Assembly: GCA_017860295.1 (NCBI GenBank)
Contig: JAFNAS010000013.1
Span: 1-64,000, forward strand
Direction: 5' to 3'
DNA: 64,000 nucleotides
Source of the DNA: Bacteroidota bacterium
Lineage (GTDB): Bacteria > Bacteroidota > Bacteroidia > Bacteroidales > Paludibacteraceae
Positions 1 to 64,000 of this stretch are shown here, in pieces (the stretch's first letter is position 1; the number at the start of each line of letters is the position of its first letter). Under the pieces are notes generated by a model. It had not been told where the DNA came from. It worked only from the letters and a program-made list of their open reading frames with translations, and did not search any database. Made by a program: the position numbers and the translations under genes.

Positions 1-281
1 AACTACCAAATATCTTTGCATCTTTTTTCAAAACTTTTTCCCTCTGCTTCAAGCTACAAAACACCTCCGTGTTTCTCCCTCAAAGCGGCTGCAAAGTAAG
101 GGGTAATATTTTGGAAAACCAAACCGGATTAAGAAAATAACCTCGAAAAAGTGCACATTTTGTGTAACAGCTTATCAAATAATCACCTCCTATGAGGGTT
201 ATTTTTTGAAATAGTTCGTAACTGATGCTTTTTGGTCTTCCAAAATTGGATTTTGATCGTTTTTTGGGGCTTTTTTGAACC

Positions 282-785
282 TTATTTTTCGTGAAATGGG
301 TATATAGAGTCTGTATTCTCCCATTTGGTGTATGGATTCTTTGTAAGAAAAGAGTTGTAAAAACGTGGATCACCTGTCACTTCTTGTCCCAGCCAAGAGG
401 GTTTCTCAAACGAAAACTCTTCTGATGGGAGTTCAATTTCGGCAATTATGAGTCCTGAATTATCGCCAAGGAATTCATCTACCTCAAAAATAAGCGACGA
501 ATTCGGAATGAGGTGCCTTTTTTTTTCAATTATTCCGGGCTCGCACAGCAGCATTAACTCTTTTGCCTCTTCAACGGAAATCTCTTTTTCCCACTCGTAG
601 CGACTGATTCCTGATTGGTTGTTCTTCCCTTTGATAGTTATCCAGGCATTGTTGTCGCAAATACGGATACGCACCGTTCTTTCGGGAACGGAGGAGAGAT
701 ACCCTTGTGTGATATGGATGGTATGGGTTATAAAGGGACAAAAATCACCTTTGATTAAGAATTTTCTTTCTATTTCGAGTGGCAT
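282..785 (-). CDS. CYTH domain protein (adenylate cyclase/triphosphatase superfamily)
   Basis: N-terminal EIERKFL motif, TVRIRI and E-rich alternating strands typical of CYTH/TTM proteins. Confidence 0.85.
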   Translation of the reverse strand: MPLEIERKFLIKGDFCPFITHTIHITQGYLSSVPERTVRIRICDNNAWITIKGKNNQSGISRYEWEKEISVEEAKELMLLCEPGIIEKKRHLIPNSSLIFEVDEFLGDNSGLIIAEIELPSEEFSFEKPSWLGQEVTGDPRFYNSFLTKNPYTKWENTDSIYPFHEK

Positions 786-824
786 ACAAATATCAGATTT
801 CTAATTTGTCGACAAAGATAAACG

Positions 825-862
825 AAAAAGCGACTATAGTATCTCCACTATAGTCGCTTTTT
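825..862. terminator. Bidirectional intrinsic terminator
   Basis: Perfect inverted repeat AAAAAGCGACTATAGT-ATCTCC-ACTATAGTCGCTTTTT. Confidence 0.85.
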
Positions 863-879
863 ACGCAACAAAAATCATT

Positions 880-3800
880 TTACGGGTTGATGACCTTTTT
901 AGTGAACGTTCCTTTGTTGGTTACAACTTTTACTAAATATACTCCCGATATAGATGGTAAATCAAAAGAGATTTGGTTGCTATTCACATCTCTTTGCTTG
1001 TACATCTGTCCGGACGGAGTGTAGACAAATATTCGGTTGATCACATCCTGATTGAATATGGCGATATTAGTTTTGTTTTGAACAAGGGTAAGTCCAGATG
1101 TATCTTCTTCAGATGTTACGTTGCTCTTTTTAAACAATAACGTGAAATTCGGGGCAGAAGAGGCATTGGCAACCGAGAATGTATACGAGGTGGAATTCAG
1201 GTTAGTTACCGTGCCGGAATTGTCTTTAATATATACCTCTACAGTGTCGTTTTTTTGCGGAAGGGCAATCGTGTAATTGCCAGCAGCCGGAACGCTTACC
1301 TGTAACGGGACTTCCATGACAATGCCTTTGAACGGTAATATGTTTATTCCCAATCCGATAGTGCTATTTGAACTAAAGGTGCTCATTACAATATTATTGC
1401 CATTGGAGGTAGTTGACCAGTTGGGTAAATCTTCGAGTTCTACCACATCGGAGTTGGCATTGGGATGAAACAAAACATAGGTGCGACTCGATGTATTGTT
1501 TCCTTCTATATCCAGACGGAACTGTGTCGGTGCATCTGATGAAGCGGCTTCTGTTAAGCTTCGTGTACGTAATGGTGTTGTCGTCAATGCACTTGCAGGC
1601 TCTGGTACAAATTGTACTTTCGTCAACGTAGGAGATGCATTCCCATTCTTGATAAAACAAGCTCCGAATGGAGATAATCCGACACTTTGAAAATCGCTGA
1701 GAGTCCAGATGTCATAATAATCGCCATTCGAGTTGTATATAAAGACACCGCCTGCGTATCCGCCGATGCTGTTACTTGACGTCAGTGATCCGGGCCAATA
1801 TGTGTCCGTAAGTGACAGATATTTTATATAAGCTGATTGAGGGTACGGATTGCTAATAAAATTCCATCCTCTTTCGGTCCATGAAAGAGAACCCGATGTT
1901 GTATATGATAAACCAGATACATCTCCAGAGCTTAAATTTGAGAGAGTTACTTGCCCGTTTGATGGGAAAATAACAGTCTGAAGATAGGGTAGTTTGATCG
2001 AATTTAAGTTTAGAGAATAACCAGTTCCAACATTCAGAAGGGAAGAGGTCGTTAGGTTGCTCCATGCACTTTTATCCACTCCGTTTGCGGCTCGGGTGCT
2101 TTCGCTGTATTGCTGGATACGTACACTCGATTCGGGAGTTGCTCCTTCTAATTTGCTCACAGATACAGGATACGGAACTCCAAAGAAATTCCAGGCATGA
2201 ACGCTTGTGCTTCCTGTGACGTACAGCGGGAACGCTCGAACGTACAGAACGCTGTCGGCCGTGATCGATCCGTTGGTAATCATTGGCGGATTTAGTGAAG
2301 AAGCAACAATTGTACTGTCTTTAATTTCCAGCCACTTCGCTTTTAAAGTTGTGTTTCCTTCCATGTCGAACTTAGTACCGGATGTTATTAATACTTCGGC
2401 AGTGTCGTTCGATACGGTTAGCATGGAAATAGGAATCACGTATCCTTTTCGTAAATTTTTGATAGAATAGGCGGAGTAATTACCACTTATAGTAATTCCA
2501 TCCCATTTTTGGAATGCTCCCATATCTATTTTGCCATTATATTTACGCACTTTCCCGTTCAGATCGGTCGGTAAAGAATTGGCAGTAGCATCGCCGCCAT
2601 TCAGGCAAGGTGAAATTAAAAGCAGTTCGTAGTTTTTAGTAGCCGGACTTTTGAAGTTGGGTGTTCGTTCTCCCAGATCGATATTGCCAGTTCCTGATGA
2701 CCATGTTAAGGTTCCATAGGAAGAGGTTCCGGCACTATTGGTTATCGTTGGTGTAGTGCCGGAGATATTTCCGCCTCCGTTTTTCCATAAGATGGAGTTT
2801 TTGACAGTTGGAGTGGTAGTGCTTGACAAAATTGCGGCCCCGGTATTGTTGACAATGGTTGCATTTACTAAATTGGCATTGTTGGGACTTCCGGCAAAAA
2901 GCACTCCGTTGCCTCCATTATTGGCGATTAATACATTATAAGCACTGCCAGAACTGTTTAAACTCAATCCGCCTCCAAGGTTGTTGATTATATTACAATT
3001 CTGTATTTTTGCACTGTCGACTGTGATGGCATAATTGCCCGATGCTGCTCCTGTAATGGTGAAGCCATCCAGAACAGCTCCTTTGCTTCCGGCAGAGGAA
3101 GTATAACTGATCAGATTGGCACTAGCTGTCGCGTTTGAGGTAATAACTGTCGGATATTGCTTCAATAATCTGGCGTTGATTTTATTGATGGCATCAGCGG
3201 TGCTTGTGGGTTCAGTGCCTGGGGTGCCGACAAAACCTCCATAAAGTCCTAAATCTTTTTTCAGCAGGAACGTGGCGTCACTACTTGTCGAAGAAGATCC
3301 CGAACTGTTTTTCGACGGCAGATAACTGCCATTTCCAGCTGCTACCCAAATCTGGGTAGAATCGTTTATATTATACTGGTCGAGTGCATCTTGAATTGTC
3401 TTGAATGGAGTTGTCCAGCTCAATCCATTGGGGGTGCTGTTCGTTGAAGCATTGTTCACAAAATAATACAGAGCGGTTCTTTCGTAGCATCCGATATCAT
3501 ATACGGCATCGCGGAATATACCTCTGATGTCGGCACTCGGGAAGGTGGGGGCTCCAGAAGCGCTAGTGCTCCCAGCATTGATAAGCGATGACGAAGTTCG
3601 TAGGCGATAATCAGCTGAAGTAGTCGTTGTAGGATTAGCAAAACGGGCAAAGTAAGAGCCTCCGGACATAGCGGGAGGTGTGTTTGACGCATCCAATAAA
3701 ATACTTCCAGACCCTAAAGAACTCCCGTATCCACTTGGCCAAGCATTGTTTTTTTCATTATTTGTTGTTACTCCTGAAACGGTATTATTCCAAATTACAT

Positions 3801-6800
3801 TGTTATAGAAATAAAGCATGTCATTATTTCCAAATATGTGGATGCCTGAAGAGCGATTCGATGATGTATTGTTGGCAATAGTATTATTAATAAAATAACA
3901 GGCTGTCGAGTAGTTATTATATAGGCTTATCGACAATGCTCCGCCTGCATAATAAGCATAATTTCCATATATCAGGCAGTTGATTATATTCGATCCTCCA
4001 GCTCGAATATTGATGCCACCGGCATTGCTGTTGCCTCCAGAGCCAGAACCTGTAGTATTGTTGCGTATAATACAATTGTACAATGTTCCGCCGTCCATTT
4101 CTGCTCCGGCTCCGTCGTTGGTGGTACTTTGCGAAGTAGTATTTGACTCAACAATACAATTGCTTAATGTGAAATTAGGCAGTGTATATGCTCCCGCACC
4201 ACAAGCGTCATCTTTGCCGCTGGAACATGTTTGCATGTTTGCACCGGTAAGTATAAAACCGTCCCAAACCGTAGAGGTAGCGAGACCGGTACCGCCGCCT
4301 AAAAGAGTCGATGTATAAGGTGGTCCTAATACTCGAATGTCGTTTCCTCCATTCAGCGTAGTGGCATACTGAGTTGCATTACTAAGTACGACTCGCGAAG
4401 ACATATCTGCATTGTTATTGTTGGTCGTGCCATATTCGGGAAATGACCCGTAAACATTTACCCCTGAACGAATAACGAAATTGTTGGCCCATCCAGTCCA
4501 ATATCCACTGCTGTATTGAGCATAATCGCCTGAAGTATAGTTGGGATCCTTAGTATAACTCCCAGCGGCTACATAAACAGGTAATTGAGTGGATAAGGCT
4601 AATGACGTTTCAACGGCATTTTGTACGGTTGCCATGGCATTTGTCCAAGAAGTCCCATCCTTGTTTCCACGTCCATTTTGACGTACGTATACGGCTGTCT
4701 GATACGCGTTTCCTGTTGCTGTAAATGTTTGATTTGTAGAGCCTGATGCCAGATTGAACGTAGCACTTATGTTTGATTCGATGGTTGTAGGAGTGTATCG
4801 GATGTATAAAGTGCCTCCTGTCTTTCCAAGTGTTACGGAACCTCCCGAACTGCTCCATGTAGTATTGTCGCTGCTTAATTGGTAGGCGGCAGGTGCTATG
4901 ATAGTAATGGAGTTCGATAAATATTTACCTGTAACCGAGATAGTTTGTGAGGCAGAATTCGACCCGACAGCTTCGGCAAAGCTGATACTTGATGGTGATG
5001 TTGTGATTGAAGGCGTTTTTATGCTGCTTTTGGGAACGATTTCTCCCGTTGAGAGTATCTGAGCATCATGATATGTATTATCTGCGCTATTGAAAAATGT
5101 TATTTGACTTAATTGTGCAGAGGTTAATCCAGAAGTGTTCGTTCCAATGTACAATCTTTCAATAGTTCCGGCACTGCCATCCCAGCCACCTTGCCATCCG
5201 GTAACCGTAAGTATTTTTCCTGTAGTCCACGCTTTTGAGTCGCTACGGCTGAATTTTAGATTAAGAGTATTCGTCCCTAAAGCTATGGTGGAATTGTCTG
5301 TTAATGTGAGTGTTCCAACGATTTCTGAATATCCGGCGGCAAGAGTGCCTCCATTCATGGTAATAGGGGCGCTATTTGCTATAACATTGGTACTTCCAAG
5401 GGTCACAGTGCCAGCAGAAATTGTAGTCGTGCCCGAATATGAATTGTCTCCGGTTAATAGCATTGTCCCGTTGCCTGTTTTTGTTATGCCGTTACCGCCG
5501 GAAATATTTCCACTGATTGTCAAATCGTAAGTAGGGGAACCGTCAACTACATTAATGGCAATAGTACTGCCTAATAAAATATTGCAGTCAATAATAGCCC
5601 CATTTGAGCTATTATTGGAAGCGGTAACGATTACATCTCCGTTTAACGTAAGGGTATTATTTGAGAGTGTATTCCCGTTGTCAATGGTGAAGGTGCCATT
5701 AATTGTTGTGTTAGCTGCTAGTGTTTTAGTACTACTTCCTATAATTGTCAGGTTGTTGGCGGTGGTCCACCCGTTTCCGATGGCTTGTGCCGTGCTGCCA
5801 TTGTAGACATAATTGGCACTGGAACTATATGAACGAGAGCCTCTGACCTGAATTGATCCAGTATTAGTTCCGCTCTTGGAGATACCAGCTGTATTAGCAG
5901 TTGTGATAGTACCTCCTGCATTTAGTGTAAATGTAGCACCACTACCATCTAATACAGATGTGCCAAAGTCAACAGTGGTACCACTTGCTATTGTAAAATT
6001 AATCGTATTATTTATTGTTCCAGCACTTTTGGTAAAAGTCTGGATGGTAGTGCCTGTAAAGTTGATATTGGCAGTTCCGCTTCCGGTTTCACCGATAATA
6101 CCTCCGGATTGATTGAAATTACCGTTGAGGTTGATAATGGCTGAAGACCAATTGTCTGAATTGCCATTCAGGTAGAGAGTGCCTCCTGATAAGTTAAATG
6201 ATCCTCCTATGTTTACTGTTTCGGAGCCTCCTGTGTAGGTGCTTGTTGTACCATAAGCGTAAAGGGTACCTCCGGTTTGAATGAAATTACCGGCAATATT
6301 GAGCGTATTGACTCCGTTGCTTGAGTTTACGAGTCGCAGAGTTTTGTTATTAGTGCTATTGAGAGAGAAGCCTCCATTAACTGTTGTTAGGCCTCCTGCC
6401 AATGAAATGTCAGAGCTTTGTCCCGTGCAATTCCATGTGAAATTTCCGAATGATTGTGTTAGTCCGGAGGGGGCGGAGTAGGAGCTTCCAGTAACGAGAC
6501 AGGTTGAACTTGTCTCCCATGTAGCGGTAGGAATCGTTCCTCCGTCAATATCATGCTGATAGGAGCTTCCATTGTTGAATGCGATTGTGCCTGATTGTGA
6601 TATGGAACCTTGGTTCAACAGAGAGCCGTTTACGGTCAAATCAGTGTCGGTTCCATCAGCAATGGTTAGCGAGGTTCCATCGCTGATCGTTAGCTGTCCT
6701 CCACTGTCGACTGTGGTTTGGTCGATGGTTACACTATTGGTTACAGCTACGGTATTTCCACTCTGTATCGTAATAGTTCCATCGCTACTTGATGGAGTTG

Positions 6801-7455
6801 TCGTTGCTGCCATCCATGTTGCTCCATTATCCACTGATTGTTGCCACGTGGTGATGGAGTTCCAGTTGCCTGATGTTATCGAACGGAACTGTTTTGGTGA
6901 GGATATCGTCTGTGTGCCGCCGTCATAAAGAGTTCCTGAAAAAGAATAGCTATTGGTAAACGTGAAATTGGAGCTGGAAGGTGCAGCTACGGTAAGCGTA
7001 TGTCCTACACTAGCCGTGGAGTTTATGTCTGCTGTAATCCATAAGTAGTAAGTTTGCCCAGTAGAAAACCAAGGCCAATTTACATTAATTGTTACGGTAC
7101 TGCCTGATGATAAGGCAGGAATAGGATTACTTTGTAGCTGTGCAGAAGATAAATCATCTGTCGTATTTGTCCATAGCTTATATCCGGAAACACCAGATGC
7201 ATAGCTAATATCCGAAGAGGAGAAGGTTCCGTTTGCGACAAATGTAAACTTTGTGAAATTAGCACCATATCCACCAGATAAAATAAAGGAGGCTTTGTAA
7301 ATGGGCTGGTTTGTATATCCTTGAGGTAAATATGCAGCTGCAATAGCAGGGTTGGCTGAGGAAATTGCTATGGTTTGGCTGTATGTAAATTGGAATAAAG
7401 ATAGAAAAGATACAGCAACAAGGAATATTATTTTGATTTTGGTTCGCATAATCAA
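880..7455 (-). CDS. Giant secreted protein with autotransporter-type beta-strand repeats, parallel beta-helix regions and C-terminal T9SS sorting domain
   Basis: 2191 aa; N-terminal signal peptide; many GG/NGS/TNT repeats; 'DIRGIFRDAVYDIGCYE' and 'DLNGKVRKYNGKIDMGAFQ' choice-of-anchor motifs; C-term 'IFVYTPSGQMYKQ...GVYLVKVVTNKGTFTKKVINP' typical of T9SS type A sorting domain. Confidence 0.85.
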   Translation of the reverse strand: MIMRTKIKIIFLVAVSFLSLFQFTYSQTIAISSANPAIAAAYLPQGYTNQPIYKASFILSGGYGANFTKFTFVANGTFSSSDISYASGVSGYKLWTNTTDDLSSAQLQSNPIPALSSGSTVTINVNWPWFSTGQTYYLWITADINSTASVGHTLTVAAPSSSNFTFTNSYSFSGTLYDGGTQTISSPKQFRSITSGNWNSITTWQQSVDNGATWMAATTTPSSSDGTITIQSGNTVAVTNSVTIDQTTVDSGGQLTISDGTSLTIADGTDTDLTVNGSLLNQGSISQSGTIAFNNGSSYQHDIDGGTIPTATWETSSTCLVTGSSYSAPSGLTQSFGNFTWNCTGQSSDISLAGGLTTVNGGFSLNSTNNKTLRLVNSSNGVNTLNIAGNFIQTGGTLYAYGTTSTYTGGSETVNIGGSFNLSGGTLYLNGNSDNWSSAIINLNGNFNQSGGIIGETGSGTANINFTGTTIQTFTKSAGTINNTINFTIASGTTVDFGTSVLDGSGATFTLNAGGTITTANTAGISKSGTNTGSIQVRGSRSYSSSANYVYNGSTAQAIGNGWTTANNLTIIGSSTKTLAANTTINGTFTIDNGNTLSNNTLTLNGDVIVTASNNSSNGAIIDCNILLGSTIAINVVDGSPTYDLTISGNISGGNGITKTGNGTMLLTGDNSYSGTTTISAGTVTLGSTNVIANSAPITMNGGTLAAGYSEIVGTLTLTDNSTIALGTNTLNLKFSRSDSKAWTTGKILTVTGWQGGWDGSAGTIERLYIGTNTSGLTSAQLSQITFFNSADNTYHDAQILSTGEIVPKSSIKTPSITTSPSSISFAEAVGSNSASQTISVTGKYLSNSITIIAPAAYQLSSDNTTWSSSGGSVTLGKTGGTLYIRYTPTTIESNISATFNLASGSTNQTFTATGNAYQTAVYVRQNGRGNKDGTSWTNAMATVQNAVETSLALSTQLPVYVAAGSYTKDPNYTSGDYAQYSSGYWTGWANNFVIRSGVNVYGSFPEYGTTNNNNADMSSRVVLSNATQYATTLNGGNDIRVLGPPYTSTLLGGGTGLATSTVWDGFILTGANMQTCSSGKDDACGAGAYTLPNFTLSNCIVESNTTSQSTTNDGAGAEMDGGTLYNCIIRNNTTGSGSGGNSNAGGINIRAGGSNIINCLIYGNYAYYAGGALSISLYNNYSTACYFINNTIANNTSSNRSSGIHIFGNNDMLYFYNNVIWNNTVSGVTTNNEKNNAWPSGYGSSLGSGSILLDASNTPPAMSGGSYFARFANPTTTTSADYRLRTSSSLINAGSTSASGAPTFPSADIRGIFRDAVYDIGCYERTALYYFVNNASTNSTPNGLSWTTPFKTIQDALDQYNINDSTQIWVAAGNGSYLPSKNSSGSSSTSSDATFLLKKDLGLYGGFVGTPGTEPTSTADAINKINARLLKQYPTVITSNATASANLISYTSSAGSKGAVLDGFTITGAASGNYAITVDSAKIQNCNIINNLGGGLSLNSSGSAYNVLIANNGGNGVLFAGSPNNANLVNATIVNNTGAAILSSTTTPTVKNSILWKNGGGNISGTTPTITNSAGTSSYGTLTWSSGTGNIDLGERTPNFKSPATKNYELLLISPCLNGGDATANSLPTDLNGKVRKYNGKIDMGAFQKWDGITISGNYSAYSIKNLRKGYVIPISMLTVSNDTAEVLITSGTKFDMEGNTTLKAKWLEIKDSTIVASSLNPPMITNGSITADSVLYVRAFPLYVTGSTSVHAWNFFGVPYPVSVSKLEGATPESSVRIQQYSESTRAANGVDKSAWSNLTTSSLLNVGTGYSLNLNSIKLPYLQTVIFPSNGQVTLSNLSSGDVSGLSYTTSGSLSWTERGWNFISNPYPQSAYIKYLSLTDTYWPGSLTSSNSIGGYAGGVFIYNSNGDYYDIWTLSDFQSVGLSPFGACFIKNGNASPTLTKVQFVPEPASALTTTPLRTRSLTEAASSDAPTQFRLDIEGNNTSSRTYVLFHPNANSDVVELEDLPNWSTTSNGNNIVMSTFSSNSTIGLGINILPFKGIVMEVPLQVSVPAAGNYTIALPQKNDTVEVYIKDNSGTVTNLNSTSYTFSVANASSAPNFTLLFKKSNVTSEEDTSGLTLVQNKTNIAIFNQDVINRIFVYTPSGQMYKQRDVNSNQISFDLPSISGVYLVKVVTNKGTFTKKVINP

Positions 7456-8409
7456 TCGCAGTTAGATGGAAGTATATGGTTGCTTTTGGATTGAATGAAA
7501 GATATCATATTTATGCTCGTTATTTTGGATAAAAATACCGTATGTTAAAGTGAGAGAGGGTATTTTAGTGTGTATCTTCCAAAATAATATGATGGAAAGT
7601 GTAGCTATTTTCTTCATTGGAGGCGTCTATTTTTCTCATTTAGAATTAAAGAATATTTGTGATTTAAGCCTGAAATTTAATTGAAGAAAATTACTTTCAG
7701 ATACAAAAACTCACGTAATTGCAAAGGTATGAATAAAAGTTATTTAGAACCACAAAATTTAGATACGTTAGTATAATTTCAGCATATTAACATTCGGTTA
7801 GAATGAAAAATGATAAAAGATAATGAATTATCTGAGCATTATTGACTTATACTATCGATGATAGTATCTGTTTTGACGCTAACGTAAATTCGCTGCATTG
7901 AATATGAGATAGAATATTAGGGTACTCATTTAAGATGATTTGAGATGAATGGGAGGTGGATCCTAAAATTAGTTATCCGGTTTTAATTTTGGAGCGGCAA
8001 GTGGTCTGATGAAATAAATGTGCTAGACCGATGTATTTCTTACCGATTCATTCAGAGGTAGTAGTATACAAGTTTTTAATGTTGATTGGTAGTGCATGCA
8101 CTGACGGGGTATTAATGATTCGATTTGTATAAAATAAATATATGTAGTTTATTATGAGATTGTAGTTGCACCTTTTCATTTCGTTTTTTGATATGTCGAA
8201 GAATTTTCTATGGTTTTGTTTTTCGGATTTTCAAAATTGATTATTCGGCTGTTTAGTGCTGTGCGTATGAAATCCCGTTTGTTATAGGCTCTTGCTTCAA
8301 AGCGAATTGTCAAACTAAATCGGTTAATTATTTTTCAATTCCAAAATGAATAACTACCTTTGCAGGCTCAAAGCTGAAAAGTCAACTAAATTAATTTTAT
8401 AAAACAACA

Positions 8410-8673
8410 ATGAAAGCAGGAATTCATCCGGAAAGCTATCGACCCGTAGCGTTCAGAGATATGTCGAATGGCGAGACATTTATCACTCGTTCGACTATTG
8501 CTACGAAAGAAACCGTTGAAATTGACGGGGTAACTTATCCTTTGGTAAAGCTCGAAATCTCTAGTTCTTCACACCCGTTCTATACAGGCAAACAAAAGCT
8601 GGTAGACACCGCAGGCCGTGTAGACAAGTTTATGAACCGTTACCAAAAGCACTTGGAAAACAAGAAAAAATAA
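8410..8673 (+). CDS. rpmE2: 50S ribosomal protein L31 type B
   Basis: [24 protein letters not shown]...[20 protein letters not shown] matches L31B. Confidence 0.95.
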
Positions 8674-8700
8674 GTTCGTCACTTTCATGTTTAAACCATA

Positions 8701-8745
8701 AGAGGTCGTTTCAATCCAATTTGGGTCGAAATGACCTCTTTTTTT
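8701..8745 (+). terminator. Intrinsic terminator downstream of L31
   Basis: AGAGGTCGTTTC...GAAATGACCTCTTTTTTT stem plus T-run. Confidence 0.75.
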
Positions 8746-8839
8746 GTTTGTGAGTTCTTTTGAGCAAAAGAAGGCATTTTCGTGTTCATCTTATTTCTTA
8801 ACTTTGCACTGTTTGTTCTGCTATTTAAATTAATATCGT

Positions 8840-10357
8840 ATGAAGTGGTTGAAGTGGATTCGTATTATTTTGGCTATCGGTTTGACGATGCCGGTTTTTT
8901 TGTTGTTTGTCGATTTTTTTCACCTGTTGCCGCATAATACCGCAAAGCTGGTTCATTTTCAGCTTTTGCCGGCTCTTCTTGGCGGATTCTGGGGTGCTGC
9001 AATATTTGTTTTATTACTCACGTTGATCTTCGGACGACTATATTGTTCTGTGATCTGTCCGGCCGGAGTATTGCAGGATGTTTTTAATCGGTTGACAGCA
9101 AGGGGTGTGAAAAAAAATCGTGCAAGGCGTTATTTCAAATACACCAAACCGAACAATTGGTTGCGCTATTCGGTACTGGCTCTGACGGTCATCGCCTTTG
9201 TGGCTGGTAGCTCTTTGCTTTTGATTCTGCTCGATCCTTACAGCAATGTAGGTCGTTTGATGAACGATCTGATACGTCCGGCGCTGATTCCTTTGAATAA
9301 CTTATTTGTCAATGAATCGGCAGTCGGCGATAGCTTTCTTCATCATATCAATTCACTGGGATTTGTGCTGGTGCCGACTGCAATTGCCACTTTGTTTCTG
9401 GTGGTAGTAGCGGTAATGTCGCTTACCCGTGGGCGACTCTATTGCAATACGATTTGTCCAGTGGGAACCTTCCTCGGACTGATTTCTCGTTTTGCTCCAT
9501 TTAAAATTGTGGTGGATCATTCGGTTTGCAACCATTGCGGGGTTTGCGCCCGTTCGTGCAAGTCGCAATGTATCGACTCAAAAAATAGTGTCATCGATCA
9601 TTCGCGTTGTGTCGATTGCTTCAACTGTCTTTCCACCTGCTCACAGAATGCGCTTAGTTACCGGTTTCAATTGTCTGAGAAGAAAGCCGAGGCTGCGATT
9701 GAAAATGTAAAGAACAGTTCCCGCCGTAATTTTCTGATTGCCGGAGCAACTGCCATTGCAACGGCTCCTGTTGCCATTGCACAAAACAAACTGGGCGTGA
9801 AGAAGGCAGAACCCATAATGCCTCCGGGTGCCGGAACGCGAGATAACTTCAATACCAAATGTACGGCTTGCCATTTGTGTGTATCGGAATGTCCCACGCA
9901 AGTGCTGCATCCTACGGCGTTCGATTATGGTATTATGGGTATGATGCAACCGAAAATGGATTTTGATAAAGGTTTTTGCCAACCCAATTGCACCCATTGT
10001 TCCAATGTTTGTCCGTCGGGAGCGCTTACTCCGCTAACCCGCGAGCAGAAGCATGTGACTCAGGTTGGTATTGCTCATTTTACACAGACCCGTTGTGTGG
10101 TTTATCTTGAAAATACTGACTGCGGCGCATGTTCCGAGCATTGTCCGACACAGGCTGTGAGCATGGTTGAGTACAAAAACGGCTTACGCATTCCGCATGT
10201 GGAGCCTGAAATATGCATCGGCTGCGGAGGGTGTGAATACATTTGTCCGGCTCCTACAAAGGCAATTGTAGTTCATGCCAATGTCGATCAGAAAAAAGCC
10301 AAGCCGATTCCCAAAGGCAAGGCTAAAGAAGAGAAAGTGGAAAGTTTCGGTTTTTGA
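8840..10357 (+). CDS. NapH/NapG-like membrane polyferredoxin (4Fe-4S binding protein)
   Basis: Multiple N-terminal TM segments with CxxxCPxG motifs, then SSRRNFLIAGATAIATAP Tat-like motif, then several CxxCxxxCP clusters. Confidence 0.85.
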   Translation: MKWLKWIRIILAIGLTMPVFLLFVDFFHLLPHNTAKLVHFQLLPALLGGFWGAAIFVLLLTLIFGRLYCSVICPAGVLQDVFNRLTARGVKKNRARRYFKYTKPNNWLRYSVLALTVIAFVAGSSLLLILLDPYSNVGRLMNDLIRPALIPLNNLFVNESAVGDSFLHHINSLGFVLVPTAIATLFLVVVAVMSLTRGRLYCNTICPVGTFLGLISRFAPFKIVVDHSVCNHCGVCARSCKSQCIDSKNSVIDHSRCVDCFNCLSTCSQNALSYRFQLSEKKAEAAIENVKNSSRRNFLIAGATAIATAPVAIAQNKLGVKKAEPIMPPGAGTRDNFNTKCTACHLCVSECPTQVLHPTAFDYGIMGMMQPKMDFDKGFCQPNCTHCSNVCPSGALTPLTREQKHVTQVGIAHFTQTRCVVYLENTDCGACSEHCPTQAVSMVEYKNGLRIPHVEPEICIGCGGCEYICPAPTKAIVVHANVDQKKAKPIPKGKAKEEKVESFGF

Positions 10358-10514
10358 TCGGTGTTTCCCGAACAATATTGAAATGAGGGTGTCGCAGCGT
10401 CGGTGTCCTCATTTTTTTGTTTTTGTAGGAATTGAAAACACGGTCGACGACTTTTCAACAATCCTAATTTTTTAAGAAAACCAGTGGTGTGGATTTTCTG
10501 TAAAATGGTTTACT

Positions 10515-19338: not shown

Positions 19339-20610
19339 ATGAGTAAGCGATTTTTTATTAGTTTGTTGTTTGTGATGGTAGCTTCTGCTGCGATAGAGAA
19401 GGTGGCTGCACAGGCAATTACCATTGGCGGAGAACTTCGTACGCGGACAGAAGTTCGTAGCGGAGCGGTGGCTCCCTTGTACGATTCGTTAGGAACTGCA
19501 CTGGTTACGGTGATGCGATCGAGACTCAATATGGCTTATACGTCGAATGTGATGAAGGCCAAATTGGTATTGCAGGATACGCATGTGTTTGGACAGACCT
19601 CACCGACGGCGTTAAGCACGGGTACATTTGGCATTTATGAGGCATGGGGTGAATATTTGTTGGCTCCTGGAATTTCGGTTGCCATGGGTCGTCAGGCAAT
19701 AGAGTATGACGATAAACGATTGTTTTCGGCCAGCAACTGGAGTAATACGGGTAATGCCCATGATTTGCTGTTAATGAAATATACGTCGACAGACTTTATT
19801 TTGCATTTGGGAGCTGCTTGGAACAATGCCAGCGATGTGTATCAGGAAACTGCCTACACTACAACTTACAAATCGATGACCTATCTTTGGGCATCCAAGC
19901 CATTGGGTAAGTTCAACCTGACGGCTCTCTGGGTAAACGAAGGTTATCAACGAACCAATAATCAATCGAATGTGAATGATAATAAGCGATGGTACCGGAA
20001 TACTATCGGTGGCAATCTGAGTTATTCGGCAGAAAATTTTCCTGTGACTTTTTACGGAACAGGTTATTATCAGTTTGGTCACGGAACCACAGGGAAACAA
20101 CTGGATGCTTATTTGCTGGCTTCCAAAATTCAAGCCAAAGCATCCAAAACGGTAGCTTTCAATCTTGGAGCCGATTGTTTTTCGGGTTCGAAATACGATT
20201 TGGCAACCACAGAGGATCATACATTCAATAAATTGTTCGGGGCAAATCACTCTTTCAATGGTTCGATGGAATATTGGAAATCAATGCCAACAGGAGGTCT
20301 GATCGATCTCTATTTCGGTCCGGAGGTGGCTATCGGTCCGAAACTGAAAGCCGAGGCTTCGTACCATGCCTTCAGTCTGGCGCAACAACAGGTCAAGATC
20401 TTCGATCATAAAGGTCTCGGATCGGAACTCGACTTGACATTTACCTACCCGGTCTCGTCCGTGATGAATTTGCAGGGAGGCTGGAGTGGATATTTTGCCA
20501 ATGCATTGGTGACATCGGTCAAGAAATTGAAAGCCAAAGTCGATCAGAAATTTCCGCAGTGGGCATTTATTATGATTACCATAAAGCCTACATTTTTGTC
20601 AGTGAAATAG
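19339..20610 (+). CDS. Outer-membrane beta-barrel porin (alginate-export-like)
   Basis: Signal peptide, GELRTRTEVR start, alternating beta strands, ends PQWAFIMITIKPTFLSVK; located between modE-like and modA. Confidence 0.75.
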   Translation: MSKRFFISLLFVMVASAAIEKVAAQAITIGGELRTRTEVRSGAVAPLYDSLGTALVTVMRSRLNMAYTSNVMKAKLVLQDTHVFGQTSPTALSTGTFGIYEAWGEYLLAPGISVAMGRQAIEYDDKRLFSASNWSNTGNAHDLLLMKYTSTDFILHLGAAWNNASDVYQETAYTTTYKSMTYLWASKPLGKFNLTALWVNEGYQRTNNQSNVNDNKRWYRNTIGGNLSYSAENFPVTFYGTGYYQFGHGTTGKQLDAYLLASKIQAKASKTVAFNLGADCFSGSKYDLATTEDHTFNKLFGANHSFNGSMEYWKSMPTGGLIDLYFGPEVAIGPKLKAEASYHAFSLAQQQVKIFDHKGLGSELDLTFTYPVSSVMNLQGGWSGYFANALVTSVKKLKAKVDQKFPQWAFIMITIKPTFLSVK

Positions 20611-20650
20611 CAAATAGAATGTAATTTATAGAATATCAAAATAATATAAT

Positions 20651-21406
20651 ATGAAAAGGACTACCATTATTATACTGGCACTATTCGTGTCGTTTGCATG
20701 TGTGGTGAATGCACAGAAAGTGAGAGTTGCTGCGGCAGCCAACTTGCGCTATGTACTTGAGGTTATAAAAAAACAATACGAAAGGGAACATCCGAAAACC
20801 AAGGTGGACATTACATTCGGAGCCTCGGGAACATTGACTCAACAGATTCTGAACGGTGCTACTTTCGACTTTTTTATGGCTGCCGATATGGATTTTCCCA
20901 AGGCTTTGAAAGCAAAAGGAGCAACTGTGGGGCCTGTCGTTACCTACATATTTGGTAAGGTGGCGATGTGGAGTAAAGAGATAAATCTGGTCAAGGGATT
21001 GAATTCGGTACTTCTCCCGGACGTGAGAAAGGTGGCGATCGCCAATCCTGCAACGGCTCCCTATGGAGAGAATGCGGTCAATACCCTTAAAAAGTATGGA
21101 CTGTACGATAAAATTGCAGGAAAGATTGTGGTGGGCGAGAATATTTCGCAGGCAGCACAGTTTGCATTTACCGGTAATGCCGAGATTGGCTTTATTGCTC
21201 TTTCGTTGGCGTTGGCTCCCGATATGAAGGGGAAAGGGTATTGTTATGAACTGCCGGCCGATGTTTGTCCCCCGATAGCTCAGGGTTGTGTGTTGGTAAA
21301 AGGGTGGGAACGCAACGGAGAAGCCTCCCGATTTATGAAATATGTGCTGAGTCCCAAATGTGATGCCATTTGGAAAAGCTACGGCTATGGCTTGGTAAAA
21401 CGCTGA
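20651..21406 (+). CDS. modA: Molybdate ABC transporter substrate-binding protein
   Basis: AAAANLRYVLEVIKKQYE, VDITFGASGTLTQQI, FMAADMDFP, NPATAPYGENA. Confidence 0.93.
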   Translation: MKRTTIIILALFVSFACVVNAQKVRVAAAANLRYVLEVIKKQYEREHPKTKVDITFGASGTLTQQILNGATFDFFMAADMDFPKALKAKGATVGPVVTYIFGKVAMWSKEINLVKGLNSVLLPDVRKVAIANPATAPYGENAVNTLKKYGLYDKIAGKIVVGENISQAAQFAFTGNAEIGFIALSLALAPDMKGKGYCYELPADVCPPIAQGCVLVKGWERNGEASRFMKYVLSPKCDAIWKSYGYGLVKR

Positions 21407-21450
21407 CCGTGATGGTTCTTATGAGTATTTTTACAAATCTGATCGTTGGA

Positions 21451-21480
21451 GATGCCGCGAAGTGTGCGGCATCTCTCTTT
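21451..21480 (+). terminator. Intrinsic terminator/attenuator between modA and modB
   Basis: GATGCCGC-GAAGTGT-GCGGCATC followed by TCTCTTTTTC. Confidence 0.7.
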
Positions 21481-21578
21481 TTCAATTTACATTGGAAATT
21501 GACGATCAAGATTGGCTATGTCTTTAATGGATTTTCATTGGCATATTGTCATATTTTCAAATTAGCACTTTAATACGT

Positions 21579-22247
21579 ATGTCTCCCGAATTTATCCAAA
21601 CTCTGCTTCTGACGGCAAAACTGGCTCTGTCCACTACGCTGATTTTGTTTGTAATCGGATTGCCGGTAGCGGCTTTGTTGGCCTTTACCCGTTTTCGGCT
21701 GAAGGTGATTTTTGAAGCTCTTATCAATATGCCCATGGTACTTCCTCCCACGGTAATAGGTTATTACCTGTTGGTGGCATTCAGTCCGCAACATGCTTTC
21801 GGTGGTTTTCTCGAGCGTTGGTTCGATCTTCGTCTGGCATTCAGTTTTCAAGGAATTCTTATTGCCAGTGTCATTTTCAGTCTTCCGTTTATGGTACAGC
21901 CGTTGCAAAACGGATTTGTGGCATTACCCAAAAGTTACCGTGAAGCGGCTTACACCTTGGGAAAATCTAAAATCGAAACATTTTTTCGGGTGTTGGTGCC
22001 CAATATCAAACCTTCTATTGTGACCGGCATTGCCATGACTTTTGCCCACAGCATCGGTGAATTTGGAATTGTATTGATGGTGGGCGGTAATATGCCCGGC
22101 GAAACGAGGGTGGCTTCTATTGCTATTTACGATGAGGTACAATCGTTGAACTATACCACGGCAAACCAGTATTCATTGATCCTTTTTCTGGTTTCTTTTT
22201 TGTTGCTCGTTGTTATTTATAGTGTGAACAAACGCTTTCGAGTATAA
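21579..22247 (+). CDS. modB: Molybdate ABC transporter permease
   Basis: MPMVLPPTVIGYYLL, AYTLGKSKIETFFRVLVPN, AHSIGEFGIVLMVGGNMPGET; ORF-track start 21546, likely ATG 21579. Confidence 0.94.
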   Translation: MSPEFIQTLLLTAKLALSTTLILFVIGLPVAALLAFTRFRLKVIFEALINMPMVLPPTVIGYYLLVAFSPQHAFGGFLERWFDLRLAFSFQGILIASVIFSLPFMVQPLQNGFVALPKSYREAAYTLGKSKIETFFRVLVPNIKPSIVTGIAMTFAHSIGEFGIVLMVGGNMPGETRVASIAIYDEVQSLNYTTANQYSLILFLVSFLLLVVIYSVNKRFRV

Positions 22248-22295
22248 TGAGAAGGTGAGAATGCAGGGAAATCTGAATGCTAAATGTAAACGAAT

Positions 22296-22958
22296 ATGAT
22301 CTATATTGATGTGGAACGAAAAATGCTCACCACCGACGGGCCGCGAACATTGGAAGTCTGTGTGGAAATTCCAGCTCACGAGCTGGTATGCCTTTTCGGG
22401 AAATCGGGTGCCGGCAAAACTACGTTGTTACGAATGTTGTGTGGTCTTTTTACTCCGGACAAAGGCGTGATACGGATAGGAGACCGGACGGTTTTCGATT
22501 CCTCGAAGAAAATAAATATACCGCCGCAAAAACGGAATGTAGGCTATATGTTTCAGGATTATGCTCTGTTTCCGAATATGAATGTGGAAGAAAATATACG
22601 GTTTGCGCAGGATGTGAGGAATGTAGAAGAAATAGAAAAGTTGCTTCATACGTTTCAGTTGGAGCAACTCCGTCGTCAGAGTGTGAACCGGCTTTCGGGG
22701 GGGCAGAAACAACGCGTGGCACTTGCACGAGCTTTTGCCCGTAAGCCCGAAGTAATGCTGTTGGACGAGCCACTCTCTTCGGTTGATATTGAATTACGTC
22801 AATCTCTCCAAAATGAGATACTTAAAACGCATGAATTGTTTCAGTCTACAACCGTTATGGTGAGTCACGACAAAGAAGAAATTCGCCGTTTGGCCACCAA
22901 CGTATTACGGATCGGTAAAGAAAAGATTACCGCATTCGAGAAACCTACAAATTTGTAG
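22296..22958 (+). CDS. modC: Molybdate ABC transporter ATP-binding protein
   Basis: GKSGAGKTTLLRML Walker A, LSGGQKQRVALARAFA signature, LLDEPLSSVD Walker B. Confidence 0.9.
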   Translation: MIYIDVERKMLTTDGPRTLEVCVEIPAHELVCLFGKSGAGKTTLLRMLCGLFTPDKGVIRIGDRTVFDSSKKINIPPQKRNVGYMFQDYALFPNMNVEENIRFAQDVRNVEEIEKLLHTFQLEQLRRQSVNRLSGGQKQRVALARAFARKPEVMLLDEPLSSVDIELRQSLQNEILKTHELFQSTTVMVSHDKEEIRRLATNVLRIGKEKITAFEKPTNL

Positions 22959-23089
22959 GTTTGATAAATCTTCTCCTACCTATTTGGAGCGATTTTGTTT
23001 TAGAAGATAACGCTATTTGATTTTTATTTAAAAATATTTTCTCTGTGAATCAATGCTTTAATCGTTTTTGCTTTGCTCTTGATTGTTAA

Positions 23090-23986
<897 letters not shown>

Positions 23987-24003
23987 TACCTTTGTTTTGG
24001 AGA

Positions 24004-24042
24004 AGACCGGGGAAGTTGTTTTCTGCGCATTTTCTCCGGTCT
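24004..24042 (+). promoter_or_regulatory. Stem-loop in nifH-nifI1 spacer
   Basis: AGACCGG ... CCGGTCT inverted repeat. Confidence 0.4.
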
Positions 24043-24130
24043 CGACCAAAGGTTAATCGTTCGGCAAGCCCTTATAGTGCAAAAAAAGAGAAGATTTGTA
24101 ACAAAATAAAATAACTTAAAGAAAAACGTT

Positions 24131-24457
24131 ATGTATTTACTAAGAGCCATCGTTCGTCCGGAAAAATCGCCGGTAGTCATGAGAGCCCTCCTCAATGCAG
24201 GGTTTCCGGCAGTCACCAAGCTGTCTGTATTCGGTCGTGGAAAACAGCGCGGTATCAAAGTAGGAAATGTCACCTATGATGAATTGCCGAAAGATCTGCT
24301 CATGATCGTAATCAACGAAAAAGATAAAGAGTTTGTTATTGAAACAATTATCGAAGCTGCCCGTTCGGGTGAAAAAGGACAGTTCGGTGATGGTAAAATA
24401 TTCGTTACTCCGGTTGTGGAAACCTATACCATTTCCAGTGGTAAAATGGAAGTATAA
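24131..24457 (+). CDS. nifI1: PII-like nitrogenase regulator NifI1
   Basis: MYLLRAIVRPEKSPVVMRALLNAGFPAVTKLSVFGRGKQRGI; position between nifH and nifD. Confidence 0.95.
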   Translation: MYLLRAIVRPEKSPVVMRALLNAGFPAVTKLSVFGRGKQRGIKVGNVTYDELPKDLLMIVINEKDKEFVIETIIEAARSGEKGQFGDGKIFVTPVVETYTISSGKMEV

Positions 24458-24508
24458 CCATCGAATAGATGCTGAAAATAGAATTCTTTAACGAATAATT
24501 TATTGATT

Positions 24509-24874
24509 ATGAAACTAATTCTCGCTATCATACGAATTGCCAAAATGGGCGATACCAAGTCGGCGCTTTCTGAAGCCGGATTGCCTTCGTTTACGGCAAT
24601 GCCTGTGCTCGGACGCGGAAAAGGTCACGGCGATTACGAAAAAGCCGACGAAACTGCTCCCGAATATGCTGAGTTAATTGAGAAAATGCCGCGATTGAAA
24701 TCCAAGCGCATGATTACCTTGGTGGTGACTGATGATAAGAAAGACCTCGCTGTCGAAACCATTATTAAAGCGAATCAGACAGGAAAGAGCGGAGACGGTA
24801 AAATAATTGTTCTGAATGCAGTGGACTCGGTACGTGTTCGCACGGGCGAAGCGGGCGACAGCACTTTGGACTAA
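24509..24874 (+). CDS. nifI2: PII-like nitrogenase regulator NifI2
   Basis: MKLILAIIRIAKMGDTKSALSEAGLPSFTAMPVLGRGKGHG; position before nifD. Confidence 0.95.
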   Translation: MKLILAIIRIAKMGDTKSALSEAGLPSFTAMPVLGRGKGHGDYEKADETAPEYAELIEKMPRLKSKRMITLVVTDDKKDLAVETIIKANQTGKSGDGKIIVLNAVDSVRVRTGEAGDSTLD

Positions 24875-24894
24875 CGAAATAAGGAGATACAACA

Positions 24895-26535
24895 ATGATA
24901 AAAGAAGTAAATAACAGCGTTTCGGTTGATGACCTGAAGAAATTCAAAGATGAGGTGTTACACAAATACCCCAAAAAGGTTGCCAAAAAGCGGGATAAGG
25001 CCATTCTGTTGAACGATCCCGAAACGCCGCCCCAGATTCAGGCCAATGTGCGTACGGTTCCCGGTATCATTACACAACGTGGCTGTACTTACGCCGGTTG
25101 TAAAGGTGTGGTGCTCGGACCTACCCGTGATATTATCAATATTACTCATGGTCCTATCGGTTGTGGTTTCTATTCGTGGTTGACCCGTCGTAACCAGACC
25201 AAGCCCGAAACGGAAGCAGATGAAAACTTCATGATGTACTGCTTTTCGACCGATATGCAGGACTCCAACATCGTCTTTGGCGGTGAAGAAAAACTAAAAC
25301 AAGCCATCCGTGAAGCCTACGAACTGTTTCATCCGAAAGCTATTGCTATTTTTTCTACCTGTCCGGTGGGTCTTATAGGTGACGACGTGCACCGTGTAGC
25401 CCGTCACATGAAGGAAGAGATTGGTGAAGGAATCAATATTTTCGGATTTTCATGCGAAGGTTATCGTGGTGTATCGCAGTCTGCCGGTCACCATATTGCC
25501 AACAACGGTTTGTTCAAGAATCTTATCGGTCGCGACGACGAGAAAAGAGGTGATTTGAAATACCGTGTTAACCTGTTGGGAGAGTACAACATCGGTGGCG
25601 ATGCATTTGAGTTGGAACGTATTTTCGAAAAATGCGGTATCAACCTGATAGCCACTTTCAGCGGCAACTCCACGATTCAGAAATTTGAAAATGCTCATAC
25701 GGCCGACCTTAACATGGTGATGTGCCACCGTTCGATCAACTATGTGGCCGAAATGATGGAAACCTCTTTCGGGATTCCATGGATCAAGGTTCAACCGATC
25801 GGTGCCGATTCTACGGCTAAGATGCTTCGCAAAATCGGACAGTACTTCGGTGATCAGGAGTTGATCGATAAAATAGAAGAGGTGATTGCCGACGAAATGG
25901 TGGCTGTGATTGCTGCCCGTGAAAAAGCATTGAAGAAAACCAATGGTAAAAAAGCAATGCTGTTTGTAGGTGGATCGCGAGCACACCACTATCAGAATTT
26001 GTTTGAAGAGCTGGGAATGACTACCCTCTCTGCCGGTTATGAATTCGGTCATCGCGACGACTACGAAGGGCGTGTAGTTATTCCTACTATTCAGATCGAT
26101 GCCGATAGCCGTAATATTGAGGAGATCACTGTAACCAAGGACGAAACCCGTTACAATCCGCGCAAGACGGAAGAAGAGTTGAAAGCGCTCGAAGCGGAAG
26201 GAATGGAGTTTAACGGGTACGAAGGGTTGATGCCTCAGATGGCAAAAGGATCGCTGGTGATCGACGACCTGAGCCATTACGAAATGGAGAAACTGATTGA
26301 ACTATACAAACCCGATGTATTCTGTGCCGGTATCAAAGAAAAATTCTGTGTTCAGAAAATGGGTGTGCCTCTCAAACAGTTGCATAGCTACGATTATGGC
26401 GGACCCTATGCCGGATTCAAAGGAGCAATCAATTTTTACGAAGATATCGAAATGATTGCCTGCACCACCATCTGGAAAGAGTTGAAAGCTCCATGGGAAA
26501 GTGAAACTTACGTGGAAGCCCAATACGCTTATTGA
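24895..26535 (+). CDS. nifD: Nitrogenase MoFe protein alpha chain
   Basis: RGCTYAGCKGVVLGP, HGPIGCGFYSW, STCPVGLIGDD, LHSYDYGGPYAGFKGAINF; insertion near 390-430 typical of anaerobe-type NifD. Confidence 0.97.
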   Translation: MIKEVNNSVSVDDLKKFKDEVLHKYPKKVAKKRDKAILLNDPETPPQIQANVRTVPGIITQRGCTYAGCKGVVLGPTRDIINITHGPIGCGFYSWLTRRNQTKPETEADENFMMYCFSTDMQDSNIVFGGEEKLKQAIREAYELFHPKAIAIFSTCPVGLIGDDVHRVARHMKEEIGEGINIFGFSCEGYRGVSQSAGHHIANNGLFKNLIGRDDEKRGDLKYRVNLLGEYNIGGDAFELERIFEKCGINLIATFSGNSTIQKFENAHTADLNMVMCHRSINYVAEMMETSFGIPWIKVQPIGADSTAKMLRKIGQYFGDQELIDKIEEVIADEMVAVIAAREKALKKTNGKKAMLFVGGSRAHHYQNLFEELGMTTLSAGYEFGHRDDYEGRVVIPTIQIDADSRNIEEITVTKDETRYNPRKTEEELKALEAEGMEFNGYEGLMPQMAKGSLVIDDLSHYEMEKLIELYKPDVFCAGIKEKFCVQKMGVPLKQLHSYDYGGPYAGFKGAINFYEDIEMIACTTIWKELKAPWESETYVEAQYAY

Positions 26536-26551
26536 AACCACAACCAGATTT

Positions 26552-26667
26552 CTAAATTTCCCTCAGGGAGACTTGGCAATCTGAAACTGAAAGTTAAATT
26601 ATAATATATTTAACGCATAGAAACGTTCTAAATTCAAGCTCTGAAAGTTCCCCTGAGGGGAATTTAG
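26552..26667. repeat. Inverted 23-bp repeats in nifD-nifK spacer
   Basis: CTAAATTTCCCTCAGGGAGACTT and AAGTTCCCCTGAGGGGAATTTAG (20/23 complementary), loop about 70 nt with inner GTTAAAT...ATTTAAC. Confidence 0.8.
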
Positions 26668-26688
26668 AATCTTTAAATTCATAAAATT

Positions 26689-28071
26689 ATGCTATTACGA
26701 CATACAACAGCAAAAGAAATAGACAGAAAGGCCTTGACGATCAATCCGGCCAAAACCTGTCAACCGATAGGAGCCATGTATGCGGCATTGGGTTTGCACG
26801 GATGCTTGCCCCACAGTCACGGTTCGCAAGGATGTTGCTCTTACCACCGTAGTGCGCTCACCCGTCACTTCAAAGAACCGGTGATGGCTTCTACCAGCTC
26901 GTTCTCCGAAGGTTCGTCCGTGTTCGGCGGTTCTTCCAACTTAGTAAGTGCTATCGAAACAATATTCAGTGTGTATGAACCTGACGTGATTGCAGTGCAC
27001 ACAACCTGTCTGTCGGAAACGATTGGTGATGACCTGACTCAGATTATCTCCAAAGCCAATGAAGATGGCAAAGTTCCTGCTGGTAAAAAGGTTATTTATT
27101 GCAATACACCGAGTTATGTCGGAACTCATGTTACCGGTTATGCCAACCAGGTTTCGGCGTTTGTGAAGTTTTTTTCTACTGCTACGCCAAAGAAAAGAAA
27201 CGTGGTAAATCTTGTGGCTGGTTGGATGGAGCCGTCCGATATGCGTGAAATTAAACGTATTGCCAATGAGATGGAAGCTCGTACGATAATGTTCCCCGAT
27301 ATGTCGGGTGTACTCGACACTCCGTTGACGGGTCATTATGATATGTATCCCAAGGGAGGCACTACTCAGGCTGATATGATTGCCACGGGCGATAGTAAAT
27401 TTTCGATTGGTATCGGTCCGTATACTACCGAAGATGCATGCATTAAGCTCGAAAATAAATGTAAGGTAAAATTTGAAACTGTCGAAATTCCTATCGGATT
27501 GAAGGCAACCGACCGTTTTATCATGTCTCTCAGCCGCCATGCTAATTTGCCGGTGCCCGATTCGTTGACCGAGGAACGTGGTCGTCTGATTGATCTGATT
27601 GCCGACAACAACAAGAATTTTTATGACAAGCGGGTTGCTCTTTATGGTGATCCCGATACATTGATTCCTTTGGTAGAATTTTTGTTGACATTGGATATGA
27701 AACCAGTGTACATTGTTACCGGTACTCCCGGAAAACATTTTGATGACGCGATGACAGCGATGTTGAAAGAAAAGGTTCCCGAAGCCAAATTCAAGAGCGG
27801 AGAACGTGCCGATATGTTCCAATTACATCAGTGGATCAAACAAGAAGGAGTGGATATGCTTATCGGTAACAGTTATGGCAAATACATTGCTCGCGATGAA
27901 AATATTCCATTTGTTCGTCTTGGATTTCCAGTGATGGATCGTCCGGGCAATAATTTCTTCCCTTGTGTGGGTTATACAGGAGCGACCAATCTTTTAATCA
28001 AGATTTTGGATGCTTTCCTTGATCACAAAGACCGCACTTGTCCAGAAGAAAAAGTAGAACTGGTAATGTAG
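26689..28071 (+). CDS. nifK: Nitrogenase MoFe protein beta chain
   Basis: NPAKTCQPIGAMYAALGLHGCLPHSHGSQGCCSYHRSALTRHFKEP; lacks long N-terminal extension. Confidence 0.97.
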   Translation: MLLRHTTAKEIDRKALTINPAKTCQPIGAMYAALGLHGCLPHSHGSQGCCSYHRSALTRHFKEPVMASTSSFSEGSSVFGGSSNLVSAIETIFSVYEPDVIAVHTTCLSETIGDDLTQIISKANEDGKVPAGKKVIYCNTPSYVGTHVTGYANQVSAFVKFFSTATPKKRNVVNLVAGWMEPSDMREIKRIANEMEARTIMFPDMSGVLDTPLTGHYDMYPKGGTTQADMIATGDSKFSIGIGPYTTEDACIKLENKCKVKFETVEIPIGLKATDRFIMSLSRHANLPVPDSLTEERGRLIDLIADNNKNFYDKRVALYGDPDTLIPLVEFLLTLDMKPVYIVTGTPGKHFDDAMTAMLKEKVPEAKFKSGERADMFQLHQWIKQEGVDMLIGNSYGKYIARDENIPFVRLGFPVMDRPGNNFFPCVGYTGATNLLIKILDAFLDHKDRTCPEEKVELVM

Positions 28072-28073
28072 AA

Positions 28074-28140
28074 TTAAAAATGAATAGTTAACAATGAGGC
28101 AACAAGCTTACTTGTTAATTATTCATTGTTCATTTTTAAT
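28074..28140. repeat. Inverted repeat in nifK-nifE spacer
   Basis: ATTAAAAATGAATAGTTAACAA ... TTGTTAATTATTCATTGTTCATTTTTAAT. Confidence 0.6.
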
Positions 28141-28142
28141 CG

Positions 28143-29492
28143 GTGAAAATTATGGCTGAATATTTACAAGGCAGAGAAAACCAGATCGTGACCAAAGGAA
28201 TCGATTCGCACGAACTGGTGGGCGGAAAGCCCAGTGTGGCCGGGTCTGTCAGCCAGAGAGCCTGCGTTTTTTGCGGCTCGCGTGTGGTGCTTTATCCTAT
28301 TGCCGATGCGCTTCATCTGGTGCACGGCCCTATCGGTTGTGCCTCTTATACCTGGGATATTCGCGGAGCTCTTTCATCCGGTCCCGAACTGCATCGAAGC
28401 AGTTTTTCTACCGATCTCCGGGAAAAAAACATCGTTTTTGGCGGACAGGATAAGCTTTATCAGGCACTCCATGAACTGATTGACAAACATCATCCCAAGG
28501 CGGCTTTTGTCTATTCCACCTGCATTGTGGGTGTGATCGGCGACGATGTGCAATCGGTTTGCAGACGGGTACAAAAAGAGAAAAATATTCCGGTTATAGC
28601 AGTGATGGCCGAAGGCTTTCAGGGCTCGAAAAAAGATGGTTACAAGATAGCCTGCGATGCTCTTTTCTCATTGGTGGGCACAGACGAAAGCCTAGAGGTG
28701 TCTCCCTTGAGTATTAATATTCTCGGTGATTTTAATCTGGCTGGCGAACTCTGGATGCTCGAAGAGTATTACAAGAAAATGGGTATTCAAATTCTGGCTC
28801 CTATCACCGGCGATGGTCGGGTGAAGAAAATTCAGAATGCTCATCGTGCAGCACTTAACGTGGTGCAATGCTCCGGTTCGATGATTCACTTAGCCAAACA
28901 GATGAAGGAAAAGTACGGAATCCCGTTTATCAAGGTCTCCTACTTCGGCATCGAAGATATGTCGGATGCACTTTACGAGGTAGCCAAATTCTTCAAAGAT
29001 GACAGCGTAATGGACAGAGCCCGTGATTTGGTCAAAAATCAGCTCACTACGTTGATTCCGGCACTCGAACCTTACAAAAGAGCGTTGCAGGGCAAAAAAG
29101 CGGCCATTTATGTGGGCGGCGCTTTCAAGGCAATATCGTTGGTAAAAGCACTGCGGCTGATTGGTATGAAAACGGTGATTGCCGGAACGCAGACCGGCAA
29201 TACGGAGGATTACCGCTTGTTGAAAACCATTTGCGACGACGGTTGTATTATGGTAGATGATTCCAATCCGGTAGAACTTTCGGAGTTTGTAAAACAGACG
29301 GGAGCAGACCTGTTTATCGGAGGCGTGAAAGAACGTCCCATCGCCTACAAACTCGGAATCGGATTCTGTGATCACAATCACGAACGCAAACTGGCGCTGG
29401 CCGGTTACGACGGAATGCTCAATTTTGCTAAAGAGGTGTACGAAACGGTAACCAGTCCGGTGTGGCAATTTGTGAGTCAGAACAAAGAGTAA
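28143..29492 (+). CDS. nifE: Nitrogenase iron-molybdenum cofactor biosynthesis protein NifE
   Basis: SQRACVFCGSRVVLYPIADALHLVHGPIGCASYTWDIRG; start probably MAEYLQGREN. Confidence 0.96.
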   Translation: MKIMAEYLQGRENQIVTKGIDSHELVGGKPSVAGSVSQRACVFCGSRVVLYPIADALHLVHGPIGCASYTWDIRGALSSGPELHRSSFSTDLREKNIVFGGQDKLYQALHELIDKHHPKAAFVYSTCIVGVIGDDVQSVCRRVQKEKNIPVIAVMAEGFQGSKKDGYKIACDALFSLVGTDESLEVSPLSINILGDFNLAGELWMLEEYYKKMGIQILAPITGDGRVKKIQNAHRAALNVVQCSGSMIHLAKQMKEKYGIPFIKVSYFGIEDMSDALYEVAKFFKDDSVMDRARDLVKNQLTTLIPALEPYKRALQGKKAAIYVGGAFKAISLVKALRLIGMKTVIAGTQTGNTEDYRLLKTICDDGCIMVDDSNPVELSEFVKQTGADLFIGGVKERPIAYKLGIGFCDHNHERKLALAGYDGMLNFAKEVYETVTSPVWQFVSQNKE

Positions 29493-29553
29493 AGATTAAA
29501 GAACAAAGGCTTTTCTTCTGCGGGGGAGAGGTTTTTCCAAAACAAAGTATTGT

Positions 29554-30984
29554 ATGCAAAAGGCAGAATCCATAAAGCAGAAAGTGATGCCTTCGGGCGA
29601 TGCGTTTGCCTCCTCGTGCAATGCATGCAAGCAATGTACGCCGCTGGGCGCATGTATCGCTTTCAAAGGAATAGAAGGCGTGTTGCCGATGTTGCACGGT
29701 TCGCAGGGATGTGCTACCTACATTCGTCGCTATCTGATAAGCCATTACCGCGAACCGGTCGATATAGCCTCTTCCAATTTCAGTGAAGAGACTACCATCT
29801 TCGGCGGAAACAGGAATTTTAACACCGGCATTGACAACATTATCTCACAATACCATCCTAAGGTGATTACCATCGCCAGTACCTGTCTGAGTGAGACCAT
29901 CGGTGAGGATGTTCAACGATTGATATACGAATACCAGGAGACACACAACACGATGCCGGATCTTCCGGTGATGATCTTTGCATCTACTCCCAGTTATCAG
30001 GGAACGCATTCGGAGGGATTTCACGAAGCTGTTTTTGCAGCTGTGAAGACACTGGCCGAGGCTTCCGGCCCGGTTGGAGATCATATCAACATCTTTAGTA
30101 GTATGATTTCGCCGGAAGATATCCGCCACTTGAAGGAAATTGTGGAAGATTTCTCGATACCGGCCATGTTGTTCCCTGATTACTCGGATACACTTGATAA
30201 CACGTCGTGGGATAGTTATCGTCGTATTCCTGATGGCGGAACTCCTGTTGAACAGTTGAAAAATAGTGCAATGGCCTATGCTTCCGTTGAGTTGGGATAT
30301 GTCCTCAATTCTGGAGGGATGAACGGTCGAATAAAAGATAATGGTACGAAGCAGTCGGCCGGTGAATACCTGAAAGGTAAGTTCGATGTGCCGCTGGTGC
30401 GTACTGGTCTTCCGATCGGGATTCTTGAATCCGATAAATTCTTTAACTCTCTTGCTTCAATTTCCGGCAAAGAGATCCCGATGAAATATCAACGTCAACG
30501 CGGTCGTTTGGTCGATCTTTACATCGACGGACACAAGTATGTTTCCGACAAGCGGGCAGTGATTTATGGAGAAGAAGATTTGGTTGTAGCTTTAGCATCC
30601 TTTGCTGCCGAAATAGGTATAAAACCTGTTCTGTGTGCTACCGGTGGAGAAAGTGGTAAACTGGCAGAGACGCTTCGTGAAGTGTTGGGCAAAAACTATT
30701 ACGAAGATATGGTGGTGGGTCAGGGAATGAGCTTCGAACGGATGGAAGATGCCATGCGAGACCTTAAACCCGACCTGATGATCGGTAACAGCAAAGGATA
30801 CTACATCGCCCGCAAAATGGATATTCCCATTGTTCGCACCGGCTTTCCTATTCACGATCGAATCGGAGCTCAACACAACCGGGTGCTAGGCTACGAAGGG
30901 ACGATGATCCTTTTCGAACAGGTTGTAAATACACTTCTTGAAGACAAACAACGCAAATCGCCGATCGGTTACAAATACATGTAA
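29554..30984 (+). CDS. nifN: Nitrogenase iron-molybdenum cofactor biosynthesis protein NifN
   Basis: SCNACKQCTPLGACIAFKGIEGVLPMLHGSQGCATYIRRYLISHYREPVDIASSNF, located after nifE. Confidence 0.93.
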   Translation: MQKAESIKQKVMPSGDAFASSCNACKQCTPLGACIAFKGIEGVLPMLHGSQGCATYIRRYLISHYREPVDIASSNFSEETTIFGGNRNFNTGIDNIISQYHPKVITIASTCLSETIGEDVQRLIYEYQETHNTMPDLPVMIFASTPSYQGTHSEGFHEAVFAAVKTLAEASGPVGDHINIFSSMISPEDIRHLKEIVEDFSIPAMLFPDYSDTLDNTSWDSYRRIPDGGTPVEQLKNSAMAYASVELGYVLNSGGMNGRIKDNGTKQSAGEYLKGKFDVPLVRTGLPIGILESDKFFNSLASISGKEIPMKYQRQRGRLVDLYIDGHKYVSDKRAVIYGEEDLVVALASFAAEIGIKPVLCATGGESGKLAETLREVLGKNYYEDMVVGQGMSFERMEDAMRDLKPDLMIGNSKGYYIARKMDIPIVRTGFPIHDRIGAQHNRVLGYEGTMILFEQVVNTLLEDKQRKSPIGYKYM

Positions 30985-30994
30985 AATTATAATT

Positions 30995-31144
30995 ATGAAC
31001 ATACATATCGCCAGACAAATAGCACGGAAACTGAGACGCCAGCGGGCGTTTTCCAAGCTTACCAAACGGAGTACCAGTTCGAAAGAGAACAAAGACGGCG
31101 ATGCGTCAGATGTCAAAACGGACGAGAATGATGTGAAAATTTGA
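30995..31144 (+). CDS. Small basic/acidic ORF inside nif operon
   Basis: MNIHIARQIARKLRRQRAFSKLTKRSTSSKENKDGDASDVKTDENDVKI, 49 aa between nifN and nifB. Confidence 0.45.
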   Translation: MNIHIARQIARKLRRQRAFSKLTKRSTSSKENKDGDASDVKTDENDVKI

Positions 31145-31208
31145 GGATGTGAAGATCGGCATTGGGTCGATGCTCAGATTTGAAATAAATAACAAAATTG
31201 TAAATAGA

Positions 31209-32483
31209 ATGGCTATGGAAACAAAAGATATAACCCTGCACCCCTGTTTTAACGAAAAAGCGCGGCATACGCATGCTCGGGTTCACCTTCCGGTTGCTCC
31301 TAAATGCAACATTCAGTGTGCTTACTGCAATCGTAAGTACGATTGTGTGAACGAAAGTCGTCCGGGCGTGACCAGTACGGTGCTCTCTCCGCTGCAAGCC
31401 GTTCATTATTTGAAGGCGTTGTCCGGAAAACTTGAAAATATCAGTGTGGTAGGAATTGCCGGTCCAGGCGACCCGTTTGCCAATCCGGCTGAAACTCTCA
31501 CAACGCTCGAAATTCTTAAAAATGAGTTTCCCGATATTATCTTTTGCCTCTCGACCAATGGACTTGAGTTAGCTCCACATATAGATAAAATAGCAGAATT
31601 GGGAGTGACGCACGTGACGCTGACTATTAACTCTTTGAATGTCGATACGTTGGCTAAAATTTATACTTGGGTGCGTTATCAGCGTCGTGTTTATCGAGGA
31701 AAAGAGGGAGCTGAAATTTTGCTCGAACAACAGTTGAAATGTATTCCTTTGCTGAAAGCCAAAGGAATCACTGTAAAAATCAATACGGTGGTTTGTCCGG
31801 GGATTAACGATCACGAAGTGGTGACTTTGGCGCAAAAAGTAGCCGAACTGGGAGCTGATACTATGAATTGTATTCCGGTATTTCCAACCGAAAACACCAT
31901 ATTCGAATACATCGAAGAGCCTTCGAAAGTGGCTATGAAAGAGCTTCGGGCAAATGTTGCAAAATATATTCATCCGATGGCTCACTGTGCCCGCTGTCGA
32001 GCCGATGCCGCCGGATTGTTAGGCCAAGATTGCGCTGAGGCGATGGATATGATCGGACAGTTCTCCACCATGGTGGTCAATCGTGGTGAAGGTCGTATCC
32101 GTGTGGGAGTGGCAACACAAGAGGGTCTGTTGGTTAATCTGCACATGGGAGAAGCTTCCAAATTTTACATTTTTGAGCAGACCCGCAACGGTTATCACTT
32201 TGTGGAGACCCGCAATGCTCCGCCACAGGGTGGTGGTGTCGAACGTTGGCAGATGTTGGCTAATAAAACCCTGATCGACTGTCAGGCGGTGCTGGTGGGT
32301 GGCGTAGGCGAAACTCCGATGCGTATCATGCAGGAAAACGGAGTGAAAGTGATTCAAATGAACGGATTGATCGATGCTGGTCTGGATGCCGTTTATCAAA
32401 ATATTCCGCTGAAGACGCTTTGCAAATCTGAATTCAAAGGGTGTGGCGAAGGTTGCCGGGGCAATGCGCAGGGCTGTGGATAA
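31209..32483 (+). CDS. nifB: FeMo-cofactor biosynthesis radical SAM protein NifB with C-terminal NifX-like domain
   Basis: HPCFNEKARHTHARVHLPVAPKCNIQCAYCNRKYDCVNESRPGVTS; C-terminal dinitrogenase iron-molybdenum cofactor binding domain. Confidence 0.97.
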   Translation: MAMETKDITLHPCFNEKARHTHARVHLPVAPKCNIQCAYCNRKYDCVNESRPGVTSTVLSPLQAVHYLKALSGKLENISVVGIAGPGDPFANPAETLTTLEILKNEFPDIIFCLSTNGLELAPHIDKIAELGVTHVTLTINSLNVDTLAKIYTWVRYQRRVYRGKEGAEILLEQQLKCIPLLKAKGITVKINTVVCPGINDHEVVTLAQKVAELGADTMNCIPVFPTENTIFEYIEEPSKVAMKELRANVAKYIHPMAHCARCRADAAGLLGQDCAEAMDMIGQFSTMVVNRGEGRIRVGVATQEGLLVNLHMGEASKFYIFEQTRNGYHFVETRNAPPQGGGVERWQMLANKTLIDCQAVLVGGVGETPMRIMQENGVKVIQMNGLIDAGLDAVYQNIPLKTLCKSEFKGCGEGCRGNAQGCG

Positions 32484-32642
32484 GGAAGCCCTGCCTAACC
32501 TCCCCAAAAGAAAGGAATTTTTCACTGAAATTAATTACAACTATTATTTACATCAATAACCCCTTACCTGAGAAAAGAACCTTATAGCAGATTTTTCTCC
32601 TTCCCCAAAGGGAGGTCGGGTGGGACTTCAAATTCTTTATTT

Positions 32643-32945
32643 ATGAAAAAGCCTGATTACATGATTATGGTGTGCAACTCGTATCGGGTTGCCGGCGATG
32701 CCCAAGGGTATTGCAACAAACAGGGAGCCACCTCTTTTGTACAAATGATTAGTGAAGGATGCTCCGACCGCGGACTCGATGCGGTAGTGACTACAACAGC
32801 CTGCCTTAGCGTTTGCAGTCAGGGTCCTATTGTGGTTATTCAGCCGAATAACTACTGGTATGGGGGTATGAACGAAGATAAAATCGATGAGGTATTGGAT
32901 GCATTGGAAGAGGGTAAAGCTGTTGAGGAATATTTGATAGCGTAA
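32643..32945 (+). CDS. Thioredoxin-like [2Fe-2S] ferredoxin
   Basis: VCNSYRVAGDAQGYCNKQG...TTACLSVCSQGPIVVIQPNNYWYGGM typical of nif-linked 2Fe2S ferredoxin. Confidence 0.9.
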   Translation: MKKPDYMIMVCNSYRVAGDAQGYCNKQGATSFVQMISEGCSDRGLDAVVTTTACLSVCSQGPIVVIQPNNYWYGGMNEDKIDEVLDALEEGKAVEEYLIA

Positions 32946-33250
32946 TTTCGATTGTTATTCGGAAAACAATTGTCTATTGAATTCTGTGAATTATAACCCT
33001 GATCTTTAAGTCGGGGATAAAAACAAATATGGAATGCAGTTGGCTTTAGCTTTGCTAATTTGATTTTTGGCTTGCTCGTTATCAGGACTAAAGCCAATCT
33101 GTTGTCATCATTGAATTTGCTCCGCCCAGAAGGACGGAGTTATTCTTAAATTGACATAGTGTAGCGTATTTACAGATAATATTTGGGCAGTATGTATCAT
33201 TGAAGTTCAGATTTCAGTGGTAAATAGTAAATGTCATAATAGTAAATAAC

Positions 33251-34390
33251 ATGGATTCTCTGTCACCCACCTTTGTTCCCCGCCTGATCGACTCCACGTT
33301 GCGCGATGGAGAGCAGGCTCCCGGGGTTGCCTTTTCCAGAGCAGAAAAACTCAAGGTAGTGCGTCTGCTTGACGCAGTGGGTGTGGATGAGATCGAAGCC
33401 GGCACTCCGGCAATGGGAGAGGAGGAGGTTGAAACCATTCGGTCTATTGTCCGGGCTAAGTCGAAATGTCGTATCTCTGTTTGGAGCAGAGCACTTCGTC
33501 AGGATATTGAGATGGCTGCCCGTACTGGTGCCGAAGGTATTCACATGGCCTTTCCGTTATCCGATATTCAACTGAAAGTCATTGGCAAGGATTGGGTTTG
33601 GATTAGTGATGCGCTGCCTGCTTTAGTGGAATATGCGCATCGCTATTTTTCCTATGTCAGTGTCGGGGCACAGGATGCCAGTCGTACCGATCGTACCCGT
33701 CTCTTTGCTTATTTGAAACTAATACAAAATGCCGGGGTAAAACGGGTCCGCATTGCCGATACCGTTGGTTTGTTTACTCCGCTTTCTCTCTATTCGCTTG
33801 TTCGTGATATAAAGACTGCTTTTCCGTTGCTTGAGATTGATTTTCATGGTCATAACGATCTTGGAATGGCTACTGCTAACGCCATCACAGCTTGGCAGGC
33901 CGGTGCCGAAAACCTTAGCGTGACAGTAAATGGATTGGGCGAACGGGCCGGTAATTCTTCGTTGGAGGAGGTGGTGACGACTCTAGTAACGGCTTTTGAA
34001 AGAACAGAATTTCATCCCGAAAAACTAATGTCTCTCTGCAATTTTGTTTCCGCATGTTCTGGACGTCCTATTCCAGTCGGAAAGGCGATTACCGGCAGCA
34101 TGGTCTTTACTCATGAATCGGGGATTCATGCGCAGGGTACATTGCGTGATGCAAAGGCGTTTCAACTTTTCGATGGGAAACTGGTAGGTCGTGAAAGTGC
34201 ACAGAATGTTTTTGGTAAGCATTCGGGCAAAACGGCCGTTCTTCACTTTTTTTCTCAGCGCAATCTCCTTCTCGACGCTGCTGATCTCGATTCGATTGTC
34301 GGTAAAATTCATCAGCTTTCGATTTTTCTTAAACGAAACCTTTCGGTAGCTGAAATGTTGGCCGTTTATGATGAAGTTCATTGCAAATAA
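33251..34390 (+). CDS. nifV: Homocitrate synthase
   Basis: LIDSTLRDGEQAPGVAFSRAEKL, DFHGHNDLGMATANA, VNGLGERAGNSSLEE, THESGIHAQG. Confidence 0.95.
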   Translation: MDSLSPTFVPRLIDSTLRDGEQAPGVAFSRAEKLKVVRLLDAVGVDEIEAGTPAMGEEEVETIRSIVRAKSKCRISVWSRALRQDIEMAARTGAEGIHMAFPLSDIQLKVIGKDWVWISDALPALVEYAHRYFSYVSVGAQDASRTDRTRLFAYLKLIQNAGVKRVRIADTVGLFTPLSLYSLVRDIKTAFPLLEIDFHGHNDLGMATANAITAWQAGAENLSVTVNGLGERAGNSSLEEVVTTLVTAFERTEFHPEKLMSLCNFVSACSGRPIPVGKAITGSMVFTHESGIHAQGTLRDAKAFQLFDGKLVGRESAQNVFGKHSGKTAVLHFFSQRNLLLDAADLDSIVGKIHQLSIFLKRNLSVAEMLAVYDEVHCK

Positions 34391-34549
34391 ATTTATCTTC
34401 AAAAAATGCCTTGTTTGGTTCATATTGCTGTAAAACATGGTATTTGTGTGATAAAAAGAAAGAAAAATGCGACTTTATTATGGCAATATGATAATTATTG
34501 CTATATTTGCAATGGATTTTTGTCCATTCAACGATAAAACGATCAGATT

Positions 34550-36118
34550 ATGTTTTGCGAACGCACCAAGCGGAACTGTTATGCAGAGTCCGACCTGACT
34601 TTCCTGTTTACAATCAGCGATATCATTAACAAAAGCCAGAACATCAACAAAGACCTGGAGCTGGTACTTGCGAATCTTTGTACATTTCTCAATGCACAAT
34701 ACAGCATGATTACAATTATCAACCGTAATGTTTCTACCATAGAAACCAGCGCCGCATTCGGGCTGACCGATGAAGAAAAACATCGCGGTGTGTATAAAAT
34801 TGGAGAGGGGATTATTGGAGAGGTGGTACGTACGAAAAAGGCGAAAATCATACCCGATGTTTCCAAAGATCCTCATTTTTTGAATAAAATAGGTATTGCT
34901 CCCGATTTGGTGCACAATACAGCATTTTTATGTATCCCCATTATTTCGGAAGATCAGGTTACAGGTACTTTAAGTATTCATAAACACTATTCCCGGGTAA
35001 CCGATTTTTCGCCAGAGCTGAAGTTTATGAACCTGGTCGGAGTGCTGATTGGGCGCACGGTGGCTATTCGTCAGACTCAGATTGAGGAGATGGAGCAATT
35101 GAGAGCCGAAAATCGTCGGTTGAAAGAATCTCCGCTATCGCAACGTCCCGACAATATTGTGGGCAACTCTTCGCTGATGAATGATCTTTACGGTCTGATT
35201 GAAAAAGTGGCGCCGATCAATACTACCGTGATGATTCGTGGCGAAAGCGGTGTAGGTAAAGAGTTGATTGCGGAGGCCATACACAAGGCTAGTGCCCGTA
35301 AAAACGGACCGTTTATTAAGGTAAACTGTTCGGCTTTGCCCGAAACATTGATAGAAAGCGAATTGTTTGGTCACGAAAAAGGTTCGTTTACGGGAGCTAA
35401 TACACAACATGCCGGTCGTTTCGAAATGGCCGACGGAGGAACCATCTTTCTGGACGAAATCGGCGATGTGCCTCAGTCTATTCAGGTGAAATTGTTGCGT
35501 GTATTGCAACAACGTCAGTTCGAGCGGGTAGGGGGAACCAAGACGCTGGATGTGAATGTACGGGTGATTACGGCTACCAACCGGAATCTGGAAGAGATGA
35601 TTAAGAATAATACGTTCAGAGAGGATTTTTATTATCGTATCAATGTTTTCCCCATCTATGTTCCTGCTTTGCGCGAACGGCGTGCCGATCTTCCCATTCT
35701 GGTCGATCATTTTATCGAGAAACTCAACCGGATCAACGGAACTGCCGTCAAGCGGATTACCAGTGGAGCCCTCGATCTGCTGATGATGTATCACTGGCCG
35801 GGCAATATCCGTGAACTGGAGAATGTAATCGAACGGGCTATGGTGCTCAGTTCCGACAACGTGATACGTTCCTATAACCTGCCTCCTACGCTGCAAACAG
35901 CTACCTCTTCGGGTACTTCCAGCAAGGGAACGCTCAACAACGTTCTCGAAAAGGTGGAGAAACAGATGATTCTGGATACCCTGATTGCTACACGCGGCAA
36001 TAGCGCAAAAGCTGCTCAAACGCTTGGAATTACCGAGCGCATTATGGGGTTGCGCATTCAGAAGTATCAAATCGATGTTCAAAACTATAAACATCTTTCG
36101 GACGATGACAACAACTGA
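34550..36118 (+). CDS. nifA: Sigma-54-dependent activator, NifA-like (GAF-AAA-Fis)
   Basis: N-terminal GAF, GESGVGKELIA, ELFGHEKGSFTGA, FLDEIGDVP, FREDFYYRINVFPI, C-terminal HTH; adjacent to nif genes. Confidence 0.92.
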   Translation: MFCERTKRNCYAESDLTFLFTISDIINKSQNINKDLELVLANLCTFLNAQYSMITIINRNVSTIETSAAFGLTDEEKHRGVYKIGEGIIGEVVRTKKAKIIPDVSKDPHFLNKIGIAPDLVHNTAFLCIPIISEDQVTGTLSIHKHYSRVTDFSPELKFMNLVGVLIGRTVAIRQTQIEEMEQLRAENRRLKESPLSQRPDNIVGNSSLMNDLYGLIEKVAPINTTVMIRGESGVGKELIAEAIHKASARKNGPFIKVNCSALPETLIESELFGHEKGSFTGANTQHAGRFEMADGGTIFLDEIGDVPQSIQVKLLRVLQQRQFERVGGTKTLDVNVRVITATNRNLEEMIKNNTFREDFYYRINVFPIYVPALRERRADLPILVDHFIEKLNRINGTAVKRITSGALDLLMMYHWPGNIRELENVIERAMVLSSDNVIRSYNLPPTLQTATSSGTSSKGTLNNVLEKVEKQMILDTLIATRGNSAKAAQTLGITERIMGLRIQKYQIDVQNYKHLSDDDNN

Positions 36119-36581
36119 AATTGAAATAACCGATTGCGATTTTTGTAATCCCGACCATCTTTCTGCTATTGGTGATCTGCTCAATAGCTATATTGCCGAC
36201 CCGATGGGTGGTGGAGAGCCGCTTAATAAACTGCAACAACTGCGTCTTGTCGACGGACTCAACAATCATCCTACAGCCATCGTTTTGCTGGCATTGGCCG
36301 ACGAACGGCCGGCAGGAATGCTGGTGGCGTTCGAAAATTTTTCTACATTTACCGTAAAGCCGATGGTCAATATCCACGACCTGATCGTCAATCCCGATTT
36401 CAGAGAGCTGGGCATCGGTCGCAAACTGATGGAGGCCATCGAAGTTCGCGCTCGCGAGAAGGGTTGCAGTCGCATCACCCTCGAAGTGCGTCACGATAAT
36501 GTGAAAGCACAAGCGCTTTACGTAAATCTCGATTTTCAGGAGGCCGATCCCCCCATGTACTACTGGCGCAAGACCCTCTGA
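36105..36581 (+). CDS. GNAT family N-acetyltransferase
   Basis: MTTTEIEITDCDF...IHDLIVNPDFRELGIGRKLMEAIEVRAREKGCSRITLEV...LYVNLDFQE; start overlaps end of nifA. Confidence 0.9.
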   Translation: MTTTEIEITDCDFCNPDHLSAIGDLLNSYIADPMGGGEPLNKLQQLRLVDGLNNHPTAIVLLALADERPAGMLVAFENFSTFTVKPMVNIHDLIVNPDFRELGIGRKLMEAIEVRAREKGCSRITLEVRHDNVKAQALYVNLDFQEADPPMYYWRKTL

Positions 36582-36698
36582 TGTGTATCGTTTTTTACGC
36601 TGATGCTACTTCTCTGTAAATAGCATTATGGCTTTCACTAAAAGATGTAATCTTTGTTTGTCTGTGTGCAAACCAAAAGGTTTACTATGGATGCGCTT

Positions 36699-37346
36699 TT
36701 ACACAAATCGTAACTCGCCGAAGAATTCGGGACGATGGAAATCGGGGTTGGGCGTAAGGATGGGATTCCAGCTCAGGTAGTGCTGAAAAGCGGTATCGTC
36801 GGCACATTTGTAGAAATTTCCAAGTATCTTTTCGGGCAAATGATGTGAATCGATACCCAATAGTGCAAACGGAATGGCTACCGTTAGCTCCCACTCGAAG
36901 TTGCCTTCCATCTCCTGAAAAGCCTTTGTGCCGATAGAGGGAAAGCGCAATATCTGGTTCAATTCTTCGGGCGTCCGTTTCGTCGATTCCTGACGGGTAA
37001 CGTGCTTTGCCGAATAACAGGCACCGATACAATTGAACTCAAAATTCATATATCCTTCCTGATCGGCACGTTTACAGAAAAACTCCACACAACTGTCTTT
37101 CCATACCGGATCTTGATCCTTGCTGTATACGGCACACAACACATTGCCGTTGACGGCATACTTAATAAAGATGGCGTCTTCGGAACGAGCTATATAAAAG
37201 GATGTAAGCGGCTTGTAAGGATAGCGAAGGGGCCAGTTCACACTCTCAATACTCCCGGCACTACCCTCCTCTTCGAGAATATCGCTTGCCACTTCTATGG
37301 ATGCACTGTCCAAACGACTGGTATAGGGAACATCAATTATCTTCAT
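36699..37346 (-). CDS. Carbohydrate-binding family 9-like protein
   Basis: SFYIARSEDAIFIKYAV...PVWKDSCVEFFCKRADQEGYMNFEFNCIG. Confidence 0.8.
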   Translation of the reverse strand: MKIIDVPYTSRLDSASIEVASDILEEEGSAGSIESVNWPLRYPYKPLTSFYIARSEDAIFIKYAVNGNVLCAVYSKDQDPVWKDSCVEFFCKRADQEGYMNFEFNCIGACYSAKHVTRQESTKRTPEELNQILRFPSIGTKAFQEMEGNFEWELTVAIPFALLGIDSHHLPEKILGNFYKCADDTAFQHYLSWNPILTPNPDFHRPEFFGELRFV

Positions 37347-37525
37347 CGCCTCAAAACTTAAATTTATATATCTAATAAACAGCTGGATAAGCTTTCATTG
37401 TTAGCAAATTGCCTGTCCTGCAAAAGAGGGACTTCTCCCTTCTGAATAGTTGTACAATGATACGATATTTTTTGCTTAAAAAAAATAGCATTTTTGTGAA
37501 TAAAAAAAGAAGATTGCCGGGCGTT

Positions 37526-38701
37526 TTATATTCGGCGGCAGAAGATTCCGGTTTTCTGTCCATCGTGTAACGTGGTGGCAAACAAATAGTCATCACCGCC
37601 ATCGATCAGTCCGAGCTTTTTCTTTAGCTCCTCCGGTTTTGATGGAAAGTTTCGAACGACAATATTGGCTTTACGTCCCGGTAAAAGTGATTTGACGGTC
37701 TGCTTATTCAAAGCCCCTGTTGAGAGGATTTGAAACCTCTTGCCCGGAAAATCGAGATGCAAGATGTCTGACGTATACAAGTGAGAATCAGGATGCAATT
37801 TCTTCAGTCCGAAGCGTTGTCCTGTCAGTCGGAAAGCGCCGGCCTTCATGATGGCGACGTTCGGTTCGTAAAGATACGTGAACAACCGCGAGGCATAATC
37901 CGATACGGCATCCGACTCCTCTTGCGGAGTAAAGATAAACGGAGTCTCATTTCCCGACTCCAGATTGATGCTAATCACCGTATAAGCTGATGCATTGGGG
38001 CAACATTCAAACAGCAATTCCTTGCATTCGTTCCTGACGGCTACCACATGCACACATTCTACGCAACCTAGTTCTTTTATGGCTTGCGAAATATCAAGCA
38101 TTGGCGAGGCTTTCACCAGAATTTTATCCGCATATTGCCACCAGAATTTCAGATTGGCCGGCACATCGGGCTCGCAGGCACTCAATCGTACCACTTTGTT
38201 TTTATTCTCATCCCGACGCGCCGGATCGAGATAAAGACAATCGAACTTGCGGTCGGACTTCCGAAGAAACTCCAGCCCGTCATCACACACAGCTTTTATC
38301 ACTGCATTGGTTGCTTTAAAATTATGGACTGCAATCTGGGTCAGTTCTTCGTTTCGTTCCACATAACAATGTTCCTTACTTTCTCGCGACATAAAAATAG
38401 CATCGATTCCCAGTCCGCCCGTCAGGTCGACTACCGACAAACCGCTTATCAGCTTAGCCTTATATGTTGCTGTCAGTTCTGACGAACATTGCTCCATCGA
38501 CAGTTTTACAGGATAGATAAAGTCTTCGATGGAACACAACGACGGGAATTTTTCTTTTGCTTTACGCCATCCTTCAAGCTGCCGTACCACAAATTCCATA
38601 TCAATATCGGGAAAACGGGATGCGCTAAGTAATAGCCGATGAGTATTTTCATCGGCATGTTGCGCTATGAAAGCTTTGTGGGCAGCATCCAGTTTACACA
38701 T
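37526..38701 (-). CDS. Class I SAM methyltransferase with THUMP-like domain
   Basis: VVDLTGGLGIDAIFMS; DCLYLDPARRDENKNKV. Confidence 0.88.
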   Translation of the reverse strand: MCKLDAAHKAFIAQHADENTHRLLLSASRFPDIDMEFVVRQLEGWRKAKEKFPSLCSIEDFIYPVKLSMEQCSSELTATYKAKLISGLSVVDLTGGLGIDAIFMSRESKEHCYVERNEELTQIAVHNFKATNAVIKAVCDDGLEFLRKSDRKFDCLYLDPARRDENKNKVVRLSACEPDVPANLKFWWQYADKILVKASPMLDISQAIKELGCVECVHVVAVRNECKELLFECCPNASAYTVISINLESGNETPFIFTPQEESDAVSDYASRLFTYLYEPNVAIMKAGAFRLTGQRFGLKKLHPDSHLYTSDILHLDFPGKRFQILSTGALNKQTVKSLLPGRKANIVVRNFPSKPEELKKKLGLIDGGDDYLFATTLHDGQKTGIFCRRI

Positions 38702-38713
38702 AAACGGTCGGTT

Positions 38714-39496
38714 CTATTTTTTACAAACGTAGATACTCGCCTCGTAGAGCAAAATAAGCGGAATGCAGACGGCTATCATCGAAAAAGGATCGGCCGGGGT
38801 GATGATTCCGGCCAAAATGGCAATGACAACCACCGCATGACGACGGTATTTGCGCATGAACTCACGTTTCAGAATGCCAAACCGCGAAAGAAGATATACC
38901 AGAATAGGTAGTTCGAACACGGCACCAATGCATATCAACGTTGTGGTAAAAAGACTAATATACGACCCAAGCGATACCATATTGGTGATGTCGGGGTTGA
39001 TTTGATATGTAAAGAAGAACCGAATGGCAATCGGAAAAATGAGGCTGTAAGAGATCAGCACTCCAAGAAAAAAAAGCAACCCTCCTGCCACAAAAGTCCA
39101 TACAATGGGATGGCGTTCGCCTGGATAGAGTGCGGGACTGATAAAACGCCACAATTCATAGCAAATATAGGGAAGGGCAAGAATCAGCCCCAACCAGAAA
39201 GCAATATTGAGATGTACCATAAACTGGCCTGTTAGTTCATAGTTCACCAGTTTCAGATTAAAGTCTTCAAAACGAAGAGACGATATGTGCAACGCCTGCC
39301 CGATATAGTCCAACCATTTGTACATGTAGAAGGTGGAATTTTTAGGCGCCAAAATAAGGTCGAAAACCCATTCTTTGGCACAAAATACCACCACCATCAT
39401 CGCCACTATGGCCACCACCGACCTGAAAAGCGTCCAACGTAACGCCTCCAGATGATCCCAAAAGGACATTTCCTGCTCTTCGATCTCCTCACTCAT
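38714..39496 (-). CDS. tatC: Sec-independent protein translocase TatC
   Basis: MSFWDHLEALRWTLFRSVVAI; PYICYELWRFISPALYPGER; AGIITPADPFSM. Confidence 0.95.
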   Translation of the reverse strand: MSEEIEEQEMSFWDHLEALRWTLFRSVVAIVAMMVVVFCAKEWVFDLILAPKNSTFYMYKWLDYIGQALHISSLRFEDFNLKLVNYELTGQFMVHLNIAFWLGLILALPYICYELWRFISPALYPGERHPIVWTFVAGGLLFFLGVLISYSLIFPIAIRFFFTYQINPDITNMVSLGSYISLFTTTLICIGAVFELPILVYLLSRFGILKREFMRKYRRHAVVVIAILAGIITPADPFSMIAVCIPLILLYEASIYVCKK

Positions 39497-39512
39497 TTTG
39501 TCTTGTTATCTC

Positions 39513-40760
39513 TTATTCTACGGTTTGCACTCCTATCAAACGGTCGTACCGTTCGCCCCAGCCTCTGTAATAGGCGTAAATTACATACTCGTTTCTTGTC
39601 TGCCAAAGACTGCCCTCCATGGGCTGTAGCGACCCTATTGCCTCATCTCTTTTTACAAAAGCATACAGGTAATTGTATCCGCCCTGTTTCAACAACAACG
39701 TTTGTTCATAGGCATTGTGTTGGGCATTGTATTCCATTCGCACATTATGATCGAAACGGTTATAATTTAAATCGCCTAATATATAGAGTGATCCTTCAAA
39801 GAACGGTTTTTCAATCGGTATGCTGAAATGGACGAACATATAATCGGCATTCACCGAATCATTTTCATCATTCTGTAAATTAACCACATATCGTCCATTG
39901 GCATCTTCCTGTCGCTCGTAAGGGCGTCCCGACCGCGAATTGTCGGCAACCAGCGTTGCGTGATAATAGGGCGCAAAATATTTGATATTCTCAATTCCGG
40001 CACCGAAGGTGTAAATCGACGAACAATCAAAGCTCCGGTATTCATTGCCGCCTTCAAAAATCAAGGCCCGGTTGTTTACATAGCTCTGTTTGGTAAGGGT
40101 TGTATAAGAGGGTTGCAATCCAAATACCTGCGTATCGTACCGGTTATTTTGACGCACCAGCACTTTTAGCTCCGAAAATACGTCTTTGATTGTAAACTGG
40201 CTATTGTCGATAGTAAAATCGAGTTGTTGGTAGCGCCGGTTGATCTCCAGATCGGTATTCCCCCGGATCGTACCTTCGATGGCCACTTTGGGCTCTACTA
40301 CCGAAAAGCAGGCTACGGCTACGGCTTTATCGGGATTGTTGTCTTCGTAAATCGTTACCAGATAATTACCCGAGACTTTGAATCTGAGCTGATCGTTGGG
40401 AAAGCGTACCGAATAATGTGTGTAGAGAAAAGTAGTATTGAACGATGAGGTATAATTGGTAATCATGCCGGTAGATAATCCGTCAATGGCCTCCATTTCG
40501 GTAATGTTGGATAAACTCCAGTCGGCATTGCAATGGCGAACCGAATAATAGTAGTTTTTCCGGTCGTGAGACATTTCATCGAATTGAATACAGATGGCTT
40601 CCGTATTATTCAATCGAATAACTGGCAAAGACATTTTCTGACCGTCGACACCTACTTGTAACGTCTTGATGTTTTCAACCAAAGGCATGGTGCGATAGTG
40701 TTCCTGTGCCGAAACACAAAAGGCAAGCACCAACCAGCAAAAAGAAAACAAAGATTTCAT
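39513..40760 (-). CDS. DUF5103 / type IX secretion plug-like protein
   Basis: YYYSVRHCNADWSLSNITEMEAIDG, NGRYVVNLQNDENDSVNADYMFVHFSIP, LYILGDLNYN. Confidence 0.82.
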   Translation of the reverse strand: MKSLFSFCWLVLAFCVSAQEHYRTMPLVENIKTLQVGVDGQKMSLPVIRLNNTEAICIQFDEMSHDRKNYYYSVRHCNADWSLSNITEMEAIDGLSTGMITNYTSSFNTTFLYTHYSVRFPNDQLRFKVSGNYLVTIYEDNNPDKAVAVACFSVVEPKVAIEGTIRGNTDLEINRRYQQLDFTIDNSQFTIKDVFSELKVLVRQNNRYDTQVFGLQPSYTTLTKQSYVNNRALIFEGGNEYRSFDCSSIYTFGAGIENIKYFAPYYHATLVADNSRSGRPYERQEDANGRYVVNLQNDENDSVNADYMFVHFSIPIEKPFFEGSLYILGDLNYNRFDHNVRMEYNAQHNAYEQTLLLKQGGYNYLYAFVKRDEAIGSLQPMEGSLWQTRNEYVIYAYYRGWGERYDRLIGVQTVE

Positions 40761-40870
40761 CCGGCAAAAATTAATTAAAATAGGTCCAGTTTTCGTAGCA
40801 AAAGTTCTATTCTATGGTTCCTCTGCAAAATTAAGGTATTTATGTCGTATCAAAATACAAATCATAAAAA

Positions 40871-40902
40871 AAGCTGCCGGTATTTGACGATACCGGCAGC
40901 TT
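40871..40902. terminator. Intrinsic terminator
   Basis: AAGCTGCCGGTATTTGACGATACCGGCAGCTT. Confidence 0.8.
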
Positions 40903-40925
40903 AAAGATATTCTAATGGATAGAAA

Positions 40926-42443
40926 TTACAAATCGGTAATGGGTTTGTGTTTCGGAACCAGAAGCTTCATGCATAGAAAAGCAAGCAGGTACGCGAATGC
41001 ACATACACCAAACATGATGCCGTAAGCGGTAGATACGTTTGACGATATCAGTTCTTTAGCATGATCTAATGCCTGCGGACTTGTAATCACCTCTTTCAGG
41101 TTGTCGATTTTGATTTTATCGAGCGGAATCTGCGCTGTTTCCTGAATCAGACCTTGCGCTTTTGCCAGCCCTACTCCGATTGTGCGATAATAATCTTCCA
41201 AACGTCCTGCAATCTGCTGTACCGCAACACCGCCCAAGCCACCGAATGCAGCGCCGATACCGGTTACCGTGCCAACAGCTTTTTTAGGGAACATATCCGA
41301 AACAGTTGTAAACAGATTAGCCGACCAAGCTTGGTGAGCCGCACCGGCAATACAAATAATGCCGATTCCGTATACAATACCAAAACCAGCCATTGTTTGA
41401 GTAAACAGCAACGACAACGGTGCAATTGCAATTAATAACATCGAAGTCATACGGGCTTTGTAAGCAGCCCAGCCTTTGTTCATAAACGACATCGGAATCG
41501 AGCCGCCGTAAACGGAACCGATGATGGCTATACCGAATACCACAAAGTTGGAAATCATCACCCGTTGAGCAGTTTCTTCCGGAGATAGTCCAACGCAGAA
41601 TTGTTGTTTTACGTATGTTGGTAACCAGAACAGCAAGAACCACCAGATACCATCGGTCAGAAATTTACCTACCACAAATGACCAGGTCTGACGATAGGTC
41701 AACATTTTTCCCCACGACACCTTTGTCTTTTTATCAGGATCTGCATCCACTTTGGCTTCGTCTACATCGCTGTGAATATAATTGTATTCGGCCTGACCGA
41801 TTTTTCCTTTTTCAAGCATTTTTTTAGGAGACGAATAGAAGATACTCCAGAAAATAAGCCAGAGAAAACCGAGCACACCTGTAATGATAAATGCCATCTG
41901 CCAACCGTGGAAACTTCCAAGAAATTCGGAACCGCTTGCCCAAGTAAGTAAGCACCATGGAACGAAAATAGCACAAATCATGGCTCCGATATTGGAACCC
42001 GAGTTAAAGATTCCGGTAGCAAGTGCTCGCTCTCTTTTAGGAAACCATTCCGCTACTGTTTTAATGGAAGCCGGAAAGTTGCCTGCCTCACCAGCTCCGA
42101 AAATGCTTCGTGCAATACTGTGAGCTACAAGCGATTTTCCCATAAATGAACTGGCAATACCTGCCACTGACCATACGATAAGTGAAACGGCCAAACCAAT
42201 TTTCGTTCCGATTTTATCGATAAGCCAACCGGCTACCAACGTAAAGCCGGCATAAAATAGGGTAAAAACCGAGGTAAGTGTAGAAAAGTCAGTTGAACTC
42301 CAACCGAACCCTTCAGGGGAACAGAAATAATCTTTCAGAAAGCCGATCACATTTCTGTCCATGTAATTGACAGTGGTGGCAAAAAGGAGCAGAGCTGCAA
42401 TCGTCCATCTGTATTTTCCAACTTTTTCAGTAACTGTATTCAT
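40926..42443 (-). CDS. MFS hexuronate transporter ExuT-like
   Basis: YRWTIAALLLFATTVNYMDRNVIGFLKDYF, EWFPKRERALATGIFNSGSNIGAM. Confidence 0.9.
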   Translation of the reverse strand: MNTVTEKVGKYRWTIAALLLFATTVNYMDRNVIGFLKDYFCSPEGFGWSSTDFSTLTSVFTLFYAGFTLVAGWLIDKIGTKIGLAVSLIVWSVAGIASSFMGKSLVAHSIARSIFGAGEAGNFPASIKTVAEWFPKRERALATGIFNSGSNIGAMICAIFVPWCLLTWASGSEFLGSFHGWQMAFIITGVLGFLWLIFWSIFYSSPKKMLEKGKIGQAEYNYIHSDVDEAKVDADPDKKTKVSWGKMLTYRQTWSFVVGKFLTDGIWWFLLFWLPTYVKQQFCVGLSPEETAQRVMISNFVVFGIAIIGSVYGGSIPMSFMNKGWAAYKARMTSMLLIAIAPLSLLFTQTMAGFGIVYGIGIICIAGAAHQAWSANLFTTVSDMFPKKAVGTVTGIGAAFGGLGGVAVQQIAGRLEDYYRTIGVGLAKAQGLIQETAQIPLDKIKIDNLKEVITSPQALDHAKELISSNVSTAYGIMFGVCAFAYLLAFLCMKLLVPKHKPITDL

Positions 42444-42537
42444 CTGATAATAGTTTGTTTTGTAAAGGTCATAAAGAACGTTCCCTCAAATAGGATTCGT
42501 TTCATGTTTAACTTATAGTTTTCAGTATGTAAAGTAT

Positions 42538-42565
42538 AAGCGGATTCCTTTTCAGAAATCCGCTT
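42538..42565 (-). terminator. Stem-loop downstream of eda
   Basis: AAGCGGATT ... AATCCGCTT. Confidence 0.6.
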
Positions 42566-42574
42566 TAGTGAGAA

Positions 42575-43243
42575 TTATTTCCGAACTTTTTTAATGATAG
42601 CTAGCGCATCGCTACAAAGCTTGGTAATACCAGCCCAGTTCTGAGTCTTGATCAGATCGGCAGGGAAGAGATTCGATCCCATACCCACACAGGTCACTCC
42701 TGCATCGAACCAGCCTTTAAGGTTTCCTTCTTCCGGTTTCACCCCGCCGGTCACCATCAATTGAGACCAGGGCATCGGAGCTTTCAACCCTTTCACAAAA
42801 TTAGTTCCCAATACATCGCCTGGGAAAACTTTGCACAGATCGCATCCCAATTCCTGAGCAAAGCCCACTTCGGAAACAGAGCCGCACCCCGGAGTGTATG
42901 GTACCAAACGACGGTTTGCCACTTTAGCAACATCGGGGTTGAACAATGGGCCAACAATAAAATTAGCCCCCATCTGGATGTACAATGTTGCCGCAGGAGC
43001 ATCCACGATAGAGCCGATTCCCAGAACCATTTCAGGACATTCTTTTGCTGCAAATTTCACCAAATCACGAAAAACTTCGTGAGCGAAGTCACCACGGTTG
43101 GTAAACTCGAAAGCGCGAACACCGCCTTCATAACATGCTCTCAGCACGTTTTTGGCCACTTCAATATCGCTATTGTAAAACACCGGCACCATACCGGTCT
43201 CTTTCATAGCCGTCAGAACTTGAATTTTTGAAAATCTTGCCAT
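42575..43243 (-). CDS. eda: Bifunctional KDPG/KHG aldolase
   Basis: [65 protein letters not shown]. Confidence 0.93.
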
Positions 43244-43248
43244 AGTAA

Positions 43249-43368
43249 GAAGCCTCCCCCTTCCCCTCCAACAAGGAGGGGAAACTGAGGTTGGCAGTTT
43301 TATTTAAGTTGTTGATTGTATTATTTTACTCAATAAGTCTCCCCTTGTGGGGAGATTTGGAGGAGCTT
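43249..43368. repeat. Inverted pair of CTCCCC...GGGGAG elements between eda and kdgK
   Basis: GAAGCCTCCCCCTTCCCCTCCAACAAGGAGGGGAA and AGTCTCCCCTTGTGGGGAGATTTGGAGGAGCTTC. Confidence 0.75.
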
Positions 43369-44412
43369 CTATCTTGATACTCTTCCCGAGCCGTCGCCTT
43401 TCATCAGGTTTTCTACTTCAGGAACGGTAACCAGATTGAAGTCGCCATAGATCGTATGTTTCAGGCAAGAGGCTGCAACTGCAAATTCCAGTGCTTTCTG
43501 ATCGTCGTTTGTATAAGTGAGCAAACCGTAAATCAAACCGCCCATGAATGAGTCGCCGCCACCAACACGGTCGACGATATGGGTAATATCATAATCTTTG
43601 GAGATTTTCAGCGAACCTTCCGAATACAAACAACCTCTCCATGTGTTGTGGTTGGCATTGATCGAACCACGCAAAGTGATAATCACTTTCTTTGCACGCG
43701 GGAACTTGGTTATCAGCTGTGTACATACCGATTCGAATTCGGCAGCATTCACTTCGCCTCCGGTGTGTGATACGTCGAACCCTTCAGGTTTGATACCGAA
43801 TACTTTTTCTGCATCTTCTTCGTTACCCAGAATTACGTCGCAACCTTCAACCAATGCAGGCATGATTTCTGCTGCTGTTTTGCCATATTTCCAGAGGTTT
43901 TTGCGGTAGTTTAGGTCGCACGAAACGGGTACGCCCAATTTGTTTGCTGCCTTAATTGCTTCGAGACATGCATCGGCTGCTCCTTGAGAAAGAGCCGGAG
44001 TAATGCCGGTCCAGTGGAACCAGTCGGCGCCTTTCAACACTTCTTCCCAGTTAACCATACCTGGGGTAATTTCGGCAATTGAAGAGTGAGCACGGTCGTA
44101 AACCACTTTACTTGCACGTGCCACGGCACCCGTTTCGAGGAAATAGATTCCTACACGATCGCCACCGCGTACTACATTGTCTGTTTTAACGCCATACTTG
44201 TGCAATTCGCTTAAACACCACTCTGCAATGTCGTTTTTAGGCAAACGGGTAACGAACTGAGCGTCCATCCCATAGTTGGCCAAAGATACTGCAACGTTAG
44301 CTTCTCCACCACCAAAAGTAGAGTTGAGGTTTGTTGCCTGACAAAAACGTTCGTAGCCCGGAGTGGCTAAACGAAGCATAATTTCTCCAAAAGTTACAAT
44401 TTTCTTGCTCAT
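43369..44412 (-). CDS. kdgK: PfkB-family sugar kinase (2-keto-3-deoxygluconate kinase)
   Basis: MSKKIVTFGEIMLRLATPGYERFCQA, VDRVGGGDSFMGGLIYGLL; ORF track extends to 44463. Confidence 0.88.
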   Translation of the reverse strand: MSKKIVTFGEIMLRLATPGYERFCQATNLNSTFGGGEANVAVSLANYGMDAQFVTRLPKNDIAEWCLSELHKYGVKTDNVVRGGDRVGIYFLETGAVARASKVVYDRAHSSIAEITPGMVNWEEVLKGADWFHWTGITPALSQGAADACLEAIKAANKLGVPVSCDLNYRKNLWKYGKTAAEIMPALVEGCDVILGNEEDAEKVFGIKPEGFDVSHTGGEVNAAEFESVCTQLITKFPRAKKVIITLRGSINANHNTWRGCLYSEGSLKISKDYDITHIVDRVGGGDSFMGGLIYGLLTYTNDDQKALEFAVAASCLKHTIYGDFNLVTVPEVENLMKGDGSGRVSR

Positions 44413-44576
44413 TGTATTGATGTGATTTTGATTAAATTGGTTTGCCAATTTTCGCAAATGCAAAGAAACTGTTTTTTCTTCAATTAAACAATGACAATTT
44501 ATAACGGGATGCCGTCATTTTATTGAAATTGTTTACACTCACGAACAACTTCTAAACATCGCATTCAATTCCGAAA

Positions 44577-45983
44577 TTAAAACTGGAAGAAGTTTTTAGC
44601 GTTGTTGTAGCTGATATCTTCTACCATTTGACTTAGGAATGCCAGTTCGCTTGCCGGTAACTTTCCTTTTTCAACGTCGGTTCCGATGAGGTTACACAGG
44701 ATACGACGGAAATATTCGTGACGAGGATACGAAAGGAAGCTGCGGGAATCGGTCAACATGCCAACAAAGCGGCTCAATAGACCTAAAACGGACAACGAAT
44801 TCATCTGAGCTGTCATGCCAATTTCCTGATCGAGGAACCACCAGCCCGAACCGAACTGAATTTTGCCTGCAACGCTACCATCCTGAAAATTACCAATCAT
44901 AGTAGTAATCAGATCATTGTCGCGAGGATTGAGGTTGTAAAGAATTGTTTTAGCCAGTTTGTTGTCTGTATCAAGACGGTTGAGGAATTTCGACATTGCT
45001 TTGGCCACTGTAAAGTCGCCGATTGAATCGAAACCGGTGTCAGGTCCTAAGCTCTTGAACAAACGGCTGTTGTTGTCGCGGATAGCTCCGAAGTGGAATT
45101 GCTGTGTCCATCCTGTTTCCCAGTCCATTACGGCAAATTCGACCAGCATGGCCGATTTAAACTTCACGATTTCTTCTTTGGTCAACTCTTTGCCGCCATA
45201 TACTTTGTTGAAGATAGCATCGATTTCGGCTTGAGTATAATCTTCTGCATAGAATTCTTCGATACCATGATCACTCAATTTGCAACCTACCGAGGCGAAA
45301 AACTCGTGGCGTACACGCAATGCTTCGATCACATCGGCAAACTTGGAAATTGTTACTCCGGAAACCGTAGCCAACTTTTCGATATAAGTGCGGAAATTAG
45401 CTGCATTTTCAACAGCCATGGCTTTATCCGGACGCCAGGTTGGAAGTACTTTCACTTCGAATCCTTCGTTTTTCAGTGCAATATGATATTCGAGCGAGTC
45501 GATCGGATCATCCGTTGTACAAACTACCTTCACGTTGCAACGTTTCATCAATCCGCGTGCCGAAAATTCGGGAGTGCGCAATTTGGCGGTACATGCGTCA
45601 AAAATTTCTTTTGCTGTCTCGGGTTTCAAAAGGGTGTTTACTCCGAAAATGGAGCGGAGCTCAAGGTGGGTCCAGTGATAGAGTGGATTGCGCATGGTAT
45701 AAGGAACAGTGGCAGCCCATTTTTCAAATTTTTCCCAGTCGGAGGTCTCTTTTCCGGTGCAGAAGCGTTCGTCAATGCCGTTTGTGCGCATAGCACGCCA
45801 TTTATAGTGGTCGCCTTCGAGCCAAATTTGGCCAAGGTTGTCGAACTGGCGATCTTTGGCAATGAATTCAGGGTTAAGGTGACAGTGATAATCAATAATT
45901 GGCATTTTAGCCGCATGCTCGTGATACAGTTGCTTCGCTGTTTCGTTGTCGAGCATGAAATCTTTGTCCATGAAATCTTTCAT
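44577..45983 (-). CDS. uxaC: Glucuronate isomerase
   Basis: IIDYHCHLNPEFIAKDRQFDNLGQIWLEGDHYKWRAMRTNGI; RFVGMLTDSRSFLSYPRHEYFRRILCNLIG; ORF track extends to 46034. Confidence 0.96.
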   Translation of the reverse strand: MKDFMDKDFMLDNETAKQLYHEHAAKMPIIDYHCHLNPEFIAKDRQFDNLGQIWLEGDHYKWRAMRTNGIDERFCTGKETSDWEKFEKWAATVPYTMRNPLYHWTHLELRSIFGVNTLLKPETAKEIFDACTAKLRTPEFSARGLMKRCNVKVVCTTDDPIDSLEYHIALKNEGFEVKVLPTWRPDKAMAVENAANFRTYIEKLATVSGVTISKFADVIEALRVRHEFFASVGCKLSDHGIEEFYAEDYTQAEIDAIFNKVYGGKELTKEEIVKFKSAMLVEFAVMDWETGWTQQFHFGAIRDNNSRLFKSLGPDTGFDSIGDFTVAKAMSKFLNRLDTDNKLAKTILYNLNPRDNDLITTMIGNFQDGSVAGKIQFGSGWWFLDQEIGMTAQMNSLSVLGLLSRFVGMLTDSRSFLSYPRHEYFRRILCNLIGTDVEKGKLPASELAFLSQMVEDISYNNAKNFFQF

Positions 45984-46163
45984 ATTCCGTTTGTATTTGT
46001 TTGGTATTATAGTTGAATATTCATTATCAGGCATTTATAATTAATCGCGTTGCGACCGTGTGCGAGCACGAAGTTACATATAAAATTTCACATATTAAAG
46101 AGCCTTCTCAAAGAAAAATGATTTTTATTTGCAGGCAAAGATTCTTTGCATTGCCACTGCAAA

Positions 46164-46940
46164 TCAAAAGGTACCGGAAAGGCCGAGCGTGTCGGTAAGG
46201 CAAAATACCTGGCTATAGATATAAATTCCCATTTTGTTTGTATCCAGTTTCCGGTTTAATTGCAGAACCGGATACCCGGGTTTAACTCTGAAATGTCCTT
46301 GCAACTTTGTATCGGCCTTAATGGCAAAGATTTGCTGTACGCCACCGGTTATCTCAATCTGATATCTGGCGCGCAGCACATCGAACAAAGATTTATTTTC
46401 CAGATTCAGAGAGGTAAATCGGGGAAAATTAAGGTTGGGGAGCATTGTAATGTCATAAAAAACAGGCTTTCCATTCAGATAACGCAGGCGTTCGAAATAG
46501 ATGCAACCCACCTCTTTCTCCATGTCGCTCAGTTCAAACGAAAATGCCTCTTTCCATGCACGCACTTCCGGGTGTCTAATAATTTTTGTGGTTAAAATGC
46601 TGTCGCCAACGGCAGAGGTTGTACTCATCAACGACAAGATGCCAATGCCTTTGGGTAGCCCTTTTACAATACTTCCTTTTCCTTGATGTTTAATTATATA
46701 GCCATCCGCCACCAAGCGATCCAGCGCTTTGCGCACCGTATGCCGTGCTATTCTGTGCACTATGCTCAACTCATGCTCGGATGGCAATAAGTCGCCTTCG
46801 GCATACACACCGTCGTGAATCAACATGCGAAGAGCTTCGTACAATTTTTTATGTTCCGGAAGATCTGCCATTTTATCAAAGAGTTTGTATTCGTATTTCA
46901 AAGGTAGGGAATGCAGGTGAATATCCAAAACTTTTTTCAT
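46164..46940 (-). CDS. GntR/UTRA family transcriptional regulator
   Basis: ALRMLIHDGVYAEGDLLPSEHELSIVHRIARHTVRKALDRLVADGYIIKHQGKGSIV. Confidence 0.92.
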   Translation of the reverse strand: MKKVLDIHLHSLPLKYEYKLFDKMADLPEHKKLYEALRMLIHDGVYAEGDLLPSEHELSIVHRIARHTVRKALDRLVADGYIIKHQGKGSIVKGLPKGIGILSLMSTTSAVGDSILTTKIIRHPEVRAWKEAFSFELSDMEKEVGCIYFERLRYLNGKPVFYDITMLPNLNFPRFTSLNLENKSLFDVLRARYQIEITGGVQQIFAIKADTKLQGHFRVKPGYPVLQLNRKLDTNKMGIYIYSQVFCLTDTLGLSGTF

Positions 46941-47103
46941 GAAACATCTGCGTACATGTTGGATAAAAACTGGTCTTTTATAAATATCAATCTATTTACA
47001 ATCAGTATATTAATTCCAAAAAATCTTTTGCTTGTATATATGTGTAAATGAAGATAACTTTGTTGTGTGAAATGAGCGAAACAGATCTTTTTTAATTTAT
47101 ACA

Positions 47104-47913
47104 ATGAAATCAATATTGGACAATCGCCCCGCGTTGGCGAAAGAGGTGTATAAAGTAGCAGAAGTGGCTGGCTATCTTTGGCAAAAAGGATGGGCCGAAC
47201 GCAACGGAGGTAATATAACCATCAATATCACCGAATTTGTCGATGATGAAATCAGGTCGCTGCCTGCTATCAGCGACGTAACGCCGATTGGTACTACGCT
47301 TCCCAATCTGAAAGGTTGCTATTTCTACTGCAAGGGTACCAACATGCGCATGCGTGATTTGGCTCGCTGGCCGATGGAAAACGGATCGGTGATTCGTATT
47401 CTGGATGACTGTGCAAGCTATGTTATCATTGCGGATCAACCCGTCAAGCCTACATCCGAATTGCCGTCTCACCTGAGCATGCACAATTTTCTGATCGGCA
47501 AAGGATCTGACTACAAAGCGTCGCTTCACACCCACCCGATTGATCTGATTGCGATGACTCATCATAAGCCTTTTCTGGAGAAAGATGTGCTTACCAATCT
47601 CTTGTGGAGCATGATTCCCGAAACCAAGGCGTTTTGCCCGCGTGGATTGGGCATTATTCCGTATAAATTGCCAAGCTCGGTAGATTTGGCACAGGCAACT
47701 ATCAAGGAACTTGAGGACTATGACGTAGTGATGTGGGAAAAGCATGGCGTCTGCGCCGTCGGTATCGACATTATGGACGCCTTCGATCAAGTGGATGTGT
47801 TAAGTAAATCGGCTCAAATCTACATGACGGCTAAAAACATGGGATTCGAACCGGCCGGAATGACTGCCGAGCAGATGCAGGAAATGACGGTCGCTTTTCA
47901 CTTGCCCAAATAA
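47104..47913 (+). CDS. rhaD: Rhamnulose-1-phosphate aldolase
   Basis: AERNGGNITINITEFVDDE, ELPSHLSMHNFL, LHTHPIDLIAMTH, WEKHGVCAVG. Confidence 0.93.
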   Translation: MKSILDNRPALAKEVYKVAEVAGYLWQKGWAERNGGNITINITEFVDDEIRSLPAISDVTPIGTTLPNLKGCYFYCKGTNMRMRDLARWPMENGSVIRILDDCASYVIIADQPVKPTSELPSHLSMHNFLIGKGSDYKASLHTHPIDLIAMTHHKPFLEKDVLTNLLWSMIPETKAFCPRGLGIIPYKLPSSVDLAQATIKELEDYDVVMWEKHGVCAVGIDIMDAFDQVDVLSKSAQIYMTAKNMGFEPAGMTAEQMQEMTVAFHLPK

Positions 47914-47936
47914 TTGTCATTTGAAACAAGCAAATA

Positions 47937-47973
47937 GCAGAGAGGTTGCCTCCAAACGAGGCAACCTCTCTGC
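47937..47973. terminator. Intrinsic terminator downstream of rhaD
   Basis: GCAGAGAGGTTGCCTC-CAAAC-GAGGCAACCTCTCTGC. Confidence 0.8.
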
Positions 47974-48070
47974 GTTATCGAACTGCACAACTGTATTCCG
48001 ATGCTCCGGAGAGGTTTGTATATGCCTGTTTTTATAAATATCTTTGTCCGACAGAAACTCACAATGCATT

Positions 48071-49426
48071 ATGATTGATTTAGCAATTATCGGTGGAGGT
48101 CCGGCCGGATACGTGGCTGCAGAACGTGCAGGAGCCAAAGGACTCACGGTGGTGTTGTTCGAAAAAAAAGAGATGGGGGGCGTTTGTCTCAACGAAGGAT
48201 GTATTCCTACAAAAACGTTGCTGTATAGTGCAAAAACGTATGACAATGCCCTTCATAGCGATAAATACGGAGTCTTTGCCGAAAACGTCAGTTTTGATTT
48301 CAATAAAATGATGCTCCGCAAAAACAAGGTGATACGTAAACTGGTTGCCGGTGTAAATGCCAAAATGAAAGCTCACGGGGTCGACGTGGTAAAAGGGGAG
48401 GTTTACATCGAGAATCGTTCGCAGGATGGCATCTCCATTCGCTGTGGAGAGAATTGTTATCAGGCAAAAAATCTTCTTGTTTGCACCGGTTCCGAAACGT
48501 TTATCCCTCCTATCCCCGGACTTGCTGAGGCGGGAGATTGTATTCTTACCAACCGAGAAATACTGGCACTTAAAGAGCAACCGGAATCTCTGATTGTGAT
48601 TGGCGGAGGCGTAATCGGGATGGAATTTGCCAGTTTCTTCAATAGCATCGGTACCAAGGTAACGGTTGTTGAGATGATGCGCGAAATATTGACCGGAATG
48701 GATACTGAAATGAGTGCCCAGCTTCGCGAAATGTACGCTAAGAAAGGGATTGTGTTTCATTTGTCAGCCAAAGTAACGGCAATCGATGGAAATTCGGTAA
48801 TATTTGAAAAGGATGGACAAACCGAAACCGTAACGGGTGAAAAAATACTGTTGAGTGTCGGTCGTCGTGCCGTGACGCAGGGTTTCGGACTTGAGAACCT
48901 CGGGATAGAGCTCTTCAAGGGCGGAATTAAGGTGGATGAAACGATGCGCACCAACGTCCCCAATGTATATGCTGCCGGTGATGTTACCGGATTCTCACTT
49001 CTTGCACACACGGCAAGCCGAGAGGGTGAAGTGGTTGTCAATAACCTGACTGGGCAAGCCGACACGATGAGTTACCGAGTTATTCCCGGTGTGGTGTATA
49101 CCAATCCGGAGATTGCCGGTGTGGGGCTGACCGAAGAGATGGCCAATGCGCAAAATATTGCTTATCGGGTGGCTAAACTCCCCATGACCTATGCCGGACG
49201 TTTTGTTGCCGAAAACGAAGGTGTCAACGGACTCTGCAAAATTTTAATCAGTGAACGGGATGAGACGGTTCTCGGAGTACACATGTTGGGTAATCCGGCT
49301 AGTGAAATTATCTACGGCGCGGGCATGGCTATCGAACAACGAATGACTCTCGAAGAGCTGAAAAAAATTGTTTTTCCGCATCCGACGGTGTCGGAAATAT
49401 TCAAAGAAACACTTTTTGAACTATAA
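48071..49426 (+). CDS. lpdA: Dihydrolipoyl dehydrogenase
   Basis: DLAIIGGGPAGYVAAERAG, GGVCLNEGCIPTKTLL, VYAAGDVTG; ORF-track start 48044. Confidence 0.93.
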   Translation: MIDLAIIGGGPAGYVAAERAGAKGLTVVLFEKKEMGGVCLNEGCIPTKTLLYSAKTYDNALHSDKYGVFAENVSFDFNKMMLRKNKVIRKLVAGVNAKMKAHGVDVVKGEVYIENRSQDGISIRCGENCYQAKNLLVCTGSETFIPPIPGLAEAGDCILTNREILALKEQPESLIVIGGGVIGMEFASFFNSIGTKVTVVEMMREILTGMDTEMSAQLREMYAKKGIVFHLSAKVTAIDGNSVIFEKDGQTETVTGEKILLSVGRRAVTQGFGLENLGIELFKGGIKVDETMRTNVPNVYAAGDVTGFSLLAHTASREGEVVVNNLTGQADTMSYRVIPGVVYTNPEIAGVGLTEEMANAQNIAYRVAKLPMTYAGRFVAENEGVNGLCKILISERDETVLGVHMLGNPASEIIYGAGMAIEQRMTLEELKKIVFPHPTVSEIFKETLFEL

Positions 49427-49473
49427 AAAAGGAGGAAGCAGAACATCATGTGAAGTTCTGCTTCCTTTTTTTT
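49424..49473. terminator. Intrinsic terminator
   Basis: GGAAGCAGAAC-ATCATGTGAA-GTTCTGCTTCC with A/T flanks. Confidence 0.8.
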
Positions 49474-49489
49474 GAGAGTGGGCTGATAG

Positions 49490-50125
49490 CTAAAATGCCA
49501 GCAGTCGTATGAAAAATACCGTGATGTGGTTGATAAGCTGAGACAAGTGCAGGATGTTTACATGCAGAAAGTTCTCAGCAAGAATAATAGCCAGCAATCC
49601 GGCGGTGCCCCATTTGTACAGATTGATCATCAGGGTTGGATTGGTCTCTTTCAGGAAGGTGAGGTAGAGATGCGATCCGTCGAGTGGAGGGATCGGAATC
49701 AGGTTGAAGATGAATAGTCCGAAATTGATAATTCCGGAAATCACGATCCAGTTGATGATTAAAAGGCCGGTCTCCGTGCTGTTGAAATAGGGGTAGATAA
49801 AAAGAATCCGCGCGACGACAAGCAGTAACAACGCGATAATAAAGTTGGATAGTGGTCCGGCAATCGAGATCAGAATTTCGTCGCGGTGCTTGTGCTTCAG
49901 ATTTTCCGGGTTGAAACTGACTGGCTTGGCCCATCCGAATCCGGCAAAAATAATCAGAAAAAATCCCATCCAGTCGATGTGACGGAGCGGATTCAGAGAG
50001 ATGCGTCCCTCCATCTTTGCCGTATTGTCGCCCAGTCGATAGGCTGTGTAGGCATGAGCAAATTCGTGTACCGTCAGACCGATGATGGCAGCGGGGATAA
50101 GTTTTAACGTTTCGGATAGTTCCAT
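49490..50125 (-). CDS. Site-2 protease/M50 family peptidase
   Basis: GLTVHEFAHAYTAYRLGD HExxH; NLIPIPPLDGSH. Confidence 0.92.
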   Translation of the reverse strand: MELSETLKLIPAAIIGLTVHEFAHAYTAYRLGDNTAKMEGRISLNPLRHIDWMGFFLIIFAGFGWAKPVSFNPENLKHKHRDEILISIAGPLSNFIIALLLLVVARILFIYPYFNSTETGLLIINWIVISGIINFGLFIFNLIPIPPLDGSHLYLTFLKETNPTLMINLYKWGTAGLLAIILAENFLHVNILHLSQLINHITVFFIRLLAF

Positions 50126-50178
50126 AATTATAGACTGGTAGGTATTATTGATTCCTGTTAAGCCAGTAAATTGTTGTT

Positions 50179-51147
50179 TTATACAATACTTGACCGTATC
50201 TCTTTTTCGATTTTTTCTAGAGAGATCAACCGTTCGGATAGTTTCTCTATGAATGAGTTATCCGTACCACAGCATCCTCCCAGAATTTTTAGACGATGCT
50301 TCTGTGCCAGATATTCCATGTTATCGACCATCTCGTCAAAATTGCTTTGATGCAATTTACAACAATTGTTCAGCTCTTCTGGACTTAAAGGGGAGGCGTT
50401 TGCCTGTATTCCACAGAAACGATTTATGTGAAGAGATCCGGCGTTTGGAGTCGTTTCAAGGGCAAGGCGCAAATTGGCGGGATGAATGCAATTGGCCATG
50501 TAACACAACGGTTGTCGGTGAGTTTGACTGTCGATGATACGAATCGCTTCTGCAATGGGGGTTTTGTCAAGCAGCATGCCATCTTTGCGCACCATAAAAC
50601 TTATTATGTAGGGAAGCTCCGCCGTTGCCATTGCCTGAGCCATTCCCAATGCTTCACTCAGGGCGGGCATGATGCCTGCAAAGAGAAAATCGACATTCGT
50701 TTGCTCAAATTGACGAACCTGAATCGAATGGAAACGAAATGCAGTTTCTTTATCTAAAGCCTCTGCCGCATTGTAGGCATCTCCTTTGCATCCCAATAAT
50801 CCTCCTATAAAAATTTTATCGGCATAATCGGGGAAGCGATCTCTTACTTGTTCCAGGTAAGTGCAGGAATCGGAGAGTAAATCTTTGTCCCGGAAAGCTG
50901 ATTGTCGATGCGATTCAAAGTTGACACGTCGCGTTGGTGTCATCAATAAAATCGGTAACCGATATTTGCGCGCAGTTTCAATGTATTCACAGTAGAGATC
51001 GGACAAACGGTGCTCCGAATCGTAGATCAAACCGGCATGATTGACATACCGATCCATTGTTAGGTTGTATTCGCTTTTCAGACGCTCTACCAAAGCTCCT
51101 TCGGTAAGCAAATAGCGCGCTTGGCTAAAACAGCTTTCAAAATCCAT
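50179..51147 (-). CDS. Homocysteine S-methyltransferase family protein
   Basis: LLGCKGDAYNA, YMANCIHPANL, ILGGCCGTDNSFI zinc-binding GGCCG. Confidence 0.88.
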   Translation of the reverse strand: MDFESCFSQARYLLTEGALVERLKSEYNLTMDRYVNHAGLIYDSEHRLSDLYCEYIETARKYRLPILLMTPTRRVNFESHRQSAFRDKDLLSDSCTYLEQVRDRFPDYADKIFIGGLLGCKGDAYNAAEALDKETAFRFHSIQVRQFEQTNVDFLFAGIMPALSEALGMAQAMATAELPYIISFMVRKDGMLLDKTPIAEAIRIIDSQTHRQPLCYMANCIHPANLRLALETTPNAGSLHINRFCGIQANASPLSPEELNNCCKLHQSNFDEMVDNMEYLAQKHRLKILGGCCGTDNSFIEKLSERLISLEKIEKEIRSSIV

Positions 51148-51772
51148 GAGTGTCTTGTATATATCGGTTTATGTCGGAAGGGATTTGAAATATATAGTCA
51201 GCAGGAATCGTTTCGGGATGTTTGCATCCCCATCCGGCTAATCCGAAACTGACGCCTGCGCTTTGTGCACACTTGCAGTCGTAGATTGTGTCGCCGATGT
51301 AGGTCGAATTTTCGGGCTTTGCTCCGGCTATTTCTAAAAGTTTCAGCATCGGTTCCGGATGAGGCTTGTGCATTTCGGTTTGGTCGGAGCAGACTACGAA
51401 GTCGAAGAATTCTGTGAGTCCGAAGGGTGCAAACTCATGCTTGAATTCGGTTTGCGTTTTGGAAGTGACAATACCAGTTGTCACCCGATTCTCTTTCAAC
51501 GCCATCAACATTTCGCGAATGCCGCTGAAGACCGAAGCTGTATGAAAGTATTGTTGGAAGAAAAAATTCCACCGTAAGTTGGCTTTCGGTACATCCTGAA
51601 TGCCAAATTGAGGCAAAGAATCGGAACCAGGCAATCCGAATGCAAATTCCAGTTCTTGTAGCGAAAATTCTTTGCCGTAGTCGGTTTTCAACAAGCTCTG
51701 CAATCCACGCAGCACCGCCTGTTCCGTGTCGATCAGGGTGCCATCAATATCAAAAATTACTGTATCTTTCAT
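51137..51772 (-). CDS. HAD family hydrolase
   Basis: VIFDIDGTLIDTEQAVLRG; GIVTSK; YIGDTIYDCKCAQSAGVSFGLAGWG. Confidence 0.92.
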   Translation of the reverse strand: MKDTVIFDIDGTLIDTEQAVLRGLQSLLKTDYGKEFSLQELEFAFGLPGSDSLPQFGIQDVPKANLRWNFFFQQYFHTASVFSGIREMLMALKENRVTTGIVTSKTQTEFKHEFAPFGLTEFFDFVVCSDQTEMHKPHPEPMLKLLEIAGAKPENSTYIGDTIYDCKCAQSAGVSFGLAGWGCKHPETIPADYIFQIPSDINRYIQDTHGF

Positions 51773-51888
51773 TGCTCCTCTTTTGTCTTAAGGATGCGAA
51801 ATTAACAGTAATTTTTGAATATGTTAGTAGGGATAGCGCAATGGCCGTAAGGAAAGGCTCTCTTTTCTGATTTTTTAGCTCTTCGTTT

Positions 51889-52686
51889 TTATTTAGCCTG
51901 ATGATTTTTGATATATTGGGCAACATCTACCATCGGCGCGATCCAGATCTCCTTCTCGTGTTGTTTCAGAAAATGGAGCAGCTGACTGTGCGCTGCGAGC
52001 GATACATTGATGTTATGCCCACCGCCTACACCATGAAACAAAAATACGAGTAGCGTGTGTGATTCTACAGCCTTCTTTACCAATCCGGTTAGGTAATCTC
52101 CCGACTCTCCGTTAATCATGTAACAACGGATGTCGTTTAGGTCTACTTCGTTCAAATGTTGCAACCCGGCCTGGACTCCGCGTGCACCTGCAAACTCTTT
52201 CTCCAACGGTTTGTAAAAATCGTCTCCTTTAATAGTGCGGTCGCCACACGGGTAGGCAAATGTACGGTTTGTTTTTCCGTCAATAGCCTGCAAAAGGGTA
52301 TTGGTGATCCTGATTTCGTTTTGAGCGCGCTTAACCGAAAACCGGCTGAGATCGTCTTCGGCGGTAAGCCAATTCCGCCCCGGGAGGCTTGCGTCGCACG
52401 GATGAGTCAGTGTATGGTTGCCCAGTTCGTGTCCCCGTTGAGCTGCGGCTCGCCATTCGGCCATTCGCTTGGCTACCACCGGCGATTGTCCGATAATATA
52501 GAAAGTTCCTTTCAGTCCGACGGAGTCGAGCGCCGGAATCACATTGTCAAGATCGATATCGATAGCATCGTCATAGGTTAATACTACGGCACACTGTTTT
52601 CCATTCCATTGTTCCGACTTCTGGGCTTGTCCGATCTGGCATGCGATTGCTGAAATTATGATTGCCAATAAAAATTTCCGATTCAT
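51889..52686 (-). CDS. Secreted polysaccharide deacetylase family protein
   Basis: VLTYDDAIDIDLDNVIPALDSVGLKGTFYIIG; HELGNHTLTHP. Confidence 0.9.
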   Translation of the reverse strand: MNRKFLLAIIISAIACQIGQAQKSEQWNGKQCAVVLTYDDAIDIDLDNVIPALDSVGLKGTFYIIGQSPVVAKRMAEWRAAAQRGHELGNHTLTHPCDASLPGRNWLTAEDDLSRFSVKRAQNEIRITNTLLQAIDGKTNRTFAYPCGDRTIKGDDFYKPLEKEFAGARGVQAGLQHLNEVDLNDIRCYMINGESGDYLTGLVKKAVESHTLLVFLFHGVGGGHNINVSLAAHSQLLHFLKQHEKEIWIAPMVDVAQYIKNHQAK

Positions 52687-53187
52687 AAAAAGCGGTTTTG
52701 TTTGGGATTATATGCACAAATTAAACTCCGCAAACATACAGTTTTCTTTTTACAATTTAATAAACCTGATGGCTGTATTTTTTTCTTGCGCGGGTAATGT
52801 AGAGTGTCTGTTATATGAACTTTATAAATGCAGGAGATCGATTCTTTAATTTGCAAAAATGGAATAAGCAAGAAAAATTTGATTGATTTCTATTTGTTTT
52901 TTTGCTATTTAAAGCTCAAAAATCAATATTGTGTCCTGTAGTTTCATTAAAAATTACTGTATATTAATATTTATGAGTTTATTTTGTGATATAAATCTCA
53001 TTGTTTTTTTTATTGGTATTTTGAAGTAACTCAATATAAATGGATAAATATTTACAAGACAGTGTTTTTTTATCTTGAATGTAGAATTGATTGCACTCCT
53101 ATTTTTAGTTAATGTATACAAAAAGCAAGATTTGAACACTTTGCTTTGTTTATTAACTCTATTTTTGCGTAGTGATTTTTTATTTAA

Positions 53188-53610
53188 ATGGAAAACCTGT
53201 ATTATTTAGAACGTGTTAAAAAAGTCATCGATTACCTTAAAAGCAATCCTAGCACAGACATCTCCTTAAAGAAAATTGCAACTATTGCAATGTTTTCCGA
53301 ATTTCATTTCCACCGAATTTTCAAAGAGGCAACTGGAGAAACATTGCGTCAGTATATCAAGCGATTGCGAATGGAAAAGGCGGGCATTTGCCTCGAAAAC
53401 GACGACTCTATTGCAATAAAAGAGTTGTGGAGTCAACTCGGATATTGCACGGCATCGCATTTTAGCAAAGATTTTCGGCATTTCTACGGGTGCTCTCCTT
53501 CCCAATATCAGAAGCAACGAAGAGCAAACAAGATGCGAAAAAGCAGATCGAAAGCGACTGTTGTCCGGATTCGGTCTAGTCGCATTGTTAATAAAAAAAT
53601 ACCCGATTGA
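53188..53610 (+). CDS. AraC-type stand-alone DNA-binding domain regulator
   Basis: ISLKKIATIAMFSEFHFHRIFKEATGETLRQYIKRLRMEKAGICL; two HTH motifs, no sensor domain. Confidence 0.9.
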   Translation: MENLYYLERVKKVIDYLKSNPSTDISLKKIATIAMFSEFHFHRIFKEATGETLRQYIKRLRMEKAGICLENDDSIAIKELWSQLGYCTASHFSKDFRHFYGCSPSQYQKQRRANKMRKSRSKATVVRIRSSRIVNKKIPD

Positions 53611-53720
53611 CAGGGTTTTAATAAAACAATAACATCTTCAATATCCTATATAGACCTTAAGGAGCATTGAGCCGCCGAGATGGTTTTGGTTCAACGTAAA
53701 TTCAATAATTCTAGAGAGAG

Positions 53721-53754
53721 AACCGCGCCGGGAAACACATTCTTAGGCGCGGTT
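53721..53754. terminator. Stem-loop between convergent genes
   Basis: AACCGCGCC ... GGCGCGGTT + TTGTTTT. Confidence 0.7.
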
Positions 53755-53825
53755 TGTTTTCGTAAAATGATTGGTGCTGAAATTGCTTGAGTCTTTTGGA
53801 AAATAACATTTATATAATCAATTGG

Positions 53826-55148
53826 TTATATTTTTCGAGCCCGCCAGTTTCCGAAACGAAAATAGAGATAGCACATGGTGCCGATTCCCAACCAGTAAAC
53901 AATTTCCGACATCCATGCTATGGCTACCGGCCAGTGAAAGATAAAATTCACCACATAATTATAGACCATATACAGTACCAGCGTCGTCATGTCGAAGAGT
54001 AATGCCATTCGGGTATTCCCTGTTCCCGAAAGGGCGTTGAACCAAATACATCCGAAAGAAAAAACAAATAATACTACACAGAAAACGTACATCGAAGGTA
54101 CTGCTGCCGTTATCAGATCGCTGTTGTTGGTGTAAATAGAGGCCAGTATTCGTGGAAATAACGCGGCAAACAGGACTACCGGAATCACGGCTCCGAGTGC
54201 AATGCGAAACTGTCTGCGGATGGTGGGCAGTACCTCTTCGGTGCGTCCTTCGCCAATCAGGTTGCTCACGATGGTACTGATGGTCTGTCCGAATGCCATC
54301 ACAGGTAACCCTAGCAACGAATAGAGGCTGCGGATAATGTTGGAGACGGCCAGCGGACGTTCACCCGTTTGTTCGATAAACATAAAGAAGAGAAACCATG
54401 TCGACACGGAAAGAAAAATCTGCATCATAATAAAGAGCGAGATGTCCAGAATCTGGCGAACTGTTTGCCAGCAGAAGCGATGCATCTCAAACAAACCGAA
54501 TCGCTTTGTATCTACCGCTTTGCAGGTATAAACAAAGTAAAAGAGGGTGGTTACTGCTTCTGCTATGACCGATGCCAGTGCCGCACCGCCGATGCCTAGA
54601 GCAGGCAAACCCCAGTGTCCGAAAATCAACGGGTAGTTTAATGCGACATTTACTCCAGTTGTTATAAAAGCGCTTAGTGTTAGTACTTTGGTTCGCATCA
54701 CACCTACATAAAAAGCGCGGAACATCAGGTTGATAAACGCAAAGAAAAATCCGAATATCCGGAAATTGAGGTATTCGATGGTGGCGTTGCATACGGCATG
54801 CGAATGTATAAATGAGCGAAGCAATGGAGCGGCAAAAAAGAAACTGAGCAGGAAAACGGCCAATGCCAGTAGTAGTGTAAAAAGCATTCCCTGGTTGAAG
54901 AGCTCTCCGATCTGACGATAGTTCTGCTCGCCATTACGGCGTCCGATAAGTATTTGCGAGCCCGAGCTGAATCCCATCCCGACAACGAAAATAGCCAGAT
55001 AAAACACCCCGGCCAGCGCCGATGCTCCGAGTTCCACTTCGCCTACTCGCCCCAAAAAAGCGGAGTCGGTGAGGTTTACCAGATTCTGAGCCAGTAGTGT
55101 CAGAATAATAGGGTAGGTAAGGTGCCAGATGTGTTTTATGCTATACAT
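53826..55148 (-). CDS. MATE family efflux transporter
   Basis: LLAQNLVNLTDSAFLGRVGEVELGASALAG; GFSSGSQILIGRRNGE. Confidence 0.92.
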   Translation of the reverse strand: MYSIKHIWHLTYPIILTLLAQNLVNLTDSAFLGRVGEVELGASALAGVFYLAIFVVGMGFSSGSQILIGRRNGEQNYRQIGELFNQGMLFTLLLALAVFLLSFFFAAPLLRSFIHSHAVCNATIEYLNFRIFGFFFAFINLMFRAFYVGVMRTKVLTLSAFITTGVNVALNYPLIFGHWGLPALGIGGAALASVIAEAVTTLFYFVYTCKAVDTKRFGLFEMHRFCWQTVRQILDISLFIMMQIFLSVSTWFLFFMFIEQTGERPLAVSNIIRSLYSLLGLPVMAFGQTISTIVSNLIGEGRTEEVLPTIRRQFRIALGAVIPVVLFAALFPRILASIYTNNSDLITAAVPSMYVFCVVLFVFSFGCIWFNALSGTGNTRMALLFDMTTLVLYMVYNYVVNFIFHWPVAIAWMSEIVYWLGIGTMCYLYFRFGNWRARKI

Positions 55149-55470
55149 GTAGTTGATTTGAGAATTTGGGGATGCGTATTAAAAATGAGTGTCTGATATT
55201 TGGATTGATGATTTGAAAAGCCCTGTTTGCATAACCACAGATCCTGTAGACTGTGCGAATATAACTGTTGGTCTGATCCGACCTGAAAGGTTGGATAAAA
55301 CTCAAAGTGAAGCCTTTCGGGCATGGAAGAATGAATTATTGCAATCTATACCATCAGCTTACGGTTATGAAAATAGTGCCTTTTAGTCGATATGAAGCAC
55401 AAGCCAGTGTTCTCTCTGGCTGAAACAGCGTTAATGGTGCAGTGTAATATCTTCACTGCTACAAGATAAT

Positions 55471-55508
55471 AAAAGAGCTGACAAACTTTGTAGCCTGTCA
55501 GCTCTTTT
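55471..55508. terminator. Intrinsic terminator
   Basis: AAAAGAGCTGACA ... TGTCAGCTCTTTT. Confidence 0.8.
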
Positions 55509-55554
55509 GCCCGGCGAAACACTTCTGCAAATGTTACGCCAAAGTCAGAAGCGA

Positions 55555-56028
55555 TTATTTATTTTGTACCAGTAACCATGCATCGGCAAAGCGCGATTGC
55601 AATTCTACCTTTGCTGCGGTTGCCTGAGCGTAATCGTCATACGAAGCGATAATTACCCGGTACATGTTGTTTTCATTTACAACTACGGCCGGATTTTTGC
55701 CTTCCTTTTTTAGTGTTCCGGCAAGATTTTGTGCGTTCAACTGGCTACCGAAGCTGCCTACCACCACATGGTATTTCTTATTCACCACATCCTGATTGGT
55801 TTCGGTGTCGATCGGTTTGAAAGCCTCTTTACGAACATTTTCTTTGGTTGTTACCTGAGGGGAAGGTACCTGAGTCTGGGTTGCCGGAGCCGATATTACG
55901 GATGAGGCCGGTTGTTCGGTCTTCGCTTGAGCTTTTTCATAAATTCCTGCAGGACGGGTTGTTTTACAGGAAACTACCATAATGGCAGGCACGATGAGCG
56001 CACAATAAAATATTTTCTTCATCATCAA
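55555..56028 (-). CDS. SPOR domain-containing lipoprotein
   Basis: Lipobox IMVVSCKT; YHVVVGSFGSQLNAQNLAGTLKKEGKNPAVVVNENNMYRVIIASY SPOR repeat. Confidence 0.88.
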   Translation of the reverse strand: MMMKKIFYCALIVPAIMVVSCKTTRPAGIYEKAQAKTEQPASSVISAPATQTQVPSPQVTTKENVRKEAFKPIDTETNQDVVNKKYHVVVGSFGSQLNAQNLAGTLKKEGKNPAVVVNENNMYRVIIASYDDYAQATAAKVELQSRFADAWLLVQNK

Positions 56029-56100
56029 TAGAATTTAAAGTAAGATACTTTTTTATAGAATACAAAATTGCAAATTTCTTATCAGATTAGCAATATGATT

Positions 56101-57492
56101 TTAATAGCCTAAAATTTTAAGCATCGATTTGTAACTTTGTTCTTTCGCAAATAGCTTGGTAACATATTCTCCGTTCTCGTCCAGATCGATCACCACCACT
56201 TTTGGTGCGGGAATCAGACAGTGCTGGATGCCACCAAAACCGCTGAGCGCTTCCTGATAGGCTCCCATGTGGAAGAATCCGATGTACTGTTCGCAATCTT
56301 CGGTGATGGTGGGCAAGAACACGGCATTCGAATGCGCTTCGGCATTGTAAAAATCTTCGCTGTCACAGGTAAGGCCGCCCAGATGTACCCGCTGGTATTC
56401 CGAATCCCAGTTGTTGATAGCCAGAAAGACATAGCGCTGGTTGATGGCCCAGGTGTCGGGTAGGGTGGTCATAAACGAACTGTCGATCATGTTCCACAAC
56501 TCACGGTCGTTTTGTTGCTTCTGGTTGACAATGGAGTAGAGGGTGGCGCCGCTTTCACCCACGGTATACGATCCGAATTCGGTAAAGATGTGCGGTTCGG
56601 GTACCTCATTTTGGGTACAGATGGCTTTGATTTGTGCCACAATCTCTTCGGCCATGTAATCATAGTCGTACGTAAAGTCGAGGTGTGCCTGAATGGGAAA
56701 GCCTCCCCCGATGTTCAGACTGTCGAGCGACGGACACACCTTCTTCATCTCGCAATAGAGGTTGACCGCCTTATTTAGTTCGTTCCAGTAGTAAGCCGTA
56801 TCTTTTATGCCCGTATTGATAAAGAAATGAAGCATTTTCAGCTCTACCTGCGGGTTGTTGTGAATCTTGTCGGTATAATATGGAATAATATCGCTGTAAC
56901 GGATGCCGAGACGCGAAGTATAGAAATCGAATTTAGGTTCTTCTTCCGAAGCGATTCGGATACCCACTTTGAATTTAGGTTCGAAGTCATTGAGTAACAG
57001 ATCCAATTCGAATTTATTGTCAAGAACCGGAACTACATTCTCGAAACCAAGGTTAATGAGATTCTGTATGTTTTCGACATAATGAGGTCGTTTGAATCCG
57101 TTACATATTACAAATGTGTCGGGTTTAAGTTGTCCCGATTCAAACAAAGATTCCAAAATATTGATATCGAATGCCGAAGATGTTTCGATATGTACGTCAT
57201 GTTTTAATACTTCTTCCATCACAAAAGAGAAGTGGGAACTCTTGGTGCAGTAGCAATAATGGTAGTCGGCGTTGTAGTCGACCTTGGCCATTGCCACATT
57301 AAACATGCGGCGCGCACGCTGAATTTTTTTTGATATGCTAGGTAAATAGCTTATTCTTAATGGTGTACCGTATTGTTTTATCAAATCCATCAATGGCACT
57401 CCATACCAGTAGAGTTCGTTATCTTCTACGGTAAACTCTTCATTTGGAAACTCAAATGTTTGTTCAATTAAATCGACGTATTTATTTTTCAT
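56101..57492 (-). CDS. PLP-dependent arginine decarboxylase-like protein (alanine racemase fold)
   Basis: YHYCYCTKSSHFSFVMEEVLKHDVHIETSSAFDINIL; SLNIGGGFPI; EFGSYTVGESG; GAYQEALSGFGG. Confidence 0.85.
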   Translation of the reverse strand: MKNKYVDLIEQTFEFPNEEFTVEDNELYWYGVPLMDLIKQYGTPLRISYLPSISKKIQRARRMFNVAMAKVDYNADYHYCYCTKSSHFSFVMEEVLKHDVHIETSSAFDINILESLFESGQLKPDTFVICNGFKRPHYVENIQNLINLGFENVVPVLDNKFELDLLLNDFEPKFKVGIRIASEEEPKFDFYTSRLGIRYSDIIPYYTDKIHNNPQVELKMLHFFINTGIKDTAYYWNELNKAVNLYCEMKKVCPSLDSLNIGGGFPIQAHLDFTYDYDYMAEEIVAQIKAICTQNEVPEPHIFTEFGSYTVGESGATLYSIVNQKQQNDRELWNMIDSSFMTTLPDTWAINQRYVFLAINNWDSEYQRVHLGGLTCDSEDFYNAEAHSNAVFLPTITEDCEQYIGFFHMGAYQEALSGFGGIQHCLIPAPKVVVIDLDENGEYVTKLFAKEQSYKSMLKILGY

Positions 57493-57842
57493 CGAATATC
57501 AATTCATTAAAAAGACAAATAAATTAAAAGAATCCGAATTGTAATTGCTTATTTTTTGAAAATCCAACTCACTTGCATCGAATAATATTTGTTGATGTAA
57601 CTCTCCCGGATTTTAATAAATGAGTCCGGTCGTTGAATTTTGGAATGCAAAAGTACAAAATAATATCTGATTCGGATCATTGCATTTGCTAAAATACTGT
57701 TGTGAACGGAAAATAAATAGTACGCTTATTCGTCAGATCTGATTGTGATATTTATTTTATTGAATTTCAGTGTTGTTTATATATAAAAAGAGGGAGAATG
57801 CATATTACAGCATTCCCCCTCCGATAGGGTAAAAAGTGGCGT

Positions 57843-58715
57843 TTAGCAAGCCTCTACCTCTTTGTTGATCTTTTTAACCAGACCCTGCAGCACGGCACCC
57901 GGTCCCAGTTCGCGGAAACTGGTAGCGCCGTCGGCAATCATATTCTGTACGGTCTGTGTCCAGCGTACCGGAGAGGTCAGCTGTGCGATCAGGTTTTGTT
58001 TGATCACTTCCGGATCGGTTTGCGGCTGTGCGTTTACATTCTGATATACGGGACAGATCGGAGTTGCGAACTTCGTATTGGCAATAGCCTGTTCCAGCTC
58101 CACGCGGGCAGGTTCCATCAACGGAGAGTGGAACGCGCCACCTACCGAAAGTACCAAAGCGCGGCGGGCACCGGCCTCTTTTGCCAAATCACATGCTTTC
58201 TGAATTGCTTCAATTTCGCCGGAGATAACCAACTGACCCGGACAGTTGTAGTTGGCCGGAACCACGATGCCATCTACCGCAGCACAAATCTCTTCCACTT
58301 TGGTATCGTCGAGACCCAGCACGGCAGCCATGGTCGACGGTTGTTTTTCGCACGCTTTCTGCATAGCCTGAGCACGGGCCGAAACCAGCTTCAAACCATC
58401 TTCGAACGAGAGAGCTCCGGCAGCAACCAGGGCAGAGAATTCGCCCAGCGAGTGGCCGGCGGTCATATCGGGTGTAAAGTCGGCACCCAATGTTTTAGCC
58501 ATAATGACCGAGTGAAGAAAAACGGCGGGTTGTGTTACTTTGGTCTGGCGAAGATCTTCGTCGGTACCGGCAAACATCAGATCGGTGATGCGGAATCCCA
58601 GAATTTCGTTTGCTTTTTCAAACAACTCTTTTGCAAGCGGATTGCTATCATACAAATCTTTGCCCATTCCTACAAACTGGGCACCCTGGCCGGGAAATAC
58701 ATACGCTTTTTTCAT
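57843..58715 (-). CDS. fabD: Malonyl-CoA-ACP transacylase
   Basis: YVFPGQGAQFVGMGKDLYD; GHSLGEFSALVAAGAL; GGAFHSPLMEPA. Confidence 0.96.
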   Translation of the reverse strand: MKKAYVFPGQGAQFVGMGKDLYDSNPLAKELFEKANEILGFRITDLMFAGTDEDLRQTKVTQPAVFLHSVIMAKTLGADFTPDMTAGHSLGEFSALVAAGALSFEDGLKLVSARAQAMQKACEKQPSTMAAVLGLDDTKVEEICAAVDGIVVPANYNCPGQLVISGEIEAIQKACDLAKEAGARRALVLSVGGAFHSPLMEPARVELEQAIANTKFATPICPVYQNVNAQPQTDPEVIKQNLIAQLTSPVRWTQTVQNMIADGATSFRELGPGAVLQGLVKKINKEVEAC

Positions 58716-58941
58716 GTGAAAATAATTTTGATTTTAACTATAAATAAGCATGCCATTCGGTGTTATTTCATTCTCCGCAACATTGCTCCGTCCGGTCGGA
58801 AAGGGGTCCGATATACGGATTGTTATGCACGAATAGAGTATGCTTATCAAAAGCCGCGCGCTACAGGTTCGTTCTGTGTCAACAAAATACCGGATAAAAC
58901 CGGACTTCCGAGCCCATTTGGAACGGCCGAAAATTACGGCG

Positions 58942-58949
58942 CAAAGATA
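58942..58949 (-). promoter_or_regulatory. Bacteroidetes -7 promoter motif TATCTTTG, candidate fabD promoter
   Basis: Minus strand GAGTATCTTTGCGCC upstream of fabD. Confidence 0.45.
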
Positions 58950-59052
58950 CTCTTTTTTATTGAATAGGGAGAGGCTGCCGGAAGGAGATAGCAGAGACGC
59001 TGCCTTACTCCGTTGTGGATCATTCGTTGCAGTCTGCAGCTTTTTGAAAAGT

Positions 59053-59304
59053 TGCCCCGACTCTACCGGGGGGTGCCCCGAATGTTTCGGGGAATGTTCC
59101 GGCTCTTTCGGGGAGAACCCCGGTTCTTTCGTGGAATGTTCCGGATGTTTCGGGGGATGCCCCGGCTCTCTCGGGGATTGCCCCGGCTCTTTCGGGGATT
59201 GCCCCGGAAGTTTCGGGGAATGTTCCGGTTCTTTTGAGGATTGCCCCGGAAGTTTCGGGGAAAGCCCCGGTTGCTTCGGGGAAAACCCCGAATGTTTCGG
59301 GGAG
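59053..59304. repeat. 12 x 21-bp tandem array of CCCCG-N7-CGGGG hairpins
   Basis: 12 units of exactly 21 bp, e.g. TGCCCCGGAAGTTTCGGGGAA, TGCCCCGGCTCTTTCGGGGAT, TGCCCCGAATGTTTCGGGGAA. Confidence 0.95.
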
Positions 59305-59557
59305 GTCAACCAATCCTCTGTGTTATTCATTGTTTTTTTACGTAATGCAACTGCTAAAAAATAATACATGAATTAATGCTATTTAATGTATTATGAGAAA
59401 ATAGTTGTAGATTTGGGGCGTGAAAGCAAACAACCTCATTGTTTAATAAATGGAGCATAAGACGATTACGTGCTACACGAAAGAGCAGGATAACCGGACG
59501 AGGGAGCGAATGTAAAAAGAAAAAATAGGAGAAAAGCCGCTGGCCGGGGTTGGGAGC

Positions 59558-60538
59558 ATGGCGACGGTGACTGTTTGCTTTCAGGGTTCCCCAAAATCAG
59601 CAATGCATGGCATGGCCACACGATACGCTGCGCTAATCGTGCGGCAGCCGAGGTATCCTGAAAAGACTCACAAGGATAATATTTACACGAGTGATATTGT
59701 AGATGAGGGAGAATCTTATTGGAAAGGAATTGATGATCTTTTCAAAACAAGGCTAAAATGCGCTAACGTATATTATGCAGATGGACAAATGAGTATTACA
59801 ACGTCCAACCATAATTGGGATAATAATGTTGAAAAATCGATGGCGAAATTTTATTGTAGCGCTAAAGGAGTAATTGATCTTGTTCCTTCCTCTTGGCAAG
59901 AGGCCGGTCTTAAGTACGGATCAAATATAATAGAATTGATGCCCATAGTGGGAGCTTCTATTGAAATTCCACTGGTGCTAACCGATGTGGTTTGTAATAA
60001 TTCGCCACATCTAAACACGGAATCCAACATTGATGGCTTTAATACTCGGCGACAGGCTGGTGCCAATAGTGCGGGAACTGCATTTTTGAAGAAATTGATG
60101 GCAAATCCTAACATTGCCAAAAACAGTGATGGCTTTATTACCGACACCCTCGACATTGTTTGTCACAGCATGGGGTATGCTTACGCGCTGGGAATGATTG
60201 ATTATTTAAAAGGGAAGGTTACCTTTGGACGGCTTTATATCATTGCCCCCGAAAATGCAGGTGTAGGTGGTACGGATTGGACACAGTTCTCCGAAGTTTG
60301 GCAATACGGAAGCGATGAAAACAAAGATCCTATTAGCAAACAAGATGGAATTGCACCACAGGTGCCTTGTCCGGGTATTCCTAATTTACCTACGAATAAA
60401 GGTGGCCGTGCCTACATTCCTCAGAATGGCACAGTAAAAAGAGGTTTTTATAGTTCGCATTCGATCGGAAATTATAAATGGATATTTGATATTAAACCAA
60501 CAGATCAAAAACCAGAAGGATATGTTAAATCGAGGTAA
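59558..60538 (+). CDS. Putative alpha/beta-hydrolase (lipase-like) orphan effector domain; N-terminus derived from a repeat
   Basis: DIVCHSMGYAYALG nucleophile-elbow-like motif; first about 34 codons match a dispersed repeat also at 63231-63308. Confidence 0.55.
   Translation: MATVTVCFQGSPKSAMHGMATRYAALIVRQPRYPEKTHKDNIYTSDIVDEGESYWKGIDDLFKTRLKCANVYYADGQMSITTSNHNWDNNVEKSMAKFYCSAKGVIDLVPSSWQEAGLKYGSNIIELMPIVGASIEIPLVLTDVVCNNSPHLNTESNIDGFNTRRQAGANSAGTAFLKKLMANPNIAKNSDGFITDTLDIVCHSMGYAYALGMIDYLKGKVTFGRLYIIAPENAGVGGTDWTQFSEVWQYGSDENKDPISKQDGIAPQVPCPGIPNLPTNKGGRAYIPQNGTVKRGFYSSHSIGNYKWIFDIKPTDQKPEGYVKSR
59571..59655 (+). repeat. Palindromic repeat family 2, copy 1
   Basis: CCAAAATCAGCAATGCATGGCATGGCCACACGATACGCTGCGCTAATCGTGCGGCAGCCGAGGTAT. 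Confidence 0.85.
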
Positions 60539-61223
60539 AGTATTAATGTTGATTCTTATAATTTTATTAGGTTCATGTCATGACTCTAATGAAAATCAGT
60601 ATAAAAAATTATTTCAATTGAAGGAATACCAAATAAGTATGCAAGTAAATAGCAAAGAAACTTATTTTAAAATTTATCATTCAATAGTTGATAGTATTTC
60701 AAGTTGGAAAAAGAATGGATTATATAGTTGGCATAATTTTGAAATCAATACCAATTCAAAAATTGATTCATTGTTGTGTTTTAATAAGATAGGTGATAAG
60801 TTAGTTACAAGTACTTTAGAACGTAATAAAGACAATGTTATTGATGGATTGACATTTCTTTATGGAGTTAAGATCAGAGAAAAATGGTTTTTCTTCGAAG
60901 GAGCGCATATTGTTCTTCCCCGTAAAAATTATACGAAAGACATCCACACGCCCTTGCCTTTTGCCAAACTGCATGAAATTGCCATGAAGGAGGTATTCAG
61001 CGGGTATCTGATAGAAAAGAAAATAAAAAAAGATATGGGGTGGTGGAAAAACATCTTTGCCCCGGAGTATAATTATTCTTATGAGATTAATGATAAATGG
61101 TTTGATGATCATTTTAAAACCAGTTGGGGATATTATAAGAATGACAAATTTATAACTCCATCAACTCAGAGAGAATGGGATAGTTTATATATAGATAAGG
61201 CGTTATCGGTGTGGAGAAAATAA
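60522..61223 (+). CDS. Lipoprotein, putative immunity protein
   Basis: MLNRGKVLMLILIILLGSCHDS lipobox; ATG overlaps the end of the upstream ORF by 17 nt. Confidence 0.65.
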   Translation: MLNRGKVLMLILIILLGSCHDSNENQYKKLFQLKEYQISMQVNSKETYFKIYHSIVDSISSWKKNGLYSWHNFEINTNSKIDSLLCFNKIGDKLVTSTLERNKDNVIDGLTFLYGVKIREKWFFFEGAHIVLPRKNYTKDIHTPLPFAKLHEIAMKEVFSGYLIEKKIKKDMGWWKNIFAPEYNYSYEINDKWFDDHFKTSWGYYKNDKFITPSTQREWDSLYIDKALSVWRK

Positions 61224-61254
61224 CTCCCGCATTCTATGATAAAAAGCAAGACTT

Positions 61255-61336
61255 TCCCGTCCCGTCGGATTTGCAATCCGACGACGGAATGGAGTATAGG
61301 GATATGTTATCCCGAAAACACGAAACACGATAGAAT
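61255..61336 (+). repeat. REP-like palindrome family 1, copy 1
   Basis: CCCGTCCCGTCGGATTTGCAATCCGACGACGGAATGGAGTATAGGGATATGTTATCCCGAAAACACGAAACACGATAGAATA. Confidence 0.88.
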
Positions 61337-61339
61337 ACA

Positions 61340-61882
61340 ATGAACATTCAACATAGAATTAACGGAAAGGTTTATTTTGTCACAACAACCGTTGTTGACT
61401 GGATGGATATTTTTACAAGACCTGTGTATAAGCATGTCATACTGGAATCATAGATCTACTGCATCGAGAACAAAGGAATGGAGATATACGCGTGGGTACT
61501 AATGACCAATCATTTGCATTGTCTCATTGGTGTTACCGGATAACACTCAGTATCCGACATCATGCGGGATCTCAAGAAGTATACCAGCAAGAAATTAATA
61601 CACACGATACAGCATGAGCCAACCGAAAGCCGCCGGGAATGGATGCTTGATAAATTTGAATTTAGCGGTCGCAATGATAAAAAAATAAAGAATTGTAGAT
61701 TCTGGCAAGAGGGAACAGACATACAAGAAGTATTTCTAAATGATTATTTCGAACAAAAAATGGAGTATATACACAACAACCCGGTAAAAGCGGAAATCGT
61801 AACATTGCCTCATGAGTACCGCTACAGTTCGGCTATTGACTATGCCGGAGGCAAAGGACTTATCCCGGTAGTAGTGGTATGA
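61340..61882 (+). pseudogene. RAYT/Y1 (IS200-like) transposase with two in-frame stops
   Basis: MNIQHRINGKVYFVTTTVVDWMDIFTRPVYKHVILES*...WVLMTNHLHCLIGVTG*...MEYIHNNPVKAEIVTLPHEYRYSSAIDYAGGKG; TAG 61451, TAA 61541. Confidence 0.88.
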
Positions 61883-61898
61883 ATTTATCGGATTGCAA

Positions 61899-61947
61899 AT
61901 CCTTATACCCGGTTCCGTCGTCGGATTGCAAATCCGACGGGACGGGG
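61899..61947 (-). repeat. REP-like palindrome family 1, copy 2 (inverted)
   Basis: TTCCGTCGTCGGATTGCAAATCCGACGGGACGGG is the reverse complement of copy 1. Confidence 0.88.
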
Positions 61948-61949
61948 AA

Positions 61950-62081
61950 GGAACAACAATATGGAGAGGACAAACTGCTGACAACAAATGGGGTATTGGA
62001 GGAGGAACTCAGATACAAGTGGATAATTTTACGAAAATTGAAGGAAACAGAGATTGGTTCCAATCTTTAGAAGATTTATAA
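61950..62081 (+). pseudogene. C-terminal remnant of a polymorphic-toxin-like protein
   Basis: Translation GTTIWRGQTADNKWGIGGGTQIQVDNFTKIEGNRDWFQSLEDL*; GGGTQI-type tail; no full-length CDS upstream. Confidence 0.45.
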
Positions 62082-62084
62082 GCT

Positions 62085-62450
62085 ATGATACAAGTAATTA
62101 TTGATGATTATAATAAATTAAAAATAAATTCTCATAAAATCACATTTCCCAAGAGGATAAGACAATTTGTAATTTATAATGAATTTGTTGTGATATTAGT
62201 AGAATCTAAAAAAAATGACCCTGAATATGGAGTTGATTTATCTGGGGGAAATATTTTTTTCGCTAATGATAAAGGAATTTTTTGGCAATATCCAACACCC
62301 GGCTTTATGTCAAATATTTGGAAAATCAACGAAAATATATTGGGCATGTATGATGGACAATCGGATCTGTGGTTAGATGTCAATAAGAAAGAAATTGTCA
62401 GAGCAATTTGGAATCCGTGGGGTTTTGATAATCCGGAAAAGTATAAATAA
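62085..62450 (+). CDS. Small hypothetical protein, putative orphan immunity protein
   Basis: 121 aa ORF 3 nt after the toxin-tail stop codon. Confidence 0.5.
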   Translation: MIQVIIDDYNKLKINSHKITFPKRIRQFVIYNEFVVILVESKKNDPEYGVDLSGGNIFFANDKGIFWQYPTPGFMSNIWKINENILGMYDGQSDLWLDVNKKEIVRAIWNPWGFDNPEKYK

Positions 62451-62463
62451 TATAGGGGTAGCT

Positions 62464-62567
62464 CCCGTCCCGTCGGATTTAGCTATCGCTGATTGTTAAT
62501 TGCAATCCGACGACGGAATGGAGTATAGGGATATGTTATCCCGAAAACACGAAACACGATAGAATAC
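62464..62567 (+). repeat. REP-like palindrome family 1, copy 3 (21-nt loop insertion)
   Basis: Same as copy 1 but with AGCTATCGCTGATTGTTAATT in the hairpin loop. Confidence 0.88.
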
Positions 62568-62614
62568 CTCGGTTGCCGCACGATTAGCGCAGCGTATCGT
62601 GTGGCCAAACCATA
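62566..62614 (-). repeat. Palindromic repeat family 2, copy 2 (inverted)
   Basis: Reverse complement GGCCACACGATACGCTGCGCTAATCGTGCGGCAACCGAGG. Confidence 0.85.
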
Positions 62615-62648
62615 CGGTAGAGCAACCTTAAAAGTAAAAAGCATACCA

Positions 62649-63203
62649 ATGAGTCGTAATTACAAATTTTACAATCCCAAAGGAGTCTATTTCATCAGTT
62701 TTGCTGTGGTGGGATGGTTAGATGTTTTTACGCGCAACGAGTACAAAAATATTGTTATAGATAGTCTTGCCTATTGCCAAAAGAACAAAGGATTGGAAAT
62801 ATTTGCATGGTGCATTATGACAAATCATGTGCATCTTATTTTTAGAAGTATTGGAGAGCGGGCTCCTGAAGGCATTGTGGGCGATTTCAAGCGATTTACA
62901 AGTAAAGCTATTGTCAAGACCATAACAGATAATCAACAAGAGAGTAGGAAAGAGTTTTTACTGAATGAATTTGAAAAGGCCGCACAAGCATCTTCCAATG
63001 TCATGAAGTATCAATTTTGGAGGCATGACAATAAACCGATAGAATTATGGAGCAATAAGGTTATTGCTGAAAAAATCAACTATATCCACAATAATCCGGT
63101 AGAAGAAGGGTATGTTTTCAGACCCGAAGATTATTTATATAGTAGTGCTGTCGATTATGCCGGAGGCAAAGGTATACTGGATGATGTAATAGTAACCAAG
63201 TAA
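62649..63203 (+). CDS. RAYT (REP-associated tyrosine transposase), intact
   Basis: MSRNYKFYNPKGVYFISFAVVGWLDVFTRNEYKNIVID...WCIMTNHVHLIFR...INYIHNNPVEEGYVFRPEDYLYSSAVDYAGGKG; ORF-track start 62601. Confidence 0.9.
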   Translation: MSRNYKFYNPKGVYFISFAVVGWLDVFTRNEYKNIVIDSLAYCQKNKGLEIFAWCIMTNHVHLIFRSIGERAPEGIVGDFKRFTSKAIVKTITDNQQESRKEFLLNEFEKAAQASSNVMKYQFWRHDNKPIELWSNKVIAEKINYIHNNPVEEGYVFRPEDYLYSSAVDYAGGKGILDDVIVTK

Positions 63204-63230
63204 TAAAAGTCTGATGGTTACCATTAGTTT

Positions 63231-63400
63231 TGCTTTCGGGTTTCCAAAATCAGCAATGTATGGCATGGCCACACGATACGCTACGCTAATCGTGCGGCAG
63301 CAGAGGTTGGAGCATGGTGACGGTGATTGTTTGCTCGCGGGGTTCTATAGTCACACGCTGCGCTGCACTAATTGTGTGGTAGCAGGGGAACCCATGCGGT
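63231..63400 (+). repeat. Palindromic repeat family 2, copies 3 and 4 (second degenerate)
   Basis: 63231-63308 matches 59571-59655; 63345-63390 TAGTCACACGCTGCGCTGCACTAATTGTGTGGTAGCAGGGG. Confidence 0.8.
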
Positions 63401-63579
63401 GAAGAAAAAATACTGGAATCGCTAAAGAGCTAAAGCAAGATATTCCGTTATTCAAATAGCCAGAAGATAGCAAGGCACATCATTCAAATATTCGGATATG
63501 TTACTATTTTCTATAGCATATACAAATGTTTATTTCATAAAAAAGACGTTAGCCGCAACCCAGTAAGATCGCAGATTGT

Positions 63580-64000
63580 ATGCATAAATATGATTTAAAT
63601 AGAGTCGAATACTACTCAAAAGAAGATATGGCAGGTGGATATCATTTGTCAAAGGGTGAACATATTTTGAGAAATGAGACCAAGTCAAATTATGAAGATA
63701 TTAATGACGTATTAGAACTTTACAACATTAGAAAATACCTTGATAATGAATTGTATTTAAAAAATTGGTCTCAAGAAGACATTAATGGTTTCAAACAAAA
63801 AGCAATCGAGTATGGCAAGATCGTAGGTCAATTCATGGCAAAGATAAATGATAGTAATATAATCTTTTATTATGAACAACTTTTACATGGATATCTCAAT
63901 TCATTCTGGGAGCTATTGGATAATCAAAAAATATTTAAGCACATATCCGCAGAGAACTTCAAATTAATATTAAAAGATAGTCCACATGAAATAATAAATA
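63580..64000 (+). CDS. 5' end of an unknown protein running off the window
   Basis: Open frame from ATG 63580 to the end: MHKYDLNRVEYYSKEDMAGGYHLSKGEHILRNETKSNYEDINDVLELYNIRKYL... Confidence 0.65.
   Translation, partial: MHKYDLNRVEYYSKEDMAGGYHLSKGEHILRNETKSNYEDINDVLELYNIRKYLDNELYLKNWSQEDINGFKQKAIEYGKIVGQFMAKINDSNIIFYYEQLLHGYLNSFWELLDNQKIFKHISAENFKLILKDSPHEIIN

Follow-up and report, generated by a model that had tools for sequence, protein, structure and literature searches.

A phased 21-bp tandem array in a Paludibacteraceae genome and related arrays upstream of DxF genes in Bacteroidota

Introduction

Short repeats arranged in tandem upstream of genes are familiar from several bacterial systems. 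Iteron and centromere arrays, such as plasmid parC and the replication iterons, are helically phased, protein-bound repeats upstream of a gene, while the antitoxins of known type III toxin-antitoxin systems are built from repeats of roughly 35-45 nt. In Porphyromonas gingivalis, the minisatellite/MITE BrickBuilt, a single sequence family present up to 19 times, is made of tandem 23-nt units and possesses a leader, a tail and terminal inverted repeats (PMC4596501). Here we analyse a stretch of 64,000 nucleotides (referred to as the window) from a Bacteroidota bacterium of the Paludibacteraceae, which carries a tandem array of 21-bp units, and we compare this array with others in the same genome, its genus and the phylum.

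Results

The window array consists of 252 bp in 12 contiguous, indel-free units of 21 bp (Table 1). TRF assigned it to 59053-59303 with a period of 21, 12.0 copies, 0% indels and a score of 201, along with higher-order periods of 42 and 63 bp, and 12 of 12 units kept register when the array was cut into 21-mers. Both results bear out the preliminary description of twelve hairpin-type units without spacers, and its exclusion of a CRISPR also holds, the units being contiguous and spacers absent. Perfect CCCCG/CGGGG arms are found in 8 of the 12 units; among the arm variants, TTCCG occurs in units 3, 5 and 9, CGTGG in unit 4, and TGAGG also in unit 9. The statistic for the 21-bp period reached z = 19.4, whereas no period exceeded 3.8-4.2 when the orthologous intergenic regions of the three congeners were scored. 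As a single strand, the array is predicted to fold more stably than dinucleotide shuffles, whether as RNA (z = -4.3) or as DNA (z = -4.4). It matched no Rfam family, and a blastn search against plasmids and phages returned no match.

Table 1. Features of the window around the tandem array
Feature	Position	Strand	Basis
fabD-like acyltransferase gene, left neighbour	57843..58715	-	Pfam Acyl_transf_1, E 9.9e-46
TAnnTTTG-type -7 box TATCTTTG before fabD, 104 bp from array	58942..58949	-	read from sequence; putative
12 x 21-bp tandem array	59053..59304	+	consensus TGCCCCGGATCTTTCGGGGAA; TRF, in-register units, sister-array match
Second TAnnTTTG-type -7 box TAGATTTG, opposite orientation, 104 bp from array	59408..59415	+	read from sequence; putative
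Right neighbour, detached C-terminus (whole protein 1415 aa in a Paludibacter MAG), not DxF	59558..60538	+	sequence match

The fabD-like gene on the left occurs throughout the genus (8 of 8 genomes). The two boxes flanking the array were called with the consensus TAnnTTTG, which we take to be that of Bacteroidota promoters; the TATCTTTG box is kept in the congeners G001, G003 and G007, and the TAGATTTG block likewise. (The CAAAGATA block of the fabD region, which the MAFFT alignment misplaces, was placed by eye.) In all three congeners the fabD intergenic region contains both TAnnTTTG-like boxes and lacks the array. Either this genome has therefore acquired the array or the congeners have lost it, in each case between a divergent pair of promoter-like boxes, and since the congeners do without it at this site the window copy may be functionless.

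On the other side, the right neighbour is 83% identical in its best segment to the 1415-aa Paludibacter protein. The segment 59558-61223 as a whole contains two ORFs that match the C-terminal end of this FnIII-containing protein and the gene that follows it (L014), and the missing 5′ part suggests a rearranged module. A Y1_Tnp (RAYT-like) transposase gene lies at 62601-63203 (Pfam E 1.3e-8), 3.3 kb from the array, and an ORF at 61562-61882 resembles the C-terminal part of another Y1_Tnp copy. Copies of an element translating as ATRYAALIVRQPRY lie near 59600, 62500 and 63214; this element could be the REP palindrome matching the Y1_Tnp gene.

Elsewhere in the same genome the array alone recurs, without its flanks, on contig C21. 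The aligned part of this sister array (C21:165641-165892) is 73% identical to the window array over 252 bp, and 14 units can be read there in register. A loose two-unit hairpin pattern produced 9 matches per strand in this genome, all within the two arrays, and its reversed control produced none. The genome-wide pattern search recommended in the preliminary description thus uncovered a second array at home and none related among 295 genomes of the order, where the hairpin-array pattern matched only this genome and G474; the G474 matches belong to an unrelated dispersed repeat and were rejected as relatives. About 75 bp downstream of the sister array begins a gene of 223 aa (MMKTNDFVPRSDTKFNIWQNNLI...), the sense strand of which corresponds to the plus strand of the window. 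A similar array from a different genus (G019:C81) precedes a gene whose start is homologous to that of the C21 gene, and another G019 array precedes a truncated start, MERERNFIPSNDS, read by eye. The homologous gene starts after the C21 and G019 arrays allowed us to recognise a gene family, named DxF here. No DxF match was found anywhere in the window. The window array shares the non-coding 21-bp tandem period of the arrays that precede DxF genes, as its sister on C21 does, and lacks their position; of all units compared, the one it most resembles is the unit of the array at the C21 DxF gene (similarity 0.84), and by this shared unit we place it in the class as a putative solo relative.

The association between arrays and DxF genes extends well beyond this genome. 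We examined 61 DxF loci, drawn from several families of the phylum. The top upstream tandem period was 21 bp at 54 of them and 22 bp at another 5, all five of the latter belonging to one genome (G029), and 56 of the 61 had strong upstream arrays. In a first set of 42 loci, in which periods of 15-30 were scanned and z > 8 was counted as strong, the strongest upstream period was 21 in 36, 22 in 5 and another in 1, with z > 8 at 38 loci. In a second set of 19 previously unused loci, fetched afterwards from one genus, not all independent, and scanned for periods of 12-40, period 21 was strongest in 18 (z 7.6-25), as compared to 0 of 17 downstream controls. In 20 of the neighbourhoods, the remaining genes with a length of 150 aa or more had such an array upstream in only 1 of 176 cases (Fisher 3e-23 versus DxF). 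No other period approached 21 in strength in a 470-kb scan, a sample chosen around DxF genes. The distance from array to ATG has a median of 98 bp. In a divergent relative of 240-265 aa the array is absent from 4 of 5 full-length members, and in G019 some units measure 20 bp, making the register imperfect there. The G029 arrays of period 22 (L077, L085, L089, L096 and L099) stop only about 15-40 bp short of the start codon.

The DxF protein itself is uncharacterised. It is predicted to comprise N-terminal helices and a C-terminal FnIII domain: its AlphaFold model (pLDDT 90) places helices at the N-terminus and a beta domain at the C-terminus, and Foldseek matched the latter to FnIII domains. 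Against PDB folds the N-terminal domain returned nothing at E < 1, fold comparison matched no known DNA-binding fold, and searches of Pfam, NCBIfam and PADLOC yielded no family. Weak PHROGs matches to tail fibres in three members probably come through FnIII, and no DxF proteins were found in plasmids and phages, one of the queries being a 75-aa piece. DxF genes occurred in 10 of 61 genomes from the family, in 5 of 299 from the phylum and in 17 of 48 belonging to one genus, frequently in several copies per genome. Their loci share no conserved neighbour genes, and array and DxF therefore form a stand-alone cassette.

What is constant in the class is the period, about two helical turns, and not the sequence. 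Unit sequences are unrelated between most DxF loci and shared in part by close homologues. They can differ wholly at 84-89% DxF protein identity, even within one genome; for example, the paralogues L076 and L094 are 89% identical in protein and their units have a similarity of 0.17. Some homologues from different genomes do share units, as in L166/L169 (0.93) and L158/L165 (0.89). The preliminary description had remarked that a 21-bp unit would set every site on the same face of the DNA, and this proved apt for the class, since a period of 21 (or 22) is the sole feature common to about 56 arrays with mostly unrelated sequences.

Dyad symmetry is a frequent rather than a general property of these arrays. 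A whole-unit dyad count gave no signal (2 of 38 arrays, combined p 0.40). A run-based score, devised after that negative result and more sensitive to stem-like arms, gave p < 0.05 in 26 of 53 arrays, with a combined p of about 1e-17; for the window array alone it gave p = 0.09. The palindromic units of the preliminary description are therefore common in the class by the run-based measure, but not universal, and invisible to the whole-unit count. Mismatches within the dyads were G.T in 361 cases and A.C in 346, showing no sense-strand wobble bias, and dyads of this kind favour DNA sites over RNA hairpins. Together with the lack of an Rfam match, this equality disfavours the structured RNA that had also been proposed. 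Curvature by phased AA/TT tracts was not enriched (4 of 53 arrays).

We also asked whether the arrays encode protein. The ORFs across the window array had been regarded as artefactual unless an SPKxPGx frame should prove conserved with synonymous bias, and no such frame was found by pN/pS. Among the units of the window array and its sister the ratio lay between 0.65 and 2.2 in the six frames, none of which was low in both arrays, and none shows purifying selection; the SPKxPG heptad frame is moreover interrupted by a TAA in the sister array. Long open frames do cross the window array on both strands, as would be expected of a coding repeat made up of SPKxPGx or CPGSFGE heptads, but given these ratios, the interrupted sister frame and the stops in all frames of the 22-bp relatives we find that reading scarcely credible. 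All sense frames are stopped in 12 of 38 strong arrays, including every 22-bp array, which excludes a general coding role.

Other arrays also stand apart from DxF. Degenerate 21-bp arrays with ACCT-AGGT dyads lie between divergent genes upstream of cobB in G003 (L156, z 10.1) and G001 (L155, z 5.7, weak), where DxF is absent; the site is the orthologue of the C21 site, at which the genome of the window has a different 21-bp array and DxF. More arrays without a detected DxF gene occur in G019 and G651, some of them at the ends of contigs or of the examined stretches. Solo arrays of this kind could be relics, or could still function by themselves. In G019 alone, a leader of about 180 bp is common to several arrays, namely the mixed-unit arrays on C127, C101 and C81; a TTCATTCTTCACT-type repeat stands at many contig ends of this genome. 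A different repeat in G651 (L140, 5970-6390), which translates as EIPAYAGMTVMIPQ and includes a masked stretch, falls outside the 21-bp class.

Discussion

The reading we favour, with about even confidence, is that the window array is a gene-less member of a non-coding class of arrays, phased at 21 bp (rarely 22 bp) and as a rule lying some 100 bp upstream of DxF, and that these arrays most likely act at the DNA level through cooperative protein binding. Successive units would present a short, often dyad-symmetric site on one helical face, a protein would bind cooperatively along the array, and the bound array would control or mark the neighbouring promoter or promoters; the window copy would do so between two divergent -7-like boxes. 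Class membership, period, position, lack of coding and sequence turnover are observed directly in the sequences; protein binding, the partner and any regulatory effect on DxF or on neighbouring genes we infer, with period and dyads as indirect evidence, and this partner may or may not be DxF. Several observations sit uneasily with such a mechanism: full unit change at 84-89% protein identity is unexpected if one sequence-specific protein binds, 22 bp is slightly off two helix turns, DxF matched no known DNA-binding fold, one of the two dyad tests was negative and the positive one was devised later, and the congeners lack an array at the window site.

The same turnover would fit a purely mutational origin, in which a process linked to DxF or to its insertion duplicates 21-bp segments and arrays of one period repeatedly arise from unrelated sequence, with no function of their own. 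A period that stays constant while the sequence is replaced, even between the paralogues L076 and L094, and the existence of solo arrays are both in keeping with this idea, but the near-universal upstream presence and the units shared across genomes suggest retention, and units that have diverged by 20-30% still keep exact register; we consider such an origin unlikely, if worth serious thought. The turnover could also reflect a self-renewing cassette of DxF and array, where a process tied to the gene rebuilds two-turn repeats at each locus from unrelated sequence, making the period heritable but not the sequence, and where solo arrays are offspring or remains; this proposal we hold only tentatively, as an improbable one.

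A different possibility is that the array acts as RNA together with DxF in the manner of a type III toxin-antitoxin system, the transcribed units binding the protein encoded downstream and the window copy being a stray. The placement of the tandem repeats just ahead of a stand-alone gene, together with a patchy, multi-copy distribution, recalls such systems, as do the short distances to the start codon in G029 and the stable fold of the window array. The balance of G.T and A.C mismatches, however, reveals no sense-strand preference for wobble pairs, no toxin was matched in PADLOC or Pfam and no family in Rfam, the predicted DxF fold is one of helices and FnIII, and 21-nt units are shorter than known type III antitoxins, which makes the RNA reading rather unlikely in our judgement. 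Less probable by far is an ordinary minisatellite on a MITE-like element, as in BrickBuilt. Its strengths are the intergenic, spacer-less tandem repeat, the leader common to several G019 arrays and the empty site in congeners; but the flanks of the window array are not repeated in its own genome, terminal inverted repeats are not established, and the class is united by period and gene rather than by sequence. Of these readings, cooperative binding at the DNA level remains the one we prefer.

Our search, which covered mainly the open-access literature, found no published description of such arrays. The class is thus apparently undescribed, and we claim newness for the class and not for the solo window copy. 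Its conserved property is a spacing of two helix turns, tied to one undescribed protein family across several families of Bacteroidota. None of the families in the libraries searched accommodates the class; it would escape homology searches, and its degenerate members escape repeat finders. What binds, or makes, a 21-bp ladder before DxF is a question that can be tested in cultured Bacteroidota.

Comparison with described systems shows partial likeness in each case. Like the type III systems ToxIN, CptIN and TenpIN, the class has tandem repeats immediately in front of a small gene that stands alone; its repeats are shorter, however, DxF is of FnIII type, the RNA pairing constraint is not seen, no ToxN, CptN or TenpN toxin was found with PADLOC or Pfam, and the window copy has no gene. 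Iteron and centromere arrays offer helically phased repeats upstream of a gene, which in our arrays would likewise be bound by protein, but DxF loci are chromosomal, their neighbours are not conserved and no ParR, ParM or Rep homologue was found. REP and BIME sequences with their RAYTs resemble the window array in having intergenic palindromic units of about 20 bp, and a RAYT-like gene lies nearby; REPs are dispersed, however, rather than strictly phased in tandem, and elsewhere in the class the arrays accompany DxF rather than RAYTs. Finally, BrickBuilt, the closest published case in Bacteroidales, shares with the window array its occurrence in Bacteroidales, an intergenic position and spacer-less units of about two helix turns, but the window unit measures 21 bp and does not belong to the 23-nt family, and in the class described here it is the sequence that varies, while the period and the association with DxF are constant.
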